Source: Chthoniobacter flavus (GTDB lineage: Bacteria > Verrucomicrobiota > Verrucomicrobiia > Chthoniobacterales > Chthoniobacteraceae). From it: DNA of 64,000 nucleotides. Below, piece after piece: positions 1 through 64,000 of this stretch; position 1 is the first letter of the stretch, and the number at the start of each line of letters is the position of its first letter. The stretch lies in assembly GCA_945861435.1 (NCBI GenBank), contig CAMAUX010000024.1, positions 1 to 64,000 of the forward strand, in the 5' to 3' direction. A program made the translations under genes and the position numbers. The notes under the pieces were generated by a model that made no database searches, was not told where the DNA came from, and worked only from the letters and a program-made list of their open reading frames with translations.

Positions 1-130
1 GGCTTGCGGGTGGGGCTTGCGGGTGGGGCTTGCGGGTGGGGCTTGCGGGTGGGGCTTGCGGGTGGGGCTTGCGGGTGGGGCTTGCGGGTGGGGCTTGCGG
101 GTGGGGCTTGCGGGTGGGGCTTGCGGGTGG
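1..130. repeat. 13-bp tandem repeat array, ten copies
   Basis: Ten perfect head-to-tail copies of the 13-base unit ggcttgcgggtgg, starting at the first base of the window, so the array probably extends further left. It lies downstream of the lactonase gene at 209-1039. An open frame crosses it (translating as a repeated VGLAGGACGWGLR-like peptide) but this is a by-product of a repeat whose unit is not a multiple of three. I see no gene here. Confidence 0.95.
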
Positions 131-142
131 GGGCGGCCGCCG

Positions 143-159
143 CGAGTCAGGGTGACTCG
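143..159 (-). terminator. Small perfect hairpin after the lactonase gene
   Basis: CGAGTCA, loop ggg, TGACTCG: a perfect 7-bp stem lying 50 bases downstream of the lactonase stop codon. No T-run follows on the minus strand, so it is not a standard intrinsic terminator; it may only end or protect the transcript. Confidence 0.3.
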
Positions 160-208
160 GGCAGATGCAGTGGCCTGATTGCTGCGCGGGAGCCCGGCCT
201 TGGCGAGC

Positions 209-1039
209 TCAGGAGGTGATGCCGTAGAAGCGGGCGCAGTTGCCTCCGAGAACGGACTCCTGTTGGTCGGCAGGAAGGGCGGAGAGGAAGGTGGCGACGA
301 GTTCTAAGGTCTGTTGGTAAGAGCCAGCAAGGAGGCAAACCGGCCAGTCGGATCCGAACATGAGGCGGTCGGGACCGAAGGCGGCGAGGACGGTTTGGAG
401 GTAGGGCAGGAGGTCGGCGGGTTGCCAGTGTTTGTGGTCGGCCTCGGTGATCATGCCGGAGAGCTTGCAGTGCACGTTGGGCAGTGAGGCGAGTTCGGCG
501 ATGTGGGCGCGCCATGGATCCAGGGAGCCCACGCGAATGTCGGGCTTGGCGATGTGATCGAGGACGAAGCGTTGATCCGGGAGCGCGCGTGCGAGGGTGA
601 TGGCGGCGGGGAGTTGGCGCGCGTAGATGAGCAGGTCGTAGGCGAGGCCGAAGTGGGCGAGCTGGGCGACCCCGTGGATAAAGGGTTCGCGGGCGAGGAA
701 GAGGTCGTCGGGCTCGTCTTGTGCGACATGGCGAACGCCGACAAGTCGTGGGTGGGCGCTGAGTTCCTTGACCACGGTGGCGAGGTCCGGCGCGCGGAGA
801 TCGACCCAGCCGACGACGCCGCGGATGCGCGGGAAGCGGTCTGCGAGGGCGAGAAGCCAGCGGGTTTCCTCAAGGCTCTGGCGGGCTTGGACGGCGATGG
901 AGCCTTGGAGTGCGAGCGGGTGTTGGAGTGCGGCGAGGTCGTCGGGGAGCCAGTCGCGTTGGAGGGGTGAGCCGGCGGGGATCCATGGGTACTGCGCGGG
1001 ATCGTAGGACCAGAAGTGCTGGTGGGCGTCGAGGCGCAT
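209..1039 (-). CDS. Amidohydrolase-2 family sugar lactonase (L-fuconolactonase/L-rhamnonolactonase-like)
   Basis: A 276-residue protein of the amidohydrolase-2 (COG3618) family, whose members hydrolyse aldonolactones such as L-fucono-1,5-lactone to the acid. The N-terminal metal-binding HxH motif is visible (DAHQHFW, H6 and H8), the barrel carries VLDHIAKP in the middle, and the C-terminal MFGSDWPVC holds the conserved aspartate. Length is normal for the family. It lies downstream of a Zn-dehydrogenase and an aldo/keto reductase on the same strand; an aldo/keto reductase making a lactone and this enzyme opening it is the known oxidative L-fucose route, so I infer a role there. The exact sugar is not decided by the sequence; rhamnose or galactose lactones are alternatives. 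Confidence 0.85.
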   Translation of the reverse strand: MRLDAHQHFWSYDPAQYPWIPAGSPLQRDWLPDDLAALQHPLALQGSIAVQARQSLEETRWLLALADRFPRIRGVVGWVDLRAPDLATVVKELSAHPRLVGVRHVAQDEPDDLFLAREPFIHGVAQLAHFGLAYDLLIYARQLPAAITLARALPDQRFVLDHIAKPDIRVGSLDPWRAHIAELASLPNVHCKLSGMITEADHKHWQPADLLPYLQTVLAAFGPDRLMFGSDWPVCLLAGSYQQTLELVATFLSALPADQQESVLGGNCARFYGITS

Positions 1040-1085
1040 AGGCTTGGGAAGTCCGATGGATGTGGGGTCTTGGGGCTCCCCGGTG

Positions 1086-1107
1086 ATTGATCAGGGCAAT
1101 TGATCAG
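1086..1107. promoter_or_regulatory. Direct repeat ATTGATCAG x2 upstream of the lactonase
   Basis: Two copies of ATTGATCAG (1086-1094 and 1099-1107), 13 bases apart, sit 47 bases upstream of the lactonase start codon. Each contains the palindrome TGATCA. They lie in the 177-base gap between two same-strand sugar genes and could be an operator, possibly for the nearby AraC protein. This is a guess from position and repetition only. Confidence 0.3.
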
Positions 1108-1216
1108 TCGCAGTAATGATGAGCGGTGAGGTTGGGATGAGGCGGATGCCTTTTCTCAAGGAGCGCAAAATTGGCGAGCGAGGTGGCTGGTGATTTGGGG
1201 CGGGATGAGGGGTGGG

Positions 1217-2242
1217 CTAGTCGAGGGTGACGACGGCCTTGAGGACGCCGCTCTCGGGTTTGAGCCATGTGGGGAAGGCGTCGACCATTTCGCCAAAGGA
1301 GGCGTGGTGGGTGATCCAGGGGCGGGTGTCGATGCTGCCTGTTTCGATGAGTTGGATGATGCGGGTGAAGTCGCCCGGGAGTGCGTTGCGGCTGGCGAGG
1401 AAGGTCATCTCGCGGCGGTGCATGAGGGGGTGGGTGAAGGAGACCTCCTGCTGGGTGATGCCGACGAAGACGAGGCGGCCGCCGAAGGTGAGGTAGTTGT
1501 AGGCGTGGCTCATGGACTTGTTGCTGCCGGTGGCGTCGATGACGACGTCGGCGAGTTGGCCTTCGGTGATTTCCTCGAGGGCTTTGAGTTCGGAGCCGTC
1601 GCCGTGCGCTTGGATGACGTGGTCGACGCCCATGACCTTTTTGCAGAACTCGAGGCGCTGCGCGTTGACGTCGATCACGATGCTGCGTGCGCCCGAGAGT
1701 TTGACGAACTCGATGGCGGAGAGGCCGATGGGGCCTGCGCCGATGACGAGGACGTGTTCGCCGGGATTGGGTTTGCCCCGGTTGACGGCGTGGCAGCCGA
1801 TGGCGAGGGTTTCCACGAGAGCGAGCTGTTCGTAGCTCAGGGAACCGGAGGCGTGGAGTTTGCGAGCGGGGATGTGGAAGAGAGGGCGCAGGCCGCCGTC
1901 GCAGTGGACGCCGAGGGTTTGGTTGGTTTCGCAGCAGTTGGTGTGGCCGCGTCGGCAGGAGTAGCAGTGCTGGCAGTTGAGATAGGGTTCGATGGAGCAG
2001 CGTTCTCCCGGCGCGACGTTGGTGACGCCTTCTCCGACGGCGAGAACTTCGACGCCCAATTCATGACCCGGGATGCGGGGGTAAGAGTAGAAGGGCATTT
2101 TGCCGAGGAAGCCACCGTAGTCCGTGCCGCAGATGCCGACGCGGTGGACGCGCACGAGGGCGTCGCCGGGTGCGGGTGCGGAGGGTTCCGGGACTTCGAT
2201 GTAGCGGAAGGCCTGTGGTTTCTCGAGTTGGATGGCTTGCAT
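1217..2242 (-). CDS. Zinc-binding medium-chain alcohol/sugar dehydrogenase
   Basis: A 341-residue zinc-dependent medium-chain dehydrogenase, NAD(P)-linked by family. Visible motifs: GICGTD (catalytic zinc cysteine) and PGHE in the N-terminal part, the four-cysteine structural zinc lobe (CQHCYSCRRGHTNCC region), and the Rossmann motif GAGPIG. Family members oxidise a secondary hydroxyl of polyols or sugar acids (threonine, sorbitol, galactonate and fuconate type enzymes). It starts 42 bases after the stop of the aldo/keto reductase on the same strand, so the two are probably co-transcribed. I infer it oxidises a sugar acid in the deoxysugar pathway; substrate is not readable from sequence. Confidence 0.85.
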   Translation of the reverse strand: MQAIQLEKPQAFRYIEVPEPSAPAPGDALVRVHRVGICGTDYGGFLGKMPFYSYPRIPGHELGVEVLAVGEGVTNVAPGERCSIEPYLNCQHCYSCRRGHTNCCETNQTLGVHCDGGLRPLFHIPARKLHASGSLSYEQLALVETLAIGCHAVNRGKPNPGEHVLVIGAGPIGLSAIEFVKLSGARSIVIDVNAQRLEFCKKVMGVDHVIQAHGDGSELKALEEITEGQLADVVIDATGSNKSMSHAYNYLTFGGRLVFVGITQQEVSFTHPLMHRREMTFLASRNALPGDFTRIIQLIETGSIDTRPWITHHASFGEMVDAFPTWLKPESGVLKAVVTLD

Positions 2243-2284
2243 GGTGGGAAGGGGGTGTGGGTGGGGAAAGGAAGGAAGAGTGGG

Positions 2285-3217
2285 CTAGTTGTTTTCGGGG
2301 AGGCCCTCGGTGTGGCCGAGGTTCTTGACCGGAGCGAAGATGGCCTGGACTTCGGCGAGCAGTTCGCGGTCGAGAGGTTCGGCGGCCCACTGGGCCCATT
2401 TGCGAACGTTGGCGGGGTTGGCGCTTCCGGCGATGGTGGTGGCGATGTCGGGGTGTTCGATGGAGAACTGGAGGGCGAGTTTGGCGATGTCGACGCCCTT
2501 TTGTGCGCAGTGCGCGGCGGCGCGACGGGCGGCGTCCTTGACCTCCTCGGCTTCCTTGAGCCAGGGGGGGAGCGGGGCGTTGGTGAGCAGGCGTGCGGAG
2601 AAGGGGCCGGCGTTCATGGCTCCGACGCCGCGTTGCTTGAGCAATGGGAGGAGATCGTCGGCGAAGCGCGTGTTTTGAAGGGTGTACTGGTTGTAGCTGA
2701 GGACGCAGTCGAGGTCCGTCTGGTCGAGGACGAAGCGGAAGAGCTTCATGGGGTAGCCGGAGATGCCGATGAAACGGACCTTCCCGGCCTGCTGGATTTT
2801 GCGCAGAGCGGGGAGGGTTTCATCGACGATCTGCTGCATGGGGACGAACTCGATGTCGTGGCAGAGGATGATGTCGAGGTGGTCTGTGCCGAGGCGGTGG
2901 AGGGAGACGTCGATGCTTTCCGCGACGCGGCGCGCGGAGAAGTCGAAGTGTTGGAGGTCGTAGCGGCCGAGCTTGGAGCAGAGCGTGTAGCTTTCGCGCG
3001 GGACGCCGCGCAGGGCCATGCCGAGAAGCACCTCGCTCATGCCGCGGCCGTAGAAGGGGGAGGTGTCGATGAAGTTGAGGCCGCAGTCCAGGGCGGTGTG
3101 GACGCTGGCGAGAGCGTCGTCGAGGTTGACTGCGCGGAACTCCTGTCCGAGGGAGGAAGCGCCGAAACTGAGGATGGGGAGGGGAAGGCCGGTGCGGCCG
3201 AGGAGGCGGGTTTGCAT
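2285..3217 (-). CDS. Aldo/keto reductase (L-fucose/L-galactose dehydrogenase-like)
   Basis: A 310-residue aldo/keto reductase TIM barrel. The catalytic tetrad can be followed: D in NFIDTSPFYG with the tyrosine of FYG, K in LCSKLG, and H in ILCHD. The GLPLPILSFGASSLG start and the C-terminal TTIAGSANP phosphate-binding stretch are those of the L-galactose/L-fucose dehydrogenase branch, which oxidises the sugar to its lactone with NAD(P). First gene of the minus-strand set, divergent from the AraC regulator at 3356. With the lactonase downstream it gives the first two steps of an oxidative L-fucose or L-galactose pathway (inference). A fuconate dehydratase and aldolase are not in the window. 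Confidence 0.85.
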   Translation of the reverse strand: MQTRLLGRTGLPLPILSFGASSLGQEFRAVNLDDALASVHTALDCGLNFIDTSPFYGRGMSEVLLGMALRGVPRESYTLCSKLGRYDLQHFDFSARRVAESIDVSLHRLGTDHLDIILCHDIEFVPMQQIVDETLPALRKIQQAGKVRFIGISGYPMKLFRFVLDQTDLDCVLSYNQYTLQNTRFADDLLPLLKQRGVGAMNAGPFSARLLTNAPLPPWLKEAEEVKDAARRAAAHCAQKGVDIAKLALQFSIEHPDIATTIAGSANPANVRKWAQWAAEPLDRELLAEVQAIFAPVKNLGHTEGLPENN

Positions 3218-3355
3218 GGCGAGGTGGATGCTGGTTCTTGCGCTGGGCTTTGCGGCCGGTGGGTGACGGGATGGGCCGCTGTTTCAAGATTGATGGGTTT
3301 GGAGGGGGTTGGGAATTCCTTGGAATTGCCCGCTGCATGTCGATTATTTACCTGC
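3218..3355. promoter_or_regulatory. Divergent intergenic region between aldo/keto reductase and AraC gene
   Basis: This 138-base gap must hold the promoters for both the catabolic genes and their putative regulator. It contains a direct repeat CTGCATG (3333-3339 and 3352-3358, 19-base period, the second copy covering the start codon of the AraC gene) and a GGAATT direct repeat (3312-3317 and 3322-3327). No clear -35/-10 pair was recognised. Direct repeats about two helical turns apart are the usual form of AraC-family sites, so the CTGCATG pair is a candidate. Confidence 0.4.
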
Positions 3356-4264
3356 ATGAAGTCCCCGGGATCGAATGTGGCCGCGTCTGCCAGTGCGCAC
3401 GCTGAAGCGCAGGAGCCTGCATTTGTCTCAAGACAGGTGGCGGAGGCGCGCCGCTACTATCTGGATCTCAAGCCCGGGAAATCTGCCCGGCCGGTTTTGG
3501 TGTGCGGTGGATGTGAGCGGTTGGCGGCGGATTATGTGGTGAGCCGGAAGACGTTTCCGTTCTTCGCGGTGGAGTTTGTGGCGGAGGGTGCGGGCACGCT
3601 GACGTTGATGGGGCGCGAGTACCGTTTGCAGCCCGGGGTGGCGTTTGCGTACGGGCCGGGGGTGCCGCATGTGATTCGCAACGATGCGCGCAGGCCGATG
3701 CGGAAGTATTACGTGGATCTTTCAGGGAAGGGGGTACCGGAGGTGCTGGGGGTGCTCGGGAGTTGGGTGCCGGTGCAGGTGTCCCGTCCGCAGGAGGTGG
3801 TGGAGGTTTTTGAAATGCTGCAGCGGGAGGCGGCTGGAGTCGGGCCCGCGGTGCAGGCGCTGGGGGATGCGTTGGTGCCGGTGCTGCTGCTCAAGATCCA
3901 GCAGCGTGCGCTGGCGTATGGGAGTGCGGAGCCGCGCTCCCAGGCGGCTTACGAGCGTGCGCGCCGGCATTTGGAGAAACACTACCTGCAGTTGCGCACG
4001 GTGGAGGAGGCGGCACGCGCGTGCCATATGACGCCGGTGTATTTGTCGCGTCTCTTTGCGCGCTATGCACACACGGGTGCCTACCAGTTTCTGATCCGCT
4101 TGAAGATGAACCGGGCTGCGGAGCTTTTGCTGGAGGGGGGGATGTTGGTGAAGCAGGTGGCGGCGGAGCTGCGTTTTGCGGACGCATTCCACTTTTCGCG
4201 TGTGTTCAAGCGGGTGTACGGCGTGCCGCCGGAGCAGTTCATCCGGCAGGCGCGGGTGGGTTGA
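3356..4264 (+). CDS. AraC family transcriptional regulator
   Basis: A 302-residue AraC-type regulator: N-terminal cupin-like sensor (around residues 45-130, with the QPGVAFAYGPGVPHVIRND signature) and a C-terminal double helix-turn-helix ending in ADAFHFSRVFKRVYGVPPEQF, the standard AraC C-terminal pattern. The open frame extends far upstream, but everything before 3356 is antisense to the two dehydrogenase genes; ATG at 3356 (MKSPGSN) is the first start clear of them. It is divergent from the aldo/keto reductase and is presumably its regulator, responding to the sugar. Confidence 0.85.
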   Translation: MKSPGSNVAASASAHAEAQEPAFVSRQVAEARRYYLDLKPGKSARPVLVCGGCERLAADYVVSRKTFPFFAVEFVAEGAGTLTLMGREYRLQPGVAFAYGPGVPHVIRNDARRPMRKYYVDLSGKGVPEVLGVLGSWVPVQVSRPQEVVEVFEMLQREAAGVGPAVQALGDALVPVLLLKIQQRALAYGSAEPRSQAAYERARRHLEKHYLQLRTVEEAARACHMTPVYLSRLFARYAHTGAYQFLIRLKMNRAAELLLEGGMLVKQVAAELRFADAFHFSRVFKRVYGVPPEQFIRQARVG

Positions 4265-4362
4265 CGGCGGTGTGAGCTGCGGCCGGAGCGGTTGCGTTGG
4301 CAGGATGGCTTTGATTCAGCGAACTGCGGGCAACGGGGTGGCTGCAGGAGTGGCTTTGGAGC

Positions 4363-5184
4363 TCAGGCTTGGCGGCCAAAGACGCGGTGCAGGTAGGCGA
4401 GGCTTTGGGTGGCGATGGCCTCCGCGCCCTCCTCGAACTTGAAGACCTCGACGGAAACGGTGCCATCGTAGCGGGCATCGCGAAGGGCTTGGGCGATGGG
4501 GTGGAAGTCGACATCGCCGAAGCCCGGTCCCTTGAGGTTGACGTCGTTGGCGTGGAAGTATTCGAAGCAGCCGGCGCTCTCGCGGATGATGTCCGGGGCG
4601 GGCTTGGCTTCGGAGCTCATGGCTTTCACGTCGAGGATGATCGACATGGCGGGACTGGCGAATTGTTTGGCGAAGCGGATGCCCTCGGCGGCGGTGTTGA
4701 CGAAGTTGGTTTCCGAAGGGGCGAGGGGTTCGAAGCAGATGACGACGCCGCGTTGTTCGGCGCGGTGGACGGCGTTGCGGAAGCAGTCGGTGGACCAGTT
4801 CCAGCCCTGCTCGGGGCTGACGTCTGGTGTGAGGCTGCGCTGCTTGGGCGAGCCGACGATGATGCGGGTTCCACCGAGATCCGCGCAGCAATCGACGAGG
4901 TCCACGAAGTAGGCGGCGGTCTTCTGGCGCACGGCCGCGTCGGGATGGGTGAGGTGCATGCCCTCGGCTTGTACGAGGACCCAGTGCAGGCCGGAGATGC
5001 CGATGCGAGCACGTGCTGCGGCCTCGCGGATGCTTGCGCGCTGGGAGGCGGAGATCTCTGTGACGTAGGGGGCGATGGTGAATGGCGCGATCTCGACCTG
5101 GTCATAGCCGACCTCGGCGGCGTAGTGGAAGGTGTCTTCGATGCTCCAGTCTTTGAAGATTTCGTTACAGATGCCGAATTTCAT
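4363..5184 (-). CDS. Sugar phosphate isomerase/epimerase (xylose isomerase-like TIM barrel)
   Basis: A 273-residue member of the xylose isomerase-like TIM-barrel family (COG1082). It begins MKFGICNEIFKDW, has metal-ligand candidates in CFEPLAPSETNFVN, ILDVKAMSSE, FEYFHANDVN and VSVEVFKFEEG (Glu, Asp, His, Glu in the usual order), and ends with the barrel's last strand and helix. Members isomerise or epimerise sugars, keto-sugars or inositol derivatives. It converges on the AraC gene, and its own promoter lies next to the tRNA. Participation in the deoxysugar pathway is likely from context only. Confidence 0.8.
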   Translation of the reverse strand: MKFGICNEIFKDWSIEDTFHYAAEVGYDQVEIAPFTIAPYVTEISASQRASIREAAARARIGISGLHWVLVQAEGMHLTHPDAAVRQKTAAYFVDLVDCCADLGGTRIIVGSPKQRSLTPDVSPEQGWNWSTDCFRNAVHRAEQRGVVICFEPLAPSETNFVNTAAEGIRFAKQFASPAMSIILDVKAMSSEAKPAPDIIRESAGCFEYFHANDVNLKGPGFGDVDFHPIAQALRDARYDGTVSVEVFKFEEGAEAIATQSLAYLHRVFGRQA

Positions 5185-5329
5185 GGGGGGGGGTGAGGTT
5201 GCGGTGCGGTGGCTTGTGGGGGCAATGGGAATTGCGGTGGGTTGAGGGAGGAGTGAGGGGGGCGAGATCAGTTCATTGGATGAAACGCTTGCCGCTTCCG
5301 AGGCGGGCGCGGATGATGGGGATTTCCGA

Positions 5330-5402
5330 GGGGCTGTAGCTCAATGGTCAGAGCAGGCGACTCATAATCGCTTGGTTGCGGGTTCAAGTCCCGCCGGCCC
5401 CA
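5330..5402 (+). tRNA. tRNA-Ile2 (anticodon CAT, decoded as lysidine)
   Basis: A 73-base cloverleaf: acceptor GGGGCTG/CGGCCCC (with one T-G pair), D arm GCTC/GAGC, anticodon stem GGCGA/TCGCT with loop CTCATAA, T arm GCGGG/CCCGC, discriminator A; CCA is not encoded. The CAT anticodon alone would allow Met, but the anticodon arm and neighbouring bases (AGGCGACTCATAATCGCTT) match the E. coli tRNA-Ile2 arm, not elongator Met. The cytidine at position 34 should be converted to lysidine by TilS so that the tRNA reads AUA. Confidence 0.92.
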
Positions 5403-5500
5403 TTGACTCGCACTTTGTGAAGGAGCGAAGAGGCGGAGGCGGGAAGGATGACAGGGGTGGACGGGTTCAGCGTTTCGGGGGCGTCGCAGGGTGCGTGAGT

Positions 5501-6433
5501 TTAGAGGGTGATGGAGGGTTGAGGGAGCGGAGCACCGGTGGCGACGAGAGTGCGGTAGGTGCGCGGGGGGACGCCGTAGGCCTTGCGGAAGGCGCGTGAG
5601 AAAGCGAAGAGGGAATCGAATCCGCAGGCCTCGCCGACTTCCGACACGTTGAGGTCGGGACCTTGGAGGAGCTGTGCAGCCTGTGAGAGGCGGGATTCGC
5701 GGATGTAACGTCCGAGGCTGACGCCGAGGCGGTCGCGGAAGACGGCGCGCAGGTGGCTGACGGAGTAGCCGAGTTCATCGGCGAGATGCTGGATGGTGAC
5801 GGCTTTGCGGAGGTGAGCGCGCACGTAGGTGTTGATGCCCTCGAGGATCACGTCGCGCACGTCGTCGCTGGAGTGGATGTCGCGGCGCGCCTTGGGAATG
5901 AGCGGGGCGTTGGAGAGTTCGCGCAAAAGGCAGGCGAGTTCGTAGGAGAGTTCAAGCCCGCCGCGGTGGGGTTCCGATCCGTGGACGTAAGCTTCGAGGG
6001 CGCGTTCGAGATGGCCGAGTGCCCGTGGGGTGAGGATGCGCGGACTGTTGCGCAGGGATTCGATGGGTTCGCTATGAGCGAGTTCGAAGGTGATGAAGAG
6101 CCACTCCATCTTTCCCCGGGCCACGTCCATGAAGTGATGGAATTGGTTGGGGAAGATGAGCGCGCATTCGCCGGGATGGAGTTCGTGGGTGGCGTGGTCG
6201 ATGCGGCCCGGGCCGGCTTTTTCCAATACGGTGACGAGTTCGAAGCGGTGGTGGTAGTTGTTGCTCACGCATTCCGGGCGCAGCGCTGCGGTGTCCGTGC
6301 GTTTGAAGCAGAGGATGTTGTCCGGGGTGAAACCCTGCTGCACGAGGACTCCGCTGAAGAGGCTCTTGGGCGGCGCCAGTCTCCGGAGGGAACGTTTGAT
6401 TGCGGAAGCGGGAGGTGCGGACGGTGTGGTCAC
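5501..6433 (-). CDS. AraC family transcriptional regulator
   Basis: A 310-residue AraC regulator. The N-terminal half is a cupin-type sensor (HHRFELVTVLEKAGPG, then HPGECALIFPNQFHHF), the C-terminal 100 residues are the two helix-turn-helix units (VTIQHLADELGYSVSHLRAVF and FDSLFAFSRAFRKAYGVPPRTYR). It is divergently oriented to the N-acetylhexosamine operon that begins near 6675, so it is the obvious candidate regulator of that operon. No relation to the other AraC protein in this window beyond the shared C-terminal domain is evident. Confidence 0.88.
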   Translation of the reverse strand: MTTPSAPPASAIKRSLRRLAPPKSLFSGVLVQQGFTPDNILCFKRTDTAALRPECVSNNYHHRFELVTVLEKAGPGRIDHATHELHPGECALIFPNQFHHFMDVARGKMEWLFITFELAHSEPIESLRNSPRILTPRALGHLERALEAYVHGSEPHRGGLELSYELACLLRELSNAPLIPKARRDIHSSDDVRDVILEGINTYVRAHLRKAVTIQHLADELGYSVSHLRAVFRDRLGVSLGRYIRESRLSQAAQLLQGPDLNVSEVGEACGFDSLFAFSRAFRKAYGVPPRTYRTLVATGAPLPQPSITL

Positions 6434-6569
6434 GGGATGAGTGCGGTCTTTGTCGGGTCGGGGATGAAAACGTGTGGGGGTGGCTGGGGCGAGTCAATTG
6501 AGCGCAGTGGAGGTTGGGGAGAGGGGTTTTTGCGGGTGAGAAAGGGTGTCATCGAAACTGTTAAATGGT

Positions 6570-6599
6570 TTGACAAGGTGATCCTAAGCGCCGTTGCAT
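6570..6599 (+). promoter_or_regulatory. Possible promoter of the N-acetylhexosamine operon
   Basis: A perfect -35 box TTGACA (6570-6575) lies between the divergent AraC gene and the kinase gene. Eighteen bases downstream is TTGCAT (6594-6599), a poor -10 (3 of 6). An activator-dependent promoter with a weak -10 would suit AraC control, but the match is weak. Confidence 0.3.
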
Positions 6600-6674
6600 G
6601 AAATCGATGCCCTCCGTCATCGACTTCCAGCTTCAACACCCTTTGCGGGCGTATTGCGCCAGCTCTCTAGAGCG

Positions 6675-7823
6675 ATGAGTGGAGAGCGCCGGTTGGACGT
6701 CCGCCGCGTGGCTATGGAGTTTGCGAAGGAGGGCAAATTGCTTGGGGTGGAGCCGTATGGCAACGGGCACATCAATGATACTTTTTTGGCCCGGTACAGG
6801 GATGCGTCCGGAGAGCGGCGTCTCATTTGCCAGCGCATCAATCATGAGGTGTTCCGCAATCCTGCGGCGGTGATGGAGAACATCGTGCGTGTGACGGCGC
6901 ATCAGCACCGCAGGCTGGCGGAGGAGGGTTGTGCGGATGCGGAGCGCCGGGCGTTGCGCACGGTTGCGACGAGCGGAGGGGCGCCATTTTACTTGGACGC
7001 GGAGGGGAACACCTGGCGCAGCTATTTGTTTATTGAGGGGGCATCGAGTCTTGAGGCGGTGGAGACCCCCGGGCAGGCGCGTGAGGCGGCGCGTGCGTTC
7101 GGGCGTTTTCAGGGGCAGTTGGCAGACCTGCCCGGCGAGCGGCTGCACGAGACGATCCCGGGGTTTCATCACACGCCCTCGCGGTTGCGGGCGCTCCAGG
7201 ATGCGGTGGAGCGGGACCCGTTCAACCGTGCGTGTGGCGTGGCGGCGGAGGTGGAGTTTGTGCTTGGGCGTGAGGCGCAGGTGAGGCGTCTGGTGGAGGC
7301 GCAGGAGGCGGGGTTGCTGCCGGAGCGGATCACGCACAACGACACGAAGCTGAACAACGTCCTCATCGATGCGCGGACGCAGGAGGGGATCTGTGTGATC
7401 GACCTCGACACGGTGATGCCGGGCCTTGCGCTGTATGACTTCGGGGACCTTGTGCGTTCGAGCACCAGTCCGACAGCCGAGGATGAGCGCGACTTGAGCA
7501 AGGTGGGCATGCGGATGCCGATGTTTGCTGCGCTCGTGGATGGTTATCTCGGGGCCGCATCCGGGTTTCTTTTGGCGGCGGAGAAAGCGGAGCTCGCGTT
7601 CTGCGGGCGGCTGATCACCCTTGAAATCGGGATGCGCTTTCTGACGGATCATCTGGAGGGGGACCGGTATTTTCGCATTCACCGGGCGGATCAGAATCTG
7701 GACCGCAGCCGTGCGCAGTTCCGTCTTGTGCGCTCGATGGAGGAGCAGGAGGAGGCGATGGAGCGGATGGTGGAAGAGTGGACGCCGTCTTCGTCGGCTG
7801 CCCTTGCGGAGAGTTGTGCATGA
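6675..7823 (+). CDS. N-acetylhexosamine 1-kinase-like phosphotransferase (APH fold)
   Basis: A 382-residue aminoglycoside-phosphotransferase-fold kinase of the NahK type. The catalytic loop is plain (THNDTKLNN, Brenner-type HxDxxxxN) followed by the metal-binding VIDLDTVMPG and LYDFGD, and the N-terminal nucleotide loop reads YGNGHINDTF. NahK enzymes phosphorylate GlcNAc/GalNAc at C1. The open frame begins at a TTG at 6594; I chose ATG 6675, while ATG 6714 would give 369 residues, closer to the family norm of about 360. Its stop overlaps the next start by an ATGA, so the genes are translationally coupled. First gene of a four-gene N-acetylhexosamine operon. Confidence 0.82.
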   Translation: MSGERRLDVRRVAMEFAKEGKLLGVEPYGNGHINDTFLARYRDASGERRLICQRINHEVFRNPAAVMENIVRVTAHQHRRLAEEGCADAERRALRTVATSGGAPFYLDAEGNTWRSYLFIEGASSLEAVETPGQAREAARAFGRFQGQLADLPGERLHETIPGFHHTPSRLRALQDAVERDPFNRACGVAAEVEFVLGREAQVRRLVEAQEAGLLPERITHNDTKLNNVLIDARTQEGICVIDLDTVMPGLALYDFGDLVRSSTSPTAEDERDLSKVGMRMPMFAALVDGYLGAASGFLLAAEKAELAFCGRLITLEIGMRFLTDHLEGDRYFRIHRADQNLDRSRAQFRLVRSMEEQEEAMERMVEEWTPSSSAALAESCA

Positions 7824-9244
7824 TGAAGAGTGAATCCACTTTGGACAAAGCAGACGTAAGCATCTCACCTGTGAACCGACCCACCGTACCCCTTCTCGAT
7901 CCGGCCTTTGTTGCGCCGGTGCTTTTCCACCGGGCTTACCAGGAGCGCGTGAGGGCCAGTGGGCGCGGGCAGAGGATGGTGATTGGGCTGGAGCGCGAGA
8001 ACGGCGCGGTGTCGCGTTATGAGACATGGGTGCTGCCGGAAGCGGATGCGGATGGATGCCGGTTCCTTGAGCGGACGGTGAAGTTTCTGATGTGGGCGCG
8101 TGGCGGGTGGCGTTTGTGGTTGGGAGGTCCCGGGGATCTTTGCCGTGCGGTGGCGAGTCATTACACGCCTTCGGGAGCGCGGGCTTTCGACTGCGAATTG
8201 CTGGGGCGCATTTACGAGCGAGCGCTGGAGGTGCATTGCGTGCGGGCGGAGGAGGTGCCGGAGGCTTGTGAAAAGCCGCGTGCGGTGGGCGGGCATCTGG
8301 ATGGATGCCGGCTGGGATTCGACCTTGGGGCGAGCGATTTCAAGGTGGCTGCGGTGCTGGACGGGGAGGTGGTGTACAGCGACGAGTTCCCGTGGGAGCC
8401 GAAGGTGCAGGCGGATCCGGAATACCATTTCACGCGGTTGCAGGAGGGGTTGGTGACGGCAGCGTCGCATCTGCCGCGCGTGGACGCGATTGGAGGGAGT
8501 TCGGCGGGTGTGATTGTGAACAACCGCTTCATGGTGGCATCGCTTCTGCGGGCGATCCCGGCGGAGCGCATGGAGCATGCGCGCAATTTGTTTCTGCGGG
8601 TTCGGGGGCTTTGGGGTGTGCCGCTGGAGGTGGCCAACGATGGGGATGTGACGGCGCTGGCTGGCACCATGAGTTCAGGCGGCGGGGCGACGCTGGGAGT
8701 GGCGATGGGTTCGAGCGAGGCCGCGGGCTACATCGACAGGCAGGGGTGTGTGACCGGGTGGTTGAACGAACTGGCGTTTTCGCCGGTGGACCTGAACCCT
8801 CAGGCCGCAGCTGAGGAGTGGAGCGGCGATCGCGGCGTGGGAGCACTGTACTTCTCGCAGCAGTCGGTGAATCGGTTGCTGCCTGCTGCGGGTGTGAAAT
8901 TGGATGCCGCGATGGGGCTTCCTGAAAAGCTGAAGGCGGTGCAGGAGCTCATGACTGGAGGCGATCCCCGTGCGGAACGCATCTACCGCACGATCGGGGT
9001 TTGCTTTGGGTATGCGGCGGCGCATTACGCGGAGTTCTATGATTTCGATCACCTGCTGGTGCTGGGGAGGGTGACGACGGGTTACGGCGGGGAGCTGCTT
9101 TTGGGCGAGGCGCGCGGTGTGTTGGAGCGTGAGTTTCCGGATCTCGCGGGGCGGTTTACGGTGGAGATTCCTGATGAAAAGAGTCGGCGCGTTGGTCAGG
9201 CGATTGCGGCAGCGAGTCTTCCCGTGATTGGATCCCAGCCATGA
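7820..9244 (+). CDS. ROK family sugar kinase-like protein with N-terminal extension
   Basis: A 474-residue protein. From about residue 165 it is a ROK (repressor/ORF/kinase) domain: LGFDLGASDFKVAAV is the phosphate-1 loop, and VANDGDVTALAG corresponds to the catalytic NDA-type loop with its aspartate retained. The first ~160 residues are an extension I do not recognise; no helix-turn-helix was seen. The cysteine-rich zinc motif found in most ROK kinases (CxCGxxGCxE) is absent. Start ATG 7820 overlaps the kinase stop, with a GGAGAG ribosome site at 7808-7813. It could phosphorylate GlcNAc at O6, or be a non-catalytic sensor; the missing zinc motif leaves both open. Confidence 0.75.
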   Translation: MMKSESTLDKADVSISPVNRPTVPLLDPAFVAPVLFHRAYQERVRASGRGQRMVIGLERENGAVSRYETWVLPEADADGCRFLERTVKFLMWARGGWRLWLGGPGDLCRAVASHYTPSGARAFDCELLGRIYERALEVHCVRAEEVPEACEKPRAVGGHLDGCRLGFDLGASDFKVAAVLDGEVVYSDEFPWEPKVQADPEYHFTRLQEGLVTAASHLPRVDAIGGSSAGVIVNNRFMVASLLRAIPAERMEHARNLFLRVRGLWGVPLEVANDGDVTALAGTMSSGGGATLGVAMGSSEAAGYIDRQGCVTGWLNELAFSPVDLNPQAAAEEWSGDRGVGALYFSQQSVNRLLPAAGVKLDAAMGLPEKLKAVQELMTGGDPRAERIYRTIGVCFGYAAAHYAEFYDFDHLLVLGRVTTGYGGELLLGEARGVLEREFPDLAGRFTVEIPDEKSRRVGQAIAAASLPVIGSQP

Positions 9245-10095
9245 GACTGCACAACGCCAACGCTGAGATTTTTGTGCCTGACCACCTGCCGGTGGAGGAG
9301 GCGATGGGGCGGGTGACGCATCTGGGGATTGGGGCGCATCAGGACGATCTGGAGTTCATGGCTTACCACGGGATCGTGGAATGTTTCCAAAGGCCGGACC
9401 TCTGGTTTGGCGGGGTGACGTGCACCGATGGAGCTGGGAGCGCGCGCACGGGTCCGTATGCGCACTTCACGGATGCGCAGATGCAGGATGTGCGGCGGGC
9501 GGAGCAGCGTGCGGCGGCGGTGGTGGGTGGGTACGGATTCATGGCGCAGTTGGATTATCCGAGTCGCGCGGTGAAGGATCCGGCGGGGCGTGCGCTTGCG
9601 GAGGATCTTGCGGCGGTAGTGGCGCGGTGTCGGCCGCAGGTGGTGTACACGCACAATCCCGCCGACAAGCATGACACGCACATTGGTGTGCTGGTTGCCA
9701 CGCTGGAGGCGCTGCGTTCGCTGCCCCGCGAGGCGCGGCCGCGGAAGTTCTACGGCTGCGAAGTGTGGCGCGACCTCGACTGGATGGGCGATGGAGAGAA
9801 GGTGGTTCTGGACTGCAGTGCGCGTCCGAGTTTCGCGGCGGCGTTGGCCGGGATCTTCGACTCGCAGATTGCTGGGGGAAAGCGTTACGACCTCGCGGTG
9901 GCGGGACGGCGCGCTGCGAACGCGACATTTTTCCAGAGCCACTCGACGGACGCTGCGACGGCGCTGAGCTTTGCGATGGATCTCACGCCACTGCTTGAGG
10001 ATGACACGCGGGATCTGGCTGATTTTGCGGGGGAGGCCATTGCGCGGTTTCACACGGATGTGACCGGCCGGCTGCGTGCGCGTCTTGGGCGCTGA
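9241..10095 (+). CDS. PIG-L family N-acetylglucosamine-type deacetylase
   Basis: A 284-residue zinc-dependent deacetylase of the PIG-L/LmbE family, which removes acetyl from GlcNAc-containing molecules. The zinc/catalytic motif AHQDD (residues 32-36) is a variant of the usual AHPDD with Gln for Pro, and the second motif is HDTHIG (H144, H147). It overlaps the ROK gene by four bases (ATGA) and precedes nagB by eight. No nagA is present in the window, so I infer that this protein deacetylates the N-acetylhexosamine or its phosphate to feed NagB. Other PIG-L roles (mycothiol- or bacillithiol-type synthesis) do not fit the neighbours. Confidence 0.82.
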   Translation: MRLHNANAEIFVPDHLPVEEAMGRVTHLGIGAHQDDLEFMAYHGIVECFQRPDLWFGGVTCTDGAGSARTGPYAHFTDAQMQDVRRAEQRAAAVVGGYGFMAQLDYPSRAVKDPAGRALAEDLAAVVARCRPQVVYTHNPADKHDTHIGVLVATLEALRSLPREARPRKFYGCEVWRDLDWMGDGEKVVLDCSARPSFAAALAGIFDSQIAGGKRYDLAVAGRRAANATFFQSHSTDAATALSFAMDLTPLLEDDTRDLADFAGEAIARFHTDVTGRLRARLGR

Positions 10096-10103
10096 GAATT
10101 TCT

Positions 10104-10886
10104 ATGGAGATCATCATTCAAGCCAGTGCGGAGGCGGCCAGCGTGGTGGGGGCGCGGATCGTGGCGAAGTGTGTGCGTGAGAAGCCCGGAGCGGTGATCG
10201 GGCTCGCGACAGGCGGGACCCCGGTGGCGCTTTACCGGGAGTTGGTGAGGATGCACCGGGAGGAGGGGTTGGATTTCAGCGGGGTGAAGACGTTCAACTT
10301 GGACGAGTATGTGGGGTTGGGTCCGGCGCATCCGGCGTCGTACCGGCACTTCATGGAGGAGCACCTGTTTGCGCATGTGAATGTGCGGCGAGAGAACATC
10401 CATATTCCCGATGGGTTGGCGGCTGACGTGCCCGCTTCGTGCGCGAGTTATGAGGAGGCGATCCGGGCGGCGGGAGGCATTGATGTGCAGTTGCTGGGGA
10501 TTGGAGGAGACGGGCACATCGGTTTCAACGAGCCCAGTTCGTCCCTGGTTTCGCGGACGCGGATCAAGACGTTGACGGCGCAGACGCGTCGGGACAACGC
10601 GCGGTTTTTTGAGGCTGCCGAGGATGTTCCCTTTCACGTGGTGACGATGGGAGTGGGGACGATCATGGAGGCGCGGCAGGTTCTGCTGCTGGCGTTCGGG
10701 GCCGGCAAGGCGAGGGCGGTGCGCGAGGCGGTGGAGGGGCCTCTAAGCGCGATGGTGCCGGCGTCCGTGCTTCAGATGCACGGGAGTGCGAAGGTGCTTT
10801 TGGACGAGGCGGCTGCCGCTGAGTTGAGCCGCAGCGAGTACTACCGCTGGGTGTACGACCACAAGCCTGTCTGGCAGCGGTTTTGA
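10104..10886 (+). CDS. nagB: Glucosamine-6-phosphate deaminase
   Basis: A 260-residue NagB. It converts glucosamine-6-phosphate to fructose-6-phosphate and ammonia, bringing amino sugars into glycolysis. Seen: GLATGGTP (phosphate loop, residues 33-40), FNLDEY with the catalytic aspartate D67, and GIGGDGHIGFNEP containing D136, H138 and E143, which correspond to the E. coli catalytic set. Full length for the family. Last gene of the four-gene operon; it fixes the sugar of this cluster as N-acetylglucosamine or a closely related hexosamine. Confidence 0.95.
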   Translation: MEIIIQASAEAASVVGARIVAKCVREKPGAVIGLATGGTPVALYRELVRMHREEGLDFSGVKTFNLDEYVGLGPAHPASYRHFMEEHLFAHVNVRRENIHIPDGLAADVPASCASYEEAIRAAGGIDVQLLGIGGDGHIGFNEPSSSLVSRTRIKTLTAQTRRDNARFFEAAEDVPFHVVTMGVGTIMEARQVLLLAFGAGKARAVREAVEGPLSAMVPASVLQMHGSAKVLLDEAAAAELSRSEYYRWVYDHKPVWQRF

Positions 10887-11461
10887 TCGGCGGGTGGTAG
10901 GCGGTGGGGGCGCTTCCACTCGCTGGAGTGAAGTGCGGGGGGGCGTTGCTGAGCCCGGTGCTGATCGGTGTGTGCGAGGGGGGGAGAGTGAATGCTGTGA
11001 CGTACCTCGTGTGAATGGTGCGAGTGGTGCGAGTGGTGCGAGTGGTGCGAGTGGTGCGAGTGGTGCGCCTTTTTTGGGGTGCAGTTGAGGGCCGTCATTT
11101 TCAGGCGACTGGGTAACGGCGCGGCTGGCATGGATGGATTCACCTCCCGTTCGCGGTCTCGCCCATGCAGACAAACAAAGGCGGTAGGTGTCCACCACTG
11201 GCCGCATTCACTTCAATCCGCCAACGAAGGATTGCCGCCTCCATCTTTTTCAGGGCAAGGATGGCAAAGTGGCGGGATTGGGAGGGGGTGAGGTTGCAAT
11301 AGACTTTAAGATCTTGGGATCTCGTCGGGCTCTACATCCTCGTGTGATTTCTCCGTATCAGGAATGCTGCAGATCTGGCGGCTGGAAGGGTATTCGTGCG
11401 GATATGCGTGCCGCGGAAAGTTTTTGTCACAAGCGCCCATGAGCCGGGGAACTCTATAGTG
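10887..11461. other. 575-base intergenic region before the sigma factor gene
   Basis: No supported gene. It contains a 9-bp tandem array (separate entry) followed by CTTTTTTGG, and just before the sigma gene the string GGAAAGTTTTTGTCAC (about 11415-11430), which is loosely like an ECF-type promoter. An antisense open frame over the array (Leu-Ala-Pro repeats) and a sense frame (Gly-Ala-Ser repeats) both come from the 9-bp repeat and are not believed. Confidence 0.6.
11014..11067. repeat. 9-bp tandem repeat, five perfect copies plus one degenerate
   Basis: Unit agtggtgcg, perfect at 11023-11067 (five copies), preceded by one variant copy aatggtgcg at 11014-11022. It lies in non-coding DNA downstream of nagB. 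Similar G-rich 9-13 bp arrays occur at 1-130 and 51921-51965. Confidence 0.95.
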
Positions 11462-12955
11462 ATGTCTGCCGTCGCGTTCTCATCTTCCGATGCCGAACTG
11501 CTCTCGCGTTATCTGCGCGAGGGTTGTGAGTCGTCGTTTGCCGCGCTGGTGCAGGCGCACCAGCGGATGGTCCTCGGCACGGCGCTGCGGCGCACGGGCG
11601 ATGCGGAGATGGCCCGCGATGTGGCGCAGCAGGTGTTCGCGCTTCTCGCACGCAAGGCGGTGTGGCTCGCCGGGCGCGAGAGTCTCGCGGGATGGTTGCA
11701 CCGGGCCGCGAGTTATCTTGGGGCGCGGGCTGTGCGCGCAGAAGCGCGGGCGCGAGCGCGTCACGAGGAGTTGGCGCGGGAATCTGCCGGGATGGTGAGC
11801 GACGCGAGGGAGTGGTCGGTGCTCGACGATGAACTCAGCGCGCTCGGCGCGAAGGAACGCGAGGCGTTGGTGCTGCACTACTTCGAAGATCGCGGTTACG
11901 CGGAGATGGCGGCGACACTCGGACTCAGTGAGGCTGCAGCACGCCAGCGCGTATCACGCGGCCTGCGAGCGCTCGGCGATCGGTTGCGGCGGCGTGGCGT
12001 CGGAGCCTCGGCTACGGCGCTGCTTGCCAGTGGTGCGGCACTCCAGACCACGCTTCCCGCGCAGGCGGGGTTGGCGGCGGCGGCGCTTTCGGGCAGCGCC
12101 GTTGTCTCACCGTCCGTGCTTTTTTTCACCACGATCATGTCCCACACACCCGTCAAACTCGCCTTCGCCGCGGTCGCGCTCACCGCGCTGCCGGTCGTGT
12201 TTTTCCAGGAGACCAACGCCCGCCTCACTGCCGAGTGGGCCGCACACGCTTCCTCTTCGGTTACGGCCGTGAGTCCGGCGGCGAGTGCTTCCGCTTCGCC
12301 GACGCCACAGCCCGGCGACGGCGACGTGCTCGCGGCGTGGAATGATCTCCGCGCCGCGCAGAACAGCCGCCACGCGGCCGAGGAAAGGCTGGGGGCGCTC
12401 AAGCGCCAGCTCGATCAGATCAAGACGGAGGTGGTGGTCTCCTACGGTCAGGTTGAAGACCTCGCGCGCCGGGTCGCGGCGAAGGCGCGCGAGTTCCAGA
12501 AATTCGAAGACCTGAAAGACAAGGCGGCCCCCGCAGAGCGCGAACGTCTCGCACGGGAACTCGCGACGAACATGAACGACATCGGCGATCTCTTCGCTTT
12601 TGCGCGCGAGGCGCAGAAGTTGGAGTCCGACCCCGAGAGGGCTGCTCGCTTTTACGCAACGGTATTAGGCGAACTTGCCGGACTCGACGAGGCGGCGCGC
12701 GAACCGGTTGTGCGCGCAGCCCGCGAGCGGTTCGCCGACATGAAACGCGCCGGGCTGACCGCTGCTTCGCGTCCGCAGAGCGACGATTCCGCGTGGATGG
12801 AATCGCGTCGCCGATCCTTTGCTGAACTCGATGCTGCGCTGCTCGCGACCCTGCCGCCGGAGCGGCGCGTGGAGGCAAAGATGTTTGGCGGAGTCATCGA
12901 TCTTACCGGCATTAATTTCATGCCACTGGGTCCTGCGGGGGAGGCTCGGAAATGA
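11462..12955 (+). CDS. ECF-type sigma factor with membrane-anchored C-terminal domain
   Basis: A 497-residue protein. Residues 1-185 are an ECF sigma factor: sigma2 region (FAALVQAHQRMVLGTALRRTGD, then AEMARDVAQQVFALLARK) and sigma4 region (LGAKEREALVLHYFEDRGYAEMAATLGLSEAAARQRVSRGLR). After a low-complexity linker there is one membrane helix (about residues 230-250, KLAFAAVALTALPVVFF), then a charged coiled-coil-like stretch and a domain to the end. The sigma part is therefore fused to its own sensor or tether, which would sit outside the membrane. ATG 11462 was chosen with GGGGAA upstream; an earlier in-frame start at 11396 lacks sigma similarity. Its stop overlaps the next start (ATGA), whose product resembles this C-terminal domain. 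Confidence 0.82.
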   Translation: MSAVAFSSSDAELLSRYLREGCESSFAALVQAHQRMVLGTALRRTGDAEMARDVAQQVFALLARKAVWLAGRESLAGWLHRAASYLGARAVRAEARARARHEELARESAGMVSDAREWSVLDDELSALGAKEREALVLHYFEDRGYAEMAATLGLSEAAARQRVSRGLRALGDRLRRRGVGASATALLASGAALQTTLPAQAGLAAAALSGSAVVSPSVLFFTTIMSHTPVKLAFAAVALTALPVVFFQETNARLTAEWAAHASSSVTAVSPAASASASPTPQPGDGDVLAAWNDLRAAQNSRHAAEERLGALKRQLDQIKTEVVVSYGQVEDLARRVAAKAREFQKFEDLKDKAAPAERERLARELATNMNDIGDLFAFAREAQKLESDPERAARFYATVLGELAGLDEAAREPVVRAARERFADMKRAGLTAASRPQSDDSAWMESRRRSFAELDAALLATLPPERRVEAKMFGGVIDLTGINFMPLGPAGEARK

Positions 12956-13827
12956 AATCCACGCGCGGGCTTGGTCCGCTCTGGCTGTGGCCGGTGACAC
13001 TCGGCGTCGTCGTGTGGCTCGCGCGGGCCGGCTGGCACCTGCGGAGCGAAAACGCAGCACTGCGTGCTTCCGTTGCCATGGCGGGTAAGGTCGGTGCTTC
13101 ACCGGGGGCGCGAGCGATGCCCGAGGCGGTGAACGGGCAGCCAGAGGGAACGCTTCGTGCCGAAGAATTGCGTGCTGAAACGCGGCGCGAAATTGCCGCC
13201 CGCGAAGCTGCCGAAGGAAAAATTGCCGAACTCGAATCTCGCCTGCCCACGCGTGACGGCGATGTGGTCGCGTCCTTCGGGCGCATCGAACAAATGGGGC
13301 AGCGGGCGGGGAAGGGCTTGATGGTCCTTGCGCGGCAGGTCGCTGCGCAGATCGCCGCGAAAAAACCCGGCGGAAAGCCGGTGACCGCTATGACTGCAGA
13401 CGAGGAAGCCGGGTTCGCGGAATTTTTCGCTCAACTCGGCGAACTGCGCGCCGTGGAAAACGATCCGCGCGAGATCGCGCGCTTCCAAGCCGCGACGCTG
13501 CGCGAAGTTTTCGGCCTCGACGACGCGACGGCGGGACGTGTGAGCGCTTTCCTCGAGAGCGAATTCGCGCGGCTCAAGACGCAGCAGCTCATCGCAAACT
13601 TTCGTCCCGGAAATGAGCCGGGGGATTGGGACCGACGCCGCGACGCAGCGATGACCGAACTGGCCGCTCGGCTGCGACCAGTGCTTCCTGCGAATCACGC
13701 GCAGCTCCCGCTGCTTCCCGGCATCCTGAGTCTCGGGGGTGGCCTGCGCACGGAGGTGAAGTTGAACGCCGACGGCCACGGCTCGGTGAATGCGACACTG
13801 CCGCTTTTCCCCAACGGGATGCTGTAG
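12952..13827 (+). CDS. Membrane-anchored protein related to the sigma factor's C-terminal domain
   Basis: A 291-residue protein with one N-terminal membrane helix (about residues 7-24), a charged helical stretch, and a C-terminal domain. Aligned by eye with the preceding gene, the two share GDVVASFGRIE versus EVVVSYGQVE, VENDPREIARFQAATLREVFGLD versus LESDPERAARFYATVLGELAGLD, and a later W-x-x-RR then ELAARLRPVLP versus ELDAALLATLP pattern. I conclude they are paralogous domains. It is coupled to the sigma gene by a four-base overlap and so is a candidate partner or modulator of it. No known family was recognised. Confidence 0.7.
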   Translation: MKSTRGLGPLWLWPVTLGVVVWLARAGWHLRSENAALRASVAMAGKVGASPGARAMPEAVNGQPEGTLRAEELRAETRREIAAREAAEGKIAELESRLPTRDGDVVASFGRIEQMGQRAGKGLMVLARQVAAQIAAKKPGGKPVTAMTADEEAGFAEFFAQLGELRAVENDPREIARFQAATLREVFGLDDATAGRVSAFLESEFARLKTQQLIANFRPGNEPGDWDRRRDAAMTELAARLRPVLPANHAQLPLLPGILSLGGGLRTEVKLNADGHGSVNATLPLFPNGML

Positions 13828-13952
13828 GATTTAAGATCGCGGAGTGGCGCCCCGTTGAGGGGACGGCGTAGCACTCATTTCACGACCCGGAAATCCAGGC
13901 GGCGTTTCCAAGCGGAACACGCCCTGTAGGTCTCGGGTGAAGTGCGGATCCG

Positions 13953-13973
13953 CCTACTTTTCGTAAAAGTGGG
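13953..13973. other. Hairpin downstream of the sigma operon
   Basis: CCTACTTTT, loop CGT, AAAAGTGGG: nine pairs with one G-T. It lies 126 bases after the last gene of the sigma operon in a 200-base gap. No T-run follows, so I do not call it a terminator; the stem itself is clear. Confidence 0.4.
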
Positions 13974-14030
13974 TAAGGAGCAGCAGCCACGGTCTTGGTG
14001 ACACAGGGATGGTCGCGACGGAGGGGGTGG

Positions 14031-14113
14031 CTCCTGAGTTAGGACTCGAATCTACGACCAATCGGTTAATCCCGACGAAATCGGGAATCGCTCAACCACT
14101 GAGCTACTCCCGA
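14031..14113 (-). pseudogene. Broken tRNA-Asn copy with a replaced anticodon arm
   Basis: An 83-base copy of the tRNA-Asn gene next to it (14135-14206). The D arm and the stretch after the anticodon (TTAACCGATTGGTC) are kept, but the bases that should hold the GTT anticodon are replaced by a 17-base perfect hairpin, TCCCGATTTCGTCGGGA. Acceptor pairs 3 and 4 (G-G, G-A) and both outer T-stem pairs are mismatched. Read as an anticodon arm, the new hairpin has five pairs, a seven-base loop and TTC at positions 34-36, but it leaves a 14-base variable region. Most likely non-functional. Confidence 0.8.
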
Positions 14114-14134
14114 GCAACCTCTCCCGGAGGATGG

Positions 14135-14206
14135 CTCCTGAGGTAGGACTCGAACCTACGACCAATCGGTTAACAGCCGATCGCTCTACCACTGAGCTAC
14201 TCAGGA
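14135..14206 (-). tRNA. tRNA-Asn (anticodon GTT)
   Basis: A 72-base cloverleaf: acceptor TCCTGAG/CTCAGGA, D arm GCTC/GAGC, anticodon stem ATCGG/CCGAT with loop CTGTTAA, T arm GTAGG/CCTAC, discriminator G. The 3' flank continues CCA on the minus strand (ggagcca), so CCA may be encoded. The anticodon and discriminator fit Asn. It is followed on the same strand by the broken copy. Confidence 0.96.
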
Positions 14207-14344
14207 ATTACCCTCGGTGAAGAGAGCCCGGCGTTATGGACGAGCGGGCTTTGGGGGGCAATCTTTTTTTTAGATTCGAGGGAGGCTTTTAGGAAAATGC
14301 GGGGGCTTGGGAAGCCCGTGGAATGGGAGAGCCGGTGCCGGCGC

Positions 14345-15322
14345 TCACTTGGAGATTGTGCGCTCGAGGTGGTGGAGTGTGATGGCACCGACCTTGCGGA
14401 GGCTTTCCGGGCTGAGCTTGTCGAAGGTGTCGTCGGCGGTGTGCCACGGGAGATAGTCGAAGTCGATGAGATCGATGGAGGGGATGCGCGCCTGATTGAG
14501 CGGGACGTGGTCGTCCAGGATGGGGCGGTCGAAGTAGGAGAAGTAGGAGTGGAGTTTGAGTTCCTTGGCGGAAGCGAGGACTTCGGCGGTGAGAGGTTGG
14601 GGCGAATCTGGGGAGAGAGTGATGGTGAGATCTTTGTCACCGATCATGTCCCAGAGGATGGCGTAGGTGAACTGGCCTGCGCGGGAGGCTTCGCGGAGGG
14701 AGCGGGCGTAGTGGCGGCTGCCGTAGAGGCCGTCGGTTTCTGTGAACTGGACGAAGGCCTCTTCGCCGTCGAAGAAGACGAGTTCGACCCGTGCGGCGAG
14801 GGAGGGGCGCAGGGCGAGTACGCGTGCGAGTTCGACGAGTGCGCCGCTACTGGAGGCCCCATCGTTGGCGCCGGCGAAGCGGATGGTGCTGAAGCGTTTG
14901 GTGTCGTAGTGGGAGCAGACGATGGCGCGCTGGGTGTCGCGCGCAGGCTTGTTGCCGGGGACTGCGGAGCAGCGCGCTACGAGGTTGACGAAGCGGACGG
15001 GGCCGCGTGGGGTTTCGTTGGTGAAGGCCTGTTCTTCGACCTCCCAGCCGGAGGCGGTCAGGGAGCGGGTGATGAGTTCGCGACACTGGGCGAGTTCCTT
15101 GGAGCCGGCCGGACGTGGTCCGATGTCAAACTGGCTGCGGGCCTCCGCGAGGGCTTTTTCTCCGGAGAACTCACGCCAGAGGGGGGTGGTGACTGGAGCG
15201 GGTGAGGCCGGAGCGCTTGGGGCTGCGGCTGGAGGGGGTTGCTGCGGAGCGTTGTCGCAGGCGGTGAGGGTGGTGGCGAGTAATGCGGCCCCGAGGGCAG
15301 CGAGGCAGGCGTGCGGGAGCAT
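14345..15322 (-). CDS. M28 family metallopeptidase / glutaminyl cyclase-like lipoprotein
   Basis: A 325-residue exported protein. The N-terminus is a lipoprotein signal with lipobox LTAC (MLPHACLAALGAALLATTLTAC). The body has the M28 zinc set: SHYDTK, GANDGASSSGALVEL, FFDGEEAF, LWDMIGDKD, and the C-terminal LPWHTADDTFDKL histidine. The LDDHVPLNQARIPSIDLIDF pattern is typical of the glutaminyl-peptide cyclotransferase branch of M28 rather than aminopeptidases. The open frame extends upstream to 15991 antisense in phase across parB; ATG 15322, eight bases after parB's stop, is the real start. Probably co-transcribed with parB. Confidence 0.85.
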   Translation of the reverse strand: MLPHACLAALGAALLATTLTACDNAPQQPPPAAAPSAPASPAPVTTPLWREFSGEKALAEARSQFDIGPRPAGSKELAQCRELITRSLTASGWEVEEQAFTNETPRGPVRFVNLVARCSAVPGNKPARDTQRAIVCSHYDTKRFSTIRFAGANDGASSSGALVELARVLALRPSLAARVELVFFDGEEAFVQFTETDGLYGSRHYARSLREASRAGQFTYAILWDMIGDKDLTITLSPDSPQPLTAEVLASAKELKLHSYFSYFDRPILDDHVPLNQARIPSIDLIDFDYLPWHTADDTFDKLSPESLRKVGAITLHHLERTISK

Positions 15323-15329
15323 CAGTGCC

Positions 15330-16241
15330 TCAACTTTGTTCGGCGGGAAGTCCGAGTGCGTTGAGGAGGCGCTGGAGGTCGTCGAGGCCGTAGTACTCGA
15401 TCTCGATGCGACCGCGTTTTTCGGCGTGGTGAAGGGCCACATGGGTCGCGAAGTGTTGTTGGAGGCGGTTCTGGAGATTCTGGAGAGCTGGCTGGAGGGC
15501 GCCGCCGGCGTGCGAATCGGAGTTGCTGCGGCGCGGTTTCTGCACGCCGGTGTGGGAGAAGTGGCGGGCCACGAGTTTTTCAGCGGCGCGCACGGTGAGA
15601 TTGCGGCGGATGATTTCCTCGGCGAGGAGGGGGTGTTCGTCCTGGGACTTGAGGGAGAGGAGGACCTTGGCGTGGCCGACCGAGATGCGGCCTTGGGTGA
15701 GCCAAGACTGGACCTCTGCGTGGAGGTCGAGGAGGCGCATGGTGTTGGCGACTGCAGCGCGGCTTTTACCGACCTTTTGGGCGATGTCTTCTTGTTTGAG
15801 GCCGAACTCGCGGGCGAGGCGGGAGAATGCGACCGCTTCTTCGATGGGATTGAGATCCTCTCGCTGGAGGTTTTCGATGAGGGCGAGTTCAAGGACGTCT
15901 TGGTCTGAGGCCTCGCGAACGATGACGGGGGCGTCGAGGAGGCCGACCTTTTGTGCGGCGCGCCAGCGGCGTTCTCCGGCGATGATCTCAAACTGGTTGC
16001 CGCGTTTGCGTGCGATGAGGGGTTGGACGATGCCGTGCTGTTTGATGGAGTCCACCAGTTCGAGGAGGACTTCCTCGCGGAACACGGTGCGCGGCTGCAG
16101 CGGGGTGGGGATGAGTTCCGTGAGGCTGATGGATTGGACGCGCTCCCCTTGTTCGACGACGGGTGTTGGGGAGACGATGGGCGAGGCTGGGCGAGTGCTA
16201 ATGAGTGCTCCGAGTCCTTTGCCGAGTGCAGGTTTCACCAT
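15330..16241 (-). CDS. parB: Chromosome partitioning protein ParB
   Basis: A 303-residue ParB. N-terminal KPALGKGLGAL motif, the CTPase/ParB box (PLQPRTVF, then IAGERRWRAA at about residues 88-96, then LALIENLQREDLNPIEEA), a helix-turn-helix (LKQEDIAQKVGKSRAAVANTMRLLDL), and a C-terminal dimerisation region (RGRIEIEYYGLDDLQRLLNAL). ParB binds parS and with ParA segregates the origin region. parA usually precedes parB; here the upstream neighbour is a divergent lipoate ligase, so parA is elsewhere or absent. No parS (TGTTTCACGTGAAACA-like) was noticed in the window. Confidence 0.95.
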   Translation of the reverse strand: MVKPALGKGLGALISTRPASPIVSPTPVVEQGERVQSISLTELIPTPLQPRTVFREEVLLELVDSIKQHGIVQPLIARKRGNQFEIIAGERRWRAAQKVGLLDAPVIVREASDQDVLELALIENLQREDLNPIEEAVAFSRLAREFGLKQEDIAQKVGKSRAAVANTMRLLDLHAEVQSWLTQGRISVGHAKVLLSLKSQDEHPLLAEEIIRRNLTVRAAEKLVARHFSHTGVQKPRRSNSDSHAGGALQPALQNLQNRLQQHFATHVALHHAEKRGRIEIEYYGLDDLQRLLNALGLPAEQS

Positions 16242-16320
16242 AGATGGGAGGGCTGAGAGTAGGAGGGGGAGGCGGGAAAGGCAACCTTGTGGGAGGGGCT
16301 TCTGGCACTAGGATGGGCGG

Positions 16321-16995
16321 GTGCTTTTCGAACGACTGCGGCTGATGGAGGACGGGCCTCGCGACGGGGCCTGGAATATGGCTGTGGACGAAGTGTTACT
16401 GGGGGAGGTGATGGGCGCCGTGGAGCCCGTGTTGCGCCTTTATCAATGGAGTGCGCCCTCGGTTTCCTTCGGATATTTCGCAAGCCATAAGGAGGTGCGG
16501 GCGTTGCATCCGGCGTGCGCGTTGGTGAGGCGGTGGACCGGGGGCGGGGTGGTGGAGCATGGGAATGACCTCACCTACAGTCTGGTGGTGCCGCGTGGTG
16601 CGGCGTTTTTCGAGTTGGCTCCGTTGGACGGGTACCGCGCCATCCATGCGGCGTTGGGGCGCGTGCTGGATGGATTGGTGGCGGGGGTGCCGTCGCTCGC
16701 GACGGAAGGAAGTGCGGGAGCGGGGAGTGCGTGTTTTGAGAACCCGGTGCGACATGACCTCCTTGTGGGCGGGAGCAAAGTGGCGGGAGCGGCACAGCGG
16801 CGGACACGGGGCGGGCTGCTTCATCAAGGGAGCATCCAAGTGGGGCTGACTGAGCGGGACGCACTTTGGAAACGGATGGGGTCCGCGCTGGCAGGGGTTG
16901 TTGAGCCGTTGCGTTGGGGTGCGGCGCAGGATGACCGCTCGGCGGAACTCGTGGAACGGAAGTACGGCACGGCGGAGTGGTTGGAGCGGTTTTGA
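16321..16995 (+). CDS. Lipoate-protein ligase A family protein (LplA/LipM-like)
   Basis: A 224-residue protein of the BPL/LplA/LipB fold, starting with GTG. Visible: WNMAVDEVLL near the start, RRWTGGGVVEHGNDLTYSLVVP (the RRxxGGGxVxH lipoyl-AMP binding motif) and GGSKVAGAAQRRTRGGLLHQGSI with the catalytic lysine. It attaches lipoate or octanoate to E2 and GcvH proteins. At 224 residues it lacks the C-terminal domain of full LplA and is closer to LipM/LipL octanoyltransferases. Divergent from parB with only 79 bases between. Confidence 0.85.
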   Translation: MLFERLRLMEDGPRDGAWNMAVDEVLLGEVMGAVEPVLRLYQWSAPSVSFGYFASHKEVRALHPACALVRRWTGGGVVEHGNDLTYSLVVPRGAAFFELAPLDGYRAIHAALGRVLDGLVAGVPSLATEGSAGAGSACFENPVRHDLLVGGSKVAGAAQRRTRGGLLHQGSIQVGLTERDALWKRMGSALAGVVEPLRWGAAQDDRSAELVERKYGTAEWLERF

Positions 16996-17186
16996 GAGAC
17001 TGAGCGCAGGGGGGCAGGGGGATTGAGGATATTCGTCGGGTTATCGATCATTGTGGCTCGAGGCTGAAAGCTCGCGTGGATGGATTCGTTGGTGGCTTCA
17101 CGATCCAGTTGTGGTGTTTTCCGTGCGGCTCTGGGAGCAGTTCCCGCTTTCCATGGGGGGCGTGATCACGCAGGTTCCACGTCCTT

Positions 17187-18542
17187 ATGAGTTCTGAAGT
17201 ACGGGTACGATTTGCGCCTTCACCCACGGGTATGTTGCACGTGGGCGGAGCGCGCACGGCGCTTTTCAACTGGCTGTATGCGCGCCACATGGGCGGGAAG
17301 TTTTTGCTGCGGATTGAGGACACGGACCGGGCGCGTCATGTGGAGGAGGCGGTGCAGGTGATCGTGGACGGGCTGCGCTGGCTGGGACTGGATTGGGACG
17401 AGGGTCCTGAGGTGGGCGGGGATTGCGGGCCGTATTTCCAAAGCGAGCGCGGGGCTGTGTACGAGCGGTACTTGGAGCGCTTGCAGGCGGCAGGAGCGGT
17501 GTACGTGGGGGAGGATGGCGCGACTCGGTTCCGGCTTCCGCGCAAGCCCTTGGAGTTTGGGGACATGGTGCGCGGACGCATTTTTGTGGACCGAGGGAAG
17601 TCGACGACACCGAGTGGGGATCCTGAGCCGGACATGACGATTCGGCGGGCGGACGGGTCGTGGATCTTCCACTTTGTGAATGTGGTGGACGACGCGGAGA
17701 TGCGGGTGACGCACGTGATTCGTGGGGAGGATCATCTTTCCAACACGCCAAAGCACATTGAGTTGTACGAAGCGCTGGGGCTGCCGGTGCCGCGTTTTGG
17801 GCACATTCCGCTGATTTTGAACCGGGACGGTTCGAAGATGAGCAAGCGCGACCAGGGAGCGAGCATCACGGCGTACATGGAGCAGGGGTACGTGCCGGCG
17901 GCGGTGCGCAACTATCTGTGTCTGCTGGGATGGTCGCCGAAGGATGACCGTGAGAAGATGGATTTGGCGGAGGTGGTGGAGCGGTTTGATCCTGCGAACA
18001 TCAACCGGAAGGCGGCCCATTTCGACTTGGACAAGTGTAACTGGCTGAACTGGCAGTATCTGGTGGCGATGAGTGTTGAGGAGTTTACCGATGCCAGCCT
18101 GCCTTGGATCGAGCGAGCGGGGATCGCCTATGGGAGCCGGGCCGCGCTGCTGCCCGTGGTTGCGTTGATCAAGGAGAAGATCAAGCAACTGCCGGAGGTG
18201 CCCGGGTGGATCGACTATTTCTTCACTGAAGATTACGCGTACGATCCGGAGGCGGAGCTCAAGACTTTGGCGAAGCCGGGTGCGCGCGATCGTCTTGTGC
18301 AATTGGAGGCGGCTTATCAAGCAGTGGAAGCATGGGACGCCGCTGCGCTGGAATTGCAGCTCAAGGCGACTGCGGTGCAGCAGGCCTGCAAACCAGCGGA
18401 GTTCATCCACCCTGCACGCGTGGCTGTGAGCGGTCGTGCGGTTGGTCCGAGCCTGTACCACATGCTGGAGGTGTTGGGGCGGGATCGGGTGCTTGCGCGC
18501 TTTCAGAAGACGCTTGAGCGTCTGGCGCTTCGTGGGGTTTGA
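17187..18542 (+). CDS. gltX: Glutamyl-tRNA synthetase
   Basis: A 451-residue class I GluRS that charges tRNA-Glu. FAPSPTGMLHVGGART holds the HIGH-type signature (HVGG at residues 18-21), RIEDTDRAR follows, then VIRGEDHLSNTPKH, and SKMSKRDQG is the KMSKS loop. The C-terminal anticodon-binding region is present though the protein is at the short end of the family (about 460-500). The start MSSEVRVRF is the usual one. aroE follows after ten bases on the same strand. Confidence 0.95.
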   Translation: MSSEVRVRFAPSPTGMLHVGGARTALFNWLYARHMGGKFLLRIEDTDRARHVEEAVQVIVDGLRWLGLDWDEGPEVGGDCGPYFQSERGAVYERYLERLQAAGAVYVGEDGATRFRLPRKPLEFGDMVRGRIFVDRGKSTTPSGDPEPDMTIRRADGSWIFHFVNVVDDAEMRVTHVIRGEDHLSNTPKHIELYEALGLPVPRFGHIPLILNRDGSKMSKRDQGASITAYMEQGYVPAAVRNYLCLLGWSPKDDREKMDLAEVVERFDPANINRKAAHFDLDKCNWLNWQYLVAMSVEEFTDASLPWIERAGIAYGSRAALLPVVALIKEKIKQLPEVPGWIDYFFTEDYAYDPEAELKTLAKPGARDRLVQLEAAYQAVEAWDAAALELQLKATAVQQACKPAEFIHPARVAVSGRAVGPSLYHMLEVLGRDRVLARFQKTLERLALRGV

Positions 18543-18552
18543 AAGGCGTTCG

Positions 18553-19494
18553 ATGAAGGCGGTCTACACGCTGGCTGACCTGCGGGATTGGGCCCGCGCG
18601 ACGGAGGGGGAGCCTTTATCGGTACGCTTAGCGGTGGTGGGGGATCCGGTGGCGCATTCGGCTTCTCCTGCGATGCACAACGCGGCTCTGGAGCACTGCG
18701 GCATTGCAGCGCGTTATGTGCGGCTGCATCTGCGCGCGGAGGAACTGCGGGAGGGGTTGAGCATGATTGCTGGCGTGGGTTTTGTGGGGGTAAACTGCAC
18801 TATTCCGCACAAGGCTGCGGCACTGCTTGCGATGGATCGTGTGGATGAGCATGCCAAGCGCGTGGGTGTGGTGAACACGGTGATGGTGGAGCCCGGCGGA
18901 ACGTTGGCGGGTTTCAACACGGACGGTCCTGGACTCGTGAGGGCGGTGGATGCGGAGTTTGGCGCTCGGCTGGGGGATCTGCGGGTGATGGTGCTTGGGG
19001 CTGGCGGGGGTGCGGGGCGCGCGATTGCCATAGAGTGCGCACTGGAGGGGTGCCGGCGTGTGGTGCTGGTGAACCGGACTGCAGAGAAGGCCCGGGACTT
19101 GGCTGGCGAACTCAGTGGACTGTGGAGGGGAACCGGAGCGCCAGCGCACCGAGCCCGAGTGAGTGCGGTGGAGTGGGAGCGTGAGGCGTTGGGCAGAGAG
19201 TTGCGGGAGGTGGATCTGGTGATCAACTGCACCTCGCTTGGCATGGGTGCCGGGGATTCGTCGCCGCTGCCAGCTGCCATCCTGCATTCGGGGCTGATAC
19301 TTTACGACACGATCTACACTGCCTCGCGCACGCAGTTGATGCTGGCGGGGGATGCGGTGGGTGCGCGCAGCGCGAACGGATTCTCGATGCTGCTTTACCA
19401 AGGGGCTCTGGCTTTTGAGATCTGGTTTGGGAGACCAGCACCTGTGGAACTGATGCGCGAGGCGCTGAAGGTACAGGCGCGTGCGTCCCGGTAG
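18553..19494 (+). CDS. aroE: Shikimate dehydrogenase
   Basis: A 313-residue AroE, NADPH-dependent reduction of 3-dehydroshikimate in aromatic amino acid synthesis. Seen: VVGDPVAHSASPAMHNAAL (substrate SxS), NCTIPHKAAAL with the catalytic lysine (C replaces the usual V of NVTIPHK), FNTDGPG with the second catalytic aspartate, GAGGGAGRAIA for NADP, NRT after the second strand, and NCTSLGM. The frame runs upstream into gltX, so ATG 18553 (MKAVYTLADL), ten bases after gltX, is taken as the start. It is about 30 residues longer than typical at the N-terminus. Confidence 0.93.
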   Translation: MKAVYTLADLRDWARATEGEPLSVRLAVVGDPVAHSASPAMHNAALEHCGIAARYVRLHLRAEELREGLSMIAGVGFVGVNCTIPHKAAALLAMDRVDEHAKRVGVVNTVMVEPGGTLAGFNTDGPGLVRAVDAEFGARLGDLRVMVLGAGGGAGRAIAIECALEGCRRVVLVNRTAEKARDLAGELSGLWRGTGAPAHRARVSAVEWEREALGRELREVDLVINCTSLGMGAGDSSPLPAAILHSGLILYDTIYTASRTQLMLAGDAVGARSANGFSMLLYQGALAFEIWFGRPAPVELMREALKVQARASR

Positions 19495-19534
19495 GGAGCG
19501 GAGAGATGAAGGGGGCGGCAGCTGGTGCTGGTGC

Positions 19535-20485
19535 TCAGGCGGGCGGTTGGGCGGTGTTAGCCAGAAGAGTTCGGGCCCGGGTGATGTCGCGGCCGATCTG
19601 GGCTTGGAGGGCGGCGAGGTCCTCGAATTTGCGCTCGTCGCGGATCTTGGAAAGGAGGTGGATTTCGAGTGTTGCGCCGTAGAGATCGGCTGAGAAGTCC
19701 AGCAGATGGGCCTCGGCGGTGCGCACCGGATTGGGCAGGCCGAGCGTGGGACGGATGCCGATGTTGAGTACGCCGCCGTGGGTGCCGGAGGCGTGGCGCA
19801 CATGGACGCAGTAGACGCCATCGGGTGGAAGTTGTTCGTTGGAGAGTTGGAGGTTGGCGGTGGGGAAGCCTATTTCGCGTCCGAGTTGGCTGCCGTGGAC
19901 GACGGACCCTCGAAGTGCGTAGGGGCGTCCGAGGAGTGCGCGTGCGGCATCGAGGTCGCCGTGTTCAAGGGCGTTGCGGACAGCGGTGCTACTGACGATC
20001 AGATCTCCGGATTTGATGGCAGGAAGGCCGACTTCTTCGAAGCCGAGGCGGGAGCCCAGTTCTCTGAGCAGGTCGAGGTTGCCAGCGCGACCCTTGCCAA
20101 AGGACCACTCGTGGCCCACGCAGATTTCGTGGAGTGGCTTGCAGGCATGGGCGAGGGACTCAATGAAGTCCACGGGCGGTTGCGCGGCGAGGGATTGGTC
20201 AAAGGGAAGGATGAGGATCCATTGGACGCCGATGCGTGAGATGAGTTCAGTTTTGTGGGCGGTGTCGGTGAGGAGGCGCGGAGCTTTGTCTGGTCGCAGA
20301 AGGCGCGCGGGGTGTGGATCGAAGGTTACCACGACGGCGCTGCCATTGGCGCGGTTCGCATCCGCCATGGCGCGGCCGATGACGGCTTGGTGGCCAATGT
20401 GGACGCCATCGAAAACTCCGATTGCCAGCACAACGGGACCCGGTACGTGGTCCAGTTCGGAGACGGCATTGAGCACCGTACTCAT
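19535..20485 (-). CDS. ribF: Bifunctional riboflavin kinase/FAD synthetase
   Basis: A 316-residue RibF that makes FMN from riboflavin and then FAD. N-terminal nucleotidyltransferase: LAIGVFDGVHIGHQAV, VTFDPHP, VSSTAVRNAL. C-terminal kinase: GSQLGREIGFPTANL and the GVYCVHV/NIGIRPTLG strand region. The frame continues upstream, but ATG 20485 (MSTVLNAV) is the natural start and lies 38 bases after truB. Last gene of the nusA-infB-rbfA-nrnA-truB-ribF run. Confidence 0.94.
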   Translation of the reverse strand: MSTVLNAVSELDHVPGPVVLAIGVFDGVHIGHQAVIGRAMADANRANGSAVVVTFDPHPARLLRPDKAPRLLTDTAHKTELISRIGVQWILILPFDQSLAAQPPVDFIESLAHACKPLHEICVGHEWSFGKGRAGNLDLLRELGSRLGFEEVGLPAIKSGDLIVSSTAVRNALEHGDLDAARALLGRPYALRGSVVHGSQLGREIGFPTANLQLSNEQLPPDGVYCVHVRHASGTHGGVLNIGIRPTLGLPNPVRTAEAHLLDFSADLYGATLEIHLLSKIRDERKFEDLAALQAQIGRDITRARTLLANTAQPPA

Positions 20486-20523
20486 GGGGTGGGGTGTTGG
20501 GTTGCGGGGGCGGAAGCGGTGGT

Positions 20524-21243
20524 TCAGGCACCACGCATGCGAGATACGGTGGGTAGGCTCAGCATCCGGGCGCGGACCTCTTCGGCGGGGAGGGTTTTGA
20601 GTTCGGCGACGGTGATGGAGTGTTCGAGGTCGAACTTTCCGCTCTTGGTTCTGCGCAGGCTTTTGAGGTGCGCGCCGCATCCGAGATCATTGCCGATGTC
20701 GAAAGCGTAGGTGCGGACGTAGAAGCCCTTTGAGCACACCACGCGAAAATCAATCTCTGGAAGGCGCACTTGTTGGATCTCGTGGGCGTAGACGTGGACG
20801 AAGCGGGGTTCGCGTTCGACCGTCTTTCCCTGACGCGCGAGTTTGTAGAGCGGAACGCCCTCTTTTTTGATCGCGGAGACCATGGGAGGGGTTTGGTAAA
20901 AGTCACCGCGAAACTTCTCGAAAGAGGCTTCGACCTGTTCCTGTGAGAGGGGAGGGACTTGGCGGGTTTCGACGATCTGTCCGTCGGCGTCTTGGCTGTC
21001 GGTGAGGACGCCGAGTTGCATGGTGCCGACGTACTCTTTGTCCTCGCTCATGAGGAGGTCTTGGATTTTGGTGCCGCGTCCGACGACGACTATGAGGAGT
21101 CCTGTGGCGAGCGGATCGAGAGTGCCGCAGTGGCCGACTTTTTTTGTCCCGAGTGCGCGTCTGGCGATGGCGACGACATCGTGGGATGTCATGCCGCTGG
21201 CTTTGTCGACGAGAAGAACACCGTCAATGGTGGGGAAATTCAT
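20524..21243 (-). CDS. truB: tRNA pseudouridine-55 synthase
   Basis: A 239-residue TruB, which makes pseudouridine 55 in the T loop. It opens with DGVLLVDKASGMTSHDVV, and the catalytic aspartate is D43 in HCGTLDPLATGLL; CSKGFYVRTYAFDIG is the RNA-binding signature. It ends soon after the catalytic domain without the extended C-terminal PUA domain of E. coli TruB (type II length). ATG 21243 was chosen; it sits 20 bases inside the end of nrnA, so the two are translationally coupled. Confidence 0.94.
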   Translation of the reverse strand: MNFPTIDGVLLVDKASGMTSHDVVAIARRALGTKKVGHCGTLDPLATGLLIVVVGRGTKIQDLLMSEDKEYVGTMQLGVLTDSQDADGQIVETRQVPPLSQEQVEASFEKFRGDFYQTPPMVSAIKKEGVPLYKLARQGKTVEREPRFVHVYAHEIQQVRLPEIDFRVVCSKGFYVRTYAFDIGNDLGCGAHLKSLRRTKSGKFDLEHSITVAELKTLPAEEVRARMLSLPTVSRMRGA

Positions 21244-22204
21244 GAGCGATAGCGGAGAGGACATTCTCCTCGACCTCGGCGAGGGAACCGTTGGCGCGAG
21301 CGCCTGCAGCGAGAGTGTGGCCGCCGCCACCGAAGGAGGAGCAGATCTTGGAGACGTCGATGCTGGGGTCTTTGGAACGCAGGCTGATGCGGACGAGTTG
21401 ATCTGGGAGTTCCTCGAAGAAGGCGGCGACGACGACGCCTTCGACGGCGCGGATGTAGTCGATGAGGCCTTCGTTGTCCTCGGGCAGGACGCCGAGGTCG
21501 TGAGCGGTTTGCTGGGGGAGGGAAAAGCTTGCGACCCGGTCGGCCGAGGTGAAGCGGAGCCTGTTGAGGACGGCTCGGAGCAACTCCAGTCGGCGGCGCG
21601 GGTGGCTTTGGTAGAGCTTTTGCGAGAGATCGCTTACGTTGACGCCAGCGCGGACGAGTTCGGAGGCAATCTCAAAGGTGCGGGCGGTGGTGTTGGAGTA
21701 TTGGAATGAGCCGGTGTCTGTGGAGATGGCGACAAAGAGATTGTCGGCAATAGCCGGGGTGACGGGGAACTGGTGGTGGTGGAAGAGCTCGAAGAGGATT
21801 TGTCCTGTCGCAGGAGCATTGGGGTCGATGTACGCGAGGTCGCCGTAGTGGTCGTTGGTGACGTGGTGATCGATGTTGATCCAGAGGTCGGCGTGCGCAA
21901 CGGACTTCAGGCAGGTTCCCGCGCGGCTTTTGACGGCCGTGTCCAGCAAGATGGCTACGTCGAAGCTTTCAGGCAGGGCCGGTGGTTTTTGGACGAGATC
22001 GCTTCCAGGAAGGAAGCGGAGTTTGTCCAGCATACCGTCTTCGTTCCAAACAGAGACGTTCTTACCCAGGCCCTTGAGGCAGAGAGCCATCGCCAGTTCG
22101 CAGCCGAACGCGTCACCGTCGGGACGCACATGGCTGATCACCACAAAGCGCTGGTGAGTGCGGAGGGCATCAGCGATTTGTTGGAGGCTGCAGTTGGGTT
22201 TCAT
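21224..22204 (-). CDS. nrnA: DHH/DHHA1 phosphoesterase (NrnA-type oligoribonuclease/pAp phosphatase)
   Basis: A 326-residue DHH-family enzyme. Metal ligands are visible in SHVRPDGDAFG, LLDTAVKSR and INIDHHVTND (the DHH motif) and in STDTGSFQYS; the C-terminal DHHA1 domain carries SSFGGGGHTLAAGA for substrate binding. NrnA degrades short RNAs and dephosphorylates pAp. Position between rbfA and truB is the usual one in many phyla. The symbol is assigned by motif and gene order. Confidence 0.88.
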   Translation of the reverse strand: MKPNCSLQQIADALRTHQRFVVISHVRPDGDAFGCELAMALCLKGLGKNVSVWNEDGMLDKLRFLPGSDLVQKPPALPESFDVAILLDTAVKSRAGTCLKSVAHADLWINIDHHVTNDHYGDLAYIDPNAPATGQILFELFHHHQFPVTPAIADNLFVAISTDTGSFQYSNTTARTFEIASELVRAGVNVSDLSQKLYQSHPRRRLELLRAVLNRLRFTSADRVASFSLPQQTAHDLGVLPEDNEGLIDYIRAVEGVVVAAFFEELPDQLVRISLRSKDPSIDVSKICSSFGGGGHTLAAGARANGSLAEVEENVLSAIAHEFPHH

Positions 22205-22279
22205 GGAGGGGTGGTGCGTGCGGAGCGTGGAGGCTTCGCTGGTGGTACGGATATTGGATCCGTCGGGACTCCGTGGGCT

Positions 22280-22657
22280 TCAGTTCGCCGGGTTTTCGGG
22301 CGGCCCATCGGTGTCCGGGGCCGGTGGGGGGAGCTCACTCATGATGTTGAGAATCCGGCTGCCGCGTTCCATCGTTTCATCCACGCGAAAATGAAGTTGG
22401 GGCGTGAATTTGAGGATGATACGGCGGGCGAGCGCTGACTGGAGATCTGTGCGCTTGCCGTGGAGGGCGGCCATGTCGCTGCGCAACTCTTCGGGTGTGC
22501 CGATGAAGCTGACGTAGACGTGCGCGTGCTTGAGGTCTGGGGTGATGTCTACCTGTTGAACCGTGACGAGCTTGGATTGAAAGCGCAGGTCCCGGGTCAC
22601 CATCTCGCCGAGTTCCCTGCGGATGACTTCATTGACGCGTTCGAGTCGGTGTTTCAT
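22280..22657 (-). CDS. rbfA: Ribosome-binding factor A
   Basis: A 125-residue RbfA, a KH-like protein that binds the 30S subunit during late 16S rRNA maturation. It has the family pattern RVNEVIRRELGEMVTRDLR, VTVQQVDITPDLKHAHVYVSFIG and a C-terminal FTPQLHFRVDETMERG. Located directly after infB as in most bacteria, with a 124-base gap. Confidence 0.93.
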   Translation of the reverse strand: MKHRLERVNEVIRRELGEMVTRDLRFQSKLVTVQQVDITPDLKHAHVYVSFIGTPEELRSDMAALHGKRTDLQSALARRIILKFTPQLHFRVDETMERGSRILNIMSELPPPAPDTDGPPENPAN

Positions 22658-22781
22658 GGCGCGGTCGTCTCAGGAATCAACTGTTGATGCAGAGGCAAAG
22701 CGGATAGGTGCGGGGGGACGCGGGTAAGTTGCGCCGTTGCGCTGCTGCGCGTGCCGCACTCTGAGTCCGCAGGGTGCGGGT

Positions 22782-24902
22782 TCAGAGTTTCTGGGGGACC
22801 TTCTCGAGTGTATAGCACTCGATGATATCCCCAGGTTCGTACTCGTTGAAGTCGCCGAGTTTGATGCCGCATTCCAAACCGCTGCGGACCTCTTTAACGT
22901 CTTCAGTGAAGCGGCGGAGCGTTGCGAGGGCGCCGTCGAAGATGGGTTGTCGGCCGCGGAGTACCCGTGCGCGGCCGGTGCGGGAGATGCGTCCATCGGT
23001 GACAAGGCTGCCGGCGACGAGACCGCGGGAAAGTTCGAAGACCTTCTTCACCTCCGCATGGCCGATGACGGTCTCGCGGTTTTCGGGCTCGAGCATGCCT
23101 GCCATGGCCTCCTTCACCTGATCGATGAGTTCGTAGATGATGGAGTAGAGCTTGATTTGGACGCCCTCGCGACGCGCGGTATTGGCGGCACTGGACTCGG
23201 TTTTGACATTGAAGCCGACAACGATCGCGTTGGATGCGGTAGCAAGAAGCACATCGGACTCCGTGATGGGACCCACGGCTGCATGGACGATTTCGAGGTC
23301 GATCTTCTTGCTATCGATCTGTCCAAGCGAGGACTGAAGGGCTTCGCAGGAGCCTTGGACATCGCTTTTAAGGATGATCCGAAGGACGGGTTTTTTCCCG
23401 GCGGCGAGGTTGCTGAAGAGATTTTCGAGCGTGGCGCGCTGCGGTGTGACGAGTTTGGTCAGTCGCAGTTCGGCGAGACGTTCCTGACTGAGGGTGGAGG
23501 CGGCGCGCTCGTTTTCCATGACGACGAGTTCGTCGCCAGCGTTGCAGAGGCCCGAAAAGCCGAGGACTTTGCAGGGGGTTGAGGGGCCTGCGCTCTTGAT
23601 GGGCTTGTTGGCATCGTCGATGAGGGATTTGACCTTGCCACTGTAGTTGCCGCAGATGAAGGCATCCCCGGCCTTTAATGTGCCTGAACGAACGATCACG
23701 GTTGCGGTCGGTCCACGGCCCTGTTCGATCTGGCTCTCGATGACGGTTCCGCGCGCGATGACGCGGTTGCTGGCTTTCAGTTCGCTGACCTCAGCCACGA
23801 GGAGGATGCTTTCCAAGAGGTGGTCGATGCCTTGGCCTTTGATGGCGGAAACTGGGCAGACGATGGTCTCGCCGCCCCAATCCTCAGGGGTGAGTCCTTT
23901 TTCCTGCAACTGTCCTTTGACCTTGTCGACGTTGGCCCCGGGGACGTCGGTCTTTGTGATGGCGACCATGATATGGACCTTTGCGGCCTTGGCATGGTTG
24001 ATGGCTTCGAGGGTCTGGGGCATGAGGCCGTCGTCGGCAGCGACGATGATGACGGCGATGTCAGTGACATTGGCTCCCCGGGCGCGCATCGCGGTGAACG
24101 CGGCGTGACCAGGGGTGTCGAGGAAGGTGATGTGCTGCGCCTTGTATGTGACCAAATAGGCACCTATGTGCTGTGTGATGCCGCCCGCCTCGCCCGCTGC
24201 CACACGGGTTTTGCGGATTGCATCCATGAGGGTGGTCTTGCCGTGGTCGACATGGCCCATGAATGTGACGATGGGCGCGCGCGAAAGAAGTTCGTCGGCC
24301 TTTGGCTTCTCGACCTCTTTCGGGGGTTCGACGATCTTTTCCACCACCTTGTGGACCCCTCCGCCTTCCTTGCGTTTTTCACGCTCGAAAGTGAACCCGT
24401 GCTTGGCGCAGACTTTGGCGGCCACATCGGGTTCCACGGGTTGGTTGATGGCGGAGAAGATATTCATCTCCATCAGGTCGGAGATGATCACAAAAGGCTT
24501 GAGGCCCATCTGGTTCGCCAACTCCTTGACGATGATGGGCGGCTTGATGTGGATGATTTTGTCGCTGGACGGAGCCTCTCCGGCGGCCGGTGTGGTTGGT
24601 TCCGGCTCAGCAGCAACAGGTTCTGGATCCGGTGTTGGCGCCGGGGGCGGTTCGGTCGCGAGAATCTTCGAGATGCTCGGGAGTGCAAACGGCTTGTGAT
24701 CGGCTGTTGCTGCCTTGCGGATGCGCTTTGGTTTTTCGTCGATCAACGATACCGCCTCCTTGGGCGGCTCCGGCTTTGGCTTGGCTGGGGGGGGCTCTGC
24801 CTTGGGCTTTGCCGCGGCCGCCTTTGCCTCAGCGGATGCGGGCTTTGTAGCGGTGATTTTTTTGAAGGCGCTTTTGACGCCAGTCGTCGACTTGATAGCC
24901 AT
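22782..24902 (-). CDS. infB: Translation initiation factor IF-2
   Basis: A 706-residue IF-2. Residues 1-115 are a Lys/Ala/Pro-rich low-complexity tail, residues 115-180 a helical N domain, then the G domain: G1 GHVDHGKT (216-223), G2/G3 [10 protein letters not shown] and DTPGHAAF, G4 TKTDVPGAN. Domains II-IV follow, with [11 protein letters not shown] and the C-terminal fMet-tRNA-binding region ending [22 protein letters not shown]. It places initiator tRNA on the ribosome. The N-terminal part is short compared with E. coli (890 residues). 147 bases separate it from nusA. Confidence 0.97.
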
Positions 24903-25049
24903 TAAAACGGGTTCCTTGATTGCGATCTCGCGGGGATGAGTGGGAGCGGGGCTGGGCTGGTGAGAGTGGCTGATTACCTGCGGGATCTGGGTTCCTGTGG
25001 TCTTTGGCCGGTGAGTTTTAGAAGAGAATAGGCGGGCTGTGCTCTGGCT

Positions 25050-26312
25050 CTAGGCCGATGCCAGTCCCTTGTCGCTGGCTCGCTTAGCCGCGTCGCAAAT
25101 TTGCTGTGCAAGAGCGAGGTCCAATCCGATGGCATCTGCGATGTCCTGTGCTTCCACCTCGACCAAGGTATCGAGACTGGCCATGCCTCCCTTGACCAGC
25201 AAGGTGGCCGTGGCCTGATCAATTCCTAGAGCCTCGCTGAGCTGGCGGGCGGCCTGCTGAACGCGGTTCTCGAAGATCTGTGTGGCAGTCTCATCTTTTT
25301 CGATGTTCACCTCCCAGCCTGCGAGTTTTGCGGTAAGTCGTGCGTTCTGGCCGCGCTTACCGATGGCGAGCGAAAGTTGGTCTTCGTCGACGCGGATTTG
25401 AACGACCCGGCGTGCTTCGTCCAGGGTGGCGCTTTTGATTTTTGCGGGCTTGAGGGCTTCAAGCACAAACTCCTTCACGTCGGCGCTCCATCGGATGATG
25501 TCGACCTTTTCGTTGTTGAGTTCGCGCACGATGTTCTTCACCCGCGAACCGCGCATGCCTACGCAGGCGCCCACGGGGTCCACCTTCTCGTTGGCGCTGT
25601 GGACGGCTATTTTGGTGCGGAAACCCGCCTCGCGAGCGATTCCTTTGATTTCCACTGTCCGGTCGGCGATTTCGCTGACCTCAGTTTCAAAAAGTCGGCG
25701 TACGAAGTTCGGGTGGCTGCGGGAGATGATGATCTCCGGGCCGCGCATGCCATTTTCCACCGCCACCACGTAAGCGCGGATCCTGTCTCCGATGTTGTAG
25801 TCTTCGGTCTGCACGCGTTCGCGGGATGGCATGACGGCCTCGAACTTGCCGAGGTCCACGATGACGTCGGAGCGCTCAAATCTGCGCACTGTGCCGCTGA
25901 CGATTTCGCCGGCCCTGTCCTTGAACTCGTCGTAGATCATCTCCTTCTCGGCCTGACGGATGCGCTGCATCATGGCCTGTTTGGCGGTCTGGGCGGCGAT
26001 GCGGCCAAAGTTCTTCGGGGTGACTTCGACTTCCACCTCTTGGGCGAGTTCCGCATCGGACCGGATCCGGCGTGCTGCAGTGAGGCTGATTTCGTCGTGC
26101 TTGTTCTGAACTTTCTCGACGACGATCAGTTTTGCCACAGCCCGGATGGCGCCAGTTTTGGGGTCGATATCGCAACGCAGATCGCGTCCGGCGTCCACCG
26201 ACTTCTTGGCGGCGGAAACCAGGGCGTTCTGGACAGCTTCGACGAGCACCTCGCGCTTGATTCCCTTCTCGCGCTCGAGGTAGTCCAACATCGCAATAAA
26301 TTCTGCATTCAT
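25050..26312 (-). CDS. nusA: Transcription termination/antitermination factor NusA
   Basis: A 420-residue NusA: N-terminal RNA polymerase-binding domain (MNAEFIAMLDYLEREKGIKREVL), S1 domain (EIVSGTVRRFERSDVIVDLGKFEAVMP), KH1 and KH2 (VGACVGMRGSRVKNIVRELNNEKVDI; LAIGKRGQNARLTAKLAG), and a single C-terminal acidic helix-hairpin domain (GIDQATATLLVKGGMASLDTLVEV). The frame extends upstream but ATG 26312 starts the family pattern. rimP, which usually precedes nusA, is not present; instead the next gene is divergent. A predicted promoter and an intrinsic terminator lie in its leader. Confidence 0.96.
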   Translation of the reverse strand: MNAEFIAMLDYLEREKGIKREVLVEAVQNALVSAAKKSVDAGRDLRCDIDPKTGAIRAVAKLIVVEKVQNKHDEISLTAARRIRSDAELAQEVEVEVTPKNFGRIAAQTAKQAMMQRIRQAEKEMIYDEFKDRAGEIVSGTVRRFERSDVIVDLGKFEAVMPSRERVQTEDYNIGDRIRAYVVAVENGMRGPEIIISRSHPNFVRRLFETEVSEIADRTVEIKGIAREAGFRTKIAVHSANEKVDPVGACVGMRGSRVKNIVRELNNEKVDIIRWSADVKEFVLEALKPAKIKSATLDEARRVVQIRVDEDQLSLAIGKRGQNARLTAKLAGWEVNIEKDETATQIFENRVQQAARQLSEALGIDQATATLLVKGGMASLDTLVEVEAQDIADAIGLDLALAQQICDAAKRASDKGLASA

Positions 26313-26345
26313 AGGTAGATGCGTTCCAACGCAACCTCTGGGGAC

Positions 26346-26372
26346 AAAAAAAAGTGGGCTGCAAACCCACTT
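26346..26372 (-). terminator. Intrinsic terminator in the nusA leader (possible attenuator)
   Basis: On the minus strand: AAGTGGG, seven-base loop, CCCACTT, merging into a run of eight T. This is a canonical Rho-independent terminator. It lies 33 bases upstream of the nusA start codon and downstream of the predicted promoter at 26398-26426, with no minus-strand gene before it, so it cannot be ending another gene's transcript. See findings. Confidence 0.8.
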
Positions 26373-26397
26373 CCTCAAGACCCGGAGAGTGGCGGGA

Positions 26398-26426
26398 AAT
26401 GTAGGGGCGCTGTAAACAACCGTCAA
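26398..26426 (-). promoter_or_regulatory. Sigma70-type promoter of the nusA operon
   Basis: On the minus strand: -35 TTGACG (26421-26426), exactly 17 bases of spacer, -10 TACATT (26398-26403). This gives 5/6 and 4/6 matches with ideal spacing. Transcription would begin near 26391, about 80 bases upstream of nusA. Confidence 0.6.
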
Positions 26427-26611
26427 GGACAGAAAGCCGGAGGCGGGGATGCTCCGGTGGGATTGCTGAAAAGCAGTGTAAGTACGGGGACAGGGATCTT
26501 TTAGATGTGAATGATGCACAAAGGCGGACCGCTTTCAGCTCTTCCAAACGGGGGCCGCTCTTGCTCCGGGGCCTTGCGCAGGGGGGCAGATTTTGAGAGG
26601 GTCTCCTTCCC

Positions 26612-28330
26612 GTGGAATCCGCCTACCGTCATCACCGATCGCCTGAGAAGAAGTCGGCGGTTCGGAAGTGGGCCCTCATTGCGGGCTTGGCGGTGATGCT
26701 CGCGTTCGGTTCCAAGCCTGCCTATCGGGCTGTGAAGGGCTGGAGGGCGCGTCAGTTGGCGTCGCAGGTGGAGGAGTTGATTGGGCAGAGGCTGCTGGAC
26801 GAGGCTGCGCAGAAAGCCCGCGCGGCGTACCAACTCAAGGCGACCGAGCCCTTGGTGATTCGCGCGGTTGCGCGGGCGGAGAGCGCGAACGGGCGCTCCC
26901 CGTCAGCGCTGGCGTTTTGGAAGCAACTTCGGGAGATGGGGGCGATGGAGACAGAGGACTGGCGGAAGTTGGTGGAGGATCTGCTGCGCGCTGGGGCGTT
27001 GTTGGTGGCGGATCAGGAGCTCAAAGATTTTCTCGAGAAGCGTCCGGCTGATGTGACTGCGCTGCGGCTTGCCTCCCAGCTTTCGGCGCGGCTGGGGCGA
27101 GCGGAAAATGCGATGGAGCTCGCTCAGAGGGCTTTCGAAGTCGAACCTGAGAACCGGGATGGGAAGTTGCTGGTGGCGCTGCTCAAGGCCGAGTCGGCGG
27201 TGCCGGATATTCGCAGTGGCGGGGTTGCTTTGTTGCTGGAGCTAGCTGGGGAGCCGAACAAGCACGGGTTGGACGCGCTAACGGCGCTCAGCCGACGCAG
27301 GGACCTGACAACGGCACAGCTTGAGCCGTTGGTTGGGTTGGTTCGTGCCAATCCCGAGGCGAGCGATGAACAACGTCTGGTGGGAGTTGAGATCGCGCTG
27401 CGGTTGCACGAGGATCAGGCTGAGGAGATTCTAAGGAAGGCGGTGGAGGAGGCGATGCAGGGGGCGCCGGAGAGGCGGCGTGCACTGGGGACGTGGCTTA
27501 ATCAGCGTAAACGTTTTGAGGCTGCGCTGGGGCTGGTATCAGAGAAGGAGGCTTTCGGGCGCAAGGACCTGCTGTTGGTGCGTCTGGACGCGATGGCGGC
27601 GCTCAACCAGTGGGAGGGGGTGAAGCAGATCCTCAAACGGCGGGACGTGCCCTTGGACGAGGTGTACCGGGAGCTTTTCCTTGCTCGTTGTGCAATGGAG
27701 CAGGGGGAGAACAGCAAGGCGGACTTGCACTGGCGGCGGGCGCATCTGGCGGGTGCGGCCTCCCCTGAGCACGCGTGGTTTGTGGCGAGCTATGCAGAAC
27801 GCCTTGGGCAGACAGAGCAAGCGGAGGTTGCGTACCGTTCCCTCACCACGAAGGCAACCACTGCCCGCGCAGCCTACGAGGCTTTGCTGCGCATGGCGGG
27901 TAAACGGCAGGATGTGGGAGCTCTGTGGGGGTTGCTTCGTGCGATGCGCGAGCGCTGGCCGGGGGATACGGCGGTGGAGAACGATTACGCTTACTTCAGC
28001 CTGCTCAAGGAGACTGACGTGGACGCGGCTTTCCGTTCCGCCCAGCGCTTGGTGCAGGCGGATCCTAGCAGCCTCCCTCATCGTACCACGCTTGCACTGG
28101 CGCTGCTGCGTCTTGGGCAACCTGTGGTGGCGCTCTCAGTTTACGAGGGGCTCAAGATACCTTGGGATCAGGTGCCTGGGAGTCAGCGCTCCGTGTATGC
28201 GGCGGTTTTGAGTGCGAATGGCAAGGTGGAGGAGGCGCGGACTGAGTTGCGAGGGATCCGGGTGGAGGAGTTGAGGCCGGAGGAGCGTAAACTATTGGAG
28301 GCTCTGGGGTCGGCGGCTGGGCAGGGGTAG
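26612..28330 (+). CDS. TPR-rich membrane-anchored protein
   Basis: A 572-residue protein starting with GTG. One N-terminal membrane helix (about residues 19-33, KWALIAGLAVMLAFG) follows a basic cytoplasmic tail, so most of the chain is probably periplasmic. The rest is helical tetratricopeptide-like repeats: several segments show the spacing of A-x-L-x-L-A-x-x (ALRLASQLSARLGRAENAMELAQRAFEVEP; AYFSLLKETDVDAAFRSAQRLVQADP). No catalytic motif. It is divergent from nusA and shares the 300-base gap with it. Likely a scaffold; specific role unknown. Confidence 0.75.
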   Translation: MESAYRHHRSPEKKSAVRKWALIAGLAVMLAFGSKPAYRAVKGWRARQLASQVEELIGQRLLDEAAQKARAAYQLKATEPLVIRAVARAESANGRSPSALAFWKQLREMGAMETEDWRKLVEDLLRAGALLVADQELKDFLEKRPADVTALRLASQLSARLGRAENAMELAQRAFEVEPENRDGKLLVALLKAESAVPDIRSGGVALLLELAGEPNKHGLDALTALSRRRDLTTAQLEPLVGLVRANPEASDEQRLVGVEIALRLHEDQAEEILRKAVEEAMQGAPERRRALGTWLNQRKRFEAALGLVSEKEAFGRKDLLLVRLDAMAALNQWEGVKQILKRRDVPLDEVYRELFLARCAMEQGENSKADLHWRRAHLAGAASPEHAWFVASYAERLGQTEQAEVAYRSLTTKATTARAAYEALLRMAGKRQDVGALWGLLRAMRERWPGDTAVENDYAYFSLLKETDVDAAFRSAQRLVQADPSSLPHRTTLALALLRLGQPVVALSVYEGLKIPWDQVPGSQRSVYAAVLSANGKVEEARTELRGIRVEELRPEERKLLEALGSAAGQG

Positions 28331-28462
28331 GAGTCGGTGCGTATGGTGAGGTGGGTGGTCATGTGACCTCCCTGATTCGTCCCGATGGCACGTTCAGTAA
28401 GCTGTCGGGTCCTTGTTGATCGACGGGAGATGGCGCCTAGGAAGAGGTTCAAAGTCTTCTCC

Positions 28463-29170
28463 ATGAAAACACTTCAACCTGTCTCTGTGTGTCCGCCTGC
28501 GATCGCCCAAGTCAACGTCCCCTCCGTTGCACGTCTGCTTCTGGTGGATGACCATCCGGTTTACCGTCACGGTTTGGCGCAGTTGCTGGCGCAGGAGCCA
28601 GACTTGGAGGTGGCTGGCGAGGTCGGCGACTCGCAGGCTGCACTGGCGGCTGTGCGTGAGTTGACGCCAGATGCAGTGGTGGTGGACCTGTCGATGCCGA
28701 TGACCAATGGGGTGCAATGGGTGCGCGAGTTGCGCGGGGCGGGGGAGGAAGTGCCGGTGGTGATGCTTTCGATGCACGACACCTCCCAGCACGCGGTTGG
28801 AGCGCTGCAGGCGGGAGCCGGCGCTTATGTGATCAAGCACGAGCCCTTTGAATTGATCCTTGCCGCGGTCCGCGCGGTTCTCAAGGGCGAGCGTTACCTG
28901 AGTCCTCGATTCCGCGATCAGTTGGCATTTCGCAACTTTGTGAGCAAGCCCGGTGGCGGAGTTGCGGTGGATCGACTGTCGGAGCGCGAGTTGGAGGTGC
29001 TGCGCTTTTTGGGTGCTGGCTTTAGCACGAGGGAGATTGCGAGCACACTAAGTTTGAGTGCGAAGACCGTGGAGACCCATCGGGCGCACATCAAGGACAA
29101 GCTGCGTTTGCGCGACAGTGCGGAGATGGTGCGCTTTGCCATCGACTGGCTGGGGCAGCAGCAGTTGTAG
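28463..29170 (+). CDS. NarL/FixJ-family response regulator
   Basis: A 235-residue response regulator. Receiver: LLVDDHPVYR with the acidic pair, VVVDLSMPMTNG with the phosphorylated aspartate, VVMLSMHD, and GAYVIKHEP with the conserved lysine. Output: LuxR-type helix-turn-helix (LSERELEVLRFLGAGFSTREIASTLSLSAKTVETHRAHI). Start ATG 28463 chosen; ATG 28385 in frame would add 26 unlikely residues. No histidine kinase lies nearby, so it is an orphan regulator here. Confidence 0.9.
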   Translation: MKTLQPVSVCPPAIAQVNVPSVARLLLVDDHPVYRHGLAQLLAQEPDLEVAGEVGDSQAALAAVRELTPDAVVVDLSMPMTNGVQWVRELRGAGEEVPVVMLSMHDTSQHAVGALQAGAGAYVIKHEPFELILAAVRAVLKGERYLSPRFRDQLAFRNFVSKPGGGVAVDRLSERELEVLRFLGAGFSTREIASTLSLSAKTVETHRAHIKDKLRLRDSAEMVRFAIDWLGQQQL

Positions 29171-29230
29171 AATCCGCCTCATGAGCGCTTCGGGGGGCCG
29201 TGCCTGGTCGCAGTGACGAAGAGTGGATTC

Positions 29231-29533
29231 ATGGATGTTCAGGAGCTTTCTCAGGAGGTTGCCTTCTGCAGGCGAATCGCGACGGAAATCGCGGAGGCTG
29301 GCAGCTGTACGCTGGCGTTCAGGGATCTGGCCCAGTTCGGGTACGTTGGGAAATGGAGGCCGGGACTCGAGGCATTTGCCGACAGGCATGGATGGACCTT
29401 GGATCTGGATACGACGAGCGAGCGCGTACGGTTGCGCCGGATTGATGCGAGGACCCGGGTCGTCTCCATCTGGCGACGCCGCGAATCTTCGGGTCTTTGT
29501 GTTTGCTCAGGCGGGTCCGTGACGCATGAATAA
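29231..29533 (+). CDS. Hypothetical small protein
   Basis: A 100-residue protein (MDVQELSQEVAFCRRIATEI...). Soluble, mixed alpha/beta appearance, with a basic C-terminal part. I do not recognise it. An upstream GTG at 29213 is also in frame. It overlaps the next small gene by eight bases, which supports both being real and co-transcribed. It follows the response regulator by 60 bases. Confidence 0.5.
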   Translation: MDVQELSQEVAFCRRIATEIAEAGSCTLAFRDLAQFGYVGKWRPGLEAFADRHGWTLDLDTTSERVRLRRIDARTRVVSIWRRRESSGLCVCSGGSVTHE

Positions 29534-29789
29534 GGTGGGGGCGTTGTGTCAGGTCGAGGTCCGACCTATGAGTGGTGTTTGCTGGGAGGTCTGTGTGGAT
29601 GGGATTGAGCGGGCCCAGTTTGAGGGGATTGAGCATGCGGTCAGTTATGCGCTGCAGCAGGTGCGGGGATGTGATGCGCTGATCGCCGTGCACGGCCACA
29701 CGCCCCAGTTGATTGCGATCGACAACCGATGTTTCATCCCTGCAAGGCCGCCCGTTGCGGGGGTTGAATATTCCCCGATGCCCGGATAA
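29526..29789 (+). CDS. Hypothetical small protein (DUF2188-like pattern)
   Basis: An 87-residue protein. The central part (WEVCVDGIERAQFEGIEHAVSYAL, then CDALIAVHGHTPQLIAI) resembles the strand-helix-strand of small DUF2188-type proteins, where a dG, an alanine-rich helix and a final VHG stretch recur. This is a weak resemblance. It overlaps the preceding hypothetical gene and precedes the lipoprotein gene by 12 bases. Confidence 0.45.
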   Translation: MNKVGALCQVEVRPMSGVCWEVCVDGIERAQFEGIEHAVSYALQQVRGCDALIAVHGHTPQLIAIDNRCFIPARPPVAGVEYSPMPG

Positions 29790-29801
29790 GGGTGTCAGGT
29801 G

Positions 29802-30698
29802 ATGACACGAGAAACGCTCAGTACGTTGTTGGCGGTCGCGTTGTTATTGTTGTGTGCGGGGTGTCGCCGCGGGCCGGGATCTGATGGCTCAGCGCAGGAA
29901 CGCGAGGCGGGCGCAAACAGCACGGTTGCGGCCGGGGATCCTTCCGTAGGGGATCGCCGGGTGGCTTTGAGGGAATTGCCCGATTCCCGCTTCCCTGTGG
30001 GAGGCGCGGGCGATCCGAATGTCGGGACTGCGACGGCTGCGAGCGTGGGTGGAGACGGAATTCCTGCGCAGTTGCTGGCGGGTGATCAGGCCTATGAAGG
30101 ATGGTTCAAGCGCCATGGGCTTGACCTGAAGGATCCTAGGATGCTGGACGCGGATCCCGATGGGGATGGTTTCACCAATCGGGAGGAGTTTTTGGCAGAC
30201 ACGGACCCCCGGGATGCGAATTCGCGGCCTGGAATCCACAAGACCTTGCGGCTTAAGGAGTACAAGGAGGTGAGGGTTCCGCTTCTGCTGGAGTCGGTGA
30301 ACGGCAACACCGCGAGGATCCGGTTGCTGGAGGCTGAGGCCCAGAGAAGTGTGACTGTGGAGGCTGGACAGACGGTGCACGGGATGCGGGTGCTCAAGGT
30401 TTTGGAGACGCATGAGAGCGACAAGAGCGGCCAGATGATGGACCGCTCGCGGGTGGAGCTCATGGATTCGGAGGCCAAGGTGCGCGTGATTCTCGTGAAG
30501 GACATGCCTTCGCGCAGCGCTGCTTCGCACGCGGTGCTTGTTGCGCCGGATGGGGTGGAAATTCTGGTGCGTCAGGGGGAGGACTTTGCTGATCCGACCC
30601 GGGCCGGCACGAGTTACCGCGTGATCGACCTGCGTGCGGAGCAGGCGGTGGTGCGTGAGCTCTCCTCGGGTGAGACGCTCACCATTCCCTTGAGGTAG
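29802..30698 (+). CDS. Lipoprotein with thrombospondin type 3-like calcium repeat
   Basis: A 298-residue secreted protein with a lipoprotein signal (TLLAVALLLLCAGC, lipobox CAGC with preceding Leu). Residues around 110-140 have the calcium loop DADPDGDGFTNREEFLADTDP, a type 3 thrombospondin-like/Verrucomicrobial surface motif; the rest is two beta-rich segments. The pattern D-x-DGDGF...TDP..S-P followed by a beta domain is common in pilus-associated proteins of this phylum, but I cannot assign it to a named family. GTG 29799 is an alternative start. Confidence 0.7.
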   Translation: MTRETLSTLLAVALLLLCAGCRRGPGSDGSAQEREAGANSTVAAGDPSVGDRRVALRELPDSRFPVGGAGDPNVGTATAASVGGDGIPAQLLAGDQAYEGWFKRHGLDLKDPRMLDADPDGDGFTNREEFLADTDPRDANSRPGIHKTLRLKEYKEVRVPLLLESVNGNTARIRLLEAEAQRSVTVEAGQTVHGMRVLKVLETHESDKSGQMMDRSRVELMDSEAKVRVILVKDMPSRSAASHAVLVAPDGVEILVRQGEDFADPTRAGTSYRVIDLRAEQAVVRELSSGETLTIPLR

Positions 30699-30796
30699 AG
30701 GGCCTCTACATTTGCAGCTTTCGCCCGGGTGTGGGTGGGTGCGGAGGAGAGCTTTCGCTCGACTCCGGGACTTTCTTGGCTATCCAAGAGCGCCCT

Positions 30797-32593
30797 ATGT
30801 TTTGGACTGAAGACGTCGCCGCAAAGTGTTCCGGGGCACAGATCATCAACGACTCGAAGACGCCTTCGGGCAGGGTGCACGTGGGTGCTCTGAGGGGTGT
30901 GCTCATTCACGATGCGATTTTCCGGACGCTGAGGGAGAAGGGGGTGGAGGCGCGCTATTTTTTCGGGGTGGACGACTACGACCCGCTCGATGAGATCCCG
31001 GCGGGGAAGGGGGAGCACTTTGAGAAGTTTCTTGGGCAACCCCTGTGCAACGTGCCGCCGCCCGATGGTTCAGCCGCGAGCGACATGGCCGAGCATTACA
31101 TTGGCGAATTTTTCGAGGTGTTCGAGGAGCTGGGGGTGCGGGTGGAGAAGTACCGGATGCGGGACGTGTATCGTTCGGGGCGATTCAACGCGGCGATCGA
31201 CACGATCCTTCGCGCGGCGCCCACGGTGCGTCGGGTGTACAAGGAGGTGAGCAATTCCGACCGGCATGAAACGTGGTTCCCGTTCCAGACGATCTGTGAG
31301 CAGTGCGGTCGCATTGGGACCACGGAAGTGTACGCCTACGATGGTGAGCGGGTGAGTTATCGGTGTCGTCCGGACATGGTGAAATGGGCGCGCGGGTGCG
31401 GCTATGAGGGCGCCACGTCTCCGTTCGACGGTCGTGGGAAACTTCCGTGGAAGCTGGAGTGGGTGGCGAAGTGGGTGACATTTCCGGTCACCATCGAGGG
31501 GGCGGGGAAGGACCATTCCACCAAGGGCGGCTCGCGCGACGTGTCTGCGGCCTGTCTGCGTGCGATTTTTGGTAAGGAGCCGCCGTTAAACGTCCCCTAC
31601 GAGTTCTTTCTCGTGGGCGGGGCGAAGATGAGTTCCTCGCGGGGGGTTGGTGCGAGTGCGCGCGACATGGCCAACCTTCTTCCGCCCGAGGTGCTGCGTT
31701 TTCTGATGACGCGTACGAAGCCCAATTCGCCCGTGAATTTCGACGTGCACGAGGAGGGGATTATTAAGCTCTTCAACGAGTTCGACCGTTATCAACTGCG
31801 TGCCACCACCGGCCAGGGGACCCCCGACGAGGGGTGCGTGTATCGGTTGGCCGAACTGACACCGGAGGGGGCGTACTTCAACGCCAATTTCCAACTCGTG
31901 ACAGCCCTTGTTCAGATGCCTCACCTCGATGTGGTGGAGCAGGTGACCAAGCGCAAGGGGAGCGCGTTGACTCCCGTGGAGCAGCGGCATCTCGACCAGC
32001 GCATCGCTGCCGCACGGATGTGGGTGGAGCATTACGCCAGCGAAGAGGAGAAGACGCGCCTGCAGGAGGTGATTCCCACACGGGCCGCCGAACTCGGGTG
32101 CGCTCAGAGGGCGTTCCTTCGTCAGTTGGCTGAATCACTGGATGGCGTTTCGTGGGAGGACGACGCGCTCCAGAGCAGGATTTTTGAGGTCGCGCGGCTT
32201 ACCCCCATTGAGCAACCACAGGCGTTTCGGGCGATCTACCGTGTGCTTCTTGACCGCGAGTCGGGACCAAAGGCGGGCAATCTGCTGGCGTTCCTGGAAC
32301 CCGGTTTTGTGCGGACGCGCTTTCAGGAGCTTGCGGTGGAGGAGGTCGCGTTTTGGAGGGAGACAGCGGTGAGCGAGACGGAGCTTCAGGATTGGCTGGC
32401 GAAGCAGGGGGAGAAGATCGAGTCGGTGGATTGGCAGTTGCGCCAGAATGGGAGCGTTTTCTGCGTCGAGTACTTGGCGGTGTTCAAGGATGGGAAGCGT
32501 CAGCTCAAACGATTGATGGTGGAGGGGCAACCGGCCGAGGACTGGCCCCGGACGCTCATCGCCGGGCTTCCTTCCTCGGGCTCCATCTCCTGA
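30797..32593 (+). CDS. lysS: Class I lysyl-tRNA synthetase
   Basis: A 598-residue class I LysRS, the archaeal-type enzyme unrelated to the usual bacterial class II LysRS. Class I signatures: TPSGRVHVGALRG (HIGH-type, HVGA 28-31) and GGAKMSSSRG (KMSSS 277-281). Four cysteines (C167, C170, C190, C201) form a probable zinc site. Start ATG 30797 (MFWTEDVAAKCSG) is preferred over the upstream 22 codons. Class I LysRS is known from archaea, spirochaetes, alphaproteobacteria and some others. No class II lysS is in the window. Confidence 0.9.
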   Translation: MFWTEDVAAKCSGAQIINDSKTPSGRVHVGALRGVLIHDAIFRTLREKGVEARYFFGVDDYDPLDEIPAGKGEHFEKFLGQPLCNVPPPDGSAASDMAEHYIGEFFEVFEELGVRVEKYRMRDVYRSGRFNAAIDTILRAAPTVRRVYKEVSNSDRHETWFPFQTICEQCGRIGTTEVYAYDGERVSYRCRPDMVKWARGCGYEGATSPFDGRGKLPWKLEWVAKWVTFPVTIEGAGKDHSTKGGSRDVSAACLRAIFGKEPPLNVPYEFFLVGGAKMSSSRGVGASARDMANLLPPEVLRFLMTRTKPNSPVNFDVHEEGIIKLFNEFDRYQLRATTGQGTPDEGCVYRLAELTPEGAYFNANFQLVTALVQMPHLDVVEQVTKRKGSALTPVEQRHLDQRIAAARMWVEHYASEEEKTRLQEVIPTRAAELGCAQRAFLRQLAESLDGVSWEDDALQSRIFEVARLTPIEQPQAFRAIYRVLLDRESGPKAGNLLAFLEPGFVRTRFQELAVEEVAFWRETAVSETELQDWLAKQGEKIESVDWQLRQNGSVFCVEYLAVFKDGKRQLKRLMVEGQPAEDWPRTLIAGLPSSGSIS

Positions 32594-32687
32594 GTACGCA
32601 ACCCGCCCTTGGATTTTTGCTTAAGTCCCGCAAGGCAAAGGCGGCCCTTGGAATGCGCTCAACAATAGGCTAGAAGGCGCATCACCC

Positions 32688-33164
32688 ATGGAAAACGACC
32701 ATATAGAGCAGGGTACGCTCGAGGATTTGCCGCAGATGACCGATCTGTTGGTGGACCTTTTCACTCAGGAAGCCGATTTCACTCCGGACCGAGTGAAGCA
32801 GATGCGTGGCCTGCGCCTGATTCTGGAACAACCCAGCCGGGGACGAATTTTTGTGCTGCGGCACAACGGTCACATTGTGGGGATGATCAATCTGCTTTTT
32901 ACGATCAGCACGGCCGAGGGCGGCTTCGTGATTTTGCTCGAGGACGTGATTGTGAAGCGGGACTGCCGTGGGATGGGTTTCGGCGGAACGCTGCTGCGCC
33001 ATGCGGTGGAGTATGCGCGCAAGAAGGACTTTCTGCGGATCACCCTGCTCACGGACCGCATCAACGCGCACGGCACGCGCTTCTTCAAGGCGCATGGGTT
33101 TAGCGAGTCGGCGATGATCCCGATGCGGTTGGTGCTTTCCACGGCTGCCGCGAAAAGCGAATGA
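32688..33164 (+). CDS. GNAT family N-acetyltransferase
   Basis: A 158-residue GNAT protein. The acetyl-CoA site is in VIVKRDCRGMGFGGTLLRHAVEYA (R-G-M-G-F-G-G), preceded by the beta strand FVILLEDV and followed by ITLLTDRINAHGTRFFKAHGF, which is the usual C-terminal pattern. Substrate unknown. Its stop overlaps the larB start by four bases (ATGA). Confidence 0.85.
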   Translation: MENDHIEQGTLEDLPQMTDLLVDLFTQEADFTPDRVKQMRGLRLILEQPSRGRIFVLRHNGHIVGMINLLFTISTAEGGFVILLEDVIVKRDCRGMGFGGTLLRHAVEYARKKDFLRITLLTDRINAHGTRFFKAHGFSESAMIPMRLVLSTAAAKSE

Positions 33165-33853
33165 GCGATCCGGCGACGGTGCACCTCGGTTATGCGAGGG
33201 TCGACGTCGACCGGCGTCGTCGTTGCGGGTTGCCGGAGGTGGTATTCGGACAGGGAAAGACGCCTGAAGAGGTGCTTGGGATTGCGCAGGTGCTCGTGGA
33301 GCGTGAGGGGTTGCTGCTCGTGAGCCGCGCCCGGGACGAGCAGTTTGCCGCCGTGCAGTCGCAGTTTCCGGATGCGGTTTGGCATTCGCGGGCGCGTTGC
33401 ATCGTGGTGGAGCGGCGGCCGTGGGAGAAGATCGGCGGGCAGGTGGCGGTCGTGTGCGCGGGCACCTCGGACCTGCCTGTGGCGGAAGAGGCGGCGGTGA
33501 CGTTGGAGTTGTTTGGCAATGTGGTCGAACGGATCAGCGACGTGGGTGTGGCGGGGATCCATCGGTTGCTTGCCGAGCGGGAGCGCATCGAGGGGTGCAA
33601 CGTGATTGTGGTAGTGGCGGGGATGGAGGGGGCGCTTCCCAGTGCGGTGGCGGGCTTGGTCAGCAAGCCGATTGTGGCGGTGCCCACCTCGGTGGGATAC
33701 GGGGCGAGTTTTGGGGGCCTGGCGGCGTTGCTGGGGATGCTCAACAGTTGCGGGAGCGGGGTGACGGTTGTGAACATCGACAACGGGTTCGGCGCGGCCT
33801 ATGCGGCGGCCACGATCAACCGGCAGATTCATCTGGCTCGGGGTGGATTTTAG
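33161..33853 (+). CDS. larB: LarB family nickel-pincer cofactor biosynthesis protein
   Basis: A 230-residue LarB (AIR carboxylase-like fold). LarB carboxylates and hydrolyses nicotinic acid adenine dinucleotide in the first step of the nickel-pincer nucleotide cofactor. Seen: ARCIVVER, VAVVCAGTSDLPVAEEAAVT, NVIVVVAGMEGALPSAVAGLV and PTSVGYGASFGGLAALLGMLNSC, all typical. larC, larE and larA are not in the window. Its ATGA overlap with an acetyltransferase is unusual context. Confidence 0.88.
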   Translation: MSDPATVHLGYARVDVDRRRRCGLPEVVFGQGKTPEEVLGIAQVLVEREGLLLVSRARDEQFAAVQSQFPDAVWHSRARCIVVERRPWEKIGGQVAVVCAGTSDLPVAEEAAVTLELFGNVVERISDVGVAGIHRLLAERERIEGCNVIVVVAGMEGALPSAVAGLVSKPIVAVPTSVGYGASFGGLAALLGMLNSCGSGVTVVNIDNGFGAAYAAATINRQIHLARGGF

Positions 33854-34066
33854 GTCTGGGGATTATTGGTCGGAAACTGTTTTCGCGCCCGGTGCATCGG
33901 AAGCGGCCGGACGTCGAACGGGAGCCGGTGGGAAGGAGGTCTGGACGACTTTGTGGATCAGGGGGCGAAAGCCGCAGTTCGCAGTCGTTTGAACGCATGT
34001 GGATGACGACGTTCTCGACAGCTTCGGTGCCGGTAAGATCAACAGGGCACGGACATACCCAAAGTG

Positions 34067-34612
34067 ATGCCCCTCAATGACGACCGCCATGCCCACTTCA
34101 TCCGCCTGCTGAACGCGGCGCACCGGCGCCTGCTCGCGTATCTCGTGTCGCTGCTGGGCAACCGGCACGATGCGGAGGATGTGTTGCAGAAAGCGAGTAT
34201 CACCATGTGGAAGCGCTTTGAGTCGTTCGACGCTTCAAGCGTGAAGGTGGACGACGACTTCCTCTCCTGGGCATGCACGGTCGCGTTCTACGAGGCGAAG
34301 AACTTTCAGCGGGCGGCAGCGCGGTCGCGGCTTCATTTTAGCGACGAGCTCCTCGCCAGCATCGCGGATGAACGCGTGGGCGACCTCGTAAACGTGAGCG
34401 CGCGGGCCGAGGCCTTGGAGCATTGTTTGCGGAAGCTCGATGAGTCGTCGCAACGGCTCGTGGAAGCGGCGTATTTCGAGGAGGGAAGCATCCTCACGCT
34501 TGCCGCTCAGCTGGGCCGCGCGCCGCAGACACTTTACAACAGGATCAACATCATCCGCCGCAAGCTCGCTGAGTGCGTGACGGCGCGGCTCGCGGGAGGA
34601 GGCGCTGCATGA
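34067..34612 (+). CDS. ECF sigma factor (PVC type)
   Basis: A 181-residue ECF sigma factor. Sigma2: FIRLLNAAHRRLLAYLVSLLGNRHDAEDVLQKASITMWKRF. Sigma4: ESSQRLVEAAYFEEGSILTLAAQLGRAPQTLYNRINIIRRKL. This is the Rhodopirellula/Verrucomicrobium branch. ATG 34067 chosen; a GTG precedes it directly. It overlaps the FecR-LamG gene by four bases, the usual pairing with an anti-sigma/sensor in PVC bacteria. Confidence 0.88.
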   Translation: MPLNDDRHAHFIRLLNAAHRRLLAYLVSLLGNRHDAEDVLQKASITMWKRFESFDASSVKVDDDFLSWACTVAFYEAKNFQRAAARSRLHFSDELLASIADERVGDLVNVSARAEALEHCLRKLDESSQRLVEAAYFEEGSILTLAAQLGRAPQTLYNRINIIRRKLAECVTARLAGGGAA

Positions 34613-36123
34613 GCGCGGAGTTCGATGCGGACGCTCTGCGCGTGAAGTTTGCGGCGTTGCTTGATGGGAGGCTCTCTGAAGCGGAACAGGCCGAATTGGA
34701 TCGGCTGCTTGCAGGCAGCGCAGAAGCCCGGCGGCTCTGGTATCTGCACTGCGATATGGATGTTGCGCTCGCGGATTGGTCGGCGGCGCGTCGTGCCTCA
34801 CCGGACGCAATGCAAACTCCTCCGCGGCGTCCGCGCTGGCTCCGGCTCGCGGCAGCGGCGGCGGTGGTGGTGACTGGGTTCGTCTTGTGGCTTTTGCTCC
34901 CGTCGCGCGAGAAAACAGGAAACGGCGTTGCGCTGCTCTCGCAGTCCACGGATGCGGAGTGGTTGCAGTCGTCGGCCGCGATGGTGGATGGCGCAGTGCT
35001 CCCACCTGGCGATCTTTCGCTGAAGTCCGGCGCGGCTCTGATTGCGTTCTACAACGGGGCGCGCGTCGTGCTGGAGGGGCCGTGCGAGTTCAAACTGGTG
35101 TCTGCGGGAGAGGCTTGGCTCGGCAGTGGGCGGCTCACGGCGCACGTGCCACCGCAGGCGAGGGGCTTTTCAGTGCGCACGCCGACGATGCGTGTGGTTG
35201 ATCACGGTACCGACTTCGCGCTCGCGATGAACCGCGACACCACGGGCGAGGTGCATGTTTTCGGAGGGAAGGTCGAGGTGGCGTTGCCTGGCGGGACGAG
35301 CACGCTCATCACTGGAGAGGCCGTGCGCGTAGCGAAGACGGTCACTCCCACGTCTGCACGGCCCTCGGACTTCCTCGATGAGAAAAAGTTTGTGCAGCGC
35401 GCCGCCGAGCAGTCGGGCAGGCGCATGAGCGAATGGCGCGTTGCGAGCGATGCATTGAGTAGTGATGCGGCGGTACGCGTGCATTTTGTCTTCGAGCCGA
35501 CGCAGGGGACGCGTCAGGTCACGAATCGCGCCACCTACGCCGCGCCGGAAAGCCACGGGAGCATCGTCGGTGCGGAGTGGTCCGCAGGGCGCTGGCAGGC
35601 GAAGCGCGGGCTCGTCTTCCATGGCGAGGCCGACCGTGTGCGCTTCACCGTGGCGCAGTCGATGCATGCGCTGACGCTGCTCGCATGGGTGCGCATCAGC
35701 GGGCTGCCGCATCACGATAACTCGCTGCTCTACTCCGATGAGGCGACGGCAGGCTCACTGCGCTGGCAAATCACGAAGCGGGGTGAACTGCGTCTGGAAA
35801 TCGCACGTGACCTCGGCCGCAACTATGCTGACTGGGAGGCGGTGAACAGTCGCGCAGCAATCACGCCTGAGCGTCTCGACCAGTGGCTGCTGCTGGCAAC
35901 CACGTTCGATGGCCGCACGGTGCGGCACTATCTCAACGGTGAACTCATCTCCTCCGGTGCATCCTTCACGCCGCCCGCGCTCAACCTCGGCACCGCCGAA
36001 CTGAGCAACGCGCGCGATCCCGTGAAGCACCACCTGCCCTCGACGATGGATGAGTTTGCCGTGCTCGACCGCGCGATGAGCGACACGGAAATTGCGCGAC
36101 TGTTCTCCGCAGGCAGGCCCTGA
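34609..36123 (+). CDS. FecR-domain membrane protein with C-terminal LamG domain (putative anti-sigma factor)
   Basis: A 504-residue protein. A short cytoplasmic N-terminal domain (residues 1-75), one membrane helix (about 79-97), a FecR-type beta domain (120-250; FYNGARVVLEGPCEFKLVSAG, FSVRTPTMRVVDHGTDFAL, VHVFGGKVEVALPGG), and a laminin-G-like C-terminal domain (about 320-500; LTLLAWVRISGLP, WLLLATTFDGRTVRHYLNGEL, STMDEFAVLDRAMSDTEI). FecR proteins regulate their ECF sigma in response to an outside signal; the LamG part may bind carbohydrate. Good ribosome site GGGAGGAGG at 34594-34602. Confidence 0.85.
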   Translation: MSAEFDADALRVKFAALLDGRLSEAEQAELDRLLAGSAEARRLWYLHCDMDVALADWSAARRASPDAMQTPPRRPRWLRLAAAAAVVVTGFVLWLLLPSREKTGNGVALLSQSTDAEWLQSSAAMVDGAVLPPGDLSLKSGAALIAFYNGARVVLEGPCEFKLVSAGEAWLGSGRLTAHVPPQARGFSVRTPTMRVVDHGTDFALAMNRDTTGEVHVFGGKVEVALPGGTSTLITGEAVRVAKTVTPTSARPSDFLDEKKFVQRAAEQSGRRMSEWRVASDALSSDAAVRVHFVFEPTQGTRQVTNRATYAAPESHGSIVGAEWSAGRWQAKRGLVFHGEADRVRFTVAQSMHALTLLAWVRISGLPHHDNSLLYSDEATAGSLRWQITKRGELRLEIARDLGRNYADWEAVNSRAAITPERLDQWLLLATTFDGRTVRHYLNGELISSGASFTPPALNLGTAELSNARDPVKHHLPSTMDEFAVLDRAMSDTEIARLFSAGRP

Positions 36124-36188
36124 GGCAAAGGCCGGTTTCAAAATATCTGCCCGGTAACTTCACCGTGCCCCACACATTTCCCGGTGAC

Positions 36189-39100
36189 ATGAAACGCGTG
36201 ATTCTATCCATCGCAGCACTTCTGGTCTTTGCTCGTTGGCCGTTGCACACGCAATCGGGAAGAACCTCCTCGCTTGCCGATGCGGGCGAAGGCGTCAGCG
36301 CGCCGCCAGACTTCAAAGTTTCACTCATCGCCTCGGAGCCGATGATAGCGAATCCGGCAGCCATGACTGTGGCGCCGGATGGGCGCATCTTTGTTGCGGA
36401 GGACTATGTGCATGCGGAAATCAAAGGCATCACACGCGATGTGGTGAAGGTCCTTATCGGTGCGGAGAAGGGGGGCGCTGCGACGAGCGCTGTGACCATC
36501 GCGGAGGACCTCGACAGCGTGCAGGGACTCGCTTTTCACGACGGCAAACTCTACATCGCGAACTCGCCCTACATTGATGTGCTGCCCATTTCCGCCGACA
36601 ACAGGGCGGGGGAGAAAACGCATCTCATCACCGGCATTGGCGCCGGGAAGAAAGGCTTCAGCCCGACGCATCAGGCGAGCGGTCTGCTCGTGCGGGATGG
36701 CTGGCTTTACATGTGCCACGGCGACCAAGGATGCAAGGTGGCGACGAGGGAAGGGGAGGTCATTGAACTCGACCACGGCGCGATTTTGCGCTGCCGGCTC
36801 GACGGCTCGGAACTGCACATCTATGCACACGGCTTCCGCAACATTTACGGCATCGGCATGGACCGTCTCGGCAACGCATTCACGCGTGAGAACGACAACG
36901 ACGGTCGCGGCTACAACTGCCGGAGTTATCACCTGTTCAAGGGCGCGTATTTCGGCTGGCCTTTCCGCTGGCGCGAAGCGGATTCGCAGACGCCACCGCC
37001 GGACGTGCTGTCGTTCTCGCGGGATCAGGGGCACGGATCCTCGACGATGCTGTTGTGGGCCGATGCGCCCGCGTGGCCGGAACCGTTCCGCAACGTCCTG
37101 CTCTGCGGCGATTGGACGATGGCGAAGGTGATGCTCGCGCGACCGGAGAAAAGGGGCGCGACCTTTGACCTGCCCGAGACGCCGTTCATCGCCGACATGC
37201 ATACGCAGGGTGCACGCTACTCGTTCCGTCCGACCGCGCTCGCCTTCGCGCCGGACGAAAGTCTCATCATCGCCGACATGGGGACGGTATGGCTGCACTC
37301 GCGCGAACGGATCGGCCGCATCCTGCGCGTAAAGTACACCGGCCCCACTCCACCACCGCTTGGGCCGCTCGCGGGTGCTGCGCTCACACCGAGAACGCCC
37401 ACTGCAGAGTTGGTGAAGAAGCTCGGGTCGAACGATGGGGACGAGCGGGGGCGGGCTGCGCTGTTTCTGGGTGAAGCGAAGAACGCCGGGGGTGCCCCTG
37501 CTTTGCTGAAGTTGCTTGGTGATGCCGATGCGCATGTGCGATTGCGTGCTGCGGGTGCTTTGAGCGAGTTGAAGAATCCCGCAAACACCGCGGTGCTCGC
37601 GGCTGCATTTGAAAAGGAAACGGACCGCCACGTGCGGCACGCCCTCGTGATGGGCTTGCGTGCGAGCCGCGATGCCGAGGGTATCCGCGAAGCCATCCTC
37701 GCTGCGAACCCCGCGTCGCGAGAATCGCTGCTCTACGCGCTGCGCGATTTGTATGATGAGAAGGCCGTCACGGTGCTCACCGACTTCACTGCATCGAGGT
37801 ATTCGCCGGACTTGCGCGCGCGGGCAGGTGAGTTCCTCGGCGTCATCGCGAAGAAGGGTCGGCAGTACATTCGCGGTGGCAATCCCGCCCCGGAGGAATC
37901 CATCCTCACCGAGTCATGGTTCGCGACGCCGCGGGTGCTCGCACGACTCTACGAACTCATCCGCGATCCCGACAGAACCGTGCAGGCCTCCGCGCTCGGG
38001 GCCTTGCAGCGGCTCGGCGACGGGAAGGTCGTCGAGGTCGTGCTTGCTGATCTCAAAGCAGGCAAGTTGAAGCTCAACGACTCCACGGCGCTCATTCTCC
38101 TGCGCTCTGCTGGCAATGAGCGCGCCGAGTCCGTTCTCACGGAATACCTAGTGGCGCCAGGCAGCGCCGAAGCCGTGCGCTTTGAGACCGCGCGCTATCT
38201 CATGCTGGGCAGAGAGCCCGCATCCCTCGAAGCCCTGCGCGCCATCGTGAGCGACAAGGCGAGCAGCCCCGCGCTCGTGTTGGCCGCGATGGACGGACTG
38301 GCGCGCCGCAAGGACACGGCCGGGACGAACGCGCTCATCATGCACTTGAAAGACGGGGCGCCTGAGACCGCACCCGCCGCCGCGCGTGCACTTGGCGTGA
38401 TCCATTTCGCAGGCAGCGAAGCGGTCGTCACCGCCGCACTCGCCGAGGCCGCGGGCAAGGGTGACCGTGCATTGCAGACGCAGGTGCTCATCGCACTATG
38501 GCGCATTGGTGACAGCGCCGCCGTGAACGCATGCGCGCCGTTGTTGCTCGCGATCCCTCCCACTGATGAGGCGATGCAGATCGAGATCGTCGAAGCCTGC
38601 GCAACCTGCCTCGTTGAACGCCGCGACCCGATGCTCGTCCACTGGCTTGCAAACGGCCGCCTCTCGCGCGATGCCGGACGCACCATCGTGGATTTGCTGC
38701 GCAACACCGCAAAGGGCGAGTTCGGCTACTTCGGCCCGCCCGCATCGCACGCCGCAGCCGTGAAGAAATTCGTCGAGTATGCGGCGCAGAAGTTTCCGCA
38801 GTGGAAAGCACCCGCAGCGACACCACAGAGCGGCGGCGACGACATCGAGGCCACCATTTCAAAGCTCATGGCCACGGCCATCGCAGGCAACGGCGACCCG
38901 AAGAGTGGTGCCGCCGTGTTCATGAAATCCGCCTGTGTCGCCTGCCACAAAGTAAAAGGCATCGGCGGTATCCTCGGCCCCGACCTCAGCGAGATCGGCT
39001 CGCAATACGGTCGCGATATTCTTGCTGACGCAGTCCTCTACCCATCGAGTCGGATCCTCGATGGCTACCAGCAGACGATCTTCCAACTCAAGGACGGCGA

Positions 39101-39305
39101 AGTCATCGGCGGCTCCGTGCAAAGCGAAAGCCGCACGCTGGTAACGGTCACCCGCGCTGATGGCACAGTCGTGCTCGTTCCGACCAGAGACATCAGCCGC
39201 CGCACCAGCGCGCGCCTTTCGCCCATGCCCGCCGGTTTGCAAAATATGATGACCGAGCAGGAATTCGTGGATCTTGTGGTCTATCTGGACTCGCTGAAGA
39301 AATAG
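36189..39305 (+). CDS. PVC-type membrane-bound dehydrogenase with HEAT repeats and heme-c domain
   Basis: A 1,038-residue exported protein. Signal peptide (MKRVILSIAALLVFARW), then a beta-propeller domain (residues about 30-400; PDFKVSLIASEP, AMTVAPDGRIFVAEDY, RNIYGIGMDRLGNAFTRENDNDGRG), HEAT-like repeats (about 430-850), and a C-terminal cytochrome c domain with CVACH (C916, C919, H920) and a following GILGPDLSEIGSQYGRDIL. This architecture is typical of Planctomycetota/Verrucomicrobiota. It probably oxidises a sugar or alcohol in the periplasm. GTG 36165 is an alternative start. It follows the FecR gene after 65 bases, suggesting control by that sigma factor. Confidence 0.9.
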   Translation: MKRVILSIAALLVFARWPLHTQSGRTSSLADAGEGVSAPPDFKVSLIASEPMIANPAAMTVAPDGRIFVAEDYVHAEIKGITRDVVKVLIGAEKGGAATSAVTIAEDLDSVQGLAFHDGKLYIANSPYIDVLPISADNRAGEKTHLITGIGAGKKGFSPTHQASGLLVRDGWLYMCHGDQGCKVATREGEVIELDHGAILRCRLDGSELHIYAHGFRNIYGIGMDRLGNAFTRENDNDGRGYNCRSYHLFKGAYFGWPFRWREADSQTPPPDVLSFSRDQGHGSSTMLLWADAPAWPEPFRNVLLCGDWTMAKVMLARPEKRGATFDLPETPFIADMHTQGARYSFRPTALAFAPDESLIIADMGTVWLHSRERIGRILRVKYTGPTPPPLGPLAGAALTPRTPTAELVKKLGSNDGDERGRAALFLGEAKNAGGAPALLKLLGDADAHVRLRAAGALSELKNPANTAVLAAAFEKETDRHVRHALVMGLRASRDAEGIREAILAANPASRESLLYALRDLYDEKAVTVLTDFTASRYSPDLRARAGEFLGVIAKKGRQYIRGGNPAPEESILTESWFATPRVLARLYELIRDPDRTVQASALGALQRLGDGKVVEVVLADLKAGKLKLNDSTALILLRSAGNERAESVLTEYLVAPGSAEAVRFETARYLMLGREPASLEALRAIVSDKASSPALVLAAMDGLARRKDTAGTNALIMHLKDGAPETAPAAARALGVIHFAGSEAVVTAALAEAAGKGDRALQTQVLIALWRIGDSAAVNACAPLLLAIPPTDEAMQIEIVEACATCLVERRDPMLVHWLANGRLSRDAGRTIVDLLRNTAKGEFGYFGPPASHAAAVKKFVEYAAQKFPQWKAPAATPQSGGDDIEATISKLMATAIAGNGDPKSGAAVFMKSACVACHKVKGIGGILGPDLSEIGSQYGRDILADAVLYPSSRILDGYQQTIFQLKDGEVIGGSVQSESRTLVTVTRADGTVVLVPTRDISRRTSARLSPMPAGLQNMMTEQEFVDLVVYLDSLKK

Positions 39306-39322
39306 CCCAGTCCATTTACCTA

Positions 39323-41200
39323 ATGAAGCACCGTCAGACCATGGCACTCGTCCTCGCGACCGCCGCCACACTGAACGCCGCGCCGCAGATCGTTCCGCTC
39401 TTTGACGCGACGACGAAACTGGAGCCAGCCGTGCAGGAGGAACGGACCGACGCGTTGATTACACGGCTCGCAGACCGCGCACGCAGCCGACACGCGCGTG
39501 AAGGGCGGTTTCATTCGTATGACCTCTACGCGACCTTTTACTGGGAGGAGCGCACCATTGGTATCGAGATTGTTGACCACGTCGCGAAGGGCGGGAAGGA
39601 CGTGGTGTTCAGCTACGACACGCTCGCCGAACTGAGCGCGCCGGAGTTTCGCTGCTTCTTCCGCGGTATCAACACCGAGGCTGAGTATCATTTCAACACG
39701 CTGGCGCCGCTCGTCGCGCCGAACCGGCATAGCGTGAAGGTGACGCACAACGTGATGGAGAAGCGCCCGTTGCAAATGGGCGACCGCATCGAGGTGGAAA
39801 TCAGCCAGTTCATGAAAGCGCCGCAGCACGGCCAGAAGAACTACTACGGCACCACATTCCTGTACGTCGTGGGGCGCGGTGTCGTGCCGTGGGAGGGCAA
39901 AGGCGACAAGCTCGACTCGTTCCCGCTACCGGAGAAGGCATGGCTGGGCGGGCTGACGACGCTGCCGTATCCGTATTCCGACGAGCCAGCGCACCGGTTC
40001 AAGCAGATGGCTGGCAACATTGCGCCGCTCAGTGCGCAGCCCTTCATGCTTGGGCGTCGGCTGCATCACACCAACTTCGGGGACGGCTCGCACTCCGAGA
40101 AAGGCAACCCGGTTTTCGAAGGGCAGCAAGGGAAGCTCGGGCCTCAGTTCGTCGCGCACAGTTGCATCGCGTGCCACGTGAACAACGGCCGAGCGCTGCC
40201 GCCGGAGATTGGCAAGCCGATGTATCAAACGGTCATGAAACTGGGCGCGGACGAGAAAGGCGGGCCGCATCCGAAACTGGGTAGCGCGTTGCTGCCGCAC
40301 TCCATCAATGGCAAACCGGAAGCCGTCGCGAGTATCGCGAGATGGCAGAGCGTCGAGGGCAACTACGCCGACGGCACGCCATTCGCGCTGCGCAGGCCGG
40401 TGTATGCTTTCACGGGCGAGACCCCCTCGCATTTCTCGGTGCGACTGACGCCGCAACTCGTGGGCCTTGGATTACTGGAGGCGATTGATGAGGCCGATGT
40501 GCTTGCGGTCGCCGAGGCGAACGGTAAACGAGACGACGGCATCCGTGGACGCGCGCAAATCGTGTTGGACGAGAACGGCCAGCCGCGTCTCGGGCGGTTC
40601 GGCTACAAAGCCGGCCAGCCGAGTGTGCGGCACCAAATCGCCAGCGCATTCAACAGCGACATGAGCGTGACGACTTCGCTCTTTTCGAAACCCGACGTCG
40701 GGACGGGCGGCAAACCCGAACTCTCTGATGCGGACCTAGCCAACATCACGCGCTACATCAGCACGCTCGGTGTGAGCGCGCGTCGCGATCTCGAGGACCC
40801 AGAGGCGCAGCGTGGCGAGCAGCTCTTTGCGGAAGCCAGCTGCACAGCATGCCACACAGCGAATTTCACCACGAGCAAGCATCATCCGTTCGCCGAGTTG
40901 CGCGCGCAAAAGATCCATCCGTTCACCGACCTGCTGCTGCACGACATGGGTGCAGGCCTTGCCGACAATCTTGGCGAGCACGAGGCCGCCGGAGCGGATT
41001 GGCGGACGCCCCCCCTGTGGAGCATCGGTCTCACCGAAGGCGTGAGTGGGGGCGGCGGCTATCTGCACGATGGTCGCGCTCGCACCCTTGAAGAAGCCAT
41101 CCTCTGGCACGACGGCGAAGGCGGGAAATCGAAGGAGTTCTTCCGCACGATGTCGGTCGTAGATCGCGCGGCACTGGTGCGGTTTCTGAAGTCGCTGTGA
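39323..41200 (+). CDS. Di-heme oxidoreductase (DHOR / thiol oxidoreductase-like)
   Basis: A 625-residue exported protein with a signal peptide (MKHRQTMALVLATAATLNAAP) and two c-type heme sites, CIACHVNNGR (C281, C284, H285) and CTACHTANF (C507, C510, H511). The HHTNFGDGSHS, LVGLGLLEAI and SGGGGYLHDGRARTLEEAILWHDGE stretches are those of the DHOR (PF06537-type) family, also called putative thiol oxidoreductases or peroxidase-like. Located 17 bases after the PVC heme protein, so the two probably act together in periplasmic electron transfer. Confidence 0.88.
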   Translation: MKHRQTMALVLATAATLNAAPQIVPLFDATTKLEPAVQEERTDALITRLADRARSRHAREGRFHSYDLYATFYWEERTIGIEIVDHVAKGGKDVVFSYDTLAELSAPEFRCFFRGINTEAEYHFNTLAPLVAPNRHSVKVTHNVMEKRPLQMGDRIEVEISQFMKAPQHGQKNYYGTTFLYVVGRGVVPWEGKGDKLDSFPLPEKAWLGGLTTLPYPYSDEPAHRFKQMAGNIAPLSAQPFMLGRRLHHTNFGDGSHSEKGNPVFEGQQGKLGPQFVAHSCIACHVNNGRALPPEIGKPMYQTVMKLGADEKGGPHPKLGSALLPHSINGKPEAVASIARWQSVEGNYADGTPFALRRPVYAFTGETPSHFSVRLTPQLVGLGLLEAIDEADVLAVAEANGKRDDGIRGRAQIVLDENGQPRLGRFGYKAGQPSVRHQIASAFNSDMSVTTSLFSKPDVGTGGKPELSDADLANITRYISTLGVSARRDLEDPEAQRGEQLFAEASCTACHTANFTTSKHHPFAELRAQKIHPFTDLLLHDMGAGLADNLGEHEAAGADWRTPPLWSIGLTEGVSGGGGYLHDGRARTLEEAILWHDGEGGKSKEFFRTMSVVDRAALVRFLKSL

Positions 41201-41399
41201 GGTGAGGGTGCCCAGTGGTGGGAAAGACATTCGGAAAGCTCAGTCGCCCCACCCACGCTTCCCTCGAGTCCAGCCAGAAACAACCTCAACAACTCAAACC
41301 CGCGGACGACTGCACCCGCGAGGTGGACCAACCTCATGGCAGGTTTGTTCTTTCCCATGGGGAGCCGATGGTGTCAGAAAGGCGGTCTCACACACCCCT

Positions 41400-42209
41400 A
41401 TGAAGACCCCCGCAATTGCCATTTTGGCCACCGTGATTTCAGCGACTCTCCCCCTTGGTGCGCAGGAGAAGAAGCCGCTGGGTTATCAAGACACACCGCT
41501 GATTCCCGGAACCAACTGGCATGTGCACGATGGCCTCCGCCCACAGCCCAAGGTGGTGACCCCGGGCGAGTTTGGCACCCAGGAGAAGGCTTCCACGGTG
41601 CCCAGCGATGCTGTGGTGCTTTTTGACGGAAAGGATTTCTCCAAGTGGCGCGGCAAGGACGGCGACGCAAAGTGGAAGGTGGAAGGTGGTGTGGTGGAGA
41701 TCAATAAGACCGGCGATGTTTTTACCAAGGACGAGTTCGGGCCGGACATCCAGTTGCACATCGAGTGGTCGGCTCCGGTGCCTCCGAGTGGCACGGGACA
41801 GGGGCGCGGGAACAGCGGTCTCTTCTTCCACGGCAAGTACGAGGTGCAGATTCTGGACTGCTTCGAGAACCAGACTTATCCCGACGGTCAGGCGACCGCG
41901 ATTTACGGGCAGACGCCGCCGCTGGTGAATGCCTCACGCGCTCCGGGTCAGTGGCAGACGTACGATGTGGTCTTCAACGGGCCCCGGTTCAAGGATGGGC
42001 AGTTGGTGAAGCCGGCGTTCATCACCATTTTCCACAATGGTGTGCTGGTGCAGAACCACACGGAATTGCTGGGAGACACGCCGCACAAGCAGGTGGGGCG
42101 TTATGTGCCGCATCCTGAGAAGGGGGCGATCAAGATGCAGGATCACGGGAACCCGGTGCGTTTTCGCAGTATCTGGCTGCGCGAACTCAAGCCGGTGGAC
42201 AGCCAGTAG
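41400..42209 (+). CDS. DUF1080 (3-keto-glycoside hydrolase-like) secreted protein
   Basis: A 269-residue protein with signal peptide (MKTPAIAILATVISATLPLGAQ). The DUF1080 beta-sandwich pattern is clear: VVLFDGKDFSKWRGKDG, WKVEGGVVEI, NSGLFFHGKYEVQILDCFEN, QATAIYGQTPPLVNA, GQWQTYDVVFNGPRF and ITIFHNGVLVQNHTELLG. Members have recently been linked to cleavage of 3-keto-glycosides; that role is plausible beside the dehydrogenases above but not proven. ATG 41400 was chosen; frames upstream of it are not coding-like. A 282-base gap (42210-42491) after it holds nothing I recognise. Confidence 0.85.
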   Translation: MKTPAIAILATVISATLPLGAQEKKPLGYQDTPLIPGTNWHVHDGLRPQPKVVTPGEFGTQEKASTVPSDAVVLFDGKDFSKWRGKDGDAKWKVEGGVVEINKTGDVFTKDEFGPDIQLHIEWSAPVPPSGTGQGRGNSGLFFHGKYEVQILDCFENQTYPDGQATAIYGQTPPLVNASRAPGQWQTYDVVFNGPRFKDGQLVKPAFITIFHNGVLVQNHTELLGDTPHKQVGRYVPHPEKGAIKMQDHGNPVRFRSIWLRELKPVDSQ

Positions 42210-42491
42210 GCGGCGCTTCGCAGAGCGGTTTGGGTTGTCGCGGCGCGAGGGCGCTGGGCTCCCGCCTGCGTCTGCCGATCATTCCGATCGGCGGATGGCT
42301 TTGTTCTGCAGCGTGTGGTCCATGACGGTTCCCGAAGGAGACATGGTGGCTCTGGCTTTGGATCTGGGGACCAAGGGTTCGTCCAAGAGCGTCTCGGACA
42401 AGGCCCAGGCTTTGCAGGATTTGGGCTGCAGCTTGCGGTCAGAGGCGATGGGCTTACCCCGTCTCGCGGTGTTGCCGCGCTGGTTCCCTTG

Positions 42492-43781
42492 TTATTCCGG
42501 GAGCGGTTTGCCGCGTGTTTCCGGAGCCAGCCAGACGCAGGCCATGCCGACAAGGTAAACGGTGCAGACGGTCATGCCGGCTTTTGGGTAGCTGCCTCCG
42601 AAGAGACTCAGGAGGGCTCCCATCTGCCATGCGCCGGTGGCGGCGAACACGCGGCCGAAGTTGAATGCGAGCCCTTGACCTGTGGCGCGGACTCGGGTGG
42701 GGAAGAGTTCCGGCAGATATTGAGGAAGCCATCCGTAGAACGAGGAGGTGCACGCGCCGACGAGCAGGACTACTGCGAAGAAGCCGGGGGATACGGCGCT
42801 AAAAGTTTGGAAGAGAAGTGTGCACGCGAGGAGGGAGCTGAAGCAGAGGACGAAGTAAATGGGACGGCGTCCGAAGTAGATTCCGAGCAGAGGGGCGGAG
42901 AGGCTGCCTATGACGGCACCCATGCTTTGGAAAAGTTGAGCATAGGCCTTGGCGGTGTCTTTGAGCGGGTGGTTGGCCTTCTTGGCCATTTCGTCGGCCC
43001 AGAGTGGGATCCATTGCACGATGCCCCATGTCACGATGAGGGCGACACTGGCGAAGACGATTGCCAGTGTGGTATTGCGCAGCAGGGCGGGCGCAAAGAT
43101 CTCGCGGACAGGGTTGGTGGCGGGCTTGCTCTGAGCTTCCTTCCAGAGCTCGGACTCGGGAACGAAGAGTCGGATAAGAAAGGTGAGGATGGCAGGTGTT
43201 GCGCCCACGAGCATGACCCAACGCCAGGAGTCCTGTGTGATGGGGAAGAGGATGCCGATGCCAGCGATCAGGCAGTAGCCGAGATTGGCGGCGGCTCCGA
43301 TGGAGGCGGCCATCCACGGGCGTTTGTCAGCTGGCCAGGATTCCATGACCAGCGCGACGCCGAGGGACCATTCGCCGCCCATGCCGAGAGCGCCGAGGGC
43401 ACGCAGTGCGCCGAGTTGCCATGGTTGCTGAGCGAAGTAGGCGAGGCCTGCGAAGAGGGAGTAGGTGAGGATGCTGTAGGTCATCGCCTTGACCCGTCCG
43501 ATCCGGTCGCCGAGCCAGCCGAAGACGAGGCCTCCGGCCGCGGCGCCGAGGAGGAAGAGGGCGGTGATGCGGCCCATCCATAATTTGACGAACCAGTCGC
43601 CCTCGATGCCTTGTGCGAGTTGCATGGCTTTGAGGGCCGGACTGGCGACGAGGGGGAAGATGCCCATCTCCATGCCATCGAACATCCAGCCCAAGAATGC
43701 GGCGAAGAGCGTGAGCCAGAGTTTTTTGCCGTGCGGACTGGCGGCGGAGGGCGTTGCGGGAGTAAGGACAGGGGAATTCAC
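42492..43781 (-). CDS. Major facilitator superfamily transporter (sugar/organic acid:H+ symporter type)
   Basis: A 429-residue protein with about 12 membrane helices. The first, FAAFLGWMFDGMEMGIFPLV, has the GWxFDGxE motif of the aromatic acid/sialic acid/metabolite:H+ symporter branch; the loop between helices 2 and 3 reads LVFGWLGDRIGRVKAM (the MFS G-x-x-x-D-R-x-G-R motif) and the halfway loop has YFGRRPIYF. Substrate unknown. No SD was examined closely; ATG 43781 fits the helix pattern. It follows the htrA gene at a distance with a terminator in between, so it is likely a separate unit. Confidence 0.88.
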   Translation of the reverse strand: MNSPVLTPATPSAASPHGKKLWLTLFAAFLGWMFDGMEMGIFPLVASPALKAMQLAQGIEGDWFVKLWMGRITALFLLGAAAGGLVFGWLGDRIGRVKAMTYSILTYSLFAGLAYFAQQPWQLGALRALGALGMGGEWSLGVALVMESWPADKRPWMAASIGAAANLGYCLIAGIGILFPITQDSWRWVMLVGATPAILTFLIRLFVPESELWKEAQSKPATNPVREIFAPALLRNTTLAIVFASVALIVTWGIVQWIPLWADEMAKKANHPLKDTAKAYAQLFQSMGAVIGSLSAPLLGIYFGRRPIYFVLCFSSLLACTLLFQTFSAVSPGFFAVVLLVGACTSSFYGWLPQYLPELFPTRVRATGQGLAFNFGRVFAATGAWQMGALLSLFGGSYPKAGMTVCTVYLVGMACVWLAPETRGKPLPE

Positions 43782-43852
43782 GGGTGCGAGCGTGATGCGT
43801 TAAAACGAGTGGCTCAACCTTCAAATGAAGGTGGGAGGGGGGCAAAAGCGAA

Positions 43853-43882
43853 GGGCGGCGCCCCGGTGAGGAGGCGCCGCCC
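43853..43882 (-). terminator. Terminator after the HtrA gene
   Basis: A 10-bp perfect stem GGGCGGCGCC/GGCGCCGCCC with a 10-base loop, 35 bases after the htrA stop. On the minus strand it is followed by TTCGCTTTTG, a weak T-rich tail. It probably ends the htrA transcript before the MFS gene. Confidence 0.6.
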
Positions 43883-43917
43883 GTGATGTCGGATCGGGTT
43901 CGGTGGAAGGGGGGGGA

Positions 43918-45537
43918 CTACTCCTTGTCTTTCACGACCACGTAGCGGGTCTGCCCTTTGGTGGAAACGCGGAGCAGCACTTGCTTCTGATTCTTGATCT
44001 TCTCGCTGAGTTCCTCCGCCTGCTTGGCTGAGGTGATGGATTGCTGCTCGATTTCCATGATGACGTCCCCGCGCTTCAGGCCTGCGGCGGCGCTCGGTGA
44101 GTCGGGGTCGACGGCCATGATGGCGACGCCGTTGAGTTTCTCGTCGATGCCTAGTTCCTTGCGCACCGCCGGAGTGAGGTCCTGCACGGAGACGCCGTCG
44201 AGGACGTCGGGTGCCTCCTCCTCCTGAGGTTCGCTAGTCGTGGGCGCACCGGCTTTGGCGGGCATTTCTGCGAGCTTCACGGGGACGACCTGTTGTTTGC
44301 CCTTGCGCAGCACCTTGACTTGGACCGTGGACCCGGGGGCGATGCCGCTGACCATGAGGCGCAGTTCGCGGGTACCCTCGATCTTGCGGCCGTTCACCTC
44401 GAGGATGATATCGCCGTTCTGGACGCCCGCCTTGCCGGCTGGGCCGTCGTTTTCGACGCGGTTGACCAGCGCCCCGGTTTGTTCAGGGAGGTTGAATTTT
44501 TGAGCGAGGTCTTCGGTGAGGTCTTGGATGCCCACGCCCAGATAGCCCCGGACCACGCGGCCGTTCTTGATGAGGCTCTCCATGGTGCTGCGGGCGAGGT
44601 TGGCAGGGACTGCGAATCCGATGCCAAGGTTTCCTCCCGTCCGGCTGAAGATGGCGGTGTTGATGCCGATGAGGCGGCCTTCAATGTCGACAAGCGCACC
44701 GCCGGAGTTGCCCGGATTGATGGAGGCGTCGGTTTGGATGAAGTTTTCGTAGTCGACGATTCCCATGCCGCCGCGTCCGGTGGCGCTGACGACGCCCATG
44801 GAGACGGACTGTGTGAGGTTGAAGGGGTTGCCGACGGCGACGACGATGTCGCCGACGCGGACTTTTTCGCTATCCGCGAAGACCATGGGGCGGAGGTTTT
44901 TGGCTTCGATCTTGAGCACGGCGATGTCGGTGCCAGGGTCCGCGGCGACTTTGGTTGCCTTGTATTTGTGGCCGGTGGCGCCGTTGCTGCCGATGGTGAC
45001 CTCGATTTCGTCAGCGCCTTCGATGACGTGGTTGTTGGTGAGCACGTGGCCTTCGGCGCTCACGATCACTCCGGAGCCGAGGCCCATGGACTGTTTGCGG
45101 GTCTCCTCTTTCTGCTGGCCGTTTTGTGGGTTGCGCTTGCGCCCCGGGGCCTTTGGGGTTTCCTCCTCGTCGCCCTCAGGCAGGCCGAAGAAGCGCCGCA
45201 TCGCGGGGTCGTTGAACATCGGGTGGTTGGGCATCGCAGACGCGCCCTTTTTCACTTTTTTGGATGTGGAGATGGTGACCACGCTTGGTGCCACCTTTTC
45301 CACCACAGGGGCGAAGCTGGTGATGAAGCCCGGCTTGGTCTGGACCGGCGCCGGGTCGATGGTGACTTTGGGCGGGGTGGTGGCGCCTTCCTGTGCCGGG
45401 GCTGCGGAGGCAGGAGAAGGGGATGAACCCTTCGACTCCTTGATGTCCTCTGCCCGCAGCAGGGCCGGGGAACAGAGGAGGGATGCGGCCGCGAGGAGGG
45501 GGAGGTGGATGTGGGGGAGGAGGACCGGGGTTTTCAT
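43918..45537 (-). CDS. DegP/HtrA-family periplasmic serine protease
   Basis: A 539-residue Do-type protease with signal peptide (PLLAAASLLCSPALLRAED). The catalytic triad is intact: H170 in VLTNNHVIEG, D204 in DPGTDIAVLKI and S278 in NPGNSGGALVD. Two PDZ domains follow (about residues 330-420, YLGVGIQDLTEDLAQ; and 440-539, GVSVQDLTPAVRKELGI). The protease region contains an acidic/basic insert (residues about 118-150) typical of loop LA. It degrades or refolds misfolded envelope proteins. It lies 148 bases downstream of the VWA operon on the same strand. Confidence 0.92.
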   Translation of the reverse strand: MKTPVLLPHIHLPLLAAASLLCSPALLRAEDIKESKGSSPSPASAAPAQEGATTPPKVTIDPAPVQTKPGFITSFAPVVEKVAPSVVTISTSKKVKKGASAMPNHPMFNDPAMRRFFGLPEGDEEETPKAPGRKRNPQNGQQKEETRKQSMGLGSGVIVSAEGHVLTNNHVIEGADEIEVTIGSNGATGHKYKATKVAADPGTDIAVLKIEAKNLRPMVFADSEKVRVGDIVVAVGNPFNLTQSVSMGVVSATGRGGMGIVDYENFIQTDASINPGNSGGALVDIEGRLIGINTAIFSRTGGNLGIGFAVPANLARSTMESLIKNGRVVRGYLGVGIQDLTEDLAQKFNLPEQTGALVNRVENDGPAGKAGVQNGDIILEVNGRKIEGTRELRLMVSGIAPGSTVQVKVLRKGKQQVVPVKLAEMPAKAGAPTTSEPQEEEAPDVLDGVSVQDLTPAVRKELGIDEKLNGVAIMAVDPDSPSAAAGLKRGDVIMEIEQQSITSAKQAEELSEKIKNQKQVLLRVSTKGQTRYVVVKDKE

Positions 45538-45685
45538 GGATTATTCGCCCTTGTGACAGGATGCGGGCGTGACTGTTCAAAATGGCATTGGGGTCCGTGC
45601 ACTGGCAATGCGCTTGTGGGAGGGATCTGGGGTGCGGGGTGCAGGGTGAAGCGTGGTCTCCTGGCGCTTCGGACGGTGGTGCCTA

Positions 45686-48307
45686 CTAACGCCAGGTCCT
45701 CCGCCGCAGCCACAGGTCGATGGGAAAGAGGCAGAGGGCGGCGATGAGGAGGCTCGCTGAGAGATCGCGAAGGTGGGGCAGTGCCTGACGTGGCGCTTCG
45801 AAGACTGCGGCGGGTGAGGGGTTGAATTTGCCGAGGCCCGCTTGTGCGATGTCGCGCAGGAGGGGTTCGTTCGGCTCCAGAGCGAGGAATTCCCTGGGAT
45901 AGGAGCGCGTGTGGCCGAAGTCATAGCCGCCGTCTGGGAGGTTTGTGGAAGTGAGATGAAAGAGGGTGGTCCCTTCCGGTTCGAGGGGGACTGTTGCGGT
46001 GTAGGCGCCCGGAGCATCCTGCTGAGCCTGAAGGGTGAGGCTTTGGCGTGTGGGGCTGAGTGCGGAAAGTGCGATGGGGAGTTGATTGCGGAAGGCTCCC
46101 TCCGGAGTGAGGGCATCGACCCGGATTCGGAGTTGATCGGCATCCTCGGTGGCGTCCACGGCGAAGGCGGCTTGATCGGTCTTGCGCATGACGCCTCGCA
46201 CCACCTGACTCCAGAACTGGGTGTAACCCGGCCAGTTCATCCATTCCGATGCCCAGCGTGCCTTGGCGTCGCTGGTGAATGCGGCTGCTTGTCCCAGTCC
46301 GTAGCGCCATACGGCGAGAAGGGGTTCGCCGCGTTCCGTGGCCAGAAGGATGTCGGCCGTGGGTTTGGGCTTGGTGGAATTGTAACCGAGCAGGAGCGGC
46401 GCCTGCGACCAGTCGATGCCGGAGAGCAGAGGGGTGCTCGCCGATGGGACTGCGAGGAAGGGTTCTTCGATGAGGCTGGATTGAGCCACCTTCATGGTTT
46501 CGGTGGTGAAGATCTGGGGGAGGCTGGTGGCGTCGCTGGTGAGGTAGAACCTTCCGTTGCCGCGATCGGCGAGTTCGCGCAGGAAAGGCGTGTCCTTGTC
46601 CGTTTCCGAGCCGAGAGCGACGACGGAGGTGGTGATGCGCGCGGCGTTCATGGCGGCGGCGAGGTCGACGGCCGTGCCTGCACCGCGGGCGCCATCGCCC
46701 ATCTCACCAGCGGCCTTTTCCTCGGCATCTGCGGCATCGGAGAAGAGGATGACGTGCTTGATGCGCGCGGGCACGTCGCGCAGAAGTTGAAAGGCTTCGG
46801 CGAGGGAAGTGTAGATGTAGATACCGCCGCCGCCCGCGGTGACCGAAAGGATCTTCTGTTCGACGGGGGCTTTGGAGGAGTGCTGCTGGAGCGGTGCAAC
46901 CGTGTGGCAGCGGATGTCGACGGCCAGCACGCCGAAGTAGTCGCGGGGTTGGAGGACGTTGAGTGCGAGTGCGGCGCCTTGGTTTGCGAGGGCCATCTTG
47001 GTCTGGCCCTGAACCATGGCGGACATGGAGCCGGAGCGGTCGAGTACGATGAGGAGTGCGACGCTGGGGAGGTCCTGCCGGTGGTCGTGCTCCATGCGCA
47101 CGGGGAGCATTTGCTCGACCGGGGTGCGGTAGTAGCCGCCGACTCCGTAGCTGCTCTCGCCGCCGAGCATGAGGAAGCCGCCGCCAAATTGCTGGACCCA
47201 GCGCCGGTAGAGTTCCATCTGGTCGCGGTTCAGTGCGAGTGCGGAGACGTCGCTGAGCATGAGGAGGTCGAAGGCTTGGAGTTCCTCGAGCGATTTGGGG
47301 GCGCCCATGGGGCCGCGGGTCTGGACGTCGATCTGTTCGCGGCGCAGGGCTTCGGCCAGCGGACGGATCCGTGCCTCTTCGCCATCGACGAGCAGCACCT
47401 GGGGTTTGCCCCGGAGGCTTGCGATGGCGCGTGCGCGGTTGTTTTCCGGCAGCGTGTCCTCTTCGCAAAGAACCTCCACCTCGTACTCGATGAAGCTGCC
47501 TTCGGGGCGGAGGTTGCGGAAAAGCACCTGCTGCGATCCGGGGGTGAGTTCAACGGTCCGCGTCTCGAGGAGGAATTGGTTTTGGTAAAGCTTCACCTTG
47601 GCGGGACCGGGATGGTTACTGCGCAGGGTGGCGGTGAGGTCGAAGGGTTCGCCGTTTTTGAGCCTGTGCGGGACGTCCGCCTTCTCGACGAGGACCTCGG
47701 GTTTGGAGGGGTTGCGCAGGGGGACGGTGAAGATCTCGGTGCCGGACGCGGCGAGGGTGGCGGCGGCCTCGGTGGCGCCGGGTGTGGTGGCATTGCCGTC
47801 AGTGAGCAGAACCAAGCGTCTGCTGTGCCCCTCTGGGAAGAGCGCGCCGCAGAAACGCAGGGCGCCGGCGATATCGGTTTGCGCGGGTTTTGCTGGCGGT
47901 TCCCATGGGGCGTCCAGTTTGGGCGACAGGGAGGGGGCGTCCCGCAGCGATGCGTCTCCGGCGAATCCGATGAGACCGATCTGGTCTGTTGCGCCGCGTG
48001 CGGCGGCGCTTTCGCCGATGAAGCGGCGGGCGTCTGCGAGTGCCTCGGGGGAGACGCTGGCGGATTGATCAAGGGCGTAGAGGACGGCGAGTCGTCGGGC
48101 AGGGAGGCGGACGTGGATTCCTGCGAGTGCGCATGCCAGCATCAGCAGGAAGAGGATGCGCGCGAGGAGGGTGATGCGGCGCTGCACCGGGGGGAAGCCG
48201 GCGAGCGAGCGGCGCACGGGCCACAGGGTGTAGGCGGCAGCGACGGCTCCCAGCAGCAACGCGGCCGGGTGATCGATCTCAACGGGGATGAAGTCCGGGA
48301 GCTTCAT
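45686..48307 (-). CDS. Membrane VWA protein with glutamine amidotransferase-like domain
   Basis: An 873-residue protein. Two N-terminal membrane helices (about 15-35 and 50-68), a VWA domain (first MIDAS LDQSASVS, then VLLTDGNATTPGA), a GATase1-like domain (about 310-400; VLLVDGEEARIRPLAEALRR, DLLMLSDVSAL, GGGFLMLGGESSYGVGGYY), a second VWA domain with MIDAS VLDRSGSMS, and a further beta-rich part and a C-terminal membrane helix. Overlaps the next upstream gene by four bases (ATGA). This is the 'BatB-like/aerotolerance-type' gene seen with DUF58 operons; probable envelope function, not catalytically known. Confidence 0.85.
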   Translation of the reverse strand: MKLPDFIPVEIDHPAALLLGAVAAAYTLWPVRRSLAGFPPVQRRITLLARILFLLMLACALAGIHVRLPARRLAVLYALDQSASVSPEALADARRFIGESAAARGATDQIGLIGFAGDASLRDAPSLSPKLDAPWEPPAKPAQTDIAGALRFCGALFPEGHSRRLVLLTDGNATTPGATEAAATLAASGTEIFTVPLRNPSKPEVLVEKADVPHRLKNGEPFDLTATLRSNHPGPAKVKLYQNQFLLETRTVELTPGSQQVLFRNLRPEGSFIEYEVEVLCEEDTLPENNRARAIASLRGKPQVLLVDGEEARIRPLAEALRREQIDVQTRGPMGAPKSLEELQAFDLLMLSDVSALALNRDQMELYRRWVQQFGGGFLMLGGESSYGVGGYYRTPVEQMLPVRMEHDHRQDLPSVALLIVLDRSGSMSAMVQGQTKMALANQGAALALNVLQPRDYFGVLAVDIRCHTVAPLQQHSSKAPVEQKILSVTAGGGGIYIYTSLAEAFQLLRDVPARIKHVILFSDAADAEEKAAGEMGDGARGAGTAVDLAAAMNAARITTSVVALGSETDKDTPFLRELADRGNGRFYLTSDATSLPQIFTTETMKVAQSSLIEEPFLAVPSASTPLLSGIDWSQAPLLLGYNSTKPKPTADILLATERGEPLLAVWRYGLGQAAAFTSDAKARWASEWMNWPGYTQFWSQVVRGVMRKTDQAAFAVDATEDADQLRIRVDALTPEGAFRNQLPIALSALSPTRQSLTLQAQQDAPGAYTATVPLEPEGTTLFHLTSTNLPDGGYDFGHTRSYPREFLALEPNEPLLRDIAQAGLGKFNPSPAAVFEAPRQALPHLRDLSASLLIAALCLFPIDLWLRRRTWR

Positions 48308-50202
48308 TCAGTGCGTCTGCGGTGGAAGAGCGCCCATTCGAGTGCGCTCAGGAGGAGGGCGGCGAGTGCGAGCAGTCGCCATGGGGTCATCCATGGGGAG
48401 GCAGCGACGCTTTGGGTGAAGTTCCATGGAGCGGTGGATGCCGCCGGGATGTGAGAGAAGTCGGATTCAGCGGGATCGAACGTGTTGACCGCGAGCCATG
48501 AGGAGCCCGCTGGATCGTCGATGCGGTAGTAGCCGTTGTGCAAGGGACGCAGCAGCGCGTGCACGCGTTCGTCCTGCGCCGGAGCGGATGCGGATGGGGG
48601 TGCGGTGAGTGCTGGGGGCGTGGTTTGCGGACGAAGCGATGCCGTTTGTTGTGGAGCGAGCGAGAGTGGTTCCCCGGCACGGATTTGGAGCGGGCGTTCT
48701 TCCGGGGATCCCGCGAGCCATTGGAGGGTGTTGCTGATGAGAAGGGGGAAGGCGATGCGCAGGGGCAGGTCGCTTTGGGTGAGTTCGAAGCCGAGCACGG
48801 CGATGCGGCGGGTTGGGCCGTCGCGGAGTTGCTCGCCTGTGAGCAGGACTGTCTGGTCCAGAGCGCGTAGTGGTTGGGCGAAGCGCCAGCCGGGCGCGGC
48901 GTCGGGTGGGGCGATGTGGCTGGCCTTGCGCACGTTGACGTTCTGGAGGTTGACGAGGCGGGTGACGGGGTGGGTGGAGTCGGCTTCGAGGGTGATAGGC
49001 GCGGGGATTTCGGCGCCGAGCGGGCCCCATGGAGATTGGTTGAGGAAGAGGAGATTGCCGGCGGTGCGTTCGAGGTCGAAACCGGTGGGCAGGGTGGCGT
49101 CAAAGAGGACGACGTCGAATTGGGCGCTCATGGGGGCGTCGAAGTCCTCGGGCGAGAGCAGTTCGAAGCGGAGTTTGCGATCGGCCTCCAAGAGTTTTTC
49201 AAGGAACCAGTTGCCTTTGCTGACCAGAAGAACCCTGCGGGTCTTTGGGGCGGGGAGCAGGGTGTAGGCGGTGTTGTCGAGGGGGAGGGCGTCGGCGCGG
49301 TCGATGTGGGCGCGCAACCAACCGCGCACGCCTGGTTGGGAATCGGGTGGCGGGGTGAGGGAGGGGAAGGATTGGGTGAAGCTCGCACCGGGGGCGAGTT
49401 GGAAGGGGCGCACATCGAGGAGTCGGCCGTCGAGGGAGAGTTCGATGCTGCCTTCGGCGGCGGTGGATCCGAAGTTGCGCGCCTCGAGGAAGACCTCGCT
49501 GGTGTCGGGGCTGTTGAGTTGTGCGCGGCTTGCGAATCGTGTGATGGCGACGTTGTCGAGCGGGCTGCCTAGGGCGATGAACTCGATGCCGGAGTTGGCG
49601 CTTGTTGCCTCCGGGGCGGTGTCGGTGAAGACGAGGATGCGTGCGGCGGGTTGGTGCGCGGCTGCGAGTTCGCGGGCAAGGCGGATGGTGGGTTCGAGCG
49701 AGCCGCCGCAATCCTCGGGCGTCATTTTTTCTAGAACCTCTGCAAGGGCTTTTGGGTGGGCGTTGAATGCGCAGGCCACCGTGGGTTGGGCGCCGGCGCT
49801 CAGGATGGCGACCGGGCGCGATGCGCTGGCTTCGGCGGTGGCGGCCGAGGCGCGTTCCACTGCGGTGGCGAAGCGGGTGCGGCCCGTGGGTTCGACAGCC
49901 TGCATCCGGGCTCTGGCGTCCAGAACGAGGACGGTGGCCTGAGTGCGGAGGGTGTTGTGGTCGAGCACCGGCCTTGCGAGTGCGCCCACGAGCAGCAGGA
50001 AGATGAGGATCTGGAGAAGGAGAGAGAGCAGATGGCGCAGGCGTTGGAAGAGGGCCCGGCGTCGGTTTTCACCGAGCACTTGCTGCCAGAGGAGGAGGGA
50101 GGAGACGGGCTGCGGTTGGCGGCGGACTTTGAGCAGGTAGAGGAGGACGAGCACCGGGATGCCCGCGAGGAACCATGCGGCCCATGGCGCGTGGAAGTTC
50201 AT
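48304..50202 (-). CDS. BatA/VWA-like membrane protein with degenerate MIDAS
   Basis: A 632-residue protein. N-terminal BatA-type membrane segments (AAWFLAGIPVLVLLYLLKVRR and LRHLLSLLLQILIFLLLVGALARPVL), then a VWA-like domain in which the metal motif DxSxS reads DARAR (VLVLDARARM), so the metal site is probably lost. The rest is beta-rich, with a final membrane helix (LLALAALLLSALEWALF). It overlaps its neighbours on both sides by four bases, so all three genes of the cluster are coupled. Confidence 0.82.
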   Translation of the reverse strand: MNFHAPWAAWFLAGIPVLVLLYLLKVRRQPQPVSSLLLWQQVLGENRRRALFQRLRHLLSLLLQILIFLLLVGALARPVLDHNTLRTQATVLVLDARARMQAVEPTGRTRFATAVERASAATAEASASRPVAILSAGAQPTVACAFNAHPKALAEVLEKMTPEDCGGSLEPTIRLARELAAAHQPAARILVFTDTAPEATSANSGIEFIALGSPLDNVAITRFASRAQLNSPDTSEVFLEARNFGSTAAEGSIELSLDGRLLDVRPFQLAPGASFTQSFPSLTPPPDSQPGVRGWLRAHIDRADALPLDNTAYTLLPAPKTRRVLLVSKGNWFLEKLLEADRKLRFELLSPEDFDAPMSAQFDVVLFDATLPTGFDLERTAGNLLFLNQSPWGPLGAEIPAPITLEADSTHPVTRLVNLQNVNVRKASHIAPPDAAPGWRFAQPLRALDQTVLLTGEQLRDGPTRRIAVLGFELTQSDLPLRIAFPLLISNTLQWLAGSPEERPLQIRAGEPLSLAPQQTASLRPQTTPPALTAPPSASAPAQDERVHALLRPLHNGYYRIDDPAGSSWLAVNTFDPAESDFSHIPAASTAPWNFTQSVAASPWMTPWRLLALAALLLSALEWALFHRRRTE

Positions 50203-51140
50203 CGCAGCAGCCTCCCTTCCCGGAGGACGCGCAGCACCAGATCCTCAAAGGGAACGGCCGTGCTCGCGCTGACGTGCCCCACGGCATTGCGCCTGCAGAA
50301 GTCGGTGGATTCTTTGAGAAATGCAGTCACGCGTTCGCGGTAGCTTGCGAGCAGCGTCTCATCGAGGGTGACCGGAAGGGGGGCGCCGGTCTCCGCGTCG
50401 AGGAACTCGATGTCGCCGCGCCATGCAGGGTCGAGTTCTTCGGGAGCGAGGATTTGGACGACTTGGACTTCGAACTGGCAGTGCTGGAGGTGCGTGAGGG
50501 CTGGGGCGCAGCCTGCGGGGTCGAGGAGGTCGCTCAGCAGAATCACCATGCCGCGGCGCGTGGTGCGCTGGGTGAATTCGCGTGCGCTGTCCAGCAGGCA
50601 TGTGGGGCCGGGGAGGGGGGGCGCGGTTTGCAGGAAATCGAGGACCTTGTGGAACTGGCTTCTACCGCGCGTCATGGCGAGTTGCGGTCCGAGCTGGCTG
50701 CCGAACCACTGGATGCCGACGCGGTCGAGATTTGCCAGAGCCACGTAGGCGAGTGAAGCGGCGGTGCGGCGCACTTGGTCGAACTTGGATCGCGGAGCGT
50801 GTGCGTCCTTTGGAGAGGTGACGCCTGGCACCCAGCGCATGGACTCGCTGGCATCTACGAGGAGGTACACGGGGAGGTCCTGTTCCTGTTCGAAGAGTTT
50901 GACGGAGAGTTTCTCCAACCTGCCGTAGATGTTCCAGTCGACGCCCCGCAGGTCATCGCCGGGGGCGTAGTTGCGGTAATCAGCAAACTCGAGGCTGGAG
51001 CCGATTTGGCGCGAGGGTCTTTCCGCTCGGTGCTGGCTGCGCAGGAGCTTTTTGGAAAGCAGATGGAGCTGTTCCAGCTTTGAGAGGAAAGCGGTGTCGA
51101 ACAAAAGCGGCGCCGTCGGGGAGTCCAAGCACATGACCAT
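50199..51140 (-). CDS. DUF58 domain protein
   Basis: A 313-residue DUF58 protein. The core pattern is YAPGDDLRGVDWNIYGRLEKLSVKLFEQEQ, followed by a VWA-like strand PVYLLVDASESM with DxSxS kept (DASES). DUF58 proteins normally follow a MoxR AAA+ ATPase gene, and the pair with BatA/VWA proteins acts on envelope or extracellular enzymes. Here the upstream neighbour is non-coding DNA; no MoxR gene is seen. The start ATG 51140 (MVMCLDSP) is chosen from the frame. Confidence 0.88.
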   Translation of the reverse strand: MVMCLDSPTAPLLFDTAFLSKLEQLHLLSKKLLRSQHRAERPSRQIGSSLEFADYRNYAPGDDLRGVDWNIYGRLEKLSVKLFEQEQDLPVYLLVDASESMRWVPGVTSPKDAHAPRSKFDQVRRTAASLAYVALANLDRVGIQWFGSQLGPQLAMTRGRSQFHKVLDFLQTAPPLPGPTCLLDSAREFTQRTTRRGMVILLSDLLDPAGCAPALTHLQHCQFEVQVVQILAPEELDPAWRGDIEFLDAETGAPLPVTLDETLLASYRERVTAFLKESTDFCRRNAVGHVSASTAVPFEDLVLRVLREGRLLR

Positions 51141-51742
51141 GGCGCATGCGCATGGGGGGAATCAACGTCGCGCTGTGCTTTTCCGGCCCTCAGGCGGGCG
51201 GTTCCCTGAGAGGTGGCCTATCCCAACTCGTTTATGGGCCAAGCCGTGCTTTTGTGGAGGAGCTCTCCGCGCGGATGGAAACGGAGGGAGGGGTGGCCCG
51301 GCGGAGGATCGTTGAGGCGCTCGAGGGCGCGGCGCAGCGTGATCGGGCGAGTTGGTGCGGCGGTGGAGTTCCAAGGTGCAGGCGGAGGCAAACCTCTACC
51401 ACCTGCCCTCAAGCTCACAACCCAAGGCCAGCGGGCGTCTTGGGTTATTAGGCGAAAGGTCGGAGGAGAGATTTTGGAGATGGGAATCGTCGAGGTCGTT
51501 TTCGACAAAGAGCGGCAGGTAATCCGAGTGGCCGCAGGAATCCAGAATGGCGCAGAGTTTTTCGTGGCTCATGGGGTGGCGGAGAGAGGGGCGGCTGGGG
51601 GTGGTGGAGTCGCGGGTTGTGGCATTAGGCACCCACGCATTAGTTACAATAAGACACAGGGTGCTGCCAACGGATTGCTGGAGTTCCTCGGGACGAGAGC
51701 CGGTATGGACAGGCAACGTTTGCTCGTATCATCGGGCTTCTC

Positions 51743-51852
51743 GCCCCCCATCCGGGGGGCATCGGATTGCGGGACATGATCCGGTGGTTCCCTTCGTCCG
51801 CGTTGCGGACTGCGTCCACCACCGGCTATGCGCTTCCGTGCCTCCGGCACGG
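51743..51852. repeat. REP-like double hairpin element
   Basis: Two perfect 7-bp stems 75 bases apart: GCCCCCC/GGGGGGC with loop ATCC (51743-51760) and CCGTGCC/GGCACGG with loop TCC (51836-51852). Between them is TCCGTTGCG... type sequence containing GCGGACTGCGTCCACCACC. Palindromes with short loops beside such text are known from repeated extragenic elements of this phylum; only one copy is in the window, so repetition elsewhere is inferred. Confidence 0.4.
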
Positions 51853-51870
51853 CGGTGTTGGATGCGGCTG

Positions 51871-51965
51871 GATGGGGTTGAGCGGGGTTGAGCGGGGTTG
51901 AGCGGGGTTGTGCGGGGTTGGGTGGGGCGGGTGGGGCGGGTGGGGCGGGTGGGGCGGGTGGGGCG
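51871..51965. repeat. G-rich tandem arrays, 10-bp and 9-bp units
   Basis: A 10-bp array (agcggggttg and variants, five units, 51871-51920) runs straight into a 9-bp array (ggtggggcg, five perfect copies, 51921-51965). Third G-rich short tandem array of the window. Confidence 0.92.
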
Positions 51966-52169
51966 GGCGCGGAGTGAACGTGCCTCTGTACGTTTGAGAA
52001 CCGGCGGGCGGGGGCGGGGAGGCGGGCGGGGGGGCTCCGGTAGGGGCCCATCGATGGACATGGAATGCCTTGGTTGGATTGGCAGGGATGGCTAGTGACT
52101 CTGCGTGCTTGATAGGGGCCGGCGGGGTTTTGGTGTCATTAGTTTCAGAGGGGTGGAGGTGTTAGCTGC

Positions 52170-52200
52170 CGCCCATTTCAGACACGATTTCGCCCATTTC
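52170..52200. promoter_or_regulatory. Direct repeat CGCCCATTTC, 21-base period
   Basis: CGCCCATTTC occurs at 52170-52179 and 52191-52200, exactly 21 bases apart, i.e. two helical turns. It lies 263 bases upstream of the TolC-like gene start. The spacing suits a dimeric or tandem-binding regulator. No promoter boxes were matched around it. Confidence 0.35.
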
Positions 52201-52462
52201 GTAGATAATCAGTGGCGGGATCATTGGATGTTTGGCATCGGAGGTTAGTGCGGATTCGGTGTGCTCACGGCCCCTTGGAGGGGCGTGGGTGCAGACAGGA
52301 CTCGATCTTAACAACCATGTACCACCCTCGATCATCCGTCCCTGTAAACCAGTGTTCGGTGAGGCTTGCTGTCAGGCAGATGAAAGGGAGGGGGCAACCG
52401 CGCTAGAGTCGGCGGGTTGGGGGATGGGCGTTGCCAGTGGTTTCCACTTTTCAAGATTGATT

Positions 52463-54325
52463 ATGACCGAGCGTCAGAGACTTCCGCGGGTGTCCGGGCG
52501 GGTGAGCGCAATTACCTGCGCCCTGATTTTATGCGGTTGCAGCGGCTTGCATCCGAAGCCCATGGGCTCGAAAGACCTGCTGGCAAGGACGCAGGCGGAT
52601 GCTTTGGAGATCCGCAAGGATGTGGCGCCTATCCATGCGCCGTTGACGTTGGAGGAGGCGCTTGCGCGTGCGCTCAAGTACAATCTGGATCGCCGCGCCA
52701 AGCTGATGGAGGAGTCGCTGGCCTTGGGGCAGCTCGATGTCACCAAGTTTGACATGCTCCCGAAATGGATCCAGCAGGCGGGCTATTCCTGGCGGGACAA
52801 TGAACGGATCAGCAACAGCCGCGATCCGGCCACGAACACGGCGGTTCCGAACCGGTTTATTTCGTCTGATCGGGAGCATTACACCAAGGAGCTTGGAGCC
52901 AGTTGGAGTTTGCTCGATGTGGCGCTGGGATATTACGGATCCAAGCAGCAGGCGAACCGGTATCTGATTGCTTCGGAAAAGCGGCGCAAGGCTCTGCATT
53001 TGCTGATGCAGGACGTGCGCTCGGCATTTTGGCGGGCGGCGAGTGCCCAGTTGCTCAAGGATGACGTGGCCAAGATTATTGCTTTGGCAGAGGAAGCGCT
53101 GAGCGATTCGAGGACGGCTGCTGAAGAGCGGGTGAAGGCGCCGTTGGATGCGCTGCGGTATCAGAGGCAGTTGTTGGAGAACCTGAGGTTGCTGTCGTCG
53201 ATCGAGCAGGAGCTGTCTTCCGCGCAGGTGGATCTGGCTTATTTGATCAACGCGCCGGTGGGTCAGCCGATCCGGATTGCCGAGGGGGAGTTGAAGAACA
53301 CGAGTGGCGCCGTGTTGGAGATTTCTATCGAGCGGCTCGAGGAGGCTGCGCTGGCGCAGAATGCGGAGTTGCGCGAGCAGCATTACAATGCGCGGATTGC
53401 GAGGGAGGAGGCGCGCCGCACGTTGATCCGGTTGTTTCCGAATGTCGTATTCAACTACGGGACGAAGTACGACTCGGACAGCTATCTTGTGAACCGGGTC
53501 TGGACTGAGGCTGGGGCCCAGTTGTCGTTCAATATCTTCAATCTACTGACGGGTCCGACGCAGTTGAAGCTGGCGAAGGCGGGGGTGAAACTGGCGGATC
53601 AGAGGCGTGTTGCGACGCAAATGGGGGTGATTGCGCAGGTGCATCTTGCGCGCATGAATTTGGTGAATGCGAAGAGCCAGTTCGAGCGCGCTAATGAGAT
53701 CTATAATACCGACAAAAAGATCTCGGACTTGATGCGCAATCGGGAAGCTGCGCAGGCCCAGAGCAAGCTGGACATGGTCAGCAACGAGACAGCCACTATT
53801 CTGAGCCTGCTGCGTCGTTACCAGGCTCTGGCACAGGTGCAAACGGCTGAGAACCGTCTGGTGGCCACGCTGGGAGTGGAGCCTCCCATTGGCAGCACCC
53901 ACGAGTTGGAACTGGGCGAGCTCAAGAGGCAGCTGAAGAAGTCATTGGATCAGCCATGGGGTTCGTTGGGTGCCAAGGCAGGTGCTCCTGCGGAATCGCC
54001 CAAAAAGGCTGCGGTCAAGGCGGCGGCGCACGGGGAGAAGGCGGCCAAGGCGGTTGAGGCGGACGGGGCGAAGGCAGTCGATCCGGCGGGGGAGGAGTCG
54101 CCCAAAAAAGCGGCGGGAGAGACCACGCTGCGTGTGGAGAAGTCGGTGGAAGCGGGCAAGGCAGACGGGGCGAAGCCAGCGGAACCGGCTGGGGATAAGA
54201 CGCCCAAAAAGGATGTGGTCAAGGCGGCGGCGGATGGGAAGAAGCCGGCGGAAGGGGTTGGGACAGATGGGGTGAAGCCAGCGGAGCCGTCTGGTGGGAA
54301 GGCAGCTTCAGAAGGTCCGAAGTAA
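52463..54325 (+). CDS. TolC-family outer membrane efflux lipoprotein with Lys/Ala/Pro-rich tail
   Basis: A 620-residue outer membrane channel protein. The signal ends in a lipobox-like ALILCGCSG. Repeated OEP helical hairpins are visible (PLTLEEALARALKYNLDRRAKLMEES; LDALRYQRQLLENLRLLSSIEQELSSAQVDLAYLI; and FERANEIYNTDKKISDLMRNREAAQAQSKLDM). From about residue 490 the chain becomes a low-complexity tail rich in Lys, Ala, Pro and Glu, with repeated KAAEPAG-type units. Start ATG 52463 chosen; upstream frame is not coding-like. Followed eight bases later by an adaptor gene; together the pair form the outer part of a type I-like export channel. Confidence 0.85.
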   Translation: MTERQRLPRVSGRVSAITCALILCGCSGLHPKPMGSKDLLARTQADALEIRKDVAPIHAPLTLEEALARALKYNLDRRAKLMEESLALGQLDVTKFDMLPKWIQQAGYSWRDNERISNSRDPATNTAVPNRFISSDREHYTKELGASWSLLDVALGYYGSKQQANRYLIASEKRRKALHLLMQDVRSAFWRAASAQLLKDDVAKIIALAEEALSDSRTAAEERVKAPLDALRYQRQLLENLRLLSSIEQELSSAQVDLAYLINAPVGQPIRIAEGELKNTSGAVLEISIERLEEAALAQNAELREQHYNARIAREEARRTLIRLFPNVVFNYGTKYDSDSYLVNRVWTEAGAQLSFNIFNLLTGPTQLKLAKAGVKLADQRRVATQMGVIAQVHLARMNLVNAKSQFERANEIYNTDKKISDLMRNREAAQAQSKLDMVSNETATILSLLRRYQALAQVQTAENRLVATLGVEPPIGSTHELELGELKRQLKKSLDQPWGSLGAKAGAPAESPKKAAVKAAAHGEKAAKAVEADGAKAVDPAGEESPKKAAGETTLRVEKSVEAGKADGAKPAEPAGDKTPKKDVVKAAADGKKPAEGVGTDGVKPAEPSGGKAASEGPK

Positions 54326-54333
54326 TGTGAGAT

Positions 54334-55095
54334 ATGATGCGCCGCATTTGTATCAGTGGCTTATGCGCTCTGTTCATTTGCCGGGCATTTGGGCAATCCC
54401 TTCCGGAGGTCGGGAGGCCGGTTCTTGAGCGGCAGGAGATTCGCGCGCAGCTGACGCCGAGGCGTTACACCACGATCGCTTCTGAAATTGGCGCGAAGAT
54501 CATCCGGATTTCTGTGGAGGAAGGTGGTGCGTTCAAGGCGGGTGAGCTGCTGGTGAGCTTCGACTGCGCGCTTCAGGGGGCGCAGTTGAAGAAAGCGCAG
54601 GCTGAGCAGGATTCAGCGCAACAGACTTACACTGCGAACAAGCGTCTGGCCGAGTTGAATTCCATTGGTCAACTGGAGGTGGAGCTTTCTCTGAGCGCAT
54701 TAAACAGGGCAAAGGCGGAGGTGAGTTGCTGTGAGGCTGTGTTGTCGAAGTGCGAGGTTACGGCGCCTTTTGGAGGGCGTGTGGCTGAACAGAAGGTGCG
54801 CGAGCAGCAATATGTTCAGGCCGGGCAGCCTTTGCTGGACATTATAGACGATGGCGTTCTGGAGATTGAATTTCTTGTTCCATCCCACTGGCTGAACTGG
54901 CTCAAGGTGGGTGAGGCGTTCGAGGTCCAGATTGACGAGACGCGCAAAACGTACCCTGCGCGGTTCATCCGCATCGGAGCGCGTGTGGATTCTGTGAGTC
55001 AGTCCATCAAGGTGGCCGGCGCCATTGATGGGAAGTTTCCTGAACTAATGGCGGGGATGAGTGGCAGTGTGCAGGTTCCTCAGCCCGCCAAATGA
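54334..55095 (+). CDS. HlyD-like periplasmic adaptor (membrane fusion) protein
   Basis: A 253-residue exported protein (signal MRRICISGLCALFICRAFGQ). Barrel-sandwich/lipoyl half (IIRISVEEGGAFKAGELLVSFDC), a short coiled-coil hairpin (ALQGAQLKKAQAEQDSAQQTYTANKRLAELN), a second lipoyl half (CEVTAPFGGRVAEQKVREQQYVQAGQPLLDIID) and a beta-barrel. Shorter than RND/MacA adaptors (about 370), with a very short hairpin. It lies between the TolC-like gene and the giant gene, all same strand; no ABC transporter is in the window. Confidence 0.82.
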   Translation: MMRRICISGLCALFICRAFGQSLPEVGRPVLERQEIRAQLTPRRYTTIASEIGAKIIRISVEEGGAFKAGELLVSFDCALQGAQLKKAQAEQDSAQQTYTANKRLAELNSIGQLEVELSLSALNRAKAEVSCCEAVLSKCEVTAPFGGRVAEQKVREQQYVQAGQPLLDIIDDGVLEIEFLVPSHWLNWLKVGEAFEVQIDETRKTYPARFIRIGARVDSVSQSIKVAGAIDGKFPELMAGMSGSVQVPQPAK

Positions 55096-55152
55096 GTAGT
55101 GGAGTGATTGAGATAACACGCCTGTATCTGTGTCAGGTCAGCGGAGAGCCCA

Positions 55153-58100
55153 ATGAACAACCATCCGAATCGTCAGACCAAAGAAGGTAAATCGAGCGGG
55201 GGGAAACCCGCCCGGAAACTGGTTCGTCGCGCTCCGGCGGCGATGGCGCTCGAGCCGCGGTTTATGTTCGATGGTGCGGCTGCGAAGGATGTGGCGGGTT
55301 TGGTGGATAAACCGGCGCAGGATGTGCGCGCCGCAGCCACTGCACCGGTGACTCCTGAGATTTTGAAAATCGCGCAGCCCGCGGAGAAGTACTCTTCCGT
55401 ACTTACGGCGGCGGAGGCGGAGGTGCAGCGCGTGGTGATGAGTTTTCTGGCACAACCCGATGCGCAGGTGCAGTTGTTTAGTCTGTTCAACGGCGGGCGT
55501 ACGGAGCGGACGGCTGAATGGCAGGAGCGTGCGAATGCGCTGCTGCAAGGGGTGGGGCGGGGGGAGTTTAGTGTCCGTGTTTCGTTGTTAAGCAAGGATG
55601 GCCTTCAAGGCGCCAAGGGTGCGTTTTCAAGAGAGGGGACGGATGGGACGCCTGTGATCTATCTGAGCCAGGATTGGTTGGCGGAGGGGGTGACTCCGGG
55701 TGCTTTCTCTTTTCAAGGAACGCCGACGGTGAACGATGTGCAGAGGTATGAAGAGCGGGCTAACGCGGAATCGGTGGCCCGGGTGCTCGTGGAAGAGTTG
55801 GGGCATGCCATCGACGCAAATTTGAATGGGAGCGGCGATACACGCGGGGATGAGGGCGAGCAGTTCGCCCGCGTGCTTCTGGACCATGTGAAGGCCAGTG
55901 AGAAATCGGCGACGTCCAACCGGGATGACCATGGTGTTTTGCAACTGGATGGGCGGTCTGTGGACGTGGAGTTTGCGGTGTCAACGGATACGGATGGCGA
56001 TGGCGTTTCCGACGCCACGGATGTGGACGACGACAACGACGGTCTTCTGGACGACTACGAAGTGCCGCTGAGGTTTTTATGGGCGACCTATACCAGCACC
56101 ATTACTGGGGCGACCAATACGGTCCGGGGAACGCTGGCGGGTTCGAACTTCACCTACACGCTGACCAACCTTGGGGGTGGTGCGATGAATCTGTCGGCTG
56201 GATATGGTGTCTTCAATGGCCAGTTGTTCCCAGCGAGCTACAACGTTCCCGTTACTGACCTGACGATTGCCAATCTCTATGCGTCCAATAACACGCTGGT
56301 ATTTGACACTCCTATCTTTAACCCGTCGTTGATGTTTGCGTCGGTGGGGAATCCGGGACTGAACGTCGGTATTACTTTCGACCGTCCCGTAACTGTTGAT
56401 TTCAGCCAGAGTGTCACGATCAATTCCCCGACGAGCGTGACCGGGCGGGAAGGCTATTTGATTGCGCGCCTGAGCGGGGAGATCAGCAGCTTTTCGTTCA
56501 GGTACGAGAACGACGAGACCTATTGCAACTTTGCGTTCGGGTCGTACACGCGGGCCCTGGGTCTCGACACGGATGGGGACGGCAAGCCGAACCATCTGGA
56601 TATCGACTCTGACAACGACGGCATCCCGGACAACGTCGAGTTCCAGCGGACAAGCGCCTATATTGCGCCTTCCGGAATTGATGCCAACGGGGATGGTGGT
56701 GACGATGCGTATGCGACGCTGACGCCTGTGGATACGGATTCCGACGGCACCAAGGATTACATCGACTCGGACAGTGACAATGACGGGACGGCGGACATTG
56801 CGGAGCGTTACGATGGGCAGCCCACGACGCGCACTTCGACAGCGGACACGGATGGCGATGGGTTGCTGGACATTTTTGAAGGCTCAAACGTCAACGATGG
56901 GTTTGATGTGAATGATGAGACCCTGACCGGGAGCAGCTTTAATCTTGGCCGCTTTACGGGGGTGAACGCCAACGGGAGTAATGCGGTGGCGCTCAGCGGT
57001 GACCTGCTTTTCCGGACGAATGTGCCATTTACGGTGACTTCGATCAGCGTGAATGAGGCGTCTCCGTACGGGGTGTTTGAGGTGGCTGGAGCGCCTTGGC
57101 AGGTGGCGCGGTACGCGCTGGTGGCGGGCACGAGTAACTCGGCCACTGGGGGCGGGGTGGACTACGGCACAGCGAGCGGCAGTGGGTTGGAGTATTCGAC
57201 TGATAACGGAGTGAGTTGGAGCAGTTACGTGAGCAATGCGTCCATCTCGATGAACAGTAGCGGGAGGATGCTGGTGCGCACGCCGATCGCGAACGACTCC
57301 ATTAGTGACTCGGCTGAGACCTTCAGGCTGCAGGTGATCAACGCTGCCGGCGGATCGGTTTATGGCGTTGGAACGATCCGGGACGACGCGACAGGAGACG
57401 TTTTCAATACGGATGGGACGACGGACCCCACTGCCTCCAAGAACGATGACCGGGTGCTGGCGATCACCAATCCGACTGTGAACGAGAACTCTCCGTATGT
57501 GGTGTTCACGGTGAGTGGGCAGGAAGGGCAGAGAGGAGTTCTGACCTACTTCAACACAACGACCACCGGGCTGACCAATCTGGAGTATTTTGATGGCACC
57601 ACATGGCAGGCTTACACCACCGGGGCTGTGCTGACATTACCCACCGTCGGCGGTTCTATTAATGGCGAAGCTTCCAGTATTCTGGTGCGTATCGCGCTCA
57701 CTCCTGAGCTGGATTCAGTGCTTGAGAGCAGCGAGTCGTTTAAGTTGGTGGCAACCACGACGAGCGGCGTGGTGAGTTCGGGTGGCATCGCAAGCATCGT
57801 GGACACCGGATCAGGCACGATCTTCAATGCGGATGGGACGACGGACGCCGTGTCGATGAAGGACGACGACCGGGTGCTCACAGTCACTAGTCCCAGTGTG
57901 AATGAGGCATCGCCCTATGCGGTTTTCGAAATTTCCGGGGGTGCGAATCAGCTGACCACATTAGCCCTGGCGGCCGGGCTTACCAATCCTGCGACGGATT
58001 TGGGGGGTGACTATGGGGCGGCCAGCGGAACCGGCCTTCAGTATTACAATGGCTCGACGTGGCTGACCTACACCAGTGGGTATGTGGCTTTGAACGGCAG

Positions 58101-61100
58101 TGGAAAATTGCTGGTGCGGACCCCGATGATCAATGACGCGACCAGTGACTCGGGCGAGACATTCCGGCTGCTTGTTGGGAACACGGGCGGGGTCGGCGGT
58201 TCAGGGACGGCGACCATTCAGGACGATGGAACGGGGACCGTTTTTAAGACGTCGGATGGCACGGCAGACTCGACCGCGGTGAAGGATGATGAGCGGTTGC
58301 TGACAGTCACCAGCAGCGTCACTGTCAACGAAGGGTCACCTTATGCGGTGTTCGAGGTCTCGGGAGCTGCTGGTCAGTTTACGAGCTTGGCGCTGGCAGC
58401 GGGGCTGACGAATTCGGCCACTGGTTCCGGCACTGACTACGGTGCAGCCAGTGGGTCGGGTCTTCAGTATTCGAGTAATAACGGCTCGACATGGACTGCC
58501 TACACCAGTGGGTCGTTTGTGGCCTTGAGTGCCAGTGGGAAGTTGCTGGTGCGGGCGACGATTGTGAATGACTTGATTAGTGACACTGACGAGACATTCC
58601 GATGGATCATCGCGAACACGGCGGGGTCAAGCGCGACTGGGACTGCGACCATTCAAGACCAAGCAACGGGCGACATCTTTAATACGGATGGGACGATCAA
58701 CACGACGGCGACCAAGGACGATGACCGGGCGCTGAGTGTCACCAGCGTAATCGTCAACGAAGCCTCACCCTATGCGGTGTTCGAAGTTTCCGGAGTGGCC
58801 GGTCAGTTGACGAGCCTGGCTCTGGCGGCCGGGCTTACGACGCCTGCCACGGGTGCGGGCACGGACTACGGAGCCGCCACTGGAACGGGCCTTCAGTATT
58901 TTGATGGCACGACATGGACGACCTATACCAGTGGGGTGTATGTGGCCTTGGACGGCAGTGGGAAGTTGCTGGTGCGCACAGCGATCGTGAATGACGCGAT
59001 CAGTGACAATGGCGAGAAATTCCGATTGTTAGCCAGCAACACGGGTGGGTCTGCGGCGACAGGGAATGCGACGGTTCGCGACGACGCACAGGGGGATATC
59101 TTCAAGGATGATGGGACGACGGATTCTGCCGCTGTGAAGGACGATGACCGTGTGCTGGCAATTACCAATCCAACCGTCAATGAAGCCTCTCCTTATGTGG
59201 TGTTTACTGTGAGTGGCGAGGAAGGGATGCGGGGGGTTCTCACTTTCGCAAACACAACAACCACCGGGCTGACAAATCTGGAGTATTTCGACGGCACCGC
59301 TTGGTTGGCCTACAATTCTGGAGATATTTTGACTTTGCCGACGGTGGGCGTGGCCAACAATGGCGAGGCTTCCAGTATTCTGGTTCGTATCGCGCTGAGT
59401 CCTGAGCAGGATACAGCGCTTGAGAGCAGCGAGTCGTTTAAGTTGGTGGCAACCACGACCAGCGGCGTGCTGAGTTCGGGTGGCATTGCCACTATCGTGG
59501 ACACCGGATCAGGAACGATCTTCAATGCGGATGGGACGACGGATGCCGTGTCGACGAAGGACGATGACCGGGTGCTCACTGTCACCAGTCCCAGTGTGAA
59601 TGAGGCATCGGCCTATGCAGTCTTCGAAATTTCCGGGGGTGCGAATCAACAGACCACCTTAGCGCTGGCGGCAGGGCTTGTGAATCCTGCGACGGATTTG
59701 GGGGTCGACTATGGCGCGTCTACTGGAACCGGACTTCAGTATTCCAGTAACAGTGGCGTGACATGGACCACCTACACCAGTGGGTTGGTGTCCTTGAACA
59801 GCAGTGGGAAATTGCTGGTGCGAACCCCGATGATCAATGACGCGACCAGTGACTCGGGCGAGACATTCCGGCTGATTGTTGCGAACACGGGCGGAACCAG
59901 CGGTTCAGGGACGGCGACCATTCAGGACGATGGATCGGGGACGATCTTTAAGACGGATGGCACGGCAGACACCACTGCGGTCAAGGACGATGAGCGGTTG
60001 CTGACAATCACCAGCAGCGTAACTGTCAACGAAGCGTCGCCCTATGCGGTGTTTGAAGTTTCGGGGGCTTCGGGTCAGTTGACGAGCTTGGCGCTGGGCG
60101 CGGGGCTGACGAATCCCGCCACGGGTTCAGGCACTGACTACGGTGCAGCCAGCGGGACGGGGCTTGCGTATTCGAGTAATAACGGCACGACATGGACGGC
60201 CTACACCAGTGGGTACGTGGCCTTGAGTGCCGGTGGGAAATTGCTGGTTCGGGCGACGGTGGTGAACGACTTGATCAGTGACGCGGGTGAGACATTCCGA
60301 TTGATCGTCGCGAACACGGCGGGGACAACCGCGGCTGGGACGGCAACCATTCAAGACGACGCAACGGGCGACATTTTCAAGACGGATGGGACGACGAACA
60401 CGACAGCCACCAAGGACGATGACCGTGCGCTGACGGTGACTAGCCCGACCGTAAACGAAGCCTCACCGTATGCGGTATTCGAGATTTCGGGGGCGGCGGG
60501 TCAATTGACGAGTCTGGCTCTGGCCGCCGGGTTGACGACGCCTGCCACGGGTGCGGGCACGGACTACGGAGCCGCCACTGGAACGGGTCTTCAGTATTTT
60601 GATGGCACGACATGGACGACGTACACCAGCGGGAATGTGGCCTTGGATGGCAGTGGGAAGTTGCTGGTGCGCACAGCGATCGTGAACGACGCGATCACTG
60701 ACAATGGCGAGAAATTCCGATTGTTAGCCACCAACACGGGGGGAAGCGTCGCAACCGGGACGGCGACCATTCGTGACGACACTACAGGGGACATTTTCAA
60801 GGATGATGGGACGACGGATTCCGTCGCCGTGAAGGATGATGACCGTGCGCTGACAGTCACCAGCCCCAGCGTGAACGAAGCATCACCCTATGCGGTGTTC
60901 GAAGTTTCGGGAGTGGCGGGGCAACCGATGACTCTCGCCCTGGCTGCAGGACTGACGAGCCCTGCCACGGGTTCGGGTGTGGATTACGGAACGGCCAGCG
61001 GAAGCGGGTTGGAGTATTTTGATGGCGCGGCATGGCAGGCGTACACCGGAGGCATTGTGTCCTTGAACGGGAGTGGGAAGTTGCTGGTGCGCACAGCGAT

Positions 61101-64000
61101 CGTGAACGACTCGGTCAGTGATAACGGCGAGAAATTCCGATTGTTGGCCACCAATAACGGGGGCGGTGTCGCTACCGGGACGGCGACGATTCGCGACGAC
61201 GCAACGGGGGACATTTTCAAGGATGATGGGACGACGGACTCGACCGCGCTCAAGGAGGATGACCGGGTGCTGACAGTCACCAGCCCCAGTGTGAATGAAG
61301 GCTCGCCCTATGCGGTGTTTGAGGTTTCGGGAGTGTCGGGTCAGTTGACCAGTCTTGTGCTGGGAGCTGGGCTGACGAGTCCTGCCACGGGTGCGGGCGT
61401 GGATTACGGCACAGCGAGCGGAAGCGGCCTTGAGTATTCGAGTAATAGTGGGGCGACATGGCAGGCTTACACCAGTGGGACTGTGGCCTTGAATGGGAGT
61501 GGGAAGTTGCTGGTGCGAACGGCGATCGTGAGCGACTCGACTAGTGACTCGGGCGAGACATTCCGATTAATCGCCACGAACACGGGGGGCACGAGTGCCA
61601 CAGGGACGGCGACCATTCAAGACGATGGAACAGGGACCATCTTTAAGACGGATGGCACCGCAGACTCGGGCGCGGTCAAAGATGACGATCGGTTGCTCAC
61701 AGTCACCAGTCCGACTGTGAACGAGGCATCACCCTATGTGGTGTTTGAAATTTCGGGGGCGGCCGGTCAGTTGACGAACCTGGCTCTGGGCGTCGGGCTT
61801 AGTAATCCCGCCACGGGCTCTGGCACTGATTACGGTGCAGCGAGTGGTACGGGTGTTCAGTATTCGAGTAATAACGGCTCGACATGGAATACCTACACCA
61901 GTGGGTATGTGGCCTTGAGCGCCAGTGGGAAGTTGTTGGTGCGGACGGCGATCGTGAACGACTTGATCAGTGACCCGGACGAGACTTTCCGGCTGGTTGT
62001 TGCGAACACGGGGGGCGCAAGCGCGGTTGGGACCGCAACCATCAAGGATGACGGAAAGGGCGACATCTTTAAGACGGATGGGACGACAAACACGACGGCC
62101 ACCAAGGACGATGACCGGGCGCTGACGGTCACTAGCCCGACCGTAAACGAAGCCTCGCCGTATGCGGTGTTCGAGATTTCGGGGGCGGCGGGTCAATTGA
62201 CGAGTCTGGCTCTGGCGGCTGGGCTGACGACTCCTGCGACAGGGGGAGGCGCGGACTATGGGGCCTCTACTGGAACGGGCCTTCAGTATTTTGATGGCAC
62301 GACATGGACGACGTACACCAGCGGGAATGTGGCCTTGGATGGCAGTGAGAAGTTGCTGGTGCGCACAGCGATCGTGAACGACACGGTCACTGACAATGGC
62401 GAGAAATTCCGATTGTTAGCCACCAACACCGGTGGGGCGGCGGCCACAGGGACTGCGACCATTCGGGACGACACCACAGGGGACATCTTCAAGGATGATG
62501 GGACGACGGACTCCGTCGCGCTGAAGGATGACGACCGGGCGCTGACAGTTAACAGCGTCACTGTGAACGAAGCATCGCCCTATGCGGTGTTCGAAGTTTC
62601 GGGAGTGGCGGGGCAGCCGATGAGTCTCGCTCTGGCTGCAGGACTGACGAGCCCTGCCACGGGCTCTGGTGTGGACTACGGCACGGCCAGCGGAAGCGGT
62701 CTGGAGTATTTTGATGGCGCGGCATGGCAGGCGTACACGGGCGGCATTGTGACCTTGAACGGGAGTGGGAAGTTACTGGTGCGCGCAGCGATCGTGAATG
62801 ACACGGTCAGTGACAACGGCGAGATATTCCGATTGTTGGCCACCAATAACGGGGGCGGCGTGGCTACAGGGACTGCGACGATTCGCGATGACGCCACGGG
62901 GGATATTTTCAAGGCCGATGGGACGACGGACTCCACCGCCCTCAAGGAGGATGACCGCGTGCTGACAGTCACCAGCCCCAGCGTGAACGAAGCATCACCC
63001 TATGCGGTATTTGAGATTTCGGGAGTGGCGGGTCAGTTGACCAGTCTTGTGCTTGGAGTTGGGCTGACGAGTCCCGCCACGGGTGCGGGCGTGGACTACG
63101 GTGCCGCCAGCGGAAGCGGTCTGGAGTACTTTGATGGCGCGGCATGGCAGGCCTACACCGGAGGGAATGTGGCCTTGAACGGGAGCGGGAAGTTGCTGGT
63201 GCGAACGGCGATCGTGAACGACACGAGCAGTGACTCTGGCGAGACATTCCGATTAATCGCCACGAACACGGGGGGTACGAGTGGGACGGGGACGGCGACT
63301 ATTCAAGACGATGGAGCAGGGACCATCTTTAAGACGGATGGCACCGCAGACTTGGGCGCGATCAAGGATGACGAGCGGTTGCTTACAGTCACCAACCCGG
63401 CTGTGAACGAGGCATCACCCTATGCGGTGTTCGAAGTGTCGGGGGCGGCCGGTCAGCTGACCACCCTGGCGCTGGGCGCCGGGCTTACGAATCCTGCCAC
63501 GGGTTCCGGCACTGATTACGGTGCATCCACAGGGACTGGTCTGGAGTATTCCAGTAATAATGGCGGGACGTGGACTACTTACACCAGTGGTTATGTGGCC
63601 TTGGGTGCCAGTGGAAAGTTGCTGGTGCGCACAGCGATCGTGAACGATTTGATCGGGGACACGGACGAGACATTCCGATTGATCGTCGCGAACACGGCGG
63701 GGACAAGCGCGACAGGGACGGCGGCCATTCAAGACGAAGGGGCGGGCGACATCTTCAAGACGGATGGGACGACGAATGCAACGGCCACCAAGGACGATGA
63801 CCGGTTGCTGACAGTGAGCAGCCCGAGCGTCAATGAGGGCTCGCCTTATGCAGTATTCGAGATTTCGGGGGCGGCTGGTCAGTTGACGAGCCTGGCTCTC
63901 GGTGCAGGACTGGCGAGTCCTGCCACGGGTGCGGGCACTGACTACGGAGCCCCCACTGGAACGGGTCTTCAGTATTTTGATGGCGCGACATGGCAGGCTT
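55153..64000 (+). CDS. Giant LEPR-type secreted surface protein (3' end beyond the window)
   Basis: At least 2,949 codons, no stop before the window ends. Start ATG 55153 with GGAG six bases upstream. In order: a basic N-terminus and the motif LEPRFMFDG (residues 33-41), an N-terminal signature of giant secreted proteins; a segment around residues 205-245 resembling a metalloprotease site, [13 protein letters not shown] then [12 protein letters not shown], in which the first His of HExxH is Glu (E214, E215, H218); a run of thrombospondin type 3-like calcium loops ([12 protein letters not shown] at 55985 on, and further ones to about 56880, [12 protein letters not shown] and [12 protein letters not shown]); then at least 17 Calx-beta-like repeats from 57049. 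Sits 57 bases after the HlyD-like gene. Role inferred: exported adhesin or coat protein. Confidence 0.85.
57049..64000 (+). repeat. ~141-residue repeat ([11 protein letters not shown]-type), 17 copies, with 4-copy higher-order period
   Basis: Repeats inside the giant gene. Each begins with [14 protein letters not shown]-like text and ends with a [10 protein letters not shown]-like linker. The VNE codons start at 57049, 57478, 57898, 58324, 58753, 59176, 59596, 60025, 60451, 60871, 61291, 61717, 62143, 62563, 62983, 63403 and 63829, spacing 420-429 bases. Resemblance (for example [50 protein letters not shown]) to Calx-beta domains is by pattern. A second-order period of four repeats (1,686-1,701 bases) is visible: see findings. 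Confidence 0.92.

Follow-up and report, generated by a model that had tools for sequence, protein, structure and literature searches.

Signals from the envelope usually reach ECF sigma factors by way of a separate anti-sigma factor, and the locus described here raises the question of how a sigma factor might be controlled that carries its own membrane segment and C-terminal domain and is followed by a gene for a free, membrane-anchored copy of that domain. The two genes lie on the forward strand of a 64,000-nucleotide stretch of a Chthoniobacter flavus contig (CAMAUX010000024.1, assembly GCA_945861435.1), here called the window. An original prediction, made from the letters of the window, held that they form a self-contained signaling pair in which the sigma factor is tethered to the membrane and its outer domain may pair with the free one, in place of a classical anti-sigma factor. 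We consider this proposal plausible, with more in its favor than the letters by themselves could show, and we lean toward viewing the two genes as one envelope-to-transcription signaling unit, in which a membrane-held sigma factor and a paralogous anchored outer domain would likely form a hetero-oligomer. The wider pattern of fused and free domains to which the pair belongs is of more interest than the single pair.

The sigma gene, its partner and their surroundings

The sigma gene (11462..12955, + strand) is an open reading frame of 497 aa that encodes a sigma factor fused to a linker, a membrane segment, and a helical domain. Sigma region 2 (residues 29-96; 11546..11749, +) and sigma region 4 (residues 121-171; 11822..11974, +) are matched by the Pfam models PF04542 (Sigma70_r2; 2.6e-6) and PF08281 (Sigma70_r4_2; 4.5e-12), both above their gathering scores, and no region 3 model is among the Pfam matches listed; the NCBIfam sigma70-ECF model gives 50.2 bits, above its cut-off of 42.9. 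By these matches, with regions 2 and 4 but not region 3, the protein is classed as an ECF-type sigma factor. Region 4 is followed by an Ala-rich linker (11996..12148, +), which the A8 alignment and the class search described below find to be common to many fused sigma factors of the class, then by a predicted membrane segment (residues 230-248; 12149..12205, +; hydropathy 1.99), and then by a C-terminal helical domain that opens with a coiled stretch (residues 293-490; 12338..12931, +), as supported by its profile match to the free protein and by the helices of an AF2 model of low overall confidence. The predicted membrane-spanning extension consists of this single strong segment and a 249-residue tail; a second, weaker hydrophobic stretch begins at residue 208 (about 208-226; hydropathy 1.54). 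An alternative upstream start at 11396 is open, but in genome G012 the alignment of the orthologue begins at ATG 11462. The architecture first proposed for this frame, a 497-aa sigma factor with a membrane helix and a C-terminal domain, is borne out by Pfam, NCBIfam, and hydropathy.

The next gene (12952..13827, +) overlaps the first by an ATGA stop/start (12952..12955, +), an offset of -4 that is also found in L012, L013, and L091. It encodes a protein of 291 aa, without a Pfam or NCBIfam family, that has a predicted membrane anchor at residues 6-24 (12967..13023, +; hydropathy 1.57) and a coiled stretch plus helical domain at residues 70-263 (13159..13740, +), the latter assigned from an AF2 model, profile comparison, and shuffling. 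The open reading frame and this segment agree with the original description of an overlapping gene for a membrane-anchored protein. The proposed absence of a classical anti-sigma factor from the pair is likewise supported, in that neither protein matches an anti-sigma family in Pfam or NCBIfam; in the sigma extension, no zinc-finger or FecR-type anti-sigma domain was found at E ≤ 1 in Pfam or among the 25 of 70 NCBIfam matches listed.

Upstream of the unit, a conserved block (11410..11461, +) that aligns in G012 and G016, while sequence farther upstream does not, is a promoter or leader candidate. It contains TTTTTGTCACA (11421-11431, +), an 11-mer that occurs once in its own genome and that we take to resemble the -35 element of ECF41; the TGTCACA is conserved in position in G012 and G016. 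Upstream of 11 other sigma open reading frames, only L089 has even a shorter match; given this and the single occurrence in its own genome, a regulon defined by the motif was dropped as a candidate. A perfect nine-base tandem repeat of about 5.8 copies also lies upstream of the unit, at 11016-11067. On the other side, a degenerate tRNA-Asn copy (14028..14109, - strand), possibly the trace of an insertion, adjoins an intact tRNA-Asn (14132-14206). The order of LplA, ParB, M28 peptidase, and tRNA-Asn is kept in three congeners, and gene content beyond it differs; because gene order is conserved on one side of the tRNA-Asn and different on the other, the comparison suggests that the site at 14028-14206 is an insertion hot spot.

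Homology of the fused and free domains

The motifs that first drew attention to the two C-terminal parts are present in both proteins (GDVVASFGRIE/TEVVVSYGQVE, ENDPREIARF/ESDPERAARF, and LREVFGLD/LGELAGLD). BLASTP aligns the sigma factor with its partner at E 7e-13 and 27% identity over 245 columns, and a profile comparison of the two domains with hhalign, four fused against five free, was significant (probability 98.2, E 5.1e-14, 180 columns), in keeping with the claim that the pair shares a domain. The sigma-partner score of 166 compares with at most 57 for the 36 other open reading frames of the window and lies 15 SD above 1000 local shuffles. When the coiled part is removed, the score still lies at 12.4 SD, whereas values of only 4 SD and 0.9 SD were obtained for the coiled stretch alone and for the membrane/spacer part, respectively (local shuffles), which places the homology in the predicted helical domain (about residues 331-490 of the sigma factor and 111-263 of the partner), outside the membrane part. 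As judged from these alignments, the likeness of the fused and free domains is real and beyond chance. A search of its own genome with the partner as query returned only the partner itself and the sigma factor's domain. An orphan free copy in G010 matches the fused profile (94.9, E 4.6e-8), and a fused sigma factor of another type gave no match to the window-family profile.

An AF2 model of the partner is nearly all helical at residues 112-263, with pLDDT near 90 at about 171-210 and a pTM of only 0.55, and that of the sigma factor has helices in the C-terminal domain at low overall confidence (pTM 0.34). The domain could be assigned neither to a Pfam family nor to a solved fold: Pfam and NCBIfam gave nothing above cut-off for the C-terminal part of either protein, Foldseek returned nothing at E ≤ 0.001, and the best hit of a PDB-sequence profile search had an E value of only 0.026. 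Among the best 50 VIA-align matches listed there is no Spy/CpxP/CnrX entry, and a Pfam scan of 10 family members gave weak matches only, mostly coiled-coil-like, with no Spy/CpxP/CnrX-type family. The best VIA-align Z, 6.0 for apolipoprotein N-acyltransferase (104 residues), was not accepted as a fold assignment; it falls in a range that the tool's own note describes as common for helical models.

Fused and free copies of the window family form separate groups, the fused ones being 74 to 79% and the free ones 71 to 82% identical to the window's copy, compared with ∼27% between groups, so the retention of both predates the divergence of these copies. A like grouping is seen in L171 and L183, whose domain of roughly 600 residues is 36% and 38% identical within groups and 26 to 30% between them, and, more weakly, in L170 and L187. 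For L179 and L188, the two cognate copies of L179 are closest to each other (41%), pointing to their origin by later duplication. Such repeated duplication with retention of the copies argues for a joint function.

Fused sigma factors and free partners across the class

Sigma factors with the linker and membrane segment of the window's protein are common in the class, as judged by a search with A8, a profile that covers region 4, the linker, and the membrane segment. At E ≤ 1e-8 it matched 214 of 384 genomes, a count whose weak end will include ordinary sigma factors, and the open frames that hold the top matches listed (E ≤ 2.7e-32) are 311 to 1207 codons long. Each of the 72 scaffold open reading frames in our first sets extends at least 100 residues beyond region 4. 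The Pfam domains found C-terminally on this scaffold include GH48 (3e-298), alpha-2-macroglobulin, and DUF3738, together with RCC1, carboxypeptidase-regulatory-like, and TonB_C domains; most other C-terminal parts have no Pfam match. GH48, alpha-2-macroglobulin, and TonB_C domains normally work outside the cytoplasm.

Several individual loci illustrate the range of these proteins. In G035, a sigma factor is fused via a membrane segment to a complete GH48 domain (L080 373-3081), and in G021, a genome of the same genus, a separate 193-aa sigma factor, identified by eye, is followed by a FecR-type protein that ends in GH48 (L267 811-4133; FecR 2.1e-9, GH48 1.2e-276). A frame of 1956 residues in G439, running to the contig end, has N-terminal sigma regions followed by the alpha-2-macroglobulin domains MG2 and A2M (L086 384-6254). 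Ten fused sigma open reading frames occur in two stretches (L228 and L229) within about 43 kb of contig 102 of G797. In many linkers, including those of L156, L157, and L160, an ISANAVQAAP-like stretch right after region 4 resembles a signal-peptide cleavage site.

We counted a downstream gene as close if it starts within -60 to +100 of the sigma stop; the partner picker takes the longest open reading frame and sometimes picks the wrong frame. Of the 72 sigma open reading frames in the first sets, 41 have a close downstream gene, 29 have none, and 2 are at a contig edge. An N-terminal membrane segment is present in 23 of the 41 neighbors, and 12 of these 23, four window-family loci included, match the C-terminal domain of their own sigma factor at E ≤ 1e-6; among non-cognate combinations, 14 of 908 matched, several within one family. 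In a control of adjacent non-sigma pairs from the same loci, 3 of 97 were homologous at E ≤ 1e-6, and 25 of 97 had a downstream gene with an N-terminal membrane segment. The manner of sampling bears on these figures. The first batch of loci was chosen by score, and its proportion of homologous neighbors (3 of 24) does not clearly differ from the control (3 of 97; p 0.09); the later loci, 6 of whose 11 open reading frames with a close downstream gene have a homologous neighbor, were selected once pairs had come to light in family f17 and belong mostly to f17 and f15.

A further set was drawn from the matches listed for f17, the best-sampled family, roughly in order of score and with neighbors merged, giving 40 regions that include the GH48 locus L267. 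Its 55 open reading frames left 50 evaluable after removal of one short frame, two at edges, and two whose next gene is a sigma gene; 37 of the 50 have a close downstream gene and 13 have none. An N-terminal membrane segment is found in 25 of these 37 downstream genes, compared with 25 of 97 in the control (p 1.6e-5), and 9 of the 37 are homologous to the sigma factor's C-terminal domain over at least 85 columns, compared with 3 of 97 (p 0.0005); both p values are optimistic because many of the open reading frames come from one genome (18 of 55 from G797). Cognate matches in the coiled part of L168, L230, L232, and L236 were excluded from the 85-column count. Eight of the 25 neighbors with a membrane segment share the -4 overlap. 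Single-linkage clustering (E ≤ 1e-6, at least 85 columns) yielded eight clusters with both fused and free members, one of which joins TonB_C-type sigma factors and their partners; in an earlier clustering, the TonB_C-type partner family also matched the fused domains of L181 and L182. On these comparisons, the fused/free arrangement recurs with several unrelated domains. One pair, in L194 of G613 (sigma gene at 2719-4422 and its downstream neighbor), has several LTxxQ-like motifs in each of the fused and free copies, which we take to recall the Spy/CpxP proteins.

Inheritance, topology and relation to known systems

The window family itself is sparsely distributed, with matches in 5 of 57 relatives searched and in 7 of 213 genomes across the order, one of them weak (G018, E 6.5e-4). 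In a phylum sample, 4 of 387 genomes matched, namely the pair's own genome and three with weak matches (E 6e-5 to 9e-4) that we judged to be chance, having read the open reading frames of L016 and L017. The overlapping pair is present in the window, G012, G016, and G438, the sigma orthologues of the last three being 78 to 79% identical to the window's. It is intact in G012 and G016, whereas the G438 sigma part is interrupted by one in-frame stop and cut off within the gene by the contig end. The copy in G006 is decayed, and the pair is absent from three congeners. The remnant in G006 (L014 1-2086) has an upstream flank ∼96% identical to that of G012 and lies beside a gene that is presumably Fic-like. 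G012 also has an additional copy of the free partner (L012 182-1988), truncated at its N terminus, which adjoins an open reading frame that we take to be a Y1-type (REP-associated) transposase.

The block common to the genomes runs from 11410/11413 to 13842, its last segment (13828..13842, +) ending where blastn with G012 and G438 stops, and the flanks differ except for the upstream flank common to G012 and G006. Synonymous differences between the window and the g4 genomes are 0.32-0.40 in the sigma core and 0.34-0.37 in both domains, compared with 0.64-0.70 in ParB, and between G012 and G438 they are 0.06-0.19 over the pair, compared with 0.73 for ParB; as a guide to transfer, the comparison is limited by its reliance on a single gene. 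Because of these low synonymous differences relative to ParB, the congeners without the pair, and the differing flanks, the sigma gene and its partner apparently move sideways as one unit. Relatives of the pair were found neither in viral contigs nor in plasmids. Both outer domains are under purifying selection, with dN/dS between the window and the three other genomes of 0.27-0.32 (fused) and 0.20-0.30 (free), next to 0.13-0.21 for the sigma core.

The description of the pair as self-contained stands in part: the genes overlap, are co-inherited in the window, G012, G016, and G438, and are under purifying selection, but G010 has a lone free copy, with no sigma gene within the 15 kb read around it, and L192 has a related fused sigma factor with no free copy on the stretch read. 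The same lone copies, together with the 29 of 72 fused sigma factors that lack a close downstream gene, favor a reading in which the fused sigma factor acts by itself. Its outer domain would work alone or as a homodimer, release would come by regulated proteolysis as for IutY, and the partner would be a diverged tandem duplicate that serves the envelope in some other way and is perhaps controlled by the sigma factor; proteolytic release of a fused sigma factor is described in the portion of PMC8999054 consulted. We regard this as rather unlikely, since the overlap and both copies have survived what appears to be sideways transfer and since fused/free pairs occur with several unrelated domains.

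A different arrangement in the membrane would also alter the picture. Charge bias around the membrane segment speaks for C-terminal export in 25 of 72 sigma factors and against it in 19, which clearly favors neither topology, and the weaker hydrophobic stretch (1.54) at about 208-226 could form a hairpin with 230-248, so that the C-terminal domain would stay in the cytoplasm as a built-in anti-sigma lid. This seems distinctly improbable to us, given that the two stretches are only a few residues apart, that the free homologue has a single N-terminal anchor, and that the same scaffold carries GH48, alpha-2-macroglobulin, and TonB_C domains. This last observation is our main argument that the C-terminal part of the sigma factor probably lies outside the cytoplasm; the position of GH48 on a FecR-type anti-sigma protein in G021 and on the sigma factor itself in G035 is a further one. 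A reading of the locus as chiefly a mobile two-gene cassette, with the free copy a by-product that has no regulatory role, is very improbable, given that both domains are under purifying selection and that the arrangement recurs widely, even with the signs of transfer, the decayed copy in G006, the truncated extra partner in G012, and the in-frame stop in G438.

The reading we prefer, a single signaling unit made of both proteins, could work as follows, and we infer its topology, pairing, signal, and activation step alike. A single helix would keep the ECF sigma factor at the inner membrane and place its helical C-terminal domain outside the cytoplasm, and the translationally coupled partner, with a membrane anchor of its own, would present a paralogous outer domain. 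Most likely the two outer domains would assemble into a hetero-oligomer, which would sense a stimulus or protect the fused domain from proteolysis, and a change in this outer complex would free or activate the sigma factor through cleavage near the membrane or through a change in conformation. At the level of the class, we put at slightly short of even the prospect that these loci represent a widespread, undescribed verrucomicrobial signaling class of membrane-spanning sigma factors and co-encoded anchored paralogues, with domains swapping among sigma factor, anti-sigma factor, and partner. We found no description of the fused-sigma/free-partner arrangement in the literature searched, which did not cover the 2021 ECF classification. 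If the reading is true, it would add a signaling architecture in which an ECF sigma factor is combined with ToxR/ToxS logic, offer a rule by which sensor-partner pairs can be recognized in genomes, and open regulation in little-studied verrucomicrobia to testing.

Three kinds of known system invite comparison. As in the FecI/FecR type, two genes would link the envelope to RNA polymerase, but here the sigma factor itself appears to span the membrane; the pair in G021, a FecI/FecR-type sigma factor with a FecR-GH48 protein, uses the outer domain that G035 fuses to its sigma factor, and this exchange of GH48 between sigma factor and FecR-type anti-sigma factor suggests how such systems arise. IutY, ECF48, ECF52, and ECF53 are ECF sigma factors with membrane-spanning C-terminal extensions, and IutY is a fused sigma factor reported to be released by proteolysis (PMC8999054, in the portion consulted). 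The window's protein resembles them in being an ECF sigma factor fused via a membrane helix to an extension and differs from them, as that portion of the paper presents them, in having no detected zinc-finger or FecR-type anti-sigma part and in being followed by a second gene that carries a free copy of its outer domain.

The closest parallel in arrangement is with the co-component systems VtrA/VtrC, ToxR/ToxS, and TcpP/TcpH, in which, according to the sections of PMC9214523 consulted, a transcription factor that spans the membrane pairs, through its outer part, with a membrane-anchored protein encoded beside it to give a heterodimer. Common to both, as far as those sections go, are two adjacent, often overlapping genes whose products both have outer domains, a second gene that overlaps the first (by ATGA here, and in three further genomes) and encodes a single N-terminal membrane segment, and outer parts that change faster than the output part. 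The differences, within the same portion of that paper, are that the output is an ECF sigma factor rather than a CadC-like winged helix, that the two outer domains of the window pair are homologous to each other, that the window model, which is of low confidence (pTM 0.55), is helical rather than an alpha-beta sandwich plus a lipocalin-like barrel, and that the window pair comes from another phylum; the word "sigma" is absent from the main text of PMC9214523. Because its output is a sigma factor and its outer domains are paralogues, the window pair falls outside the co-component superfamily, but it may work likewise, and it appears best read as a sigma-factor counterpart of the ToxR/ToxS-type co-component systems.

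Follow-up and report, generated by a model that had tools for sequence, protein, structure and literature searches.

The nusA operon of Chthoniobacter flavus is preceded by a promoter followed at once by a short intrinsic terminator, and comparison with relatives and with other phyla argues strongly for control of the operon by premature termination, because the promoter, hairpin and U-run are conserved, the element occurs as a single copy at nusA, and the same stem stands before rimP-nusA elsewhere. Such control had been proposed in a sequence-only reading of the 64,000-nucleotide stretch of DNA analysed here (the window), and the comparative evidence now supports it. The element probably represents, in Verrucomicrobiota, the widespread rimP/nusA-leader attenuator, through which NusA would exert feedback on transcription of its own operon. 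The rimP-leader was described in 2010, in a general form found in Firmicutes and Gammaproteobacteria and with NusA as the suggested factor (Naville & Gautheret, PMC2965389). Our literature search found no description of a nusA/rimP leader from Verrucomicrobiota, and the present element would add a new lineage to a known attenuator. The features of the leader are as follows.

26426-26421, minus strand: -35 element TTGACG, read from the sequence and found by promoter scan
26403-26398, minus strand: -10 element TACATT, 17-nt spacer from the -35 element, read from the sequence and found by promoter scan
26390, minus strand: predicted transcription start (A), 7-8 nt past the -10 element, placed from the promoter position
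26389-26381, minus strand: 5' arm of an outer stem, P1, CTCTCCGGG, weak in the window's species and clear in many relatives
26372-26366, minus strand: 5' arm of the terminator hairpin, P2, AAGTGGG, from the sequence and its conservation in relatives
26365-26359, minus strand: loop of P2, TTTGCAG, from the hairpin scan of relatives
26358-26352, minus strand: 3' arm of P2, CCCACTT, from the sequence and its conservation in relatives
26353-26346, minus strand: T8 run (U-tract), conserved as a T-run in relatives, its first two T pairing with the AA of P2
26343-26336, minus strand: 3' arm of P1, CCCCAGAG, weak in the window and clear in many relatives

The nusA ATG lies at 26312 on the minus strand, 33 nt past the T-run, and a start at about A26390 predicts a terminated RNA of approximately 45 nt, in agreement with the length of the short RNA given in the sequence-only reading. 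That reading was also exact to the base in its description of TTGACG-17-TACATT, of AAGTGGG-loop-CCCACTT-T8 and of the 33 nt to nusA, and was right that there is no minus-strand gene immediately upstream, the neighbouring gene at 26612-28330 (a TPR protein) being divergent from the nusA operon. A transcription start downstream of the hairpin, which it had named as evidence against itself, is not what the promoter predicts: the predicted start lies upstream of P2. The leader region has an RNA fold z of -2.3. A generic terminator scan of the window missed P2, while the promoter was picked up; on our reading of the scan's rule, this is because the stem extends through A-U/G-U pairs into the T-run and consumes the tail.

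NusA searches supplied leaders from 28 whole genomes and from 80 named contigs, with record titles that are largely Spartobacteria, Chthoniobacteraceae or Chthoniobacterales; once duplicates were removed, 93 had 150 nt or more of sequence upstream of nusA. The hairpin that the earlier reading had proposed to look for in related Verrucomicrobiota is there: 73 of these 93 leaders carry a terminator-like hairpin with a T-run upstream of nusA, against 2.3 expected from dinucleotide shuffles. A TTGA-type promoter with a -10 element at 16-19 nt is present in 90/93, and P2 begins mostly 22-34 nt after the -10 element. In an alignment of dereplicated leaders GTGGG is invariant (45/45), 14 of the 45 have A-U in place of G-C at one basal P2 pair, both sides being changed, and the c/g pair beside GGG/CCC in the rimP-leader stem signature varies. 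Because the leader outside P2 is for the most part variable from clade to clade, the P2 stem seems to be held by selection on its sequence besides its pairing. The pattern AGTGGG-N3-12-CCCACTYTTTT has exactly one match per genome in 18 of the 28 genomes, all 18 just upstream of nusA, and this single-copy specificity rules out a general genome terminator. Chthoniobacter flavus Ellin428 (L036) carries the same element. P2 can be lost, since the genomes read from some families of the same order (for example f5, f6 and f7) are without it, and in a few relatives (L042, L046, L053, L086) the U-run is merely UUUUGG, a poor terminator. Three genomes titled Akkermansia muciniphila (L054, L079, L105) carry a Chthoniobacteraceae-like NusA and nusA leader, and their names look wrong.

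Downstream of the leader, Pfam matches confirm the gene content of the operon nusA-infB-rbfA-nrnA-truB-ribF as it had been read from the sequence.

25050-26312, minus strand: nusA (NusA_N, S1, KH and HHH domains)
22782-24902, minus strand: infB
22280-22657, minus strand: rbfA
21224-22204, minus strand: DHH/DHHA1 phosphoesterase (nrnA-like)
20524-21330, minus strand: truB
19535-20680, minus strand: ribF (the listed open reading frame probably starts upstream of the true start)

The same reading had noted that the usual rimP gene is missing in front of nusA. The absence is real, and a PF02576 profile search found no rimP anywhere in the window's genome; it is not peculiar to this operon, however, for the same profile recovered rimP in 10 of 14 control genomes but in 0 of 107 good genomes of the class, a less complete genome giving one weak match. 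Yet RimP is a common factor in 30S maturation. We read these findings as loss of rimP with the leader kept, so that the element is the same kind of attenuator placed at nusA and not literally a rimP leader; the terminator abuts nusA directly, presumably because rimP is gone. The placement of the terminator at nusA in the absence of rimP also argues that the control serves NusA and not RimP, NusA being the better fit as controlling product.

The likeness to the rimP-leader (PMC2965389) extends to a short terminator with a G-rich 5' arm, a C-rich 3' arm and a T-run in the 5' UTR of the operon, to the lack of a visible antiterminator and to NusA as the proposed factor. GTGGG/CCCAC followed by T8 in the window agrees with the GGG(c)...(g)CCC stem and T-run of that family, the position between promoter and nusA-infB is the same but for rimP, and the stem signature is unused at ordinary terminators, as the single match per genome in those 18 of 28 indicates. 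Unlike rimP-leaders, the element in the window has no rimP to precede, there or elsewhere in the genome or class, its terminator lies 33 nt before nusA, and its stem reads AGTGGG/CCCACT; many relatives moreover add P1, whereas the 2010 study reported no larger conserved element. The gammaproteobacterial family Rfam RF01770 (rimP) likewise has a downstream terminator, GGGCU-UUA-GGCCC with U7, before rimP-nusA-infB in E. coli (leader hairpin CUGGGCUUUAGGCCCU7), but consists of two tandem hairpins in 102 nt. The E. coli leader scores 102 with this model, whereas the window gave no match and no score in the 28 genomes of the order passed the gathering cut-off (47 bits), and membership by score was rejected. 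A further comparison is with the ylxS-nusA leader of Bacillus subtilis; the stem in its relative B. velezensis, AGAGTGGG-GAAA-CCCGCTCT-TTT, is nearly identical. An intrinsic terminator between promoter and nusA operon is present at the sequence level in the window as well, although the Bacillus attenuator precedes rimP in a longer leader, and it is there that the NusA effect was tested.

A looser hairpin pattern, applied class-wide to 236 genomes, located the hairpin 42-81 nt before nusA in one further family inside the order (f12) and in six outside it (f14, f15, f16, f17, f18 and f38), at loci whose NusA is about 56-65% identical to that of the window. Other phyla were sampled through chromosomal pieces in a plasmid collection. 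There the hairpin stands before rimP in Bacillus velezensis (AAAGAGTGGGGAAACCCGCTCTTTTG, the stem arms being AGAGTGGG/CCCGCTCT), Sinorhizobium (AAGAGTGGGGCCGTGAGGACCCGCTCTTTTTT), Niveibacterium (GAGTGGGCATTGCGCCCACTTTTT), Listeria (GCGTGGGCCAATGCCCACGCTTT) and Monoglobus (GAGTGAGGGAAACCTCACTCTTTT); Vescimonas and Amphritea have similar hairpins, that of Vescimonas before rimP. Unannotated records of Shinella, Methylobacterium, Fusobacterium and Acetoanaerobium have the hairpin 550-860 nt upstream of nusA, a spacing that matches a putative intervening rimP. The stem AGUGGG/CCCRCU is near-identical across Verrucomicrobiota, Bacilli and Alpha- and Betaproteobacteria. This suggests that a sequence-specific factor reads it, and would allow a direct in vitro test on a single short template. 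By the same scan neither Neochlamydia nor a plasmid-borne Paenibacillus nusA has a leader hairpin; the latter (Paenibacillus sp. 37 plasmid pART37, L292:1201-2274) has no annotated rimP or infB beside it and is possibly an extra NusA copy. Viral contigs gave unspecific matches only. In the class-wide search, three matches with the ending CCCACT-Y-TTTT (L142, L147 and L148) have no nusA nearby and look like chance; those in L147 and L148 sit beside an apparent mercury-resistance locus.

According to the model that we favour, transcription would start approximately 18 nt before the hairpin and RNA polymerase would meet a weak intrinsic terminator, with basal A-U pairs and a U-run, at about +45, where part of the transcripts would stop. 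By extension from Bacillus subtilis, polymerase-bound NusA would raise the fraction that stops, so that plentiful NusA would lower transcription of nusA-infB-rbfA-truB and scarce NusA would raise it. Such feedback at the window's leader is likely, because NusA of B. subtilis reportedly promotes termination within its own leader (reviewed in PMC12288461).

In many relatives the first bases of the predicted transcript can pair with a stretch just past the U-run to form P1, with arms such as UAGUCCGCG/UGCGGGCUA, UAGACCGCG/UGCGGUCUG, CUCCGAG/CUCGGAG and GCUAGAG/CUCUAGC, or GUUCGGA/UCCGAAC in family f16. These arms do not align across clades, so the pairing was assessed by arm-swap and shuffle tests and not by a column-by-column covariation count. 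By a simple pair score a leader's own arms reach 18.0, against 12.8 when swapped between dissimilar sequences and 12.2 when shuffled. Individual leaders exceed their shuffles at p<0.05 in 28 of 70 cases in the order, 6 of 19 in other families, 7 of 21 among leaders without a standard terminator and 4 of 14 from other phyla, these p-values being non-independent among related sequences and resting on a predicted start site; P1 in the window itself is not above chance (shuffle test, p = 0.79). Where P1 is well supported, its 5' arm opens at about +1 and its 3' arm usually stops 6-13 nt short of the AUG, mostly at 6-10 nt in leaders of the order and of other families and often at 11-12 nt in those without a standard terminator. 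Leaders with a strong P1 include L046 and L114. Because the U-run is transcribed before the 3' arm of P1, P1 could not influence the decision to stop and would form in escaped transcripts only; it would have a job of its own, since several lineages retain it after losing the terminator. An outer stem of this kind is not described for rimP leaders in PMC2965389, and P1 is a possible new structural layer on the known attenuator. We suggest, tentatively and as a minority view among our own readings, a two-part RNA device in which the sequence-fixed P2 decides escape and P1 protects or gates the nusA mRNA in the transcripts that escape.

The frequency and placement of P1 would also suit a leader that is mainly mRNA structure, in which P1 closes the 5' end and sets mRNA stability or ribosome access, with termination secondary: the arms beat their shuffles in the proportions given above, inside and outside the order and among terminator-less leaders, and run from the predicted start to shortly before the AUG. 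However, P1 is at chance in the window and above it in only part of the other phyla, and a U-run after the hairpin would be left unexplained, so that we hold this to be quite improbable. Still harder to credit is a hairpin that serves upstream transcripts as an insulator or 3' terminator. The hairpin does look like an ordinary intrinsic terminator, but a conserved promoter lies upstream of it, the neighbouring gene is divergent and the sequence is specific to nusA; an insulator for an upstream gene was rejected on the order of promoter and hairpin. A small RNA gene ending at the hairpin was also rejected, Rfam matches being at chance level only.

Less easily set aside, although in our view unlikely, is an attenuator whose readthrough factor is not NusA but NusG, a cold-shock RNA chaperone, IF2, RbfA or some other operon product, or one of fixed terminator strength. 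No antiterminator and no ligand-binding domain is visible in the leader, and the invariant stem argues for a recognising factor without naming one. NusG together with NusA helps weak hairpins that have terminal or basal A-U/G-U pairs, and the two factors overlap at weak terminators of B. subtilis (PMC8060035). Against this, the element tracks nusA itself, staying there where rimP is absent, and NusA autoregulation is reported in B. subtilis (PMC12288461), which leads us to prefer feedback by NusA.

Several individual leaders depart from the common plan. Six of them (L015, L066, L068, L103, L108, L110) have no terminator hairpin and yet possess a 5'-terminal stem running from about +1 to 11-12 nt before the AUG, the arms in such terminator-less leaders including GACCGA/UCGGUC and CCCGAC/GUCGGG. 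In L017, L018 and L090 an extra hairpin lies between the outer stem and the terminator. These three, together with L074, which is without the extra hairpin, carry CACCTCC just before the nusA start, a sequence that resembles the anti-Shine-Dalgarno of 16S rRNA.
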